Assembly: GCA_029547025.1 (NCBI GenBank)
Contig: JAKPQA010000154.1
Coordinates: 1-40,299 of the forward strand
Source of the DNA: Armatimonadota bacterium
Lineage (GTDB): Bacteria > Armatimonadota > Zipacnadia > UBA1398 > JAKPQA01
Reading direction: 5' to 3'
Length of the DNA stretch: 40,299 nucleotides
Part shown: one piece after another, positions 1-40,299 of the stretch
Position numbering within the stretch: the first letter of the stretch is position 1
Layout: each line of letters starts with the position of its first letter
Notes under the pieces: generated by a model
Database searches by the model: none
The model's input: the letters and a program-made list of their open reading frames with translations, nothing else
Told to the model about the DNA's origin: nothing
Program-made: the position numbers and the translations under genes

Positions 1-673
1 CGCCCATCATCGGGCCGCCGCCGCCCATCATCGGGCCGCCGCCACCCATCATGGGGCCGCCGCCGCCCATCATCGGGCCGCCGCCACCCATCATGGGGCC
101 GCCGCCACCCATCATCGGACCGCCGCCACCCATCATGGGGCCACCGCCACCCATCATGGGGCCAGCGCCCATCATGGGGCCAGCGCCCATCATGGGGCCA
201 GCGCCACCCATCATGGGGCCAGCGCCCATCATGGGGCCAGCGCCCATGGACACGGCCATGCGCCGATTCGTGCCGACGGTCGCCGGGATGTCGGTCATCG
301 GGGTGCCATCGGAGGTGACTGGCAGCGCGACGGGCGGGGGATCGCCGGCCCGAGGCTCCACTTTGACTTCGAGAACGAGGTAGGAGTTGTCGGGCGTCTG
401 GCTCAGCTCGTCCAGCGACACACTCTGGCCGATGTCGAACCTCCCCCCCTGGTAATAGCCCTGGGTCTTGATGGTGACCCACTGGCCGCCTTCGGCCAGA
501 GCAGCGGAGCCGCTGCCCCAAGGTCCGGGCTTGTCGACGGCCTGGCCGGCCAGCGGTCCGCCGGCATAGATCACTTTGGTGTCGGCTGCCCCGAAGGTGG
601 GCGTGACTAGCGCCACGGTAAGGCCGAGGAGCGCCGCACCGGTGATGATCGCTATCAGCCTGGTGTCTCTCAT
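1..673 (-). CDS. Secreted protein with C-terminal Gly-Pro-Met-Met repeats (partial)
   Basis: The gene starts at the ATG complementary to 671-673 and runs off the left edge, so only about 224 residues are visible. The first 30 residues (MRDTRLIAIITGAALLGLTV, then an Ala-rich end) form a typical signal peptide, probably cut near FGA-A. A globular segment of about 115 residues follows (GGQWVTIKTQGYYQGGRFDI, SLDELSQTPDNSYLVLEV). From about position 243 down to 1 the protein is low complexity: 12 units of PMMGA-G (18 bp) or PMMGGGG (21 bp). Met-Met is kept in every unit although the preceding Pro codon alternates between CCC and CCG, so the repeat is translated and under selection. The reading frame stays open to base 1. 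I do not recognise the family. The signal peptide indicates export; the repeat could be a flexible, hydrophobic or metal-binding tail. Its 3' end is unknown. Confidence 0.8.
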   Translation of the reverse strand, partial: MRDTRLIAIITGAALLGLTVALVTPTFGAADTKVIYAGGPLAGQAVDKPGPWGSGSAALAEGGQWVTIKTQGYYQGGRFDIGQSVSLDELSQTPDNSYLVLEVKVEPRAGDPPPVALPVTSDGTPMTDIPATVGTNRRMAVSMGAGPMMGAGPMMGGAGPMMGAGPMMGAGPMMGGGGPMMGGGGPMMGGGGPMMGGGGPMMGGGGPMMGGGGPMMGGGGPMMG

Positions 674-850
674 GGCGATCTGCTGTCCCCTCTCACACCC
701 GGCCGAAGACACCGGCGGGTGTCACAGTCCCCAATCGGCTCGTGGGTTCACGCCTTCGGGCGGTTCCCACACCTTCAGGGCGTTGGTTCGCGCGGACCCA
801 CTCGTCATCCTCCCGCGCCGTGGCGGCACGGCCTGGCCGTGCGCCATGGG

Positions 851-1993
851 TCACGACACGAGCTCAAGCGTCACGGCATCGGCGACGAGCAGCCCCTTAG
901 TCGTCAGGCGGAGCCGGCCATCGGCCAGCTCCAGCAAGCCTCGCTGCTGGAGCGAGTACCCCTTAGACCAGATCGGCGGTTCGGCGGTTCCACCTGGGGG
1001 GCCTTCGAGTGTGTCGAGGGCGATTCCCTCGCGGAGGCGTAGCCCGAGCATGATGGCCTCGGTCCACGCGTTTTCCGGGGTGATCTCCTCCGAACCCTCC
1101 TGGTATGAGACGCCGTCGGTCACGCACCGCACGTAGTCGTCGTGTTGTCGTGCGTTCCACCAGCGCCGGCCGGCGATGAACGAGTGAGCGGCCGCGCCGA
1201 GTCCCAGGTATTCGCCGCGGCGCCAGTACGTCAGGTTGTGCCGGCACTCGGCGCCCGGGCGGGCGAAGTTGGACACCTCATAGCGGTCAAGGCCGTACTC
1301 GGCCAGTACATGGCCTGCCCGGGCGAAGCACCACGCTTCGTCCTCTTCTGACATGGGAGCGATGCGGCCGGCATCGCGCGCCCGGCGCAGCGGTGTGCCC
1401 TCCTCGTAGGTGAGCGCGTAGGCCGAGAGGTGCGGAAGCCCTCGCCGGGCCAGTTCGCGCAAGTCCGCCTCGAAGCGGTCGGGGGACTGACCGGGGATGC
1501 CGTAGATCAGGTCGGCCGAGAGGTCACTAAAACCCACGGCGTGGGCATCGGTGATGGCTTGATGGGCCTGGGTGGCTGTGTGGGTCCTGCCCAGAGCCTG
1601 GAGGAGGTCGTCGGACAATGACTGCACTCCCAGGCTCAGCCGGTTCGCCCCGGCGTCGCGGAGGCGTGCCAGTGTGTCGCGGGTGACGGTGCCGGGGTTG
1701 GCTTCCACGGTCACCTCGATGTCCGGTTCGACGGGCATGGAGTTGAGGCAGACGGTGAGGAGAGCCGCCAGGTCGGCGGGTGGCACGACGGTGGGCGTGC
1801 CCCCGCCGATGTAGAGGGTCGCGAGTGACCGACCCTGGCTGGCCAGGCTCGCAAGCTGGCGCTCGGCGTCGGTATGGAGTGCGCGCATGTAGGCGGCCAC
1901 GCTGTCGTGGTTGGCTGGAACCGACGCGAAGTCGCAGTAGAGGCACTTGGTTCGACAGAAGGGTATGTGGATGTACACGGAGATGGGGCGCAT
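851..1993 (-). CDS. hemW: HemW-type radical SAM protein (heme chaperone; coproporphyrinogen oxidase-like)
   Basis: A 380-residue radical SAM protein. The cluster motif is at C13-x3-C17-x2-C20, followed by D-F. HemW proteins have this CDF, whereas true HemN enzymes have a further Cys two residues after the third, so HemW is the better call. IGGGTPT near residue 65 is the SAM-binding glycine motif, and the C-terminal region (NLTYWRRGEYLGLGAAAHSF) is the usual HemW/HemN wing. Family knowledge: HemW binds heme and helps insert it into respiratory proteins in the cytoplasm; it is not thought to be an oxidase. It starts 5 bp after the lepA stop codon, so the two are almost certainly cotranscribed, a pairing seen in many bacteria. 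Length is normal. A heme-handling protein is consistent with the cytochromes at 36546-39674, but the distance allows no direct link. Confidence 0.95.
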   Translation of the reverse strand: MRPISVYIHIPFCRTKCLYCDFASVPANHDSVAAYMRALHTDAERQLASLASQGRSLATLYIGGGTPTVVPPADLAALLTVCLNSMPVEPDIEVTVEANPGTVTRDTLARLRDAGANRLSLGVQSLSDDLLQALGRTHTATQAHQAITDAHAVGFSDLSADLIYGIPGQSPDRFEADLRELARRGLPHLSAYALTYEEGTPLRRARDAGRIAPMSEEDEAWCFARAGHVLAEYGLDRYEVSNFARPGAECRHNLTYWRRGEYLGLGAAAHSFIAGRRWWNARQHDDYVRCVTDGVSYQEGSEEITPENAWTEAIMLGLRLREGIALDTLEGPPGGTAEPPIWSKGYSLQQRGLLELADGRLRLTTKGLLVADAVTLELVS

Positions 1994-1998
1994 GGGCG

Positions 1999-3828
1999 TC
2001 AGTCGTCGAGCTTGAGGAGGGTCATGAATGCCTCCTGGGGGATCTCGACACTCCCCACCATCTTCATCCGTTTCTTGCCGGCCTTCTGCTTCTCGAGCAG
2101 CTTACGCTTGCGGGTGATGTCCCCCCCGTAACACTTGGCCAGCACGTTCTTGCGATAGGGAGAGATGGCGGCGGCCGCGATCACACGTCCCCCGATGGCG
2201 CCCTGGATCTGGATCCGGAACTGCTGCCGGGGGAGCACGTGCTTGAGCCGGCTGACGATGTCGCGGGCCCGCTCGTAGGCTCGATCGCGGTGGATGATGA
2301 CTGAAAGGGCATCGACCGGGTCGCCGTTGAGCCAGATGTCGAGCCGGACCACGTTGGCTGGACGCACGCCGATGGGCTCATAGTCGAGGGACCCATAGCC
2401 CCGGCTACGGGATTTGAGTTGGTCGAAGAAGTCCACGAGGATCTCGGCGAGAGGGAGCTCGTACACGAGCGTGACCCGCTGGCCGTCATGGTAGTGCATG
2501 TTGGAGAAGACGCCGCGCCGGTCGCCACAGAGCTCCATGAGGGGCCCGACGTATTCCTCAGGTGTGCTGATCCGGGCGAGGACGTAGGGCTCCTCGACCC
2601 GGACGATCCGGTCGGCGGTAGGGAAGAGGGACGGGTTGTCGATGTCGACGGCACTACCGTCGGTCAAGTGGACACGGTAGACCACGTTGGGCGCCGTGGC
2701 GATGAGGTTGGAGCCGTATTCGCGTTCGAGGCGCTCCTGGACAATCTCCATGTGGAGCAAGCCGAGGAAGCCCGCGCGGAAGCCGAAGCCAAGGGCTTCG
2801 GAGGTCTCCTTCTCGTAGCTGAGGGCCGCGTCGTTGAGCTGGAGCTTCTCGAGGGCGTCGCGCAGGTTGTCGTATTCCGAGTTGTCGGTGGGGTAGAGTC
2901 CGCAGAACACCACGGGCTGGGCGACCTTGTAGCCGGGGAGTGGCTCGGGAGCGGGATGGTGGGCATCGGTGACCGTATCGCCGACGCGCATATCCGACAG
3001 GCGCTTGACGCCGGCGACGAGGAAGCCGACGTCACCGGCCAGGAGCTCCCGGGCGGGCACGAGACCGGGAGCGAAGATGCCCACGGTCTCGACCCGGAAG
3101 GACCCGCCGGTGGCCATCATGCGGACGATCTGGCCGGCGCGGACCGAGCCCGAGACGACGCGGATGAAGCCGATGACCCCCCGGTGGGGGTCGAAGGTCG
3201 AGTCGAAGATGAGGCAACGCAGGGGTTCCTCATCGCTGACGGGCGGCGGAACGCGGTCGACGACGGCCTGGAGGACTTCCTCGGTGCCGATGCCTTCTTT
3301 GGCGCTGGTGAGGACCACGTCGTCGGGATCGAGTCCGAGTTCGTCGAGGATCTGCTCTTTCACCTCGTCGATGCGAGCACCTGGCAGGTCGATCTTGTTG
3401 ATCACCGGGATGATGGTGAGGTTGTGCTCGAGCGCCATCAGGAAGTTGGCGATGGTCTGGGCCTCGACGCCCTGGGAGGCGTCGACGAGCAATAGGGCCC
3501 CCTCGCACGCAGCGAGTGTGCGTGAGACCTCGTAGGCGAAGTCCACATGGCCGGGGGTGTCGATGAGGTTGAGCGTGTAGGTCTCGCCATCGCGGGCCGT
3601 GTATTCGAGCCGGACGGCGCTGGCCTTGATGGTGATTCCGCGCTCGCGCTCGAGGTCCATCTGGTCGAGGACCTGCTCGCGCATCTGCCGATCGGGCACG
3701 GCCCCGGTGAACTCCAGAAGGCGGTCTGCCAGCGTGGACTTCCCGTGGTCGATGTGCGCGATGATGCAGAAGTTGCGTACGAGAGCCCGCGTGCGCGGCT
3801 TCTCAACTGTGGCGGTCGGTGCATCCAT
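1999..3828 (-). CDS. lepA: Elongation factor 4 (LepA), translational GTPase
   Basis: A 609-residue GTPase of normal length. GTPase motifs: G1 AHIDHGKST at residues 24-32, G2 region RERGITIK at 61-68, G3 DTPGH at 90-94, then NKID and a SAKEGIG segment. The LepA-specific C-terminal domain is complete ([14 protein letters not shown], and the terminal stretch [18 protein letters not shown]). Family knowledge: LepA acts on ribosomes in the cytoplasm during initiation or stalled elongation. The ATG at 3828 is followed by a short acidic/Pro leader before the conserved [12 protein letters not shown]. It is the first gene of the lepA-hemW operon, and a minus-strand -10-like box lies about 60 bp upstream. 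No oddities seen. Confidence 0.98.
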
Positions 3829-3885
3829 GTTGTGGTTGTGTCGGCATCCTCACGTCTACCTCAGGCCCTGTTGTCCCTTCGGGTC

Positions 3886-3913
3886 AGTATACGGGCTAAG
3901 GGGGGCTCGGGGA
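3886..3913 (-). promoter_or_regulatory. Candidate sigma70-type promoter of lepA-hemW
   Basis: On the minus strand a TATACT box (3891-3886; five of six matches to TATAAT) is preceded at 16 bp spacing by a weak TTCCCC box (3913-3908). It lies about 58 bp upstream of the lepA ATG in an otherwise very GC-rich stretch. The -10 is good and the -35 poor, so this is tentative. Confidence 0.4.
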
Positions 3914-3989
3914 AGAGCCGGGAGGACGGGATGAAGGGCGGCGAAACCGTGCCCCGTCTTGCCCCCACGTGACGCGCGACCCTCCAGCG

Positions 3990-4024
3990 GGCCGGATGGC
4001 GCCCTTCCCGCTGCGCGGGCCCCT
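3990..4024 (+). repeat. Palindromic element M1, copy 1
   Basis: This stretch contains the hairpin CCCGC-TGC-GCGGG flanked by GGCGCCC and GGCCCC. Its reverse complement matches 40128-40162 with one difference in about 34 bases (CGCAGCGGG against CGGAGCGGG). The two copies are 36 kb apart, in opposite orientation and both outside genes, as expected for a dispersed intergenic repeat family. No coding function is visible. Confidence 0.7.
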
Positions 4025-4102
4025 TCCATTCGGCCCGGCGCTCGGTGGCCCTCGACGGGCCGGAGAGCGCATCCAGGCGGCGCGATCCGCCTTCGGTCGA
4101 CC

Positions 4103-4166
4103 CGGGCCCATTGGGGGCCCACCATCCGGCTTCGCCGGACGGTCCTCCCCATGTGGCCCCTCCGCC
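4103..4166 (+). repeat. Hairpin element M2, copy A
   Basis: Architecture: CGGGCCCATTGGGGGCCCAC, then a hairpin ACC-A-TCCGGC-TTC-GCCGGA-C-GGT (4121-4143), then CCTCCCCATGTGGCCCCTCC. Three further copies lie at 39741-39796, 39993-40055 and 40204-40249, all in this orientation. The flanks stay similar while the stem sequence differs between copies and still pairs. I do not recognise the element from any named family. Confidence 0.7.
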
Positions 4167-4324
4167 ACACACCAAGACCCGCCCGGCCCAAGGGCCTCGG
4201 GTGGCGCGCGGCGTGACGAAGGGCAGCGGGCAGGGTGAGCGGGGCGGGCGCGTTCCCGGCAGGAGGCCCGGTGGGCCGGTCGGAACTCGCGCCGGACCAC
4301 CTCGCCGTGTTGGAGGCGTTTGGC

Positions 4325-6871
4325 ATGGTAAGGGCACTGGGCGCGGCGTGGGCCGTGCTGGCGTTCGCAGCGACGGCAGCAGACGCCGGCACGCTCACTG
4401 TTCCGTGGTCGCGGGACACGTTCGACGCGGATGAAGGCTGCGTGTGGGCGCCGGAGCAGGACCAGTTGAACTTCCCGCGCATGAACGCGCACTACATCGC
4501 GCCGCCGGAGGAGGGGGCCGACTGGCAGGCTTGGCTCGAGTCGCTGCGGCGGTACCGCCGGTTCGTGCGCGAGCACCTGGGTGACGCCTCTGGGTGGCGT
4601 ATCGACGTCGACTTCGACGGCGTACGTGCATGGATTCGGCTGGACGAGGCCTGGTCGAAGGCTCTGGCGCTCGCTCCCGGTGAGCGGATCGTGCTCGAGG
4701 GTCAGGCGCGTTGGCGCGAGGGGAATGACCGCCTCTGCGCGGCTTTCGACCTGTGGACGAAGGGGGACGGCCGGTCCGACTACTGGGCGGGCTGGTCGGG
4801 TGTTGTCGCTTGGGCCCGTGTGCCGGCGGATGGCGAGTGGCATCCGTTCCGGATGGAGGTGACGGTCCCTCCCTTTGATGTGAATGCCGTTCGGGCGCGG
4901 CCGATCTTCGGCATGGATGGGACGTTCGACACCACGCGCGGTCGCCTATCGCTGAAGGAGCTCTCGCTGACGGTGCCGCGGCCGGCGCGGTCGGCCGGCG
5001 TTTTCGAGTTCGGCGCAGCGGTACGACCACCGCTAATCGATGACGCCCTCTACCGTCGGCCGGACCTGGCATGGGCGAGCCGCAACTTCGTGTGCGGGTT
5101 CGTGTTCATGTACGACCGGGCATTCTGGGATCCGGAGACGGGGCGGTACCAGGTGGACCGGCTCCTGCGGGACGCGCGGCGGGAGTTCGGTGGATTCGAC
5201 TCGGTGGTGCTCTGGCAGGCGTACCCGCGCATCGGGGCCGACGCCCGGAACCAGTTTGACTTCTTCCGGGACATGCCCGGGGGCTTGTCGGCCTTGCGCG
5301 AGGTCGTTGACCGTTTCCATCAGAGCGGCGTCCGGGTGTTCATCCCGTACAACCCCTGGGACCTGAGCACGAGGCGCGAGGCCGTCTCTGACGACGAGGC
5401 GCTGGCGCGAATGGTTGCGGCTCTCGGTGCCGATGGCGTTTTCCTCGATACCATGGTCGAGGCGCCGGCGGGTCTGCGGGAGGCTGTCGACGCGGTCCGG
5501 CCGGGGGTGGTCTTGGAGCCCGAGGGGCATCCGACGGTCGAGGAGCTGGAGCGTTGCAGCAGCTCGTGGGCCCAGGGGCTCGAGAGCTTTCCCGGTATCG
5601 GGGCGCTGCGGCTGAAGTGGATCGAGCCGCGGCACATGCAGCACCAGATCCGGCGGTGGGACACCTCGCACACCAGCGAGCTGGCCGCGGCGTGGCTGAA
5701 CGGCAGCGGCATGCTGGTGTGGGAGAACGTGTTCGGCACGTGGAACCCATGGGACCCATCCGACCGGGCCGCCCTGCGGCGCATGGCGCCGGTGCAGCGC
5801 GCGTTCGCCGACCTCCTGTCGGCTGGCGAGTGGCTGCCGGCCTACCCGACGCAGACGGCGTCGGTGCATGCTTCGTGCTGGCAGCGCGGTGGCGTGCGGT
5901 TGTGGACGCTGATGAACGAGGGCGCCGCAGGCGACATCGCGGTTCTCGAGGCCGGGCCGTCTGGGGTGCGGTGGTATGACTTGTGGCGCGGGGCTGAGCT
6001 TGAACCGAGGGGCGGTCAGGTTGTGCTCCCGCTCGACCGGCTTGGTGCGGTTCTGTCGCTCGAGCCCGGGGTCTCTGTCGCGGGTCTGCGGGAGCTGCTG
6101 CGCGCTCAGGCGCGGCGCGCCGAGCGCGACGCGGCGCCACCGGCGATCGACGCCCGCATGGCCGCGCTGCCGGTGGTGGAGTCCAAGCCGGCTCCGGCGG
6201 TGGCGGCCAGCGCGGCGGCTCCTGAGGGCATGCTGCGAGTGGCCGGTGGCGAACATGCGTTTCACGTGGAACACATGCGGCGCGAGTGCGGATGCTTCCC
6301 CGACCCCGGCACACCCCGTCGGGGCTGGATGGACTTCCTGCGTGGCTACCCGTATGACGAGAGGTTGGCGCATCAGGCCGTGGTGGCGACCGGGGACTTG
6401 TGGGTGGCCCCCGGGGTGGTGACGAAGGGCCAATACGCGCGGTTCCTGGCAGCCACTGGCTACCGCCCCCGGTGCGGCGACCGGTTCCTGGCGGACTGGC
6501 CCGGCCGGTCCTGTCCGCCGGGGCGCGAGCAAGAGCCCGTGGTGTACGTCGATCTTGCAGACGCTCGAGCGTACGCCGCTTGGGCGGGTGGCCGGTTGCC
6601 GACCGAGTGGGAGTGGCAGGCTGCCGCCGAGGCGTTGGGAGACGCCTTCGTGCGGGGCGAGGTGTGGGAGTGGACGGAGAGCGAGCGTGACGACGGCCAC
6701 ACGCGCTTCGCGATGCTCCGGGGCGGGAGCCGGTATCGCGCCGAGGGGTCGGTGTGGTACTTCCCGGGGGGCGAGCAGCCGATCGGGACCCACGCCAAGT
6801 TCCTGCTGATGCACCCGGGGCTCGACCGGTGCGGGACCATCGGTTTCCGGTGCGTGGTGCCAGCGGTGTGA
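4325..6871 (+). CDS. Secreted glycosidase-like protein fused to a C-terminal FGE-sulfatase fold
   Basis: I place the start at the ATG at 4325 because it opens a clean signal peptide (MVRALGAAWAVLAFAATAAD, cut near ADA-G); the frame is open from 4235 but that part looks non-coding. The mature protein is about 825 residues. Residues ~30-235 are a Trp-rich beta-sandwich-like region that may bind carbohydrate. Residues ~238-560 resemble a TIM barrel of a glycoside hydrolase: FVFMYDRAFWDPETGRYQVD, VLWQAYPRIG, VFIPYNPWD, LGADGVFLDTMVEAP near 370-380 and VVLEPEGHP near 395, with several candidate catalytic Asp/Glu. Residues ~634-848 are an FGE-sulfatase fold: TKGQYARFLAATGY, GRLPTEWEWQAAAEA, EVWEWTE, LRGGSRYR, GTIGFRCV. 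The Cys pair that true formylglycine-generating enzymes carry after RGGS is absent, so I predict a binding or lost-activity module. Substrate unknown. It stands alone between divergent lepA and the uvrA-like gene. Confidence 0.75.
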   Translation: MVRALGAAWAVLAFAATAADAGTLTVPWSRDTFDADEGCVWAPEQDQLNFPRMNAHYIAPPEEGADWQAWLESLRRYRRFVREHLGDASGWRIDVDFDGVRAWIRLDEAWSKALALAPGERIVLEGQARWREGNDRLCAAFDLWTKGDGRSDYWAGWSGVVAWARVPADGEWHPFRMEVTVPPFDVNAVRARPIFGMDGTFDTTRGRLSLKELSLTVPRPARSAGVFEFGAAVRPPLIDDALYRRPDLAWASRNFVCGFVFMYDRAFWDPETGRYQVDRLLRDARREFGGFDSVVLWQAYPRIGADARNQFDFFRDMPGGLSALREVVDRFHQSGVRVFIPYNPWDLSTRREAVSDDEALARMVAALGADGVFLDTMVEAPAGLREAVDAVRPGVVLEPEGHPTVEELERCSSSWAQGLESFPGIGALRLKWIEPRHMQHQIRRWDTSHTSELAAAWLNGSGMLVWENVFGTWNPWDPSDRAALRRMAPVQRAFADLLSAGEWLPAYPTQTASVHASCWQRGGVRLWTLMNEGAAGDIAVLEAGPSGVRWYDLWRGAELEPRGGQVVLPLDRLGAVLSLEPGVSVAGLRELLRAQARRAERDAAPPAIDARMAALPVVESKPAPAVAASAAAPEGMLRVAGGEHAFHVEHMRRECGCFPDPGTPRRGWMDFLRGYPYDERLAHQAVVATGDLWVAPGVVTKGQYARFLAATGYRPRCGDRFLADWPGRSCPPGREQEPVVYVDLADARAYAAWAGGRLPTEWEWQAAAEALGDAFVRGEVWEWTESERDDGHTRFAMLRGGSRYRAEGSVWYFPGGEQPIGTHAKFLLMHPGLDRCGTIGFRCVVPAV

Positions 6872-7107
6872 GGGTCAGGGGCCCGGGTCCTGGGCGGTAG
6901 CCCAAGGCTTGCCGCGTTCGATCGGGCCGGTTCACGCGTGCACCTGCCGGTCAAGCGGCCCGCGGTGTGCTGCGGTGATCGGGGGTTCGTGCGGGCGGGC
7001 GGAGGTGCGGCTATGGCGTGTGCGGAAGGAGAGCCAGTTGACCCCGGCGAGATGGCGGCACATCCGCCATGCGCCGGCCCAGACGGCCAACGGGCGAAGG
7101 GCAGAGC

Positions 7108-10100
7108 GTGCGGCAGACCACGACCCATATCAGCGTGCGCGGGGCATGCGAGCATAACCTGCGGAACATCGATCTCGACCTGCCGCACGATCAGCTTGTC
7201 GTGTTCACCGGTGTGTCGGGTTCGGGCAAGTCGAGCCTGATCTACGAGACGCTATTCCGCGAGAGCCAGCGGCGCCATGTGGCGTCGCTCCCGCTGCACC
7301 TGAGGGCGCTCTTTGGTGGCCTCACCCGGCCAAAGGCCGACACGCTGGACGGCCTGCGGCCCGCCATTGCGGTTCAGCGGACCGGTCTCCGGTCGGGCCG
7401 GCGGGGGACCGTGGGCGCCATCACCGAGGTGCTCGACTTCCTGGCCGTCCTGTTCGCCCGGGCGGGCGAGGGGCTCGAGGCGGACGACGTGGACCCGCGG
7501 GTGTTCCTGCCCACATCGCATCGCGGCGCCTGTCCGGCGTGTGGGGGCACAGGCACCCGGGATGAGGTGGATCTTGGCGCACTGCTGCCCGATCCGCGCC
7601 GGAGCATTAGCGAGGGGGCCATTGCGTCGACGACGCCGACCGGCTATGTCCGCTACAGCCGGCTGACGCGACCCGGATGGCTCGTCTTGGCGTCGGTGCT
7701 GGGCTTCTCTCTGGACACGCCCTGGGAGGCGCTCACACCGGAGCAGCGGGACGCCGTTCTGTACGGCAGTCCCGGGCTGCGGCAGGCGAGTTCACTGCTG
7801 AGCGACTTTGGCGGGATCGTGCCGACCATACAGGCGGCCTACCGACGCTCACCGACCGGCCTGACGCGCCGGTTTGTGCGCACCGTGACCTGCCAGGACT
7901 GCCTGGGGACGCGCCTCAACCCCGAGGCGCTACGCGTTCGGCTGGGTGGCAGGACCATGGCCGAGCTGCAAGGGCTCACGGTGGACGCATGCCAGGAGTT
8001 CCTGGCCGGGGTCCACTTCGACGGCTCGCGCCGGCGCATCGCCGAGGCGATCCTCCCGGAGATCTCCCTACGCCTGGGCCTGCTCGTCGAGCTGGGACTG
8101 GGGTACCTGCATCTCGACCGGCCCGTCGACACGCTATCGGGTGGCGAAGCCCAGCGGGTACGCCTGGCCAGCCAGGTCTCGTCGGGCATCTCCGGCGTGC
8201 TGTACGTACTCGACGAGCCCTCGGTGGGGCTCCATGCGCGCGACCACAACCGGCTGCTGGGCGTGCTCCGCCGCCTGCGTGACCTGGGCAACACCCTCTG
8301 CGTGGCCGAGCACGACCGTTCGACGATTTTGGCCGCCGACTATGTGGTGGACATGGGGCCCGGGCCTGCCGACAGGGGCGGGCGAGTGGTGGCATCGGGG
8401 CCGCCGTCGGCCATCGCCGAGTCGCCGGAGTCCATCACGGGCGCCTACTTGCGCGGCGCGCGTACGGCGATTCGGCTCGGCCCGAGACGCCCGGCCGTGG
8501 GGCCGGCCATCACCATCCGCGGCGCACGCTTTCGGAACCTCAAGAACCTGGATGTCCGGATACCGCTGGGCGCGCTGGTGTGTGTTACCGGGGTGTCCGG
8601 GTCGGGGAAGAGCACGCTGGTTCATGGGATCCTGCGGCCGGCGCTGTCTCGCTTGCTGACCCAGGGACGCTCGAGCAGACCCGTGGGCGACCACGACGCG
8701 GTGGAGGGCGCGGAGCAGATCGCCCGGGTCATCGAGATCGACCAGCAGCCCATCGGCCGATCTCCCCGCTCGAACCCGGCGACGTACACCCGTGCCTTCG
8801 ATCACATTCGGAACGCGTTCGCGAAGATGCCCGAAGCGCAGGTCCGCGGGTTCGGCCTGAGCCACTTCAGTTTCAACGTGGCCGGCGGGCGGTGCGAAGC
8901 GTGTTCGGGTGCCGGGGTCATACGCGTGCCCATGCAGTTGGTACCCGATGTCTTCGTGGAGTGCGAGGAGTGCGGCGGGAAGCGCTTCTCGCGCGATGTG
9001 CTCCGCGTGCGCTACCGCGGGGTCAGTATCAGCCAGGTGCTCGAGATGACCGCCGAGGCCGCTCGTGAGCTCTTCTCGAGCATCCCGGCCGTGGAGCGGG
9101 CCATGTCGGCTCTGTGCGAGGTGGGACTCGACTACATCCGCCTCGGCCAGCCGGCCACGAGTCTCTCGGGCGGTGAGGCCCAGCGCGTGAAGTTGGCTGC
9201 CCACGTGGCCAAGCCGCGCATGGGGCATACGCTGTACCTGCTGGACGAGCCGACCACGGGTCTTCACTTTGCCGACATCGACCGGCTGCTTCACCTCCTG
9301 GGTCGGCTGGTCGACGAGGGCAACACGGTGTTGGTCATCGAGCACAACCCCGATGTGATCCGGTCGGCCGATTGGGTGATCGACCTGGGTCCCGAGGGAG
9401 GCGATGGCGGCGGCGAGATTGTAGCCGAGGGCACGCCCGAGGACCTCCAGGCGCTGGGGCGCCGTGGCGACTGCCGCTCGTGGACGGCTCGTCTCTTGGC
9501 CTCACCCGATGATTGCATCGCCGATGCCCCGGGTCCGCGGATGTGGCCGGCCGGCGGCCCGCAGCGGCAGCTGTGCGTGCGCGGCGCTCGGGCCAACAAC
9601 CTGCAGGCGATCGATGTGGACATCCCCAAGGCCGCTATTACCTGTGTCACCGGTCCTTCGGGCTCGGGCAAGTCATCGCTGGTGTTCGACACCATCTATG
9701 CCGCATGCCAGAACACCTTCGCGCAGTGTTTGTCTTCGTATGCGCGGCAGGCTCTGGGCGGCATGAGGGCTCTTGATGCCACATCGGTGACCGGCGTCAG
9801 TCCCGCGGTGGCCGTGGACCGGCGCAGCCGGGTCGCGTCGTCGCGCTCCATGGTGGGGACGGCTACCGAGGTCCTTCAGCTGCTGCGGGTGCTTTGGGCC
9901 CGCGTGGGCGTCCGTCACTGCCCGCAGTGCGGGGAAGCGGTTCGTCCGCTGACGGCCGATGCCATTGCCGATCGGATTGCCGCCGACGCCGGAGGGCGCA
10001 TGATCCAGCTGGTGGCTCCGGTGGCTCGCGGGGCCCGGCGGCGTCGCGAGGTGGCCGAGCTCGTCGCTGATCTGGTAGCCGGCGGGTTGGTGCGTGTTCG

Positions 10101-12459
10101 GCTCAACGGGCGCGTGTTCAACCTGTCGGTTGAGGAGCTCGACTTCGGCACGAAGCGCCGGCACGATGTCGACTGCATTGTCGATCGTCTGAAGCCGTCG
10201 CGCGAGCGACTGGACCGTCTGGCGGAGAGCGTTCGCCTCGCCCTGGACTTGGGCGCGGGCGGGCTGGTCTGCGAGTTCATGGACGGTGAGGGTCTCGGCC
10301 CGGCCACCACCTACTCGTCGAGGATCCAGTGTGCCCAGTGCCGGGCTTCGCTCGAACCCGAGCTCACCGCGCGCCACCTATCGTTTGGCCACCCTCTCGG
10401 GCAGTGCCCCCAGTGCCGGGGCACGGGGACGGTGCGGGCCTTCGACCCGGGGTCCATCGTCCCCGACCCGTCTCGGAGTTTCGCCCGGGGTGCCATCGCG
10501 CCATTGACGCGAGCTCAGTATGCCGATCCGCGTTCGGACTGGTCGCGGGCCTTCGCGGCACTGGGTCGATCCTTCGGATTCGACCGGAACACGCCCTTCG
10601 CCGACCTGGATGCCCGGCAGCTGCGCGTCGTCTTGTATGGCGCCGGCGATCGGCGACTCTCGATCCATGTGAACGGTCCGTCGGGCTCGGTGGTACGCCG
10701 CACCTGGAAGGGGCTCATACCGATTCTCGAGGGCGCGATTCGGCGTGACCCCCGCAAGGCCAAGGGGCTGGCCCGCTACCAGGCCGATGTGCGCTGTTCG
10801 GCCTGCGACGGGGAGCGTCTGATGCCCGAGTTCCGGGCGGTCCGCGTGGGCGGCCGACGCCTTCCCGAGCTGGTGGAGATGACCGTTGACGAGGCGCTCG
10901 AGTTCGTTTCGACCCTCACACTTCCCGATGCGCAGCAGCAGACGGCATCGGGCCTGCTCTCCGAGCTACGGGGCCGGCTGCGTTTCATGCAGGGCGTGGG
11001 ACTGGGGTATGTGACGCTCAGTCGGGGCATGGGCACTCTGTCCGCGGGGGAATCGCAGCGCGTGCGACTGGCGGCACAGCTCGGCGGGACGCTGTCGGGG
11101 CTGCTGTACGTCCTCGATGAGCCATCGGTCGGGTTGCACCCGCATGACATGGTCTCGCTCGTGTTCGCCCTCGAGGAGCTCAGGGAGCTTGGGAACACGG
11201 TCATCGCGGTCGAGCACGATGAGGCCATGATGGCTCATGCCGACTATCTGGTGGACATGGGCCCGGGGCCCGGGCGTCTGGGAGGGCGGGTCATGGCGGC
11301 GGGCCCCCGCGATGACGTGCTGCCCGCTGTACTGGCGGCCCGTCCGGCCCTGCGGAGCGGGTCGTGCGTTCCCGCATCCCGGCAGCGTTGCATCCGGCTC
11401 ACGGGCGTCCGCCATCACAATCTGCGGAACGTGACGGTCCACGTGCCGATCGGAGCGCTCACCTGCGTGACCGGGGTGTCCGGGTCGGGCAAGAGCTCGC
11501 TGGTCTTTGACGTGCTCCGCGCCGCCCTGCGCCGCAGACTCCAGGGCCACGGTCCGGCGCCGGGGGAGCATGACAGCATCGAGGGACTGGCGGCCATCGA
11601 CCACGTTATCGTCGTGACGCAGGCCGCTCTGGGTCAGAGCATGCGCTCCGTGCCGGCCACCTATGTGGGGTTCTTCGACGCGGTACGTGGCCTGTTCGCC
11701 AGCCTGCCCGAATCCCGGGCACGGGGGCTGACGCGTGCCCACTTCTCGTTCAATGACGCCAAGGGCCGGTGCCGCGCCTGCCAGGGCGACGGGTACCGCC
11801 AGGTGGATCTCCAGCTCATGGCCGACCTGACCTTCGTGTGCGAGCAGTGCCAGGGACGCCGCTACCAGGATGAGGTGCTGACGGTCACGTACCAGGGCAA
11901 GTCCATCGCTGACGTGCTGGCCCTGACCTTCGACGAGGCCGCGGTGTTATTCCAGGGCGTGCCGGAGATCGAGGCCCCCATTGCCGCCGTGTGCCGCGCG
12001 GGCCTGGGCTATGTGGTGCTGGGGCAGCCCTCGCCGACGCTCTCCGGCGGCGAGTCGCAGCGGCTGAGGCTGGCCACCGCCCTCGTCAGGCCCTCGTCGG
12101 GGCATGGACTCTATCTGATGGACGAGCCCACCACGGGCCTGCATGCCCGTGACGTAGCCGTGCTCCATCGCGTGCTGCGCCAGCTGGTTGATTCGGGTGC
12201 CACCGTCGTGATCATCGAGCACAACCTCGATATGATCGCCGCGGCGGACCACGTTATCGACCTGGGACCAGGCGGCGGCCCAAACGGGGGGCGGCTGCTG
12301 GTAGAAGGGCCACCGGAGGCCGTCATGGGCTGCCGCGAGTCGGTCACGGGCATGTACCTCCGCACCCACGTTGGGCACACTGCCGAAGGTGTCCGCAATG
12401 GCTCCCCGTCGCGCCGCCGGTCTTCGTCCCGGCGTGAGGGGACGGCTGGTGAGGGATAG
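7108..12459 (+). CDS. uvrA: Tandem UvrA fusion (excinuclease ABC subunit A-like), four ATPase heads
   Basis: About 1783 residues, nearly twice a normal UvrA. Two UvrA units are joined near residue 815. Walker A motifs GVSGSGKS/GPSGSGKS begin at residues 35, 495, 849 and 1456. ABC signatures are LSGGEAQRV twice, then LSAGESQRV and LSGGESQRL. Each half has a CxxC zinc module before its second ATPase (GRCEACSGAG, GRCRACQGDG). In the first half the chain passes directly from the LFARAGEG segment to the GACPACGGTG zinc module, so the UvrB-binding domain and first zinc site are missing, as in class II UvrA. The second half keeps that region (HCPQCGEAVRPLTADAIADR to QCAQCRASL), as in class I. UvrA normally works as a dimer recognising DNA damage and loading UvrB. 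The GTG at 7108 is chosen because it gives the usual spacing to the first Walker A and follows GAAGG; an ATG at 7069 would add 13 unlikely residues. No uvrB or uvrC is in the window. Confidence 0.9.
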   Translation: MRQTTTHISVRGACEHNLRNIDLDLPHDQLVVFTGVSGSGKSSLIYETLFRESQRRHVASLPLHLRALFGGLTRPKADTLDGLRPAIAVQRTGLRSGRRGTVGAITEVLDFLAVLFARAGEGLEADDVDPRVFLPTSHRGACPACGGTGTRDEVDLGALLPDPRRSISEGAIASTTPTGYVRYSRLTRPGWLVLASVLGFSLDTPWEALTPEQRDAVLYGSPGLRQASSLLSDFGGIVPTIQAAYRRSPTGLTRRFVRTVTCQDCLGTRLNPEALRVRLGGRTMAELQGLTVDACQEFLAGVHFDGSRRRIAEAILPEISLRLGLLVELGLGYLHLDRPVDTLSGGEAQRVRLASQVSSGISGVLYVLDEPSVGLHARDHNRLLGVLRRLRDLGNTLCVAEHDRSTILAADYVVDMGPGPADRGGRVVASGPPSAIAESPESITGAYLRGARTAIRLGPRRPAVGPAITIRGARFRNLKNLDVRIPLGALVCVTGVSGSGKSTLVHGILRPALSRLLTQGRSSRPVGDHDAVEGAEQIARVIEIDQQPIGRSPRSNPATYTRAFDHIRNAFAKMPEAQVRGFGLSHFSFNVAGGRCEACSGAGVIRVPMQLVPDVFVECEECGGKRFSRDVLRVRYRGVSISQVLEMTAEAARELFSSIPAVERAMSALCEVGLDYIRLGQPATSLSGGEAQRVKLAAHVAKPRMGHTLYLLDEPTTGLHFADIDRLLHLLGRLVDEGNTVLVIEHNPDVIRSADWVIDLGPEGGDGGGEIVAEGTPEDLQALGRRGDCRSWTARLLASPDDCIADAPGPRMWPAGGPQRQLCVRGARANNLQAIDVDIPKAAITCVTGPSGSGKSSLVFDTIYAACQNTFAQCLSSYARQALGGMRALDATSVTGVSPAVAVDRRSRVASSRSMVGTATEVLQLLRVLWARVGVRHCPQCGEAVRPLTADAIADRIAADAGGRMIQLVAPVARGARRRREVAELVADLVAGGLVRVRLNGRVFNLSVEELDFGTKRRHDVDCIVDRLKPSRERLDRLAESVRLALDLGAGGLVCEFMDGEGLGPATTYSSRIQCAQCRASLEPELTARHLSFGHPLGQCPQCRGTGTVRAFDPGSIVPDPSRSFARGAIAPLTRAQYADPRSDWSRAFAALGRSFGFDRNTPFADLDARQLRVVLYGAGDRRLSIHVNGPSGSVVRRTWKGLIPILEGAIRRDPRKAKGLARYQADVRCSACDGERLMPEFRAVRVGGRRLPELVEMTVDEALEFVSTLTLPDAQQQTASGLLSELRGRLRFMQGVGLGYVTLSRGMGTLSAGESQRVRLAAQLGGTLSGLLYVLDEPSVGLHPHDMVSLVFALEELRELGNTVIAVEHDEAMMAHADYLVDMGPGPGRLGGRVMAAGPRDDVLPAVLAARPALRSGSCVPASRQRCIRLTGVRHHNLRNVTVHVPIGALTCVTGVSGSGKSSLVFDVLRAALRRRLQGHGPAPGEHDSIEGLAAIDHVIVVTQAALGQSMRSVPATYVGFFDAVRGLFASLPESRARGLTRAHFSFNDAKGRCRACQGDGYRQVDLQLMADLTFVCEQCQGRRYQDEVLTVTYQGKSIADVLALTFDEAAVLFQGVPEIEAPIAAVCRAGLGYVVLGQPSPTLSGGESQRLRLATALVRPSSGHGLYLMDEPTTGLHARDVAVLHRVLRQLVDSGATVVIIEHNLDMIAAADHVIDLGPGGGPNGGRLLVEGPPEAVMGCRESVTGMYLRTHVGHTAEGVRNGSPSRRRSSSRREGTAGEG

Positions 12460-12473
12460 CCGTGCATGAGGTG

Positions 12474-12489
12474 CGGGCCCGTTGGCCCG
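12474..12489 (+). terminator. Short GC hairpin after the tandem UvrA gene
   Basis: CGGGCC-CGTT-GGCCCG forms a six-pair stem 15 bp after the stop codon and 50 bp before the asparaginase start. There is no T run after it, so it may be only a weak or attenuating terminator. Confidence 0.25.
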
Positions 12490-12541
12490 GGCTGTTGCGA
12501 TCGGCCTGTGGCTCATCCGGTACATCGAGGAGGCACCACAC

Positions 12542-13537
12542 ATGAGAGCGTCGCGCATCACCGCCGAAGTCATCCGCTGTGGGTTCACCGAGAGTGTGCA
12601 CGACATCATCGCGTGCGTCCGTGACGCCGAGGGGAAGGTCGTCCTCGCCGCCGGCGATATCTCTCGGCCTGCCATGCCGCGGTCGTCGCTGAAGCCCCTG
12701 CAGGCTCTGGCCCCGCAGGCGGCCGGCGTCGTCGACGCCTTCGGCCTCACTCAGCGCGAGGCCGCCATCTTTTGCGGCTCGCACCATGGCGAGAGTTTCC
12801 ACGTCGAGGCCGTGGAGTCCATCCTCCGGAAGATCGGCCTGGACGGATCCGCCCTCCAGTGTGGGAGCCATTGGCCCTGCGAGGCCGCCAGCAACGAGCT
12901 CAGGTCCCGGGGGGAGGAGCCTCGCGCGGCCCACAACAACTGCTCGGGCAAGCACGCGGGCATGCTCGCATACTGCGTCCGCATGGGACTGGACACCCAT
13001 ACGTATTTGGATCAGCAGCACCCCCTGCAGCGCCAGAATGTCAAGAACTTGGCCGAGATGGCCGATGTACCTCCCGAGGCCATCGCGGTCGGCATCGATG
13101 GCTGCGCCGCTCCCACCTTTGGGCTTCCCATCGAGGGGATGGCCCTGGCTTTCGCCCGCTTGGGGGCCCCGGACGCGGCTCCCGAGGGGCTGGCGGGGGC
13201 TTGCCGGGACATCGTGGCGGCCATGGCCGCCCACCCGGAGATGGTGGCGGGCACGAACGGCTCGTGCACGAGGATCATGGCGGCCACGAAGGGGGCCGTG
13301 ATCGTCAAGAGCGGAGCCGAGGCCTTTTCGGCCATGTCCATTCCCGGCCACAGGCTGGGGCTGGCTTTGAAGGTGGTGGACGGCGGCTTCCGGGCCTCGG
13401 TCCCGGCGGCTCTGGCCTGTCTGTGCAGCCTGGGCATCATCTGCCGGGCGGATCTTGGGGAGCTTGAGGACCTGTTCGAGCCGCCGATCCACAACTGCCG
13501 CGGCGACGTGGTCGGGAGGATCGCGGTGACGCTGTGA
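12542..13537 (+). CDS. L-asparaginase of the Rhizobium etli type II (ReAII-like) family
   Basis: 331 residues, starting at an ATG preceded by GAGGAGG at a good distance; the frame is open further upstream but without a ribosome site. The protein matches the asparaginase II family of Rhizobium etli, which is unrelated to E. coli AnsA/AnsB. From memory of the ReAII structure, its catalytic residues are S48, K51, S80 and K263, with C135, K138 and C189 at a zinc site. Here S48 and K51 fall in SSLKPL, S80 in CGSHHGE, C134 and K137 in NNCSGKH, C188 in DGCAAP, and K256 in VIVKSGAE probably stands for K263. The machinery therefore appears complete. Predicted reaction: L-asparagine to aspartate and ammonia, in the cytoplasm, as no signal peptide is seen. 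It is not visibly part of a pathway operon. Confidence 0.92.
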   Translation: MRASRITAEVIRCGFTESVHDIIACVRDAEGKVVLAAGDISRPAMPRSSLKPLQALAPQAAGVVDAFGLTQREAAIFCGSHHGESFHVEAVESILRKIGLDGSALQCGSHWPCEAASNELRSRGEEPRAAHNNCSGKHAGMLAYCVRMGLDTHTYLDQQHPLQRQNVKNLAEMADVPPEAIAVGIDGCAAPTFGLPIEGMALAFARLGAPDAAPEGLAGACRDIVAAMAAHPEMVAGTNGSCTRIMAATKGAVIVKSGAEAFSAMSIPGHRLGLALKVVDGGFRASVPAALACLCSLGIICRADLGELEDLFEPPIHNCRGDVVGRIAVTL

Positions 13538-13639
13538 GCCTCCGGTTCCGCCCGGCAGCGCCCTGATGAACAACCGGCGGCTCTTCGTCGTTTGAACAAG
13601 GGAACCGCTGTCAGCCGCTGAGCGGGGTGGGACTCCGGC

Positions 13640-13939
13640 ATGGCACTTCCGAAGGAAACACTGACGGCCCTGCAGATACGCAGGGGCTTCCGGCACCCGG
13701 GAGCGCTCGAGGCTGAGGTGCTCCGCGAGGCACTCCAACGTGCCGCGGCCAGCGGCGATGCCATCGAGAGTATCGGCTGGGTGTTTGCGCGGATCCGTGA
13801 CCCCGAGCGTGCCCTGGCCGTGGCGGCCCGGCTCGTCCTGCGTCGCGCCATGTCCGGCGACCACCTCGAGTACCTGATCGGGGCTGCTTCGCTCCGCTAT
13901 CGGAATCGAGTCGCCCGGCGAGTTCGCCGGATCGTCTAG
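13640..13939 (+). CDS. Small Arg-rich hypothetical protein
   Basis: A 99-residue frame starting at the ATG at 13640, about 100 bp after the asparaginase and ending 10 bp before the convergent trpS. GGGGTGGG sits about 10 bp before the ATG and could be a ribosome site. The protein is mostly predicted helix, rich in Ala and Arg, with a strongly basic end (RYRNRVARRVRRIV). No signal peptide, membrane segment or motif is recognisable. It fills the space between two known genes neatly, which favours a real gene, but with GC-rich DNA a chance frame of this size is possible. No function proposed. Confidence 0.5.
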   Translation: MALPKETLTALQIRRGFRHPGALEAEVLREALQRAAASGDAIESIGWVFARIRDPERALAVAARLVLRRAMSGDHLEYLIGAASLRYRNRVARRVRRIV

Positions 13940-13949
13940 CTCGACGCCC

Positions 13950-14957
13950 CTACAGCCGCGGCATGCCGCACGCCGTCCGTGCCCGCTCGAGCACCTCGGC
14001 CGCGTGGCCGCGCGCCCGCTTGGCGCCCTGTCGCAGGACATCCCGGACGAAGTCGGGATCGCGCTCCAGTGCTCTGCGGCGCTCCCGCAGTGGGTCTAGC
14101 AATCGGTGGAACAGCTCGATGGTCTGCTTCTTGACTTCGCCGTAACCGACGCCACCCTCACGGTACCGCCGCTCCATCTCTGCCCGCTCCTCCTCGGTGG
14201 CGAACAGGGCGAAGAGCTGGAATGCGTTGCAGGTCGACGGGTCCTTCGGGTCCTCGACAGGTGTGCTGTCTGTTACCACCCGCATGATCTTGCGCTTCAC
14301 GCTGGCGTCGTCCTCGAAGATGCCGATGTCATTGCCGTAGCTCTTCGACATCTTGCGGCCATCGAGGCCTGGTACGGTGGCCACCTGGGGCATGATGTAG
14401 GGCTCGGGAAGCTTCAGGATCTCCTGGCCGAAGGCATAGTTGAGGCGCGTCGCGATGTCCCGGGTGACCTCCAGATGCTGCTTCTGGTCTTGTCCCACGG
14501 GAACGTAGTCGGAGTCGTAGGCGAGGATATCGGCGGCCATGAGCACCGGGTACGCGAACAGGCCGTGGTCGGCCGGTAGGCCCTGACTGACCTTGTCCTT
14601 GTAAGCATGACAGCGCTCGAGCAGGCCCATGGGCGTGACGCACGTCAGGATCCAGGTGAGCTCCATGACCTCAGGGATGTCGGACTGGAGGAACACCGTG
14701 GCGCGCGCCGGGTCGAGGCCACATGCCAGGAGATCGAGGGCCACGTCGAGGCTCTGGCGGGTCATGGTCTCGGCGTCGCGCACCGTGGTCAGCGCATGAT
14801 AGTTCGCGACGAAATAGAAACCGTCGTTCTCATGATGCAGGTCCACGTACTGCCGGATGGCGCCGAAGTAGTTGCCGATGTGCGGCGCACCAGTGGGCTG
14901 AATGCCCGAGAGGATCCGCTTGCCGCGCACGGCAGGCTGGGTCAGAGCGGCTTCCAC
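13950..14957 (-). CDS. trpS: Tryptophanyl-tRNA synthetase
   Basis: A class I aminoacyl-tRNA synthetase that charges tRNA-Trp in the cytoplasm. The N-terminus has the TrpS signature GIQPTGAPHIGNYFGA, containing the HIGH-like motif as HIGN, and the second class I motif is intact in GRKMSKSYGN. DSDYVPVGQDQKQHLEVTRD is the conserved core region around the Trp/ATP site. Length is normal (335 residues from this start). I prefer the GTG at 14957; an ATG at 15029 is in frame, but its extra 24 residues use codons such as TTA, TCA and CAA that are rare in this window and look non-coding. Neither start has a good ribosome site. No T-box-like leader was recognised upstream. Confidence 0.95.
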   Translation of the reverse strand: MEAALTQPAVRGKRILSGIQPTGAPHIGNYFGAIRQYVDLHHENDGFYFVANYHALTTVRDAETMTRQSLDVALDLLACGLDPARATVFLQSDIPEVMELTWILTCVTPMGLLERCHAYKDKVSQGLPADHGLFAYPVLMAADILAYDSDYVPVGQDQKQHLEVTRDIATRLNYAFGQEILKLPEPYIMPQVATVPGLDGRKMSKSYGNDIGIFEDDASVKRKIMRVVTDSTPVEDPKDPSTCNAFQLFALFATEEERAEMERRYREGGVGYGEVKKQTIELFHRLLDPLRERRRALERDPDFVRDVLRQGAKRARGHAAEVLERARTACGMPRL

Positions 14958-15301
14958 CCCAACGCGATCACGTCCTTGGGAAGATGACGATAAGCCCGTG
15001 CCACGAGGGCACAGGCTTGGATGCACCATTGTGGGGGAGGCCGAGGAGGCGAGTCAAGACAGGGCCCGGGGCGTGTTGCCCATTTGCCGGGTCCGGGCTC
15101 TTGTCCGGCTCAAGGCCATCCGTGCCTGAGAGGGCTCATGGTCCCGGCGCCCCTGAGCGCGGGGTTCTGACCGTCCGCGGCGACGGGCCGGCTCGTCATG
15201 GAAGCGGGTCCGGCTGTGCCGTCGGGACCGCCAGCAGGCTGGACAGGGGCGGCAGGCTTGGGGCGAGCCGGGCCCGAAAGTGTCTGTCGGAGGTGCCTCT
15301 G
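14958..15301. other. Interval between divergent trpS and the HEAT-repeat gene
   Basis: About 340 bp that must hold promoters for both flanking genes. I could not pick out a confident -35/-10 pair. A small hairpin GTGCC-ACGAG-GGCAC lies near 15000. Frames crossing the interval run into the HEAT gene from a different codon usage and I do not consider them coding. No RNA gene recognised. Confidence 0.5.
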
Positions 15302-16015
15302 ATGGCGGTCGACGTGAACCGTCTGATCGACGGCCTGGTCAGCGAGAACCCGCGGGTACGCTCGGAATGCGCCCGCGAGCTGGCGCGGATCGCGCGGGGC
15401 AGCCCGGCGGTGGTGACTGAGATGGCTCAGAGGCTCAAGGGTCCGGCCCCGGAGCGTTGCGTGGCCCTGCTGGGCGTCCTCCGCCTCTTGGGTGAAGCCG
15501 CCTCGCCCGCGTACGTGGCCGTGGTGGACTGCCTTTCGCGGGGATCCGCGTCCGTTGTGGGTGCGGCACGAGCAGCGCTGGACGCCATTCCGTCGCCGTT
15601 GAGCACGCAGGGGCCGTCGCTGGTGCGAAGGCTCCAGAGCTCCTCGGCCGCGGTCCGTGCGGCCGCGGCTCGGGGGCTGGGCCGGCTGGGACCCGCGGCG
15701 GCCGGCGCGGTGGACCCGTTGCTGCGGTGCCTGGGCGACCCGGAGTGTTCGGTCCGCCGGGCGGCCGCGAGCGCGCTGGGCGCCATGGGGCAGTCCGGGG
15801 CCAGGATTGAGGAGGCGCTGACGCGGCGGCTCGCCGACGAGGACTACACGGTGCGCGAAGCCGCGCGCGAATCGCTGGCGCGGCTGCAGGGGACGGAAGA
15901 GGCATTGGCCGGTCGCGTGCGCCTGCTCCATCTCGAGCCGGACCGGTGGGCGGGGTCGGCCACGCGACGGGACCTACCGAAGCCAGGGGGCGCGTACCGA
16001 GACCCTCTGGGGTAG
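15302..16015 (+). CDS. HEAT-repeat protein
   Basis: 237 residues, starting at an ATG with an ideal GGAGGT ribosome site 8 bp upstream. The sequence is a run of paired helices of about 30-37 residues with the HEAT/PBS-lyase pattern, for example SSAAVRAAAARGLGRLGPAA and DPECSVRRAAASALGAMG, at least four units between residues ~8 and 205, followed by a polar tail. There is no signal peptide. Such alpha solenoids bind proteins, or phycobilin in PBS lyases, but nothing here points to a partner, so no specific function can be given. It converges on the MFS transporter, with only 25 bp between the stop codons. Confidence 0.85.
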   Translation: MAVDVNRLIDGLVSENPRVRSECARELARIARGSPAVVTEMAQRLKGPAPERCVALLGVLRLLGEAASPAYVAVVDCLSRGSASVVGAARAALDAIPSPLSTQGPSLVRRLQSSSAAVRAAAARGLGRLGPAAAGAVDPLLRCLGDPECSVRRAAASALGAMGQSGARIEEALTRRLADEDYTVREAARESLARLQGTEEALAGRVRLLHLEPDRWAGSATRRDLPKPGGAYRDPLG

Positions 16016-16040
16016 GGCGTCAGGCCGTCGCGCCGGCAAG

Positions 16041-17324
16041 CTAGCCCCGTGGGCCTCGATGGATCTCGCGGCGTTCGCGGGCCCAGAACAGCACGCCGAG
16101 CACGGCGCTGCCGGCGGCCACGGCCGTCAGGGCGCCGAAGGCGGCTGCCCACCCACACTGCTGGGCCACGGACCCAATGCCGAGCCCCGACAACACGGCG
16201 CCCATGTAGCCCGCCGAGTTGATGATGCCCGCCGCGGTGGCGCCGGCCTCGCGTCCGCCCAAGCGCATGGCCACGATGCCGGCGCAGAGCGAACCGGGCA
16301 CCATCAAGAAGAAGGCCACGGCCGAGGTCAGCGCGAGCACCACGCGGGCGTCGCCTTGGACGGCCGGAAGGCACAGGGCCCCGAGGGCGACCACCAGGAC
16401 GGTGAGGCTGCTGGCCACGAGGGGGCCCGGGCGCCAGCCGGCACGGTCTGTGACCACGCCGGCCGTGACGGCTGCCAGAGCGCCGACGAGGGGGAACAGG
16501 AGGCTCGAGAGGGCCGCCGTGCCTACGTTGAGCCCTGTGGTCTCCCACAGGAGCGTCGGTGTCCACTGGTTGAAGGTCTGACGAACCAGGGTCATGCCAA
16601 AGCTCATGCCACACAGGAGCCACAGCGTGGGGTTATGGAGAAGCGACCGGAGCGCCCTCCGCGACCGGGCGGGTGAGGCTTCGACAGGTCCCGCCCGGCT
16701 GTCCGGGTCTGTTGCGCCCACATCGGCCGGCCGGGCTTTGAGCACGGCGGTGTTGGCGCAGGTCAGCGCTGCAAGGGTGCCGGCGGCGACGAAGAACATC
16801 CCGCGCCATCCGACTCCATGGCTCAGCACGAGCCCCAAGCCCAAGCGGACGATGGCATCGCCCGCGAGGTAGCTGATGGAGATCAGGCCCATGACCGTGC
16901 CCTGGTTGGCGGCAGGGAACCAGCGGCCAGCGACTCCGATGAGGCCCACCCAACCCATGGACTGGAAGTAACCGTTCAGTGCCCAGAGAGCCCCGAAGGC
17001 CATCAGGCCGGATGACGCGCCGAAGGCCACGGTGCAGACGGCGGAGGCGGCTGCGCCGATGAGGAACAGCCGACGGCCGCCGAACAGGTCGGCGCCAATG
17101 CCGTTGACGATGCTCCCCAGGGCATAGACCGCCAGCCCCACCGAGACGATGGCACCGATGTGCGTCTTGGTGAAACCCTCGCCGCCAAACTCCTGGAGGA
17201 GCAATGGGGTGGCAAGCGACAGGTCTGACCGGCAGAGGTAGTAGCCGCCATAGCCGACCAGGAGCGCGCCCAGTGTGATCCCGCGCCAGCGGGCCGTGTG
17301 GCGGTCAGGCTGGCCCGGCTTCAC
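16041..17324 (-). CDS. MFS transporter, organophosphate:phosphate antiporter (GlpT)-like
   Basis: About 427 residues with 11-12 predicted membrane helices. The first helix, GALLVGYGGYYLCRSDLSLA, has the Y-x-x-Y-Y-x-x-R pattern typical of the OPA family (GlpT, UhpT, PgtP). After helix 2 comes NGIGADLFGGRRLFLIG, the usual MFS loop-2/3 motif, and helices 5-6 carry WRGMFFVAAG. A polar central loop near residues 200-225 separates two six-helix halves. Family members exchange phosphorylated sugars or glycerol-3-phosphate for phosphate, or sense them; the substrate here is not predictable. The GTG at 17324 overlaps the stop of the preceding lipoprotein gene (GTGA), implying translational coupling; an upstream start at 17420 would overlap that gene by 100 bp and is unlikely. 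Confidence 0.85.
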   Translation of the reverse strand: MKPGQPDRHTARWRGITLGALLVGYGGYYLCRSDLSLATPLLLQEFGGEGFTKTHIGAIVSVGLAVYALGSIVNGIGADLFGGRRLFLIGAAASAVCTVAFGASSGLMAFGALWALNGYFQSMGWVGLIGVAGRWFPAANQGTVMGLISISYLAGDAIVRLGLGLVLSHGVGWRGMFFVAAGTLAALTCANTAVLKARPADVGATDPDSRAGPVEASPARSRRALRSLLHNPTLWLLCGMSFGMTLVRQTFNQWTPTLLWETTGLNVGTAALSSLLFPLVGALAAVTAGVVTDRAGWRPGPLVASSLTVLVVALGALCLPAVQGDARVVLALTSAVAFFLMVPGSLCAGIVAMRLGGREAGATAAGIINSAGYMGAVLSGLGIGSVAQQCGWAAAFGALTAVAAGSAVLGVLFWARERREIHRGPRG

Positions 17325-18334
17325 GGGGCTGCCGTGTAGGTGACGAGCTCTTCGACCACACCCGAGCCGCTTGGGGGCGTACGCTCCGATCTCACGGCAC
17401 CGCAGGACGGCACGTACCACGTGCGGGTGATGGTCACATCGGGAGCGGCGACCCCCAGTTCGGTCACGTACACCTCACATCCCGTGGCCGACAGCTCGAC
17501 GCCCTGGACCGTCACCGTACGCGTGGGTAGCACGGTCAGCACGGCCCGATGAGATGTGGTCGTACCGCCCGACGACACGTCCACGTTGGTCGCCACAACG
17601 TCTCCCTCGTCGCCCGACGAGAAGATGGGTAGGCCGGGGCTGTAGGAAGTGACGGTGTCGCCGACGGTCTCCTCAGTTAGATAGACGGCGCCGCCCTCGG
17701 AGCGGTAGCACTGGGTCACGGACTCCTCGACCCCGTCGATGGTCCGCGTGAACTCGATGCGGCCAGCGGACGCATCGATGGCGGTGTAGACGATCCTCAC
17801 GTCGACCGGGGAGCCCGCCCCGTCCACAGCGGTGCGCTGGAAGGCGGCGAGGTCGCCGGGATCGGGAAGGTAGGGCTCGAGCACACCCAACCCGGGCTCG
17901 CCCATCGGCGGTGTAGCGGGGGCACCGACGTCGACTCGCGTCACCTGGCCCGCCTCGATCACCAGGGCCTGGGTCCGCACGGCCCGACCATCCTGGACGC
18001 TAATGGTGAACTGACCGGGCGGGACCGCATCGAAGCCGAACTGGCCGTTCGCGTTGGTCTGGACGGTCACCCCATCATACTGGGGCGCGTTGGCGCGCTT
18101 CAGCTCGACCGTGGCCTGCGCCACGGGTCTGCCGGTGCCGCTGCGGACTTCTCCGGTACAGGCACCGGCGGAGCCGGACACCTCATCCGCCGTGACCAGA
18201 CGCGACAGTCCGCGCACGGCAGTCAGCGCGGGATCGGGCCCCGGGTCGCTCAGATCGGCCGTCGCATCCGACCCACAACCGGCCGCGAACGCCCAGAGCA
18301 GTACGAACACACCAGAGGCCGCCATGGCGCGCAT
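17321..18334 (-). CDS. Lipoprotein with a carboxypeptidase-regulatory-like domain
   Basis: 337 residues. The ATG at 18334 follows GGAGAGGGAG at good spacing and begins a lipoprotein signal (MRAMAASGVFVLLWAFAAGC) with the lipid-bearing Cys at residue 20. Residues ~60-130 are an Ig-like carboxypeptidase-regulatory-like domain: GTGRPVAQATVELKRA, then TNANGQFGFDAVPPGQFTIS. The remainder (~150-337) is beta-rich and unknown (GRIEFTRTIDGVEESVTQCY, TVTVQGVELSATGCEVYV). Expected location: anchored in an outer or cytoplasmic membrane, exposed to the periplasm or surface. It follows the FecR-domain gene by about 165 bp on the same strand and overlaps the MFS gene by 4 bp, so the three may be a transcription unit. 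Function unknown. Confidence 0.85.
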   Translation of the reverse strand: MRAMAASGVFVLLWAFAAGCGSDATADLSDPGPDPALTAVRGLSRLVTADEVSGSAGACTGEVRSGTGRPVAQATVELKRANAPQYDGVTVQTNANGQFGFDAVPPGQFTISVQDGRAVRTQALVIEAGQVTRVDVGAPATPPMGEPGLGVLEPYLPDPGDLAAFQRTAVDGAGSPVDVRIVYTAIDASAGRIEFTRTIDGVEESVTQCYRSEGGAVYLTEETVGDTVTSYSPGLPIFSSGDEGDVVATNVDVSSGGTTTSHRAVLTVLPTRTVTVQGVELSATGCEVYVTELGVAAPDVTITRTWYVPSCGAVRSERTPPSGSGVVEELVTYTAAP

Positions 18335-18499
18335 CGGAACGATCTCCCTCTCCTGGTGACCCGGGTTTCGGGTGCTCCAGGGAAACAAGGCCGGCAGAGG
18401 GCGATCGGTTCGAGGCTAGAGGACACCCGGCCGATGGCGGATGGCCGACGGTGGGGGAGGCCAGCCGTCGCTCCCACGGCCCCAACTCCGGGCAGCCCG

Positions 18500-20524
18500 C
18501 TAGTCCGTAACGGTGAATGTCTTGCGGGCGGCTATCTTCCCGCCGACGGTGATGGTCACCGTGTACGTGCCGGGCGGCAGGGGCTTGTCACCGACCATGC
18601 TGATGTCGAAGGACACGGAGCCGCTTCCTCCGATGGGTCTGGAGTCCTTGAGGATTTCCTTGCCGTTGCGCGTCCACACGATCTCGCATGGAGTGTCCCC
18701 GGGCACATCGGCGAACTCGTAGACGGTGGCGACGCGGGTCGGCTTGGCGAACCGGTCCGCGGCTCCGACGACCTGGTTGTCGGCCACATCGGTGCCCACT
18801 GACAGACCGCCGATATCGTCTGGCGTGCCGGTTGCCGGTGCGGGGCCGGACGGTGTGGGGGGCGTGGTGGGTGTGGCGGGGGCGGCTCCGCCTGGGCCCG
18901 CAGACGGCGCGGCCGTTTCGCCCAGGACGTCGCCCGGGGGCGGCATGGGCGCCTCGAGCAGGGCCACCTCGCCGGCGAACAGGCTGCGGATCTGGTCATC
19001 CGTGAGCGCACGCGGCTCGGCGAGTCTGACATCGGGCGAGGCGCTCAGCCCTTGCCCCGGCCCCACAGCCGCCTGGGCTCCGCTGGCGCGGTCCGTGACG
19101 CGGACCCGGCCCCGGGCAACCCCAACCAGGGTTGTGCCGTCATCCTGGGCCTGGACCGCGACGGTGGCACCGGTGGACGAGACCGTGGCGGCGGGGGTGC
19201 GCACCTCGAAGGCGGATTCGCGGGGCAGGAGGTCGATGACGGCGCTACCGGTGCCCAGCGACAGCCCGCCATCCAGCAGGACGGCCTTGGCGCCGCCGCT
19301 CAACACCAGTCGCACGCTGTCGGGAATCACGATGGCGATGGGTGAGTCGAGAGCCGTGCTGATGCGGTCGCCGGGTTGCCACCCAAGGGGAATGCCCGTC
19401 GGTATGTCGACGGGGCCCGCTTCGGCGGAACCTGCGGGCACGAGCTGGGCTGGCTTGGCGAGGACATAGAGGCGACCTGCGGCGGTGGCGGTAGGCTTGT
19501 CCGCGGTCGGCTCACGGGGTGCCGTTTCCGGCACGCCGGTGGGTGTGGTCCGCCCCTGGAACGAGCCGATGACCTGGACGAACCGCCGCTCGCCGTTCTG
19601 GTAGACGGCACCGAGCATCACATTGATACTGCCACCCGTGGCGTTCGGGGGGATGGGCACCGATACATCGTAATGCCGCGTGACGGTGGCCTCCGCCTTG
19701 CTATCGAGGTGCACCGACTGCTCCGCCTTCTGGTCTCCGACCGATACTTCGATGTACGCATCGCCGGGCCAGCCCTCGTGACACTGCTTGGTTACGGTTC
19801 CAGAGACCCGGAGCACATCGCCCTGCAGGCTCCCCTCATAGGTCCGCACCCATCCCTCGAAGGGCCCGCCATCGGAGGGAGTCCCAAGGGCGGCGCCCGA
19901 GATGGAGTAGGTGATCTGGAGCGAGTTGAACGGCTCCTGGGGGAACGCCTGGCCGCCTCCGCCCCCACCCGCACCGGCGCCCCCCGGGGCGGTCTTGCCC
20001 TCGAGGAAGTACTTGAGCCGGTAGGCTACGCGGTCGATCCGGCACTTCTTCTGGGCCGGAGGGAAGACGCTACGATCCAGGTAGACATCCTCGATGGTCT
20101 CGTTGGCATCGGTGAGCGAACCGAGGAGCAGCCCGAACTGGCACCACTGATCCCATTCGCGCACCAGCTCCTGTTGCTTCTGCTCCTCGGCGGCGATGGC
20201 GCGCTTGAGCGCCTCCTTGCGGATGATGGTGTCGGCGTCGTTCTGGGCGATGGCCAGGCCCCCTATGAACCCGGTGCCCTGGTATCCCTCGAGCTGGCTC
20301 TGGGTCGACGCAAGGCTGGCTTTGAGACGCGCCAACTCGGCCCGGCTCGCCGTGTACTGGTTGTAGAGGTCCCGCGCATATCCGCCCGGGTTCCCGAAGA
20401 AGGCGTGGCCCGGCGTCTTCCATGGCGGCTCGGCTTGGGCCACCGCGTTGGGCGAGCACAGCAGCGGCCCCGAAGCGACGAGCACAGCCAGAATCAGTCG
20501 GCGGAGCTGGCTCCCGTACGTCAT
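18500..20524 (-). CDS. Exported FecR-domain protein with coiled coil
   Basis: 674 residues from the ATG at 20524, which opens a signal peptide (MTYGSQLRRLILAVLVASGP, cut near AVAQA); the frame is open to 20695 but that extension looks non-coding. Residues ~50-135 are charged, heptad-like coiled coil (ASRAELARLKASLASTQSQL; KRAIAAEEQKQQELVREWDQ). A glycine run follows near 175, then a beta domain. Residues ~430-545 are a FecR domain: LDSPIAIVIPDSVRLVLSGG, FEVRTPAATVSSTGATVAV, VGVARGRVRVTD. A Pro/Thr-rich linker leads to a final beta domain (~600-674) with PPGTYTVTITVGG. Classical FecR proteins are inner-membrane sensors with a sigma factor and a TonB receptor; here neither is adjacent and there is no N-terminal anti-sigma part, so a structural or binding role is more likely. 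It is divergent from the dtxR-feoAB operon. Confidence 0.85.
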   Translation of the reverse strand: MTYGSQLRRLILAVLVASGPLLCSPNAVAQAEPPWKTPGHAFFGNPGGYARDLYNQYTASRAELARLKASLASTQSQLEGYQGTGFIGGLAIAQNDADTIIRKEALKRAIAAEEQKQQELVREWDQWCQFGLLLGSLTDANETIEDVYLDRSVFPPAQKKCRIDRVAYRLKYFLEGKTAPGGAGAGGGGGGQAFPQEPFNSLQITYSISGAALGTPSDGGPFEGWVRTYEGSLQGDVLRVSGTVTKQCHEGWPGDAYIEVSVGDQKAEQSVHLDSKAEATVTRHYDVSVPIPPNATGGSINVMLGAVYQNGERRFVQVIGSFQGRTTPTGVPETAPREPTADKPTATAAGRLYVLAKPAQLVPAGSAEAGPVDIPTGIPLGWQPGDRISTALDSPIAIVIPDSVRLVLSGGAKAVLLDGGLSLGTGSAVIDLLPRESAFEVRTPAATVSSTGATVAVQAQDDGTTLVGVARGRVRVTDRASGAQAAVGPGQGLSASPDVRLAEPRALTDDQIRSLFAGEVALLEAPMPPPGDVLGETAAPSAGPGGAAPATPTTPPTPSGPAPATGTPDDIGGLSVGTDVADNQVVGAADRFAKPTRVATVYEFADVPGDTPCEIVWTRNGKEILKDSRPIGGSGSVSFDISMVGDKPLPPGTYTVTITVGGKIAARKTFTVTD

Positions 20525-20659
20525 CCCACACTCACTCGTCCCGGGTTGCCGAGCGCGAGGAATGGCACGCCCGGATGTTCTCTGCTTGCAGGCTTGGCTC
20601 CTCGCGGGCGTCGGAGCGCCCCGGCCCACGGAAGCGCCGGTGCTTTTCGGTCCGCCAAA

Positions 20660-20699
20660 GATTGTTTTGACATGGGCACTCTTCTGGGCTATCACAATC
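20660..20699 (+). promoter_or_regulatory. Promoter of dtxR-feoA-feoB flanked by an inverted repeat
   Basis: TTGACA at 20667-20672 and TATCAC at 20690-20695 are 17 bp apart: a perfect -35 and a fair -10. The pair is bracketed by GATTGT (20660-20665) and ACAATC (20694-20699), six-base inverted arms 28 bp apart. The location, 70 bp before the DtxR-family start codon, suggests the operator of an autoregulated iron operon. The arms do not resemble the published Corynebacterium DtxR box, so the operator part is inference. Confidence 0.6.
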
Positions 20700-20767
20700 G
20701 GTAGGGTCTCGGGCGGTACGGTTCGGGGCCTTGGCGGCGTGTCACAGCCCGGATCGGGGGAGAGCCC

Positions 20768-21280
20768 ATGGGCGCGGAGAGCCTGCAGTTGACGGCCACG
20801 ATGGAGGACTATCTGGAGAGCATCTTGTTGCTCTCGAGGAAGCGCCGCGTGGTGCGGATGCGCGACATCGCCAATCTCCTTGGGGTGACTCCCTCAACAG
20901 CAACGGGTGCCGTGCAGGCTCTGAAGAAGCATGGTCTGCTCTCACATGAGAAGTATGAGGACGTCATTCTGACGCCGCGCGGGCAGTCGATCGCTGAGGA
21001 CGTGTATCAGCGTCACGAGGACATCCGGGATTTTCTCCAGGCGGTACTCCTTCTGGATCGGGAGATGGCCGAGGAGGAGGCGTGTCGGATCGAGCACAGT
21101 ATCACACCGTTTACATTGGAGCGTCTGAGGCGCTTCGCAGCGACTCTGAGGCTCTGCAACCAGGGGGAGCCCGGGTGCCTTCGGGCGTTCCGTACCTACG
21201 TGGATACTGGCGAGCTGGTGCCTCCCCCGTGTGCCCAGGTGGCCGGGGGACAGCGGCTGCAGCCTGAGGAGGTTGGCTAG
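20768..21280 (+). CDS. DtxR/MntR-family metal-dependent transcriptional regulator
   Basis: 170 residues. The N-terminal winged helix is clear: ATMEDYLESILLLSRKRR, then MRDIANLLGVTPSTATGAVQ (about 31-50) and the wing up to VILTPRGQSIAEDVYQRH. The second half holds the dimerisation and metal-binding helices (EDIRDFLQAVLLLDREMAEE, ACRIEHSITPFTLERL), where family members bind Fe(II) or Mn(II) with Glu, His and Cys ligands. No C-terminal SH3/FeoA-like domain is attached, so it resembles the shorter MntR/TroR/IdeR-like forms. It is first in an operon with feoA (2-bp gap) and feoB, so iron-responsive repression of ferrous iron uptake is the natural role. A strong promoter lies upstream at 20660-20699. 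Confidence 0.93.
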   Translation: MGAESLQLTATMEDYLESILLLSRKRRVVRMRDIANLLGVTPSTATGAVQALKKHGLLSHEKYEDVILTPRGQSIAEDVYQRHEDIRDFLQAVLLLDREMAEEEACRIEHSITPFTLERLRRFAATLRLCNQGEPGCLRAFRTYVDTGELVPPPCAQVAGGQRLQPEEVG

Positions 21281-21282
21281 AT

Positions 21283-21510
21283 ATGCCTCTGACGGCACTT
21301 GCGCCCGGCCAGCGTGCTTTCGTGACGGCGATCAGCGGCGGCCACGGCATGCGCAGACGCTTGGCGAGCATGGGGCTGACCACGGGGTGCGAGGTTGTGG
21401 CGCTGATCAGCCGAGGCCAGGGCCCGGTGGTGGTGGCGGTGCGGCAGACGCGGCTGGCGTTGGGCCGGGGCATCGCTTCGAGGATCGACGTGGAGCCGCT
21501 GGAGGGGTGA
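21283..21510 (+). CDS. feoA: FeoA, SH3-like partner of the ferrous iron transporter
   Basis: 75 residues, preceded by GAGGAGG. The sequence MPLTALAPGQRAFVTAISGG, then MRRRLASMGLTTGCEV and ALGRGIASRIDVEPLE, is the FeoA SH3-like fold of about the normal length. FeoA is a small cytoplasmic protein needed for FeoB activity. It lies between the DtxR-family regulator and feoB, and its stop precedes the feoB GTG by one base, so translation is tightly coupled. Confidence 0.95.
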   Translation: MPLTALAPGQRAFVTAISGGHGMRRRLASMGLTTGCEVVALISRGQGPVVVAVRQTRLALGRGIASRIDVEPLEG

Positions 21511-21511
21511 A

Positions 21512-23563
21512 GTGACACAGCCCGCCACCGAAGCCATGCCGCGTGATCTTACGGTCGCACTCGCCGGCAACCCGAACTCGGGCAAGACGTCCCTGTTCAA
21601 CGAACTCACGGGATCGCGTCAGCACGTCGGGAACTGGCCGGGGGTCACCGTGGAGCGGAAAGAAGGCTACCGCCGGACCGCCAGTGGCCGCGCCCGAGTC
21701 ATTGATCTTCCGGGTACTTACTCCCTGACAGCGAGCTCGCCCGATGAGCGCGTGGCTCGCGATTTCATCATCAGCGGTGAGAGTGATGTGGTCATCGCGG
21801 TGGTGGATGCGAGCAACCTCGAGCGCAACCTGTACCTGGTCGTGCAGCTCATCGAACTGGGCACCCCCCTGGTCGTGGCGCTGAACATGAGTGATGTGGC
21901 CGAGGACCGGGGTTTCGTGATCAACGTGGACAAGCTCTCCGAGCTGCTGGACGTTCCCGTGATTCCCACCTGCGCACACGTGGGGGAGGGTGTGGAACCG
22001 CTCTGGGAGGCGGCACTGGCGCAGGCGCGAGAGGCCCGGGCGCCGCGGCCCATCCGCTACGGCCGCCAGATCGACGAGGCCATCGAGACCGTTCAGGCGA
22101 GCCTGCTCCAGTTGCCCGGTGCCGCCACAGCGGAGCGGCGGCTGGTGTGGCTTGCGATGAGCTTGCTTGTGGGTGAGGAGCCCGCGTGGCCAGGGCTGGC
22201 TGCAGACGACCCAGCCCTCGCGCGGGTGCGGTCCACGGCCCGGGCGGCGGCCCGGCATTTGGAGGAAGTGACCGGCGACACGGCCGAGGCCGTGATCACC
22301 GGAGGCCGCTACGGCGCGATCCAGGGAGTGTACCGCGAGGCGGTGGATGAGCCGCGCGAGGCCGGTCCCACGCCGTCAGACCGCATTGACCGGGTCCTAC
22401 TGCACCGCGTCTGGGCCCTGCCGATCCTCCTGGCGACCGTGGCGGCAATGTTCGAGCTCACCTATGTCGTTGGGGAGTACCCCAGCGGCTGGATTGGGGA
22501 GGGCGTGGCCGCGCTCGGAGGCTGTGTCTCGGCCTGGATGCCAGACGGGCCCCTCCGATCGCTTCTGGTGGATGGCGTGATCGGCGGCGTGGGCGGTGTC
22601 CTGGTGTTCGTTCCCCAGATCTTCATCCTGTTCGCCATCATTGCGCTGCTCGAAGACAGCGGGTACATGGCGCGGGCGGCCTTCGTGATGGACCGAGTGA
22701 TGCACCGGATGCGCCTGCACGGGAAGGCGTTCATCCCGATGGTGATGGGCTTCGGGTGCAACGTGCCGGCCATCATGGCGACCCGGACACTCGAATCGCC
22801 GCGCGACCGCCTGGTGACGATCCTGGTGGCTCCCTTGATGACCTGCAGCGCCCGACTGCCGGTCTATGCATTGATCGCCGGAGCCCTGTTCGGCCCCCAT
22901 GCCGGACTGGCGATCTTCTCGATGTACGTGCTCGGCGTGGTGCTGGCCGCGCTGGTGGCACGGATCCTGCGGCATCATGTGCTCCGGGGCGAGGAAGAAC
23001 CATTCGTGATGGAGCTTCCTCCGTACCACAGGCCAACGGCCAAGGGGATTGCCATTCACACATGGGAACGTGGGAAGCTCTTCTTGCAGAAGGCGGGCAC
23101 TGTGATCCTGGCGGGCTCAGTGATCATGTGGTGCCTCAGTGCGTTGCCTTGGGGGGTGGAAGTGGCGGGCCCCCAGAGTTACGCGGGGCAGCTTGGGAAG
23201 GCGCTGGAGCCGGCCGTGAGGCCCCTGGGCCTCGAGTGGCAGGAGGCCGTGGCCCTGGTGTCGGGCTTCGTGGCGAAGGAGATCGTGGTCTCGACCATGG
23301 GCGTGCTGTATGGCGTCGGGGCCGAGGCGGGCGATGCGGAACTCGGCCGGGCTATCGCGAGCAGCCACCTGACGCCGCTGTCGGGCTATGCCCTGATGGC
23401 GTTCGTGCTGGTCTACTCGCCCTGCATCGCGGCGATTGCCGCCATGAGGCGGGAGACGGGTTCGTGGAAGTGGGCGATCATCGCGGTGGCCTACCTCACG
23501 GCTCTAGCCTGGGTGGTCGCCTTCGTGATCTTCCAGGGGGGCCGCCTGCTCGGGCTGGGCTAG
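21512..23563 (+). CDS. feoB: Ferrous iron transporter FeoB
   Basis: 683 residues, a normal single-chain FeoB. The N-terminal GTPase has G1 GNPNSGKT at 19-26, G2 GVTVE at 44-48, G3 DLPG at 65-68 and G4 NMSD at 125-128. A helical GDI-like spacer reaches about residue 285, then the membrane domain with two Gate regions begins (LLHRVWALPILLATVAAM). The conserved pore sequence MVMGFGCNVPAIMATRTLES is intact, including the Cys. A second Gate follows (LVSGFVAKEIVVSTMGVLYG) and the last helix ends at the C-terminus. The start is GTG at 21512 with GGAGGGG just upstream. It imports Fe(II) across the cytoplasmic membrane, mainly when oxygen is low. No feoC is seen; the next gene is 295 bp away and unrelated. 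Confidence 0.98.
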   Translation: MTQPATEAMPRDLTVALAGNPNSGKTSLFNELTGSRQHVGNWPGVTVERKEGYRRTASGRARVIDLPGTYSLTASSPDERVARDFIISGESDVVIAVVDASNLERNLYLVVQLIELGTPLVVALNMSDVAEDRGFVINVDKLSELLDVPVIPTCAHVGEGVEPLWEAALAQAREARAPRPIRYGRQIDEAIETVQASLLQLPGAATAERRLVWLAMSLLVGEEPAWPGLAADDPALARVRSTARAAARHLEEVTGDTAEAVITGGRYGAIQGVYREAVDEPREAGPTPSDRIDRVLLHRVWALPILLATVAAMFELTYVVGEYPSGWIGEGVAALGGCVSAWMPDGPLRSLLVDGVIGGVGGVLVFVPQIFILFAIIALLEDSGYMARAAFVMDRVMHRMRLHGKAFIPMVMGFGCNVPAIMATRTLESPRDRLVTILVAPLMTCSARLPVYALIAGALFGPHAGLAIFSMYVLGVVLAALVARILRHHVLRGEEEPFVMELPPYHRPTAKGIAIHTWERGKLFLQKAGTVILAGSVIMWCLSALPWGVEVAGPQSYAGQLGKALEPAVRPLGLEWQEAVALVSGFVAKEIVVSTMGVLYGVGAEAGDAELGRAIASSHLTPLSGYALMAFVLVYSPCIAAIAAMRRETGSWKWAIIAVAYLTALAWVVAFVIFQGGRLLGLG

Positions 23564-23858
23564 CATGCGACGGCGTAGTTGCGGACACCACCGGTGTTCG
23601 TCATGATGGCGCGCCAGCCACCGGGCAGCGTTACCCGACGGCGACGCGGCCGATCCCCAGCCCGTACCGTGGCATGCGTCGCCACCCCTGGCTCCCGAAG
23701 GACAGCGAGGACCGCCAGTTGCCGATCTGGCCGTGAGCATCCGGACCTCGAGTGCGGGCTCGAGGGTTGGACAGCCGGAGCCGACGAGCCGGCGGGTCTG
23801 TGTAACTCCGTGGCGCCACGGGTGCACGAGGCGGAGCCATAGAGGCGGAGGGGTCTCC
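23564..23858. other. Gap after feoB with a small hairpin
   Basis: About 295 bp without a convincing gene. A seven-pair hairpin CCTCGAG-TGCGGG-CTCGAGG at 23746-23765 is the only structure noticed. It could end feoB transcription, but lies 180 bp downstream and has no T run. A promoter for the next gene is expected but none is obvious. Confidence 0.4.
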
Positions 23859-26708
23859 ATGCATGACCACGTCATGTTCGTGGGCGACCAGCGGCTCACG
23901 TTCGGGCTGTCTCTTGGGGGCGGCCGACTGCGGGAGCGCGACTACCGCGTCTCGGGGACTGAGATGGCCGTCTCGTTGGGAGAGCCGTGGGTGGTCGAGG
24001 CCGACGGCGAGGCGCTTACGGCGGACCATGGGCCGGCGCGCGTGCTGCGCGACAACGCCACGGAGGCCCGGTTCGTCGGCGAGAACCATGCATTCGGCTG
24101 GGAGTTGGCGTACCAGCTCCTGGGCGCCGGGCGCGTCACCAAGACGCTCACCCTCACACCGAGGCGGCGGGTTCGGATCGAGCGCGTCTGGCTGTGGAGC
24201 GCCCCCTCGCCCGAGCCGCCAGGGGTCGCCCGCACCGGGCTGCAGGAGATCGCGGCCTTCTACCGCCAGGGTGCCGATGGGCTGTTCGTCTCGCTGGACT
24301 TCCCATGGTCGCGGATCACCGCCACCGACGGCGAGGCCCGGGTTGGCTACGTGCCGTTCGACCCGGTCGCCGCGGGCGAGGTCTACACGTGCCACTCGCT
24401 GACCGTCGGCGCGACGCGCGTGACCGGCCGCGTTCGCCACGGGTTCCACGAGGGCGAAGTGGACGCCGTGGATGCGTACGTCCAGGAGCGCTTCGCTCCC
24501 CGCTTCAACCGTCCTCTCTTCAGCACCGCCTGCATCAACAACCGGTACACGCAGGTCGAAGGCGACTGGGTGTTCTACAGCATGCGCGACCACCCGACAC
24601 TCACGATGAACCGCGAGCTGCTCCGGGGCGAGTTGCGGTTGTCGGCGCGGCTGGGGCTCGAGTACTACCAGGTGTTCCCGGGTGTGTTCGACTGGGGACC
24701 GGATGACCCCAGCCCGGAGATGGTTCGGGAGGCCGTCGAGTGGGCCCACGACGAGGGTATCCGCATGGGCGACTATTCGGGCGCCAACGTGGTCTTCTGT
24801 GGCCACTACAATCAGCACCGGAACCGGCTGGATCGGCCCGAGTGGCGGATCATCGACGCCAATGGCAACCCGGGAGCTTTCTGCCTGGGCCATCCGGACT
24901 TCGTCGACCACTACGCGGGTGTCGTCGCGCGCACGTGCCGCCGGTTCGGCTTCGAGCTGCACGCCCTGGACTTCCTTAGCATCGCGCCATGCCACGCGGA
25001 CGATCACGGCCACCCGCCGGGGCCGGACAGCGTCTATCACCAGGTTCGCGGGCTGGTTCGGTTCATGGACGAGGTGAATGCTGTCTCTCCCGAGATGCTC
25101 ATCTGGCCGAACTCGGGCAACTGGTCCGAGTTCCTGCCGAAGCTGGCCTGGTGGGCGCCGTCGCTCTACCTGACCGACCCGTTCGTGGCCACGCCCTGGC
25201 AGGGGCTGAACCAGACTCGGATCCTCGATGACTGCCGCCGCGAGCAGATGGTCGGCCTGCATCATTCGCACTTCGTCCCATACCGCTTCTTCACGAATTG
25301 CCAGTACTTCTTCAGTCAAAACTCGGTGGTGCCCGATGCGCGCGGGCACTACGAGTATGGCGCGCTCTCGACACTGGCCGTCACGCCGAATCTGTGCCTG
25401 GCAGAGGTCCGCCCGTGGCTCGATGGGCTGAGCGCCACGAGGCAGAAGAGTGTGACGGCTTTCTACGCGAAGTGGACGGCGTTCATCAGGGAGCACTACC
25501 GGCTGTGGACACGCACGCATCAGGCGGGCGAGGAGCCGGGGCCGGGCGCGGTGGAGATCTACGGCCATGCCGAGGGCGACCGCGGGTTCGTGTTCGTCGT
25601 GAACCCGCAGTACTGGGGGCGCACCGTCGAGGTGCCCCTCGACGAGGCACTTGGATTCACGGCCGCCGGCCGGTGCGAGATCGTCGAGCGGTACCCGACA
25701 CAGCGCCACCTGCTCACCGCGCAAGGGCCCTTCGCCCTGTTCGGCTCGCGCGTGCCGGTCCACGTGGACGCGCAGCAGGTCCAGGTGCTGGAGGTTGGCC
25801 CGGCGCCGACGGGGCGGTCGGAGCCACGGCTTTGCGGCGTCCCCGGAGCGGTGGAGCGGACCGACACGGGGTACCTCGTGAAGGTGCAGGGGCAGCAGGG
25901 GACCACCGCACGGTTCGCGCTACTCCTGCCCGAAGGACATGTGCCGGTCGTTGGGGCCGAGGTGCGGTGTGTGCTTCCCGAAGAGGATGCGCGGCAGCCG
26001 TCGGTGACGGCGCTGGAGCTGCTGGCAACCGATGAGCGGGGTGCGCTGTTCAACATCACATTCCCCAGGGAGGTCGCGCCAACGGAGCTGCGCGAGTGGT
26101 GGGTGCGGCCAGGTCACCTGGCCGACGGGCTCGCAGCCGGCTGGCACCAGGAGCTCCTCCAGGCCCATCGGGAGCGCTTCCCCCTGGTGGTGGATGCGCA
26201 GGAAGAGAGACTGGAGCTCCCGCTGACGGACGCGGTGGCGGCTCAGCTCGGCCTCGGGCCGCTGGCACGCTTCTGCGGGGCGTACATCGAGAACGCCTTC
26301 AGCGAGATGCAGGAGGCATGGATCGACCTGGAGATGGGCGAGTTGGTTCCAGGCAGAGGAGACGTGCGGTTCGCGAGCGGCGAGGCCATGCCGGAACTTC
26401 GTCCGCTGAGCGCGCTGGCGCGCGACTCGAGGGCGGAGTGGTGGCTGCAGACACGGTTCCGCCTACCGTTCATGTACACGCTCGGCTGCGAGCCGGCGTT
26501 CGACGATCACACCATCCTCGTGCTGCCGTTTCTCCCGCCGGAGGGCCCCGTGGCGCTGAGCGCCTGGATCAACGGCGAAGCGCTGGAGGTGCGGCGCTAT
26601 ACCTACCCGCGCAACCGCGGCTTCGGCTGCTACTACGCTGACCTCGTGGGCACGGCCGCACGTCGCGGCGATAACGTGCTGACGGTACACTACCAGGCGG
26701 GTCAGTAG
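23859..26708 (+). CDS. Large glycoside hydrolase-like protein (possible clan GH-D-type barrel)
   Basis: 949 residues from the ATG at 23859, chosen because GGAGGGG lies just upstream and residues before it look non-coding. No signal peptide, so probably cytoplasmic. The N-terminal ~215 residues look like a beta-sandwich (LTFGLSLGGGRLRERDYRVS). A barrel seems to span ~225-560: LEYYQVFPGVFDWGPDD, EGIRMGDYSGANVVFCGHYN, FELHALDFLSIAPC with Asp371 as a candidate nucleophile, MLIWPNSGNWSEF, and MVGLHHSHFVPYRFFTN. The C-terminal 380 residues are beta-rich. The layout (N-terminal sandwich, barrel with an Asp at a strand end, C-terminal sandwich) resembles alpha-galactosidases of GH27/GH36, but sequence similarity visible by eye is weak and the family is not certain. 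It is 19 bp upstream of a UroD-family gene, so the two are likely cotranscribed. Confidence 0.75.
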   Translation: MHDHVMFVGDQRLTFGLSLGGGRLRERDYRVSGTEMAVSLGEPWVVEADGEALTADHGPARVLRDNATEARFVGENHAFGWELAYQLLGAGRVTKTLTLTPRRRVRIERVWLWSAPSPEPPGVARTGLQEIAAFYRQGADGLFVSLDFPWSRITATDGEARVGYVPFDPVAAGEVYTCHSLTVGATRVTGRVRHGFHEGEVDAVDAYVQERFAPRFNRPLFSTACINNRYTQVEGDWVFYSMRDHPTLTMNRELLRGELRLSARLGLEYYQVFPGVFDWGPDDPSPEMVREAVEWAHDEGIRMGDYSGANVVFCGHYNQHRNRLDRPEWRIIDANGNPGAFCLGHPDFVDHYAGVVARTCRRFGFELHALDFLSIAPCHADDHGHPPGPDSVYHQVRGLVRFMDEVNAVSPEMLIWPNSGNWSEFLPKLAWWAPSLYLTDPFVATPWQGLNQTRILDDCRREQMVGLHHSHFVPYRFFTNCQYFFSQNSVVPDARGHYEYGALSTLAVTPNLCLAEVRPWLDGLSATRQKSVTAFYAKWTAFIREHYRLWTRTHQAGEEPGPGAVEIYGHAEGDRGFVFVVNPQYWGRTVEVPLDEALGFTAAGRCEIVERYPTQRHLLTAQGPFALFGSRVPVHVDAQQVQVLEVGPAPTGRSEPRLCGVPGAVERTDTGYLVKVQGQQGTTARFALLLPEGHVPVVGAEVRCVLPEEDARQPSVTALELLATDERGALFNITFPREVAPTELREWWVRPGHLADGLAAGWHQELLQAHRERFPLVVDAQEERLELPLTDAVAAQLGLGPLARFCGAYIENAFSEMQEAWIDLEMGELVPGRGDVRFASGEAMPELRPLSALARDSRAEWWLQTRFRLPFMYTLGCEPAFDDHTILVLPFLPPEGPVALSAWINGEALEVRRYTYPRNRGFGCYYADLVGTAARRGDNVLTVHYQAGQ

Positions 26709-26727
26709 CCCGACAGGGGGCCTCGCA

Positions 26728-27891
26728 TTGCGCTTCACGCTGGACATCGACTACTCGCCCGAGCAGATGGAGCAGAGCCGCCGCCGCAACGAGGCATGGG
26801 CTCAGCGCGGCTACGCCGACCGCGTGGCCGTGGGGTTCTGCCTGGTGCCGCGGTACTTCACGCCGCTGTTCGGGATCCCGTACTCGGCCATCTTCGAGAG
26901 CGCCGAGGAGCAGTACCGCTGGCAGCTTGAGTTCCTCAAGTACCGCATCGAGCGGGTACCCGAGGACATCATCTGCACCGGGACAACCCTCGGCGTGGGG
27001 CCGTACTTTGACAACGTGCTCGACTCGGGGGCCTTCGGCGCCGAGGTGATCTGGCCGGAGAACGAGACCCTGCACACGCGCCCCACCATCAGCACGGTCG
27101 ACCAGATGCGGGCTTACGAGCCCCCGGAGCCGGGCACGGGTCTCTGGGCGAAGGCCATCGACTGGTGGCGTACGATGCGCGAACTGGCGCAGCAGACGCG
27201 TCTGACGTTCGGCCGCATCGAGGGCCGAGTCGATGTGGGGCCGATCCCGACGAGTGGCTTGAGCCCGCACATGATCGCCGTCGACCTGGTGGGCGTCGAC
27301 TTCTACTGGTGGATCCTCGAGTGCCCGGACGATTGCCATGCCTTCCTCGCCAAGATTACGCGGGCCCTGATCGACGCTCACCGACACCTCGCGCGCATTG
27401 ACGGGTGTACCCGCGGGGCCACTGGATTGGCCGAGGACTCGGCCCAGGTCATGTCGGCCGACCAGTTCCGCGAGTTCTGCGTGCCCTACGACCGGGCGTA
27501 CTTCGAGGCGTTCGGCTGCCCGCCGGGGCAGGGCAGGGGGATGCACATGTGCGGGCAGAGCGCCCACCTGCACGAGGCGCTGGTCGACGATCTGGGTATC
27601 TCGAGCTTCGACCTGTTTGGCTACGTGGTCCCGCCTGAGGTGGCCGCGCGGAACCTGGGCGGCCGCGTGCACCTGTGGGGGAACATCGACCCCATGCTGA
27701 TGCTGAAGGGCACGAAGGCGCAGGTGAAGGCCGCCGCGCTGCACGCGCTGGAGGTGCTGGCGCCGTGCGGGGGATTCCGGCTGGGCGACGGCGCCAATGT
27801 GTGTCCGGGCACGCCGCTGGAGAACCTGGCGGCACTGACCGAGGCGGCGGAGGAGTACGGCGTGCCGCATCCCGGGCGCCCGCTCCAGTAG
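26728..27891 (+). CDS. Uroporphyrinogen decarboxylase-fold protein, methyltransferase-like (MtaA/CmuA type)
   Basis: 387 residues from a TTG at 26728. The C-terminal half is the UroD fold: AEDSAQVMSADQFREFCVPY, MHMCGQSAHLHEALVDDLG, GGRVHLWGNIDPMLML, and a closing GGFRLGDGANVCPGTPLENL. An H-x-C motif at residues 273-275 with a later Cys (~359) matches the zinc site of corrinoid-dependent methyltransferases (MtaA, MtbA, CmuA); UroD enzymes of heme synthesis lack this. The N-terminal region (YFTPLFGIPYSAIFESAEEQ) is longer than in HemE. Likely role: transfer or decarboxylation on an unknown small molecule in the cytoplasm. No corrinoid protein is nearby. It follows the glycosidase-like gene by 19 bp, and such pairs suggest sugar or methoxylated-compound catabolism, which is only an inference. 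Confidence 0.85.
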   Translation: MRFTLDIDYSPEQMEQSRRRNEAWAQRGYADRVAVGFCLVPRYFTPLFGIPYSAIFESAEEQYRWQLEFLKYRIERVPEDIICTGTTLGVGPYFDNVLDSGAFGAEVIWPENETLHTRPTISTVDQMRAYEPPEPGTGLWAKAIDWWRTMRELAQQTRLTFGRIEGRVDVGPIPTSGLSPHMIAVDLVGVDFYWWILECPDDCHAFLAKITRALIDAHRHLARIDGCTRGATGLAEDSAQVMSADQFREFCVPYDRAYFEAFGCPPGQGRGMHMCGQSAHLHEALVDDLGISSFDLFGYVVPPEVAARNLGGRVHLWGNIDPMLMLKGTKAQVKAAALHALEVLAPCGGFRLGDGANVCPGTPLENLAALTEAAEEYGVPHPGRPLQ

Positions 27892-27901
27892 CGAGAAGGG
27901 A

Positions 27902-27920
27902 CCCGGCTCAGCGAGCCGGG
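27902..27920. terminator. Hairpin between convergent genes
   Basis: CCCGGCTC-AGC-GAGCCGGG is a perfect eight-pair stem with a three-base loop, 10 bp after the UroD-family stop and 45 bp before the convergent lipoprotein stop. It lacks a T run on either side but is well placed as a shared terminator. Confidence 0.65.
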
Positions 27921-27965
27921 CCCCGTCTCCGCGCCATGGTGGGCCGCGCCGCCCGGGCCCGACCC

Positions 27966-28283
27966 CTATTCGGTCTTTTTCTCGGTCGCCCCGGCGGAAT
28001 CGGCCGCCGACTCGGTCGCGCCCTCGGCCGGACAGGCCGCTGTGCCGTCGGCGGGATCAGCCGCCTTGCCCGAGGTCTCCGTCCCGACGCCGGAGGCCGG
28101 ACCGGGCCCCTTGGCACCCATCTTGCTCTGCATCATCTGCTTCTGCATCTGCATCATCTTGGCGTTCTGGTCTTCGGGTGCCGGTTTGGGATTGCCCGGT
28201 CCGGAGCCCTTGCAGCCCAGTCCGGTTAGTGCCATCGCGGCCAGCAGGGCCAGGCCGCACAGCATTGCGATCGCGCGCCTCAC
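27966..28283 (-). CDS. Small Met/Lys/Gln-rich lipoprotein
   Basis: About 105 residues from the GTG at 28283, which has GAAGGG 8 bp upstream; a GTG two codons earlier is also possible. The N-terminus is a lipoprotein-like signal (VRRAIAMLCGLALLAAMALT, then GLGC) with the modified Cys near residue 24, though the -3 position is atypical. A Met/Gln/Lys cluster follows (NAKMMQMQKQMMQSKMGAKG), then an Ala/Glu-rich disordered tail. No domain is recognised. It follows the prepilin at 28337-29077 by about 50 bp on the same strand and is probably cotranscribed. A similarly built lipoprotein precedes the second prepilin, which suggests a functional link to the pilin-like proteins. Location: anchored in a membrane, facing the periplasm or surface. 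Confidence 0.7.
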   Translation of the reverse strand: MRRAIAMLCGLALLAAMALTGLGCKGSGPGNPKPAPEDQNAKMMQMQKQMMQSKMGAKGPGPASGVGTETSGKAADPADGTAACPAEGATESAADSAGATEKKTE

Positions 28284-28336
28284 ACTCACACCGCCCTTCA
28301 CAGCATTGCTCGTCAGGAGTGGCCCAGCTGACCCGC

Positions 28337-29077
28337 CTAGGGCCAGAACAGCTCGTTGTACGCGCCCTGCACATAGGGCTGCTGCCATTTGGCCACCATG
28401 GCCTCCGCCTTCATCCACTTGGCGTGGCCGTCGCAGAAGACCAGGTTGTTGCCGCCGTTGTGGCGGGTGTTCTTGTCGAGGCGCTCGCCCGGGTTGTCTC
28501 GGGCGGCGCAGCAGGCGTCGGGCCAGATCGCTCTCATGCAACCGCAGTTGGAGAGGATGGGCGACTCGGTGAATGCCGTCACACTGGCGGGAGCCTGCAT
28601 TTCGGCGATGCGCAGCGGGGTGCCCCCGAAGTTGCAGTCCAGGTTGCGCATGACCCGCTCGGTGCCACCGTAGGATAGCAGGATGCCTGCGAACTCGAGA
28701 GGGAATGTCCAGGAGCCACTCTCGGCCACCCCGCCATTACGGCCGGGGTTGGCCGTCAACTGCATCCCCCGCTTGGCGGAAGGGCACTGCCACACCTGGG
28801 CGTTCTTGATATAGGGGTGGAGCTTGCCTTGGGCGTTTGCGGCGGCATGGTGCGTGTATTCGGGGGCACTGCAGGAGGTGATGAACGGCATGGTCTCGTC
28901 GTAGTCGGTCGTGTACATGATGAGCGCGTTGGCGATCTGCTTGCAGTTGGACAGGCACGATGTCTGCCTGGCCTTCTCCCGAGCCTTCGCGAAGACCGGG
29001 AAGAGGATCGCCGCGAGAATCGCTATGATCGCGATGACGACCAGTAGTTCGATCAGCGTGAACCCGCGTCGTGTCAT
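28337..29077 (-). CDS. Type IV prepilin-like protein, DUF1559 family
   Basis: 246 residues. The ATG at 29077 is chosen because GGAGGG lies 9 bp upstream and because prepilin signals are short: MTRRG followed by [20 protein letters not shown], cleaved between G5 and F6. The N-terminal helix continues as [19 protein letters not shown], the Armatimonadota form. The C-terminal H-X9-DG motif is [14 protein letters not shown]. Eight or more Cys suggest disulfides. DUF1559 proteins are processed by a prepilin peptidase and exported by type II/IV machinery; their precise role is unknown, perhaps a surface or cell-envelope fibre or minor pseudopilin. No pilus assembly genes are in the window. It shares a promoter with the same layout as the LacI gene and is followed by a small lipoprotein gene. 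Confidence 0.93.
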
Positions 29078-29220
29078 CTGCGCTGCACCCTCCACTCCGT
29101 CGTGGTTTCCCGGGCACGCTCAGCGCACCCGCTCGGACACACTTTGGCACGTTAGCCAGCACCCGGCTCACACCCGGAGCCGTCACGATGCGACCTCGGG
29201 AACCACCTCCTCTGGTTGCG

Positions 29221-29249
29221 TACCTAGCACATCCGGTAACCCGAGTCAA
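29221..29249 (-). promoter_or_regulatory. Promoter of the first prepilin gene
   Basis: On the minus strand TTGACT (29249-29244) and TAGGTA (29226-29221) are exactly 17 bp apart. The LacI gene at 32270 has TTGACA-17 bp-TAGGTA, so the same unusual -10 recurs. The promoter lies about 145 bp upstream of the prepilin ATG, in the AT-richest part of this gap. Confidence 0.6.
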
Positions 29250-29460
29250 TTGCTGTTCTTATCGAGCGGACGGACGCGACTCGCCAGCGGACGGGGTGAC
29301 CTGACGAGGCCGAGGCACCGGTCCACGCATGGGCCGAGAAGGACCGGCGGGCATGCGTCCGAAGTGGAGAGTGTTCATCGAACGGCACCCAACCGAGTCG
29401 ACGACCGGGCCAGCGGTTCGAGGCCTGCGTGCCGACGTCTTTCCCGGGGGAGGAACGGCG

Positions 29461-29928
29461 ATGCGTGCCCATGATCGAGTGGTGATCGTCGTGGCGGTGG
29501 CCGGGGCTCTGATCACGTGTTCTTCCTGCAAGAGGCAGCCCGTGGGTGCCCCTCCCGCGGGCAAGTCGCCGCCCCAGGCGAAAGGCTTCTCCATGCCCGA
29601 GATGCCGGCTGCGCCCAAGGTGGCGGACGAGGAGGTCAGGAAGCTAGGCATTCCCGTTTTTGCGGGAGCGGTTGGCATGGGGACGAGGAAGATTGCCGAC
29701 GACACGAACATCAGCCTCCTCGTCGAGAAGGGCATCGCGGAGGTTGACGCCTGGTATGCCAAGGAGCTCAAGGACTGGAAGAGGGTCGAGGATGCGGGCG
29801 AGACCTTCAAAAGTGTGGTGTACACCAGCCCCGATACCCTGAGCATTGTCTCGCTGATGGCCTCGCCCTCTGTGCCGGGCCGAACGTCCATCCGCCTGGT
29901 GCGGCGGGAGCCGCACCAGGCCCAATAG
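29461..29928 (+). CDS. Small exported protein, probable lipoprotein
   Basis: 155 residues from the ATG at 29461, which follows GGGGGAGG; frames from 29329 are probably untranslated. A signal segment MRAHDRVVIVVAVAGALITC is followed by SSCKRQ; lipidation could be at either Cys, and neither lipobox is ideal. After a Pro-rich linker (QPVGAPPAGKSPPQAKGF) comes a compact domain of about 100 residues: VRKLGIPVFAGAVGMGTRKI, ISLLVEKGIAEVDAWYAKEL, ETFKSVVYTSPDTLSIVSLM. The domain pattern could be an alpha/beta fold with a K-D-W motif, but I do not recognise it. It is divergent from the prepilin at 28337 and ends at a strong terminator shared with the second prepilin gene. Confidence 0.8.
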   Translation: MRAHDRVVIVVAVAGALITCSSCKRQPVGAPPAGKSPPQAKGFSMPEMPAAPKVADEEVRKLGIPVFAGAVGMGTRKIADDTNISLLVEKGIAEVDAWYAKELKDWKRVEDAGETFKSVVYTSPDTLSIVSLMASPSVPGRTSIRLVRREPHQAQ

Positions 29929-29932
29929 CAAC

Positions 29933-29968
29933 GAGACCGCCGAGCCCGAGACAGGGCTCGGCGGTCTC
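29933..29968. terminator. Strong bidirectional terminator
   Basis: GAGACCGCCGAGCCC (29933-29947), loop GAGACA, then GGGCTCGGCGGTCTC (29954-29968): a perfect 15-pair stem. It sits 5 bp after the plus-strand lipoprotein stop and 27 bp from the minus-strand prepilin stop, so it can serve both. T runs are lacking on both sides, as is common in this GC-rich genome. Confidence 0.85.
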
Positions 29969-29994
29969 CACATGGTGCGCAGGGATATCAGGGC

Positions 29995-30714
29995 TCAGTT
30001 GGCGGGGTTACCCCAGCGGGCCCAATAGGTCCGTGTATCGGTGCCACTCGGGTAGACGATACGTCCGCAGTTGTCGCCCAGCCAGCGCGAGTTGTGCCAC
30101 TTGGCATGGCCATCGGCGTAGCACACGTTCTCGCCGTTCATATGCCGGTCGTTGGCGTCCGTCCGGGCCGACGCGGTGCAAGCCGCTCCGCAGTACTTGG
30201 AGTAAAGAACGCGAGTCATGCCGCAGGTCAGTCCGAACTGGGAGTCGGCCCACACCACGGTCTGGGCGGGAGCCACGATCTCGGCCACCGAGATCCAGCC
30301 GATCTGATCGTTGTAGCCGTAGTCGACTTCCTGCCCAGCGAACTCAGCCGTGTAGGCCCAACCGCCCTGCCAGGCGTAGCCGTCCCGAGCAGTCAGCTTG
30401 CCTACTCCGGTGCCCGAGGGGCAGTCGAAGATCTGCACGTTCTTGACGTAAGGCATAACCCGGGCCTGGGGCATCATGTTCGCGGGGGGCACATTGGCGC
30501 CGCAGTTGCTGCAGCCCGCGCCGCCGAACCGCTCGTCGTAGTCCTGAACATACATCATGGTGGCGTTGCCGATCTGCTTCAGGTTGCTCAGGCAAGAGGT
30601 CTGCCGGGCCTTCTCTCGGGCCTTGGCGAAGACCGGGAAGAGAATGGCCGCGAGAATCGCGATAATCGCGATGACAACCAGGAGTTCGATCAGCGTGAAC
30701 CCACGCTTCGTCAC
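29995..30714 (-). CDS. Type IV prepilin-like protein, DUF1559 family (second copy)
   Basis: 239 residues from a GTG at 30714, with GGAGGT 8 bp upstream; an ATG at 30738 would add 8 residues and lose this ribosome site. The N-terminus is VTKRG followed by [20 protein letters not shown] and [19 protein letters not shown], almost identical to the first copy over about 45 residues. The C-terminal H-X9-DG motif is [14 protein letters not shown]. The middle of the two proteins has diverged (here [20 protein letters not shown]), so these are old duplicates, not recent copies. It is exported through the prepilin route; function unknown. It ends at the terminator at 29933-29968 and is preceded by a small lipoprotein gene 62 bp upstream. 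Confidence 0.93.
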
Positions 30715-30775
30715 CAGGAACACCTCCAGGAATCGCACTCATGCTGTCTCGGCGAGGCCGAGCCCAGCCACCACG

Positions 30776-31015
30776 TCACTCCGCTGAGGATCCCTTGACA
30801 TCCTTGGGCATGGAATCGGCCGGCATCTTCATGCCCTGGGCCTTCATCGTCTTCCACTTCTCCATCATCTCGTCGCCCGTCTTGGGCGCGTCGGGCGGGG
30901 GCGAACTCTTCTTGCACCCGACCAGGCCAGCAACACAGATCATGAGCACAAAGGCGATGACCAACACGACATGACGTCGCAGCAACGGGACTGCACTTCC
31001 TTCCTGGGCGCCCAC
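30776..31015 (-). CDS. Small Met/Lys-rich lipoprotein upstream of the second prepilin
   Basis: Up to 79 residues from the GTG at 31015; a TTG at 30985 preceded by GGAAGG would give 69 residues, and the sequence does not decide. The signal segment VVLVIAFVLMICVAGLVGCK has a good lipobox (LVGC). The mature part is only about 45 residues, charged and Met-rich (GDEMMEKWKTMKAQGMKMPA). Location: membrane-anchored lipoprotein. It lies directly upstream of the DUF1559 prepilin at 30714 and downstream of a LacI regulator, so all may be one regulated locus. It resembles the 27966-28283 lipoprotein in size and composition, not in alignable sequence. No known domain. Confidence 0.7.
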   Translation of the reverse strand: MGAQEGSAVPLLRRHVVLVIAFVLMICVAGLVGCKKSSPPPDAPKTGDEMMEKWKTMKAQGMKMPADSMPKDVKGSSAE

Positions 31016-31137
31016 GAAGGGCGCGTCTCCATCGGCCCGAGCGGGCCGGCAATGGCGATGGCCGGGCCAAGAACGCCCAATGACTCCTGCACTCCCCCCT
31101 TCTCTTATGCCCAGTTCTCGCGAGGCGCCATGGACAC

Positions 31138-31171
31138 AAAGGCAGGTGAGCTGAGCAGCTCACAGACCTTT
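31138..31171 (-). terminator. Candidate terminator of the LacI-family gene
   Basis: On the minus strand AAAGG-TCT-GTGAGCT-GCTC-AGCTCAC-CTG-CCTTT: an inner seven-pair stem with tetraloop and an outer five-pair stem separated by a 3x3 internal loop. It lies 47 bp beyond the LacI stop codon. The trailing TTT is short, so termination strength is uncertain. Confidence 0.55.
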
Positions 31172-31217
31172 GGCGGTCATCCTCGTCGTCTACTCGCCCC
31201 CGCGCGCCGGGGCAGCC

Positions 31218-32270
31218 TCAGACCCCGGCTGGGGGAGCGGTTGTCCCTCTCACCACCAGCTCGCACGGCAGTGTGTAAGACTTGGCCATCGGCGCACCCA
31301 GACTCATCTGCTCGACCACGAGCGCCGCGGCCAGTGCGGAGAGCTCGGGAATCGGCTGCCGCACGGTGGTGAGCTGCGGGGACAGCATGGTCGCGAAGGG
31401 AGCATCGTCGAAGCCCACCACGGAGATGTCATCCGGGACCTTGTACCCATCGGACTGCAGGGTCCGAATCGCGTGAGCGGCCACCCAGTCGGCGTCGCAG
31501 AAGAGGGCCGTGACCGGGCCATCCTGGTCCTCGGATGCCGTCAGCACCCGGCGAACGGTCTCGACGGCGCTGGTCTCGGTGGTGGACGGGAGAGATACGC
31601 AGCAGCGGTCGGCCAGGGAGAGGCCCTTCTGTGACCAGACGGATCGGAAGCCCCGCTCTCGGTCCGCGCCCCAGCCGTCGGAGGACATGTGCACCACGCC
31701 GACGCGCCGGTGCCCCAGCGACCAGAGGTGCTCGGCCACAAGCCGGCCGCCCAACTCATCGTCGACGCACACCTGGCAGATGCCCGCATCCGAGGGTGCG
31801 GCTCCCAAGAAGACCGAAGGCGCGCCCCAAGAGCGCATGTGCCGCGCCCAGTCCCACAGAGCGATCACGATACCCGCATCGACATCGCCCCGGCGGAGCA
31901 TGTCGGCGGCCGCGTCGGGCCGACGGCTGCCAGGCCCGTGCCCGCTCTCGACCACCATGCGGATCCCGTGGTGGGCAAACCGCTCGCCGAGCTCGAGAAG
32001 AATGGCGTAGGAGAGCGCGGAGACGTTGGGGTGCACGTTCCCGGCGGTGAACACCGCGACCGTGGTCGGTCGAGTCGATCGCGGCCGAAGTCGGGCGTAG
32101 TCGTACCCCAGCTCCTCGGCGGCGGCCAGGACGCGCTGGCGAGTCTCGGGGCTCACCGATGACGATTCCGCGTCGGGCTGCAGAGCAGCCGAGACGGTCG
32201 CCGTCGACACCCGGGCGCGGGCGGCCACGTCTCGCAGTGTGGGTTGGCCTCTTCCGGACAGACGGCCCAC
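31218..32270 (-). CDS. LacI-family transcriptional regulator
   Basis: 350 residues starting at a GTG at 32270. The N-terminal helix-turn-helix is PTLRDVAARARVSTATVSAA (about 10-29) with the following hinge (RVLAAAEELGYDYARLRPR). A periplasmic-binding-protein-like sensor domain follows: VAVFTAGNVHPNVSALSYAI, VDAGIVIALWDWARHM, VDDELGGRLVAEHLWSLGHR, ISVVGFDDAPFATMLSPQLT. Such proteins bind a sugar or related small molecule and repress or activate nearby genes; the ligand is not predictable. A GCTGAAC-N12-GTTCAGC inverted repeat in its own leader suggests autoregulation. It is divergent from accD, with separate promoters, and upstream of the lipoprotein/prepilin cluster. Confidence 0.93.
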   Translation of the reverse strand: MGRLSGRGQPTLRDVAARARVSTATVSAALQPDAESSSVSPETRQRVLAAAEELGYDYARLRPRSTRPTTVAVFTAGNVHPNVSALSYAILLELGERFAHHGIRMVVESGHGPGSRRPDAAADMLRRGDVDAGIVIALWDWARHMRSWGAPSVFLGAAPSDAGICQVCVDDELGGRLVAEHLWSLGHRRVGVVHMSSDGWGADRERGFRSVWSQKGLSLADRCCVSLPSTTETSAVETVRRVLTASEDQDGPVTALFCDADWVAAHAIRTLQSDGYKVPDDISVVGFDDAPFATMLSPQLTTVRQPIPELSALAAALVVEQMSLGAPMAKSYTLPCELVVRGTTAPPAGV

Positions 32271-32277
32271 CTCGTTT

Positions 32278-32303
32278 GCTGAACAATCAGCCGTACGTTC
32301 AGC
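32278..32303. promoter_or_regulatory. Candidate operator in the LacI gene leader
   Basis: GCTGAAC (32278-32284) and GTTCAGC (32297-32303) are perfect seven-base inverted arms separated by 12 bp. The site lies between the -10 box at 32322-32327 and the start codon at 32270, downstream of the likely transcription start, suiting a roadblock operator for autorepression. LacI-family sites are usually about 14-20 bp palindromes with a central CG, so the exact fit is uncertain. Confidence 0.45.
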
Positions 32304-32321
32304 ATAATTCCATTGTCCGTA

Positions 32322-32350
32322 TACCTATCATGTTAGCCGTGCCGTGTCAA
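32322..32350 (-). promoter_or_regulatory. Promoter of the LacI-family gene
   Basis: On the minus strand a perfect TTGACA (32350-32345) and TAGGTA (32327-32322) are 17 bp apart. The same spacing and -10 occur before the prepilin at 29077. The surrounding 32280-32350 is markedly more AT-rich than its neighbours. Confidence 0.65.
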
Positions 32351-32600
32351 TGCTTTTCTCAGTACGCGACTTCAGATTGCCGACGCGCGATGGGGCGGCT
32401 TGGGCCGGTGTGGCGAGTGCGCCACAGGACGCACGGCGGAGGCTTCCGGGCGGTGGGTTTCCAGCACGCTTTGGGCGGCCACCGATGGCTGAGTCGCCGC
32501 GCCACGCTCCGAGCCCCCGCCGAGTACCGGGATGGCCTCTGGGGAAGCCTGTGGCCTTGGGTGCGAGCGAGGGGGATCCTGACTGGCGTATCGCCTTCCT

Positions 32601-32628
32601 TTGCCGTGCCTCACCCTTCGGGTATAAT
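32601..32628 (+). promoter_or_regulatory. Promoter of accD-accA
   Basis: A perfect TATAAT (32623-32628) with TTGCCG (32601-32606; four of six matches) 16 bp upstream, about 70 bp before the accD ATG. This is the only perfect TATAAT noticed in a gene-start region in the window. Confidence 0.7.
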
Positions 32629-32698
32629 CCCGACCAGAGTACTGACTCTGCCGTCGCGTTCTTCGAGGCCGACCGTGGACGGGAAACGGGATGAGTCT

Positions 32699-33556
32699 AT
32701 GGCCGTGGAGCCCGGGCTGCTGCCCCGAAGCGAGTACCGCGAGATCGCCGATCGAATCCCTGATGGCCTCTACACCAAGTGCGATAGCCCCGACTGCGGC
32801 GAGCTGCTCTACCGGAAGGATCTGGAGAAGAGCCTCTGGGTGTGTCCCAAGTGCGGCCGGCACTTCCGGCTGGGTGCCCGGGATCGACTGGCCTTGCTCC
32901 TCGATGAGGGTAGCTTCAGCGAGTTCGGCGCGAACCTGATCAGCTGCAACCCTCTGGGGATGCCGGACTACGACAGCAAGCTGGCCCGCTACCGGAAGGC
33001 CACCGGTGAGAACGAGGCGGTGATCACGGGGCTGGCGGCCATTGGCGGGCACCCGGTGGTGGTGGGCATCACCGATCCAGCGTTCCTGATGGGCAGCATG
33101 GGGTCGGTCGTGGGGGAGAAGATTGCCCGGGCCATGGAGCGCGCCATCGAGCTTCGCCACCCGTGCCTGATGATCTCGGGTTCGGGCGGCGGGGCCCGGA
33201 TGTTCGAGGGGATCCTGTCGCTCATGCAGATGGCCAAGACCTGCGCGGCCGTGGGCCGGATGCAGAAGGCGGGGATCTTCTACATCACGGTCCTCACCGA
33301 CCCGACCATGGCTGGCGTGTACGCCAGTTGGGCCAGCCTGGGCGACGTGGTCATCGCCGAGCCCGGCGCGATGATCGGTTTCGCGGGCCAGCGGGTCTAC
33401 GCCAACACGGGATCGGGCATGGACCCGCGCATCCAGACATCGGAGCACCAGCACGCCTGTGGCCTGCTCGACCTGATCGTGCCCCGGGCGCAGTTGCGGT
33501 CGACGCTGGAGCGTTTGCTGGCCATCGCCTATGCCTCGCCCACCCACCGGAAGTAG
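32699..33556 (+). CDS. accD: Acetyl-CoA carboxylase carboxyltransferase, beta subunit
   Basis: 285 residues from the ATG at 32699; a GTG at 32675 with a nearby GAGG is an alternative, and neither has a strong ribosome site. The N-terminal zinc ribbon is intact but spaced unusually: C28-x4-C33, then C49-x2-C52 in WVCPKCGRHFRLG, whereas E. coli AccD has x2 in both pairs. The carboxyltransferase core follows: ENEAVITGLAAIGGHPVVVG, SGSGGGARMFEG (oxyanion-hole glycines) and TDPTMAGVYASWASLGDV. With AccA it transfers carboxyl from carboxybiotin to acetyl-CoA to make malonyl-CoA, the first step of fatty acid synthesis. The accA GTG follows the stop codon without a gap. The biotin subunits accB/accC are not in the window. 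Confidence 0.95.
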   Translation: MAVEPGLLPRSEYREIADRIPDGLYTKCDSPDCGELLYRKDLEKSLWVCPKCGRHFRLGARDRLALLLDEGSFSEFGANLISCNPLGMPDYDSKLARYRKATGENEAVITGLAAIGGHPVVVGITDPAFLMGSMGSVVGEKIARAMERAIELRHPCLMISGSGGGARMFEGILSLMQMAKTCAAVGRMQKAGIFYITVLTDPTMAGVYASWASLGDVVIAEPGAMIGFAGQRVYANTGSGMDPRIQTSEHQHACGLLDLIVPRAQLRSTLERLLAIAYASPTHRK

Positions 33557-34549
33557 GTGCCGACCCTGACCAACAAGTTTGTGGCCAGCCGGTGGCTCCC
33601 CTTCGAGTGGCCACTCATGGAAGTTGAAGAAGAGCTTCATGCGTTGAGAACGGGAGGCGCCGATGCGTCGCCCGACCTCGCCGCCAGAGTTCAGGCCCTG
33701 GAAGCCCGGCGGCAGGAGCTGCTGCAGGAGATCTACAGCGACCTGACGGCGTACCAGAAGGTGCAGTTGGCTCGCCATCCACGTCGCCCGTACGCGCTGG
33801 ACTATGCCCGTCTGATGTTTGACGACTTCGTGGAACTCCATGGCGACCGGCGCTTCGGCGACGACAAGGCGATGATCGCCGGCCTGGCGACGCTGGCGGG
33901 GCGAGCCGTGGCCGTGGTCGGTCATCAGAAGGGCCGAGACGTGAGCGAGCGCAAGGAGCGCAACTTTGCCCAGGGGCGGCCCGAAGGATACCGGAAGGCT
34001 CAGCGGGTTATGCAGATGGCCGAGCGGCTCCGGATGCCCGTAATCTCGCTGGTGGACACGCCCGCGGCCGACTGCCTGACCGAGGCGGAATCACGCGGGA
34101 TCAGCGAGGCCATCGCCGAGGGGCAGATGGTGATGTCGCAACTGCGCACGCCGATCCTGGTCACGATTCTGGGGGAGGGTGGTAGCGGCGGTGCCATCGG
34201 TATCGGCGTAGGCGACCGGATTCTGATGCTCGAGTATGCGATCTACTCGGTGATCCCGCCGGAGGGCTATGCCTCCATCGTGTGGCGCGACCCGAGCCGG
34301 GTCGCTGAGGCGGCGGAGGCGGCACGCATCACGGCGCGGGATGCCCTGGCGCTCGGCGTGGTTGACGAGGTGGTTCCCGAGCCCCCGGGCGGCGCCCATG
34401 CAGACCCGGAGGGCATGGCCGCGGCGCTCAAGGCCCGGTTGTGCCACCACCTGGCGGAGCTGGACGCCGTGCCACCCGACGAGCTCGTGGATCAACGCTA
34501 TGCCAAATTCCGCGCCATGGGTGTCTACGAGGAGCTGGCCATTCCCTAG
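33557..34549 (+). CDS. accA: Acetyl-CoA carboxylase carboxyltransferase, alpha subunit
   Basis: 330 residues from a GTG that abuts the accD stop codon. The N-terminal helical part, WLPFEWPLMEVEEELHALR and QALEARRQELLQEIYSDLT, is the usual coiled AccA leader. The core has LTAYQKVQLARHPRRPYALD, FVELHGDRRFGDDKAMIAGL, VVGHQKGRDVSERKERNFAQ, ISLVDTPAADCLTEAESRGI and ILGEGGSGGAIGIGVGDRIL (glycine-rich CoA/biotin site), ending in the standard helical tail. Length is normal. It forms the alpha2-beta2 carboxyltransferase with AccD; the cotranscribed accDA order is common. The next gene, rex, begins 86 bp later. Confidence 0.97.
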   Translation: MPTLTNKFVASRWLPFEWPLMEVEEELHALRTGGADASPDLAARVQALEARRQELLQEIYSDLTAYQKVQLARHPRRPYALDYARLMFDDFVELHGDRRFGDDKAMIAGLATLAGRAVAVVGHQKGRDVSERKERNFAQGRPEGYRKAQRVMQMAERLRMPVISLVDTPAADCLTEAESRGISEAIAEGQMVMSQLRTPILVTILGEGGSGGAIGIGVGDRILMLEYAIYSVIPPEGYASIVWRDPSRVAEAAEAARITARDALALGVVDEVVPEPPGGAHADPEGMAAALKARLCHHLAELDAVPPDELVDQRYAKFRAMGVYEELAIP

Positions 34550-34635
34550 GCGCCGCACGGCCCCGCGCCCCACCCACGAAGGCGGCTGGCACCCGACGCC
34601 CCCTGGCATGCACGAAACGAAGAGGAGTCCGGGCG

Positions 34636-35298
34636 GTGCGCGCAAACCCCGGTCCCAGGCTGACGAGCCCCATCCGTCGTGTTCCCGATCCGACGGTGGG
34701 CCGTCTCTCGACGTACCTGCACTGCCTGCGCGCGCTGGAGCGCGACGGCATCACTACCGTGTCGTCGGCGGAGATGGCGGACCACACGGGGATCAACGCG
34801 GCACAGATCCGCAAGGATGTGTCGTACATCGGCGAGCTCGGCCGACCGGGCGTCGGCTACGATGTGGGGCACCTGAAGCGATGCCTGATGGAGCGGATGG
34901 GCCTGGGCCAGCCCCATGGCGTGTTACTGGTCGGCGCCGGTAGCCTTGGATCCGCTCTCTGCTCCTACCCGGGCTTCGCCGAGCAGGGGTTCTTCATCAT
35001 CGCCGTGTTCGACAGCAGCCCGGCCAAGGTGGGTCGACGCCTCGGTAGCCTCGAGGTACTCTCGATGGAGGAACTGGCTCGCCGGAATCGGGATCTGCGC
35101 GCCCGGATCGGAGTCATTGCGGTCCCGCGGGATGCTGCTCAGGGCGTTGCCGATTGCCTGGTGGCGGCCGGGATCCGGGGTATCCTCAACTTCGCTCCCG
35201 TCAAGATCGAGGTCCGTGAGGGGATCACGGTGCGGAACGTGGATCTGGCGCAGGAGTTTGAGGCGTTGTCGTACTACATGGCCTCGGCGACAGACTGA
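34636..35298 (+). CDS. rex: Redox-sensing transcriptional repressor Rex
   Basis: 220 residues from the GTG at 34636, which has AGAGGAG 8 bp upstream; the frame is open from 34441 but the extension overlaps accA. The N-terminal winged helix includes INAAQIRKDVSYIGELGRPG and VGYDVGHLKRCL, the classic Rex sequence. The Rossmann domain has GVLLVGAGSLGSAL (GAGSLG at 100-105) that binds NADH/NAD. The remaining part (FFIIAVFDSSPAKVGRRL, ILNFAPVKIEVREGITVRNV) matches the dimer domain. When NADH is high, Rex leaves the DNA, usually derepressing fermentation or respiratory genes. Plausible local targets are the prenyl synthase and cytochrome genes downstream, but no canonical TTGTGAA-type Rex box was found there. 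Confidence 0.95.
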   Translation: MRANPGPRLTSPIRRVPDPTVGRLSTYLHCLRALERDGITTVSSAEMADHTGINAAQIRKDVSYIGELGRPGVGYDVGHLKRCLMERMGLGQPHGVLLVGAGSLGSALCSYPGFAEQGFFIIAVFDSSPAKVGRRLGSLEVLSMEELARRNRDLRARIGVIAVPRDAAQGVADCLVAAGIRGILNFAPVKIEVREGITVRNVDLAQEFEALSYYMASATD

Positions 35299-35367
35299 AG
35301 CCGGCGCCACTGGCTGTCTGGCGCTGGGGTCCGCACTGGCCCTGACCCATACGAAAGAGGTAAGAGC

Positions 35368-36372
35368 TTGGAGGCATCCATCGCCGACTTGCGTCAGCAG
35401 GTGGCTTCGGAGCTGCGGGAGGTGGAGGATCAGCTTGCCACCGTGCTGCAGAGCCGGGTCGAAACGGTGCCGGCCATCTACCACCACGCACGGAGTGGCG
35501 GTGGTAAGCGCCTTCGCCCCAGCCTGCTGATTCTCAGCGCCCAGTCGGTGGCGGGCGACGACTACGCGGCCCGGGTATCCCGCAGCGACCTGATCCACTT
35601 CGCCGCCGCGGTCGAGATGGTCCATGTCGCCTCGCTGATGCACGATGACGTGGTGGACGGCTCCGATCTGCGCCGCGGCCGCCCCACGGCGAATGCCCTC
35701 TGGCGCGGCAAGCTGTGCGTGTTCGCGGCGGACTTCCTCCTGGCCGATGTCTATGCGCGGCTGTGCACGCCCGGCCATGCGCCGCTCCTGCGCGAACTGG
35801 CGGACGCGGTCCGGCGCATGTGCGAGGGCGAGATCATCCAGACGGCCAACGAGGGGAACCTGGAGCTGACCGAGGAGGAGTACCTGCGCGCCATCGAGGG
35901 CAAGACGGCATCGCTGATGGCGGCATGCACGAGCATCGGGGCCCAACTGGGGCACGGCTCGGCGGACCAGGTCCACGCGCTGAAGCGATTCGGGTTCTCG
36001 CTGGGTGTCGCATTCCAGATCGCGGACGACGTCCTCGACCTCGTAGGTGATCCGGCGCGCATGGGGAAGAGCCGCGGCCAGGATCTGCGTAGCGGGCGCT
36101 GGACACTGCCCCTCATCTATGCCCTTGGAGGCATGGGGGACGGTCACGTGTCCATGCTCAGACGGGAACTGACGGACTACTGGGCGGTCGACGAGCCGCG
36201 GCTGTCATCGATCGTGGAAGCACTCCGGGCCACCGGCGCACTGAGCCGAGCTATCGCCACGGCCCGGGACCATGCCGCCACGGCGCGGAGGGCACTGGCC
36301 GAGCTGCCCCACACGTCCGCCCGCGACCTGCTCGAGTCGCTGGCGCACGCCGTGGTTGCCCGGGAGTCCTAG
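35368..36372 (+). CDS. Long-chain trans-polyprenyl diphosphate synthase
   Basis: 334 residues from a TTG at 35368 with AAGAGG 7 bp upstream. Both Asp-rich motifs are intact: first DDVVD at 93-97 (in SLMHDDVVDGSDLRRGRPTA), second DDVLD at 220-224 (in AFQIADDVLDLVGDP). GGKRLRP at 45-51 and EGKTASL near 177-183 are the other conserved regions. Members such as IspB, HepT or GerCC extend farnesyl diphosphate to about C30-C50 for the quinone side chain, but product length cannot be fixed by eye. The residue before the first motif (H92) is His, not a bulky Phe/Tyr, consistent with a long product. The gene lies between rex and the cytochrome genes and ends about 80 bp before a hairpin terminator. Confidence 0.92.
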   Translation: MEASIADLRQQVASELREVEDQLATVLQSRVETVPAIYHHARSGGGKRLRPSLLILSAQSVAGDDYAARVSRSDLIHFAAAVEMVHVASLMHDDVVDGSDLRRGRPTANALWRGKLCVFAADFLLADVYARLCTPGHAPLLRELADAVRRMCEGEIIQTANEGNLELTEEEYLRAIEGKTASLMAACTSIGAQLGHGSADQVHALKRFGFSLGVAFQIADDVLDLVGDPARMGKSRGQDLRSGRWTLPLIYALGGMGDGHVSMLRRELTDYWAVDEPRLSSIVEALRATGALSRAIATARDHAATARRALAELPHTSARDLLESLAHAVVARES

Positions 36373-36451
36373 AGCGGCGTTCGCCAGATGCCCGGCGGAG
36401 CGTCGGAGGCCATCGGCGGACGCGGGCCGAATACGTCGCGCTGAAGATGTC

Positions 36452-36477
36452 CGCCCCCGCGGTGTGCCACGGGGGCG
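36452..36477. terminator. Hairpin between the prenyl synthase and cytochrome genes
   Basis: CGCCCCCG (36452-36459) and CGGGGGCG (36470-36477) pair perfectly over eight bases around a GGTGTGCC loop that adds two more pairs. No T run follows. It lies about 80 bp after the prenyl synthase stop and 70 bp before the heptaheme cytochrome start, so it probably separates two transcription units. Confidence 0.5.
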
Positions 36478-36545
36478 CCAGGGTCACCCACGGCTCGGTT
36501 CTGTAGGAGGAGGGACCCCGTGCCGGAGGCCGCTCGGGCACGGAT

Positions 36546-37523
36546 GTGCGGTTCTTGGCGGACTATCGAAGCAGTGCATGGATGGCGCTGGCCGCCCTGC
36601 TGGTGTGTTGGGGCGCGGATGCGTCATGGTCGGCCGGCGACGCCGGAGGCCCACCGCGGCCGGGGGGACGTTGCCTGCCGTGCCACGGGGCGTCGCCCAC
36701 GCTCGAGGCGGTTGGGGAGAGCGGGGCGACCGCTTCGTTGCACGTCGACCCCCTCGCGTACCAGGCCTCGGTCCATGGCGCGCTGGACTGCGAGGCGTGC
36801 CACTGGCGGATGTCGGACATGGGCGAGCCCCGCGGAGCGAACGGCGAGTCCGTCGACCCGGTATGGCTGAGTCGCCTGACCACCTCCGTCCCGGACCGCG
36901 CGCGGCGCGTGCTGGAGCGCTGCGCGCCCTGTCATCGCCCGGAGGCCGACGACTACGCGCGGAGCATCCACTTCGACGCCGTGTCCGGCAGCGGCACCGA
37001 GGCCCCGGTGTGCAGCGATTGCCATGGCGCGCACGCTATCCTGCGACACGACGATATCGAGTCATCGACCAGCCAGGCCAAGGTGCCTGCGACCTGTGCC
37101 CGATGCCATGCCAACGCGCGCATCATGGCCCGGTATGATGTGCGCACCGACACGGTGAAGACCTTCGAGGAGAGCTTCCACGGCAAGAAACACGAGCTGG
37201 GCTCGAAGCGAGCGGCCGTGTGCTCGAGTTGCCACGGCGGGCACGATATCCGGCCCGCGACCGACCCCGGATCGAGGCTGTCGCCGGCCAACCGGATCGC
37301 GACATGCGCCGCGTGCCATCCGGGGTGCACCGAGCAGTTCGCTCTCTCGTTCGGCCACAAGCCGATGACGGCCAAGGAGCAGCCCCTGGTCTACTGGATC
37401 GGCGTCTTCTATCGACTGATGATCGCGCTGACGATCGGCGGCATGATCGGCTACATCAGCCTCGACCTGTTGCGCAAGGCGCTGAGCACGAGGGGAGGGG
37501 GCGGCTCGCCACCGCCCGAGTGA
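36546..37523 (+). CDS. Membrane-anchored heptaheme cytochrome c
   Basis: 325 residues with seven CXXCH sites at C43, C82, C126, C156, C184, C226 and C254. A signal segment is at ~11-30 (AWMALAALLVCWGADASWSA). His residues at 66, 77, 142, 163, 212, 233 and 271 lie in the SxHG and GxH contexts that provide second axial ligands, so most hemes are likely bis-His. A C-terminal membrane helix (~282-308, VYWIGVFYRLMIALTIGGMI) anchors it with the hemes in the periplasm. The layout resembles NapC/cytochrome c3-like periplasmic multiheme proteins, but the family is not certain. Its stop overlaps the start of the cytochrome b gene by one base. Oddity: the only strong ribosome site (AGGAGGAGGG, 36505-36514) precedes a GTG at 36520 in another frame, while this GTG has none within 20 bp. 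Confidence 0.88.
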   Translation: MRFLADYRSSAWMALAALLVCWGADASWSAGDAGGPPRPGGRCLPCHGASPTLEAVGESGATASLHVDPLAYQASVHGALDCEACHWRMSDMGEPRGANGESVDPVWLSRLTTSVPDRARRVLERCAPCHRPEADDYARSIHFDAVSGSGTEAPVCSDCHGAHAILRHDDIESSTSQAKVPATCARCHANARIMARYDVRTDTVKTFEESFHGKKHELGSKRAAVCSSCHGGHDIRPATDPGSRLSPANRIATCAACHPGCTEQFALSFGHKPMTAKEQPLVYWIGVFYRLMIALTIGGMIGYISLDLLRKALSTRGGGGSPPPE

Positions 37524-38233
37524 TGAAGCGAGCGAGTGGGGAGAGGCAGTTCGTGCGGTGGAATGGCCACCACCGGGCCCAGCACCTGGGTGTGGTGCTG
37601 AGCTTCACAGCGCTCGTGTTCACGGGCCTGCCACTTCGCTACCCCGAAGCGGCCCCCTCGCGCTGGATCATGTCGCTTCTCGGCGGCGCGACCAACGCGG
37701 GGATCATCCACCGCGTGGCGGCCGTCGGCCTGCTGGCCGCATCGGCCTACCACGTGCTCTATGTGCTGGCCATGTGGCGGGCTGGCCATCGCCAGATTCA
37801 CATGCTGCCCGGGCTCAAGGACGTCCGCGACGTGTTCGACATGCTGCGGTACTTCGCCGGGCTCCAGCCTCACCCGCCCAAGATGGGGCGGTACGGCTTT
37901 CCCGAGAAGTTCGAGTACTGGGCCATGGTGTGGGGCACGGCCATCATGGCGGCCACGGGGTTCATGATGTGGTTCCCCGAGGTATTCCTGCGCTACCTTC
38001 CCGCCTGGGCCCTGGCGGCCGCGCAGGCGATCCATGGCTGGGAAGCGGTTCTCGCGGCCCTGGCCATCCTCATCTGGCACTTCTACCATGCACACTGGAG
38101 CCCCGACGTGTTCCCCATGAGCCGGGTGTGGCTCACTGGCCGGATCTCGGAGTCGGAGCTCAAGCATCACCACGCATTGGAGTGGGAGCGCATCCAGGCG
38201 GAGGAAGTCGCGGCCGGTCCGGCCGCGGACTGA
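37523..38233 (+). CDS. Four-helix cytochrome b subunit
   Basis: 236 residues from the ATG at 37523; GTG at 37520 is the alternative. Four membrane helices are seen at about 22-38, 62-84, 131-153 and 160-190. Candidate heme b ligands are H21, H77, H171 and H186, with H63 and H189 also nearby. The sequences HRAQHLGVVLSFTALVFTGL and EKFEYWAMVWGTAIMAATGF resemble the cytochrome b subunits of formate dehydrogenase and Ni/Fe hydrogenase, and similar proteins paired with multiheme cytochromes in Geobacter and relatives. The role is most likely electron exchange between the quinone pool and the multiheme cytochromes in the membrane. It is tightly coupled to the heptaheme gene before it and followed within 40 bp by the 20-heme gene. 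Confidence 0.87.
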   Translation: MKRASGERQFVRWNGHHRAQHLGVVLSFTALVFTGLPLRYPEAAPSRWIMSLLGGATNAGIIHRVAAVGLLAASAYHVLYVLAMWRAGHRQIHMLPGLKDVRDVFDMLRYFAGLQPHPPKMGRYGFPEKFEYWAMVWGTAIMAATGFMMWFPEVFLRYLPAWALAAAQAIHGWEAVLAALAILIWHFYHAHWSPDVFPMSRVWLTGRISESELKHHHALEWERIQAEEVAAGPAAD

Positions 38234-38270
38234 GGCGGTTCGTGTGACGACGGAACAGGAAGAGTGGGAC

Positions 38271-39674
38271 ATGCGTGAGGAGCGAGACCGAGCCATCGCG
38301 CGGTCGCGTCGCCGGCAGCTGGGCCGGCGCGTGCTCGCGACGGTCGGTCTTGTCCTCGGGGTCATGGCATGGCTGAGTGGGTGCCCGCAGGGCTTGGGGA
38401 AGCCCAGGGTGCCATCGGGCGCCGCCGCGGCCCCCACGAGTCCGCCGGTCCTGCCTCAGTACCTGCCCACGAAGGTCATCGCACAGATCAAGGGCCTCCC
38501 GTGCTTCGACTGCCACAACGTGCTGACCGGCAAGTCGGCCCAGGAGACCCCCATCGATTTCTCGCACGCGCGACACCTGACACGGGGCGAGCACTGCCAG
38601 AAGTGTCACACCAACCCGAACCACAGCGCCGACCCCAAGCAAGTGGCTGGTATGCGCCCCCCGATGGCCACGTGCGTGGACTGCCACCAGACGGCCGGCG
38701 GGCCCCAGGCGTGCGCCGCGTGCCACACGAACCGGAGCCGGATCCAGCCCGCAAGCCACGCCGAGGAGGGGTTCATCCGTAACCACGGGCGTCTGGATCT
38801 GTCTCGATGCACGGACTGCCACGAGCCGGTCTTCTGCTCGGCCTGCCACGTGGTCCAGGTACCCCATCCCAAGGGGTGGAACCACGGCCAGACAGCCCTG
38901 GCGAGCGACCAGTGCGGCAAGTGCCACCCGCGGTCGACGTGCGACAACTGCCACGGGCTGCCGATGCCCCATCCGAAGCACTTCGCAGGAACCCATGGCG
39001 CGCTGGCGAGCACCCAGCGGGCGCTGTGCACGAAATGCCACTCGCGGTCCGAGTGCCAGAAGTGCCATTCGTCCCAGAACCCCCACCCGAAGGACTGGAT
39101 GAAGAGCCATGGCGCACAAGCCAGCGTTCGGCTGAGCTCGTGCCGCGAGTGCCACAGCGACGAGAGCTGCACGGCGTGCCACGGAGTGCAGGTGCCGCAC
39201 CCGGACCCATGGGTCCCCTGGCACACCCAGGCGTTCGAGAGCAAGCCGGACACGTGCGAGAAGTGCCACTCCATGGACGGGTGCCAGAACTGCCACGATG
39301 TCCGAGGGCCCCACGGTAACGGCTGGCGGACATCCCATCCGCAGAGCCTGAAGGGTCACGAGGAATCCTGCGCGGCATGCCACCCCGCCTCATACTGCTA
39401 CAACTGCCATGGCATGGCCATGCCTCATCCGGCCGAGTTCGCGGCCGACCACGGCCCGGCGGCGCGGAAGCAGCCAAGCACCTGCTCCCGCTGCCACACG
39501 CCGGACGAGTGCCTGGCGTGTCACCAGAGCCTGAAGCCCAAGGACCACACTGAGGAGTTCGCGCTGGAACACAAGGGAGCCGCGAAGGGTCATGTCCTCG
39601 CATGCGTCTTGTGCCATCAGCGGGACTACTGCTCGGCATGCCACGATCTGCCTGAGCTCGCCGCGAAGCCCTAG
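38271..39674 (+). CDS. 20-heme c-type cytochrome lipoprotein with 38-residue di-heme modules
   Basis: 467 residues from the ATG at 38271, preceded by AGGAAG; GTG at 38244 is an alternative start. The signal (RRVLATVGLVLGVMAWLSGC) has a good lipobox, LSGC at 35-38, so the mature protein is a lipoprotein at C38. There are exactly 20 CXXCH sites, at C78, C109, C135, C148, C180, C189, C215, C224, C253, C262, C291, C300, C329, C338, C367, C376, C405, C414, C445 and C454. From C180 on, hemes come in pairs 9 residues apart, and successive pairs are 35, 38, 38, 38, 38, 38 and 40 residues apart. Each unit also has a PHP and a W/F-x3-H, enough His for bis-His ligation. It is the third gene of the cytochrome cluster and could carry electrons away from the membrane. 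Family not recognised. Confidence 0.93.
   Translation: MREERDRAIARSRRRQLGRRVLATVGLVLGVMAWLSGCPQGLGKPRVPSGAAAAPTSPPVLPQYLPTKVIAQIKGLPCFDCHNVLTGKSAQETPIDFSHARHLTRGEHCQKCHTNPNHSADPKQVAGMRPPMATCVDCHQTAGGPQACAACHTNRSRIQPASHAEEGFIRNHGRLDLSRCTDCHEPVFCSACHVVQVPHPKGWNHGQTALASDQCGKCHPRSTCDNCHGLPMPHPKHFAGTHGALASTQRALCTKCHSRSECQKCHSSQNPHPKDWMKSHGAQASVRLSSCRECHSDESCTACHGVQVPHPDPWVPWHTQAFESKPDTCEKCHSMDGCQNCHDVRGPHGNGWRTSHPQSLKGHEESCAACHPASYCYNCHGMAMPHPAEFAADHGPAARKQPSTCSRCHTPDECLACHQSLKPKDHTEEFALEHKGAAKGHVLACVLCHQRDYCSACHDLPELAAKP
38808..39659 (+). repeat. Internal 114-bp (38-residue) di-heme repeat array
   Basis: Eight di-heme units start at codons near 38808, 38913, 39027, 39141, 39255, 39369, 39483 and 39603. 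Consensus: C-x2-CH-x4-C-x2-CH-x5-PHP-x2-W-x3-H. The five steps from 38913 to 39483 are exactly 114 bp. The units differ substantially in codons and residues, so the repeat is old and kept by selection, unlike a recent DNA duplication. Confidence 0.85.
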
Positions 39675-39740
39675 ATCGACCGCCGCAGGAGAGGGGGACA
39701 GCCCCATAGGCGCTCACACAGGGCTCATGGTCGGCCGACG

Positions 39741-39796
39741 CGGGCCCATTGGGGGCCCACTCCCCGGCTTCGCCGGACGGTCTGCCCCCTGTGGCA
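39741..39796 (+). repeat. Hairpin element M2, copy B
   Basis: The first 20 bases, CGGGCCCATTGGGGGCCCAC, equal copy A at 4103-4122 base for base; then CCGGCTTCGCCGGACGGTC matches copy A too, with small changes between and after (GCCCCCTGTGGCA). It starts about 65 bp after the 20-heme cytochrome stop. The hairpin CCGGC-TTC-GCCGG is the same as in copy A. Confidence 0.7.
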
Positions 39797-39949
39797 TTGG
39801 CGGTGACATCGGGCCGTTGGCCGGGCGGCTGGGTCTCGCGACGGTCGCGCGGAACGCCCGCCTGGTCTTGTGGAGGGGCCGCACAGGGGTGCGCCCCGAG
39901 GGCGCGGGGCCCCTGACCGGCCCAGTCGGCCGGACGACGACACAGCGGC

Positions 39950-39978
39950 CCGGGATGCGGCTTCCTGCTGCATCCCGG
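39950..39978. repeat. Nine-pair hairpin
   Basis: CCGGGATGC (39950-39958) and GCATCCCGG (39970-39978) pair perfectly around an 11-base loop. It lies just before M2 copy C. It could be an extra stem of the same element, or a transcription terminator for something read through from the cytochrome cluster. No second copy was seen. Confidence 0.4.
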
Positions 39979-39992
39979 CCTCCAGATCGGGC

Positions 39993-40055
39993 GCGTTGGG
40001 GGCCCACCACGCTGGGAGACGCGTGGTTCCCCCCATGGCGCCCCTCCGCAACCAG
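39993..40055 (+). repeat. Hairpin element M2, copy C
   Basis: The core GCGTTGGGGGCCCACCA resembles copies A and B. It is followed by ACCACGC-8 bases-GCGTGGT (40006-40027), then TCCCCCCATGGCGCCCCTCC. The stem bases differ wholly from copy A except the outer ACC/GGT, yet seven pairs form. This change in both arms supports a structure-based element. Confidence 0.65.
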
Positions 40056-40127
40056 GCTGATGGGCCACGGGAGCCCTAAGTTGCCGCCGATGCCGGCCCA
40101 CCGGCCTTACGGAGGGGCTGAATCGAT

Positions 40128-40162
40128 GGGGCCCGCGGAGCGGGAAGGGCGCCATCCGGCCC
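40128..40162 (-). repeat. Palindromic element M1, copy 2
   Basis: GGGGCCCGCGGAGCGGGAAG and GGCGCCATCCGGCC continue as the inverse of 3990-4024, differing in one base of about 34. It lies about 40 bp before M2 copy D, whereas in the left region M1 lies about 80 bp before M2 in the opposite orientation. M1 and M2 are therefore separate modules. Confidence 0.7.
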
Positions 40163-40203
40163 CAACGAGAGCTCGCGCACCGCTGGAGGGTCTGGGCCGG
40201 ACA

Positions 40204-40249
40204 GGGTCCCACCGGCCTTCGACCGGTCCTCCCTGTTCGGCCCCTCCGA
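40204..40249 (+). repeat. Hairpin element M2, copy D (more diverged)
   Basis: GGGTCCCACCGGCCTTCGAC, then CGGTCCTCCCTGTTCGGCCC and CTCCGA. The hairpin ACCGG-CCTTCGA-CCGGT is perfect and its 3' flank follows copy A (GGTCCTCCC...GGCCCCTCCG). The 5' flank differs more than in copies A-C. Confidence 0.55.
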
Positions 40250-40299
40250 GAAGCCTCTGCGGGGCAGATGCGGCGGCGGAAGGCGCTGCCCTCAGTACC

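Follow-up and report, generated by a model that had tools for sequence, protein, structure and literature searches.

Does the even spacing of heme-binding sites in a single large cytochrome of an Armatimonadota bacterium reflect a repeated, self-sufficient di-heme unit, and what could an array of such units do for the cell? The gene lies in the window, by which we mean the whole stretch of 40,299 nucleotides analysed here. An initial annotation had described a lipid-anchored cytochrome with twenty hemes and an exact 38-residue di-heme module repeated eight times. Twenty CXXCH sites are indeed found in one open reading frame (Table 1), and their positions agree with the earlier ones after a nine-residue shift; we number from the GTG start, whereas the earlier numbering started from an internal ATG (M10) and is nine lower.

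Table 1. Features of the cytochrome genes in the window (nucleotide positions; residue numbers count from the GTG start)
Feature	Position	Strand	Remark
7-heme c-type cytochrome, C-terminal transmembrane tail	36546..37523	+	seven CXXCH read from sequence; Pfam c3/c7-type matches
Di-heme cytochrome b561/FdnI-like membrane protein	37523..38233	+	PF01292, TIGR01583
20-heme lipoprotein-like cytochrome, whole ORF	38244..39674	+	476 aa, GTG start
Lipobox-like LSGC, lipidation Cys47	38373..38384	+	signal peptide shape read from sequence
Cytochrome c7-like four-heme N-terminal part (CXXCH 87, 118, 144, 157)	38490..38726	+	PF14522 E=1e-10
First two-His linker (H172, H181) ahead of array	38727..38807	+	conserved in relatives
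Heme pair 1 (189/198)	38808..38849	+	CXXCH positions
Heme pair 2 (224/233)	38913..38954	+	CXXCH positions
Heme pair 3 (262/271)	39027..39068	+	CXXCH positions
Heme pair 4 (300/309)	39141..39182	+	CXXCH positions
Heme pair 5 (338/347)	39255..39296	+	CXXCH positions
Heme pair 6 (376/385)	39369..39410	+	CXXCH positions
Heme pair 7 (414/423)	39483..39524	+	CXXCH positions
Heme pair 8 (454/463), no His after	39603..39644	+	CXXCH positions

The two CXXCH motifs are nine residues apart in all eight pairs, as the annotation had stated. The repeat length was less uniform than claimed, because five steps between pairs measure exactly 38 residues but the outer steps are 35 and 40 (35, five times 38, 40). 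Each linker between pairs contains two non-heme His residues, typically P/S-H followed by W/F-x3-H, and the second His recurs exactly 38 residues apart at 251, 289, 327, 365 and 403 (242 to 394 in the earlier numbering). The PHP motif attributed to every module is present in five linkers (207, 242, 280, 318 and 394), but one linker has PHG and one PKDH. At a lag of 38 residues the self-identity of the array is 26%, compared with a mean of 7% and a maximum of 12% in 2000 shuffles, and the unit-to-unit identity outside the heme Cys and His residues is about 19%. The periodicity had also been given as a 114-bp repeat of DNA, but it resides in the protein only, since Tandem Repeats Finder detected no DNA tandem repeat of the array period in the window. 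A recent tandem duplication was ruled out by the absence of a DNA repeat, the low identity between units and the positional identity kept across species. When the window protein was compared with its orthologue L002 of the 20-heme group, unit n best matched unit n (mean score of 92.9 versus 65.1 for other units), with the best match on the diagonal for six of the eight units; the diagonal is mostly lost against more distant members. Judged from these sequence comparisons, the array is old, the order of its units has been kept and, because units match by position between orthologues, it is maintained by selection.

The annotation further supposed that each module could ligate both of its own hemes. 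One candidate distal ligand per heme is available, as eight linkers with two His residues each provide 16 His for the 16 array hemes, but the register implied, a pair with the following linker, is less likely. The final pair is not followed by any His, and H172 and H181 precede the first pair. Among 103 relatives whose C-terminus carries three or more consecutive pairs, the final pair is followed by no His in 62, and two or more His residues precede the first pair in 92. For these reasons the self-contained unit is more likely a linker with the pair that comes next, a register in which each pair would obtain two ligands. This stoichiometry is general: across the 529 internal units of 149 non-identical array proteins, every linker holds two or more non-heme His residues, the first and last of which are 8 residues apart in 342 units and 9 in 87. 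The pair spacing is 9 in 387 of these units, 10 in 85 and 11–12 in 57, and the unit length is 38 in 132, 39 in 109, 40 in 93 and 41 in 82. Each unit would accordingly comprise two hemes and two candidate distal ligands. The c7-like part contributes H108, H111, H117 and H127 as non-heme His for its four hemes, and full bis-His ligation of all 20 hemes is possible.

A regular repeat fold was also predicted by AlphaFold2. The heme-free model of the last six pairs (45 in-register alignment rows, pLDDT 80.1, pTM 0.49) has helices at 24-34/36-39/45-52, 62-72/74-77/83-90, 100-107/112-115/121-128 and 138-148/150-154/159-169, that is, at an exact period of 38 residues, and we regard the repeat fold as predicted with moderate confidence. 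The full-length model was poor (29 rows, pLDDT 59.8). Foldseek returned no PDB fold match at E<=10 for the six-pair model and none for the full-length model, and no convincing PDB profile match to the array was obtained. Profile matches to MtrC (E 2e-4) aligned the CXXCH motifs out of pair register and appear to be driven by composition; homology of the array to MtrC/MtrF or MtrA was rejected. The array is not matched by any Pfam or NCBIfam model. Within Pfam, NCBIfam and the PDB, the array was therefore not recognised as an already described family of known structure, an outcome that would have refuted the annotation. The suggestion that the protein may fall under paired-CXXCH annotations did not hold, as Paired_CXXCH_1 (PF09699/TIGR01905) did not match the window protein at E<=0.01. 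DmsE/MtrA (TIGR03508; criterion of 192.2 bits and ten hemes) gave no match at this threshold either. The NapC/NirT/NrfH type, an N-terminal transmembrane segment with a di-heme quinol site, was likewise absent in the Pfam profile search.

The N-terminal part alone belongs to a known type. PF14522 matches residues 83-149 with 41.7 bits, above its curated cut-off of 24.8, and this part also matches c7/PpcA and ActA in the PDB (profile A3). The proposed lipid anchor at C38 corresponds to Cys47 of our numbering, in a signal peptide with a lipobox-like sequence (VMAWLSGC47, by inspection). The lipid anchor is supported for the window protein but is not general in the family, as some orthologues are anchored by a NapC-type part or by a single membrane-spanning helix; by inspection, a lipobox Cys is present in L005, L015, L032 and L033 and absent from L002, L003, L011 and L014. 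With 476 residues for 20 hemes, the protein uses 23.8 residues, or about 2.6 kDa, per heme, compared with less than about 5 kDa of peptide per heme in peptide-minimised multiheme cytochromes (PMC7096707). Conductive multiheme wires have 22-39 residues per heme (PMC5566968), and we count the value of 23.8 in favour of a wire because it falls in this published range.

How widely is the array distributed? Of 61 related genomes, 15 contained homologues in whole-genome searches, and the array profile was positive in 50 of 291 Armatimonadota genomes, representing 35 of 156 genera. A collection scan yielded 149 relatives; its probe was alignment A2, in which two fragments (rows 2 and 10) were edited by hand and which served as a probe only, never as data, alignment A1 having been set aside because it had no conserved stretch. 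Among the matches listed (79 loci), most records are titled Armatimonadota or Actinomycetota, the latter including Thermoleophilia, Coriobacteriia, Anaerosomatales and Aquicultor, together with Carboxydocella thermautotrophica (Bacillota). In an even draw of 396 Actinomycetota genomes, 46 matched at E<=1e-15, a threshold at which other paired multihemes could contribute. Locus L091 (JACQXY010000024.1), titled Acidobacteria, was not accepted as a separate phylum, as searches centred there and on a Thermoleophilia genome draw the same genomes; its title is probably a misassignment. The plasmid search gave no match. The profile search proposed in the annotation therefore placed the array in Armatimonadota, Actinomycetota and Bacillota with a variable number of units, from 3 to 13 pairs and 8 to 32 hemes per protein, three pairs being the minimum that the search accepted.

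The array is attached to different N-terminal parts. A lipoprotein with a c7-like part and 7-8 pairs is found in the window, L005, L032 and the truncated L033, and a lipoprotein with five pairs in L015. A transmembrane helix takes the place of the lipid in L003, L011 and L014 (c7-like part, 6-8 pairs). A NapC/NrfH-like transmembrane di-heme part precedes a c7-like part and 11-13 pairs, with 28-32 hemes, in L004, L006, L009, L010, L013 and L026; it is combined with other multihemes and six pairs (26 hemes) in L007 and L031:4502-6874, and with a c7-like part and only three pairs in 12-heme proteins of Actinomycetota, e.g. L061 and L095. The NapC profile was present in the 26- and 12-heme relatives and weakly in one 32-heme relative. 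Finally, cytochrome b/b6, a single heme c and 7-10 pairs are joined in single polypeptides of L012 and L039. Genes of this b/b6 type, comprising b and petD-like parts, a single heme c and 6-10 pairs, occur at L012:1501-3882 (-), L039:4791-7481 (+) and L043:12193-14316 (+); they resemble a bc-type complex that carries its own heme array, and the L043 gene adjoins a Rieske protein (11672-12187). A frame of about 1,330 residues dense in CXXCH, with a C-terminal discoidin-like stretch, was also noticed in an Actinomycetes MAG (L106:3-4001, +) and is possibly a surface cytochrome.

In the window, the array gene is preceded by two genes of likely related function. The start of the cytochrome b561 gene overlaps the stop of the 7-heme c gene (TGATG), and the two proteins are 47% (b561) and 33% (7-heme c) identical to those encoded at the same positions in L031. 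The same order, a tail-anchored 7-9-heme c, cytochrome b561 and the array cytochrome, is observed in the window, twice in L031, and in L037 and L043; L032 and L036 have the c and array genes and, between them, a gap of fitting size, for which the b gene is assumed rather than cleanly called. The b561/FdnI-like protein is probably a quinol oxidase and the 7-heme c its probable electron-accepting partner. Directly upstream of the operon lies a polyprenyl synthetase gene (PF00348, 35368-36372, +), whose product may supply the quinone side chain. Elsewhere in the window, a DtxR-type metal repressor followed by a FeoB ferrous iron transporter is encoded at 20768-23563 (+), with no shown link to the cytochromes. 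On another contig of the same genome (G000, contig C112), a hexaheme cytochrome (L149:9442-10203, +) is 31% identical to the hexaheme beside the L031 arrays and is a candidate partner.

We consider it reasonably probable that these three genes form a quinol-oxidising electron export unit in which the 20-heme protein acts as a peptide-minimised conductor. The di-heme FdnI/b561-like cytochrome b would take electrons from menaquinol, the tail-anchored 7-heme c would receive them from cytochrome b, and the 20-heme protein would carry them away from the membrane, perhaps some way into the periplasm or right across it. In the 20-heme protein itself, a c7-like head with four hemes would lead into an eight-unit solenoid, each unit with two hemes and two distal-ligand His residues. 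The hemes would form an unbroken and probably elongated chain with low-spin bis-His coordination, whose length would depend on the number of units. On a published scaling, a periplasm of about 200 Å would need about 27 hemes (PMC7096707). By simple proportion, 20 hemes would correspond to about 150 Å and the 28-32 hemes of the NapC-anchored relatives to 205-240 Å; the latter exceed the figure of about 27 hemes.

Where an organism has a DmsE/barrel conduit, the array may connect this outer-membrane conduit to the inner-membrane oxidase. Full-length DmsE matches (145 bits or more, a threshold set once the table had been seen) were found in 37 of the 291 Armatimonadota genomes. The array is present in 27 of these 37 genomes versus 23 of the other 254 (Fisher p 1.7e-16, a statistic that ignores shared ancestry). 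The L032 cluster contains a DmsE decaheme cytochrome that exceeds the NCBIfam cut-off, together with a barrel-like protein of the GSU2204 type, and a single L043 polypeptide of 975 residues (1402-4326, +) combines the two parts. The fusion of DmsE/MtrA-type and GSU2204-like barrel parts was profile-checked in L043, and long open frames around DmsE matches in G053, G245, G248, G249 and G254 are candidates for it (975-1052 residues overall); such a fusion is possibly a single-polypeptide outer-membrane conduit. In the window's own genome, with an estimated completeness of 96%, a DmsE conduit was not found (best match of 46 bits), and only a weak match to the GSU2204-type barrel was obtained; both results count against the export reading.

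Long-range conduction has to be weighed against other uses of so many hemes. The array could instead be an electron reservoir, a capacitor that stores electrons from quinol oxidation for buffering without directed long-range conduction, a role also suggested for PCC3 cytochromes (PMC10734462) and agreeable with the many hemes per protein and a window genome without an MtrA-type outlet. Storage, however, requires neither a strictly regular unit length nor a conserved order of units, and the fusions to quinol-oxidising anchors point to conduction away from the membrane, and we therefore regard a reservoir as rather unlikely. It is quite unlikely that the array folds into a compact globular domain acting as a short-range relay or periplasmic reductase. 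Such a fold would fit the pTM of only 0.49 of the six-pair model, and a heme-free prediction cannot fix the arrangement between units; against it stand the periodic helices, a pattern kept over 3 to 13 units, and the finding that no linker has fewer than two His residues, which leaves no obvious open-site heme. An extracellular, polymerising nanowire subunit like OmcS, OmcE or OmcZ would likewise be multiheme and probably elongated with one His per heme, and nanowire cytochromes are reported to have evolved several times (PMC9473688). The presence of a lipid, transmembrane or NapC anchor across the family, the operon with an inner-membrane cytochrome b, and the lack of any sequence or fold match to solved nanowires make this very unlikely.

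Returning to a conductor anchored at the quinol oxidase, we tentatively suggest a more general role, which we hold with some doubt. The two-heme/two-His block may be a heme-wire domain tunable by copy number, undescribed in Pfam and NCBIfam and occurring in phyla with two membranes (Armatimonadota) and with one (Actinomycetota and Bacillota). It might lengthen NapC-, b561- and cytochrome b/b6-type quinol oxidases by a defined heme count, across the periplasm or the cell wall, and in some lineages 28-32 hemes might reach the outer membrane within one polypeptide. If the array forms a straight bis-His chain, it would be a natural, ruler-like wire that could be lengthened or shortened one unit at a time, and whether the periplasm is crossed by shuttle or wire would become testable in little-known phyla. 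Its attachment to three types of quinol oxidase would then suggest that the mechanism is general, and the regular repeat would be a convenient scaffold for relating conductance to heme number.

Cytochromes with a proposed periplasm-spanning role have been described before. The PCC3 cytochromes, periplasmic multihemes of Proteobacteria that oxidise Fe(II), have 21-27 hemes and were proposed to span the periplasm (PMC5566968, PMC10734462). Like the window protein, they are very large, have few residues per heme and heme sites in each repeat, and were predicted to be long and mostly linear. They differ, by description, in their partners, a porin, an extracellular multiheme cytochrome and a five-transmembrane protein, whereas the array is accompanied by cytochrome b561 and a tail-anchored 7-heme c, with no porin recognised up to the end of the contig 625 bases downstream of the array gene. 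For the two-heme/two-His repeat itself, we found no earlier description in the literature searched, most subscription literature lying outside that search. The MtrA/DmsE decaheme conduit (TIGR03508) is a peptide-minimised heme wire, as proposed here for the window protein, but the latter has 20 hemes, another spacing and unit, and no PDB fold match. The N-terminal four-heme part resembles cytochrome c7/PpcA and the c7-like domains of ActA (PF14522), whereas the eight-pair array is not c7-like in sequence. Relatives fuse the array to a NapC/NrfH-type anchor, which the window protein lacks. In a general comparison with CbcL/CbcBA, ImcH and ImdcA, again by description, the window neighbours form a pair of a CbcL-like b and a multiheme c (PMC6085454, PMC12307469). 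Multihemes of Anaerosomatales and Carboxydocella were previously listed as putative quinol oxidisers (PMC9686372, PMC6085454). A close system in a cultured, sequenced isolate is the 16-heme protein of Carboxydocella thermautotrophica 41 (L072:9836-11053), in which NapC, a c7-like part and five pairs are connected by the same PHPxxWxxxH linkers, although the spacing within its pairs is wider (10-22) and its host is Gram-positive.
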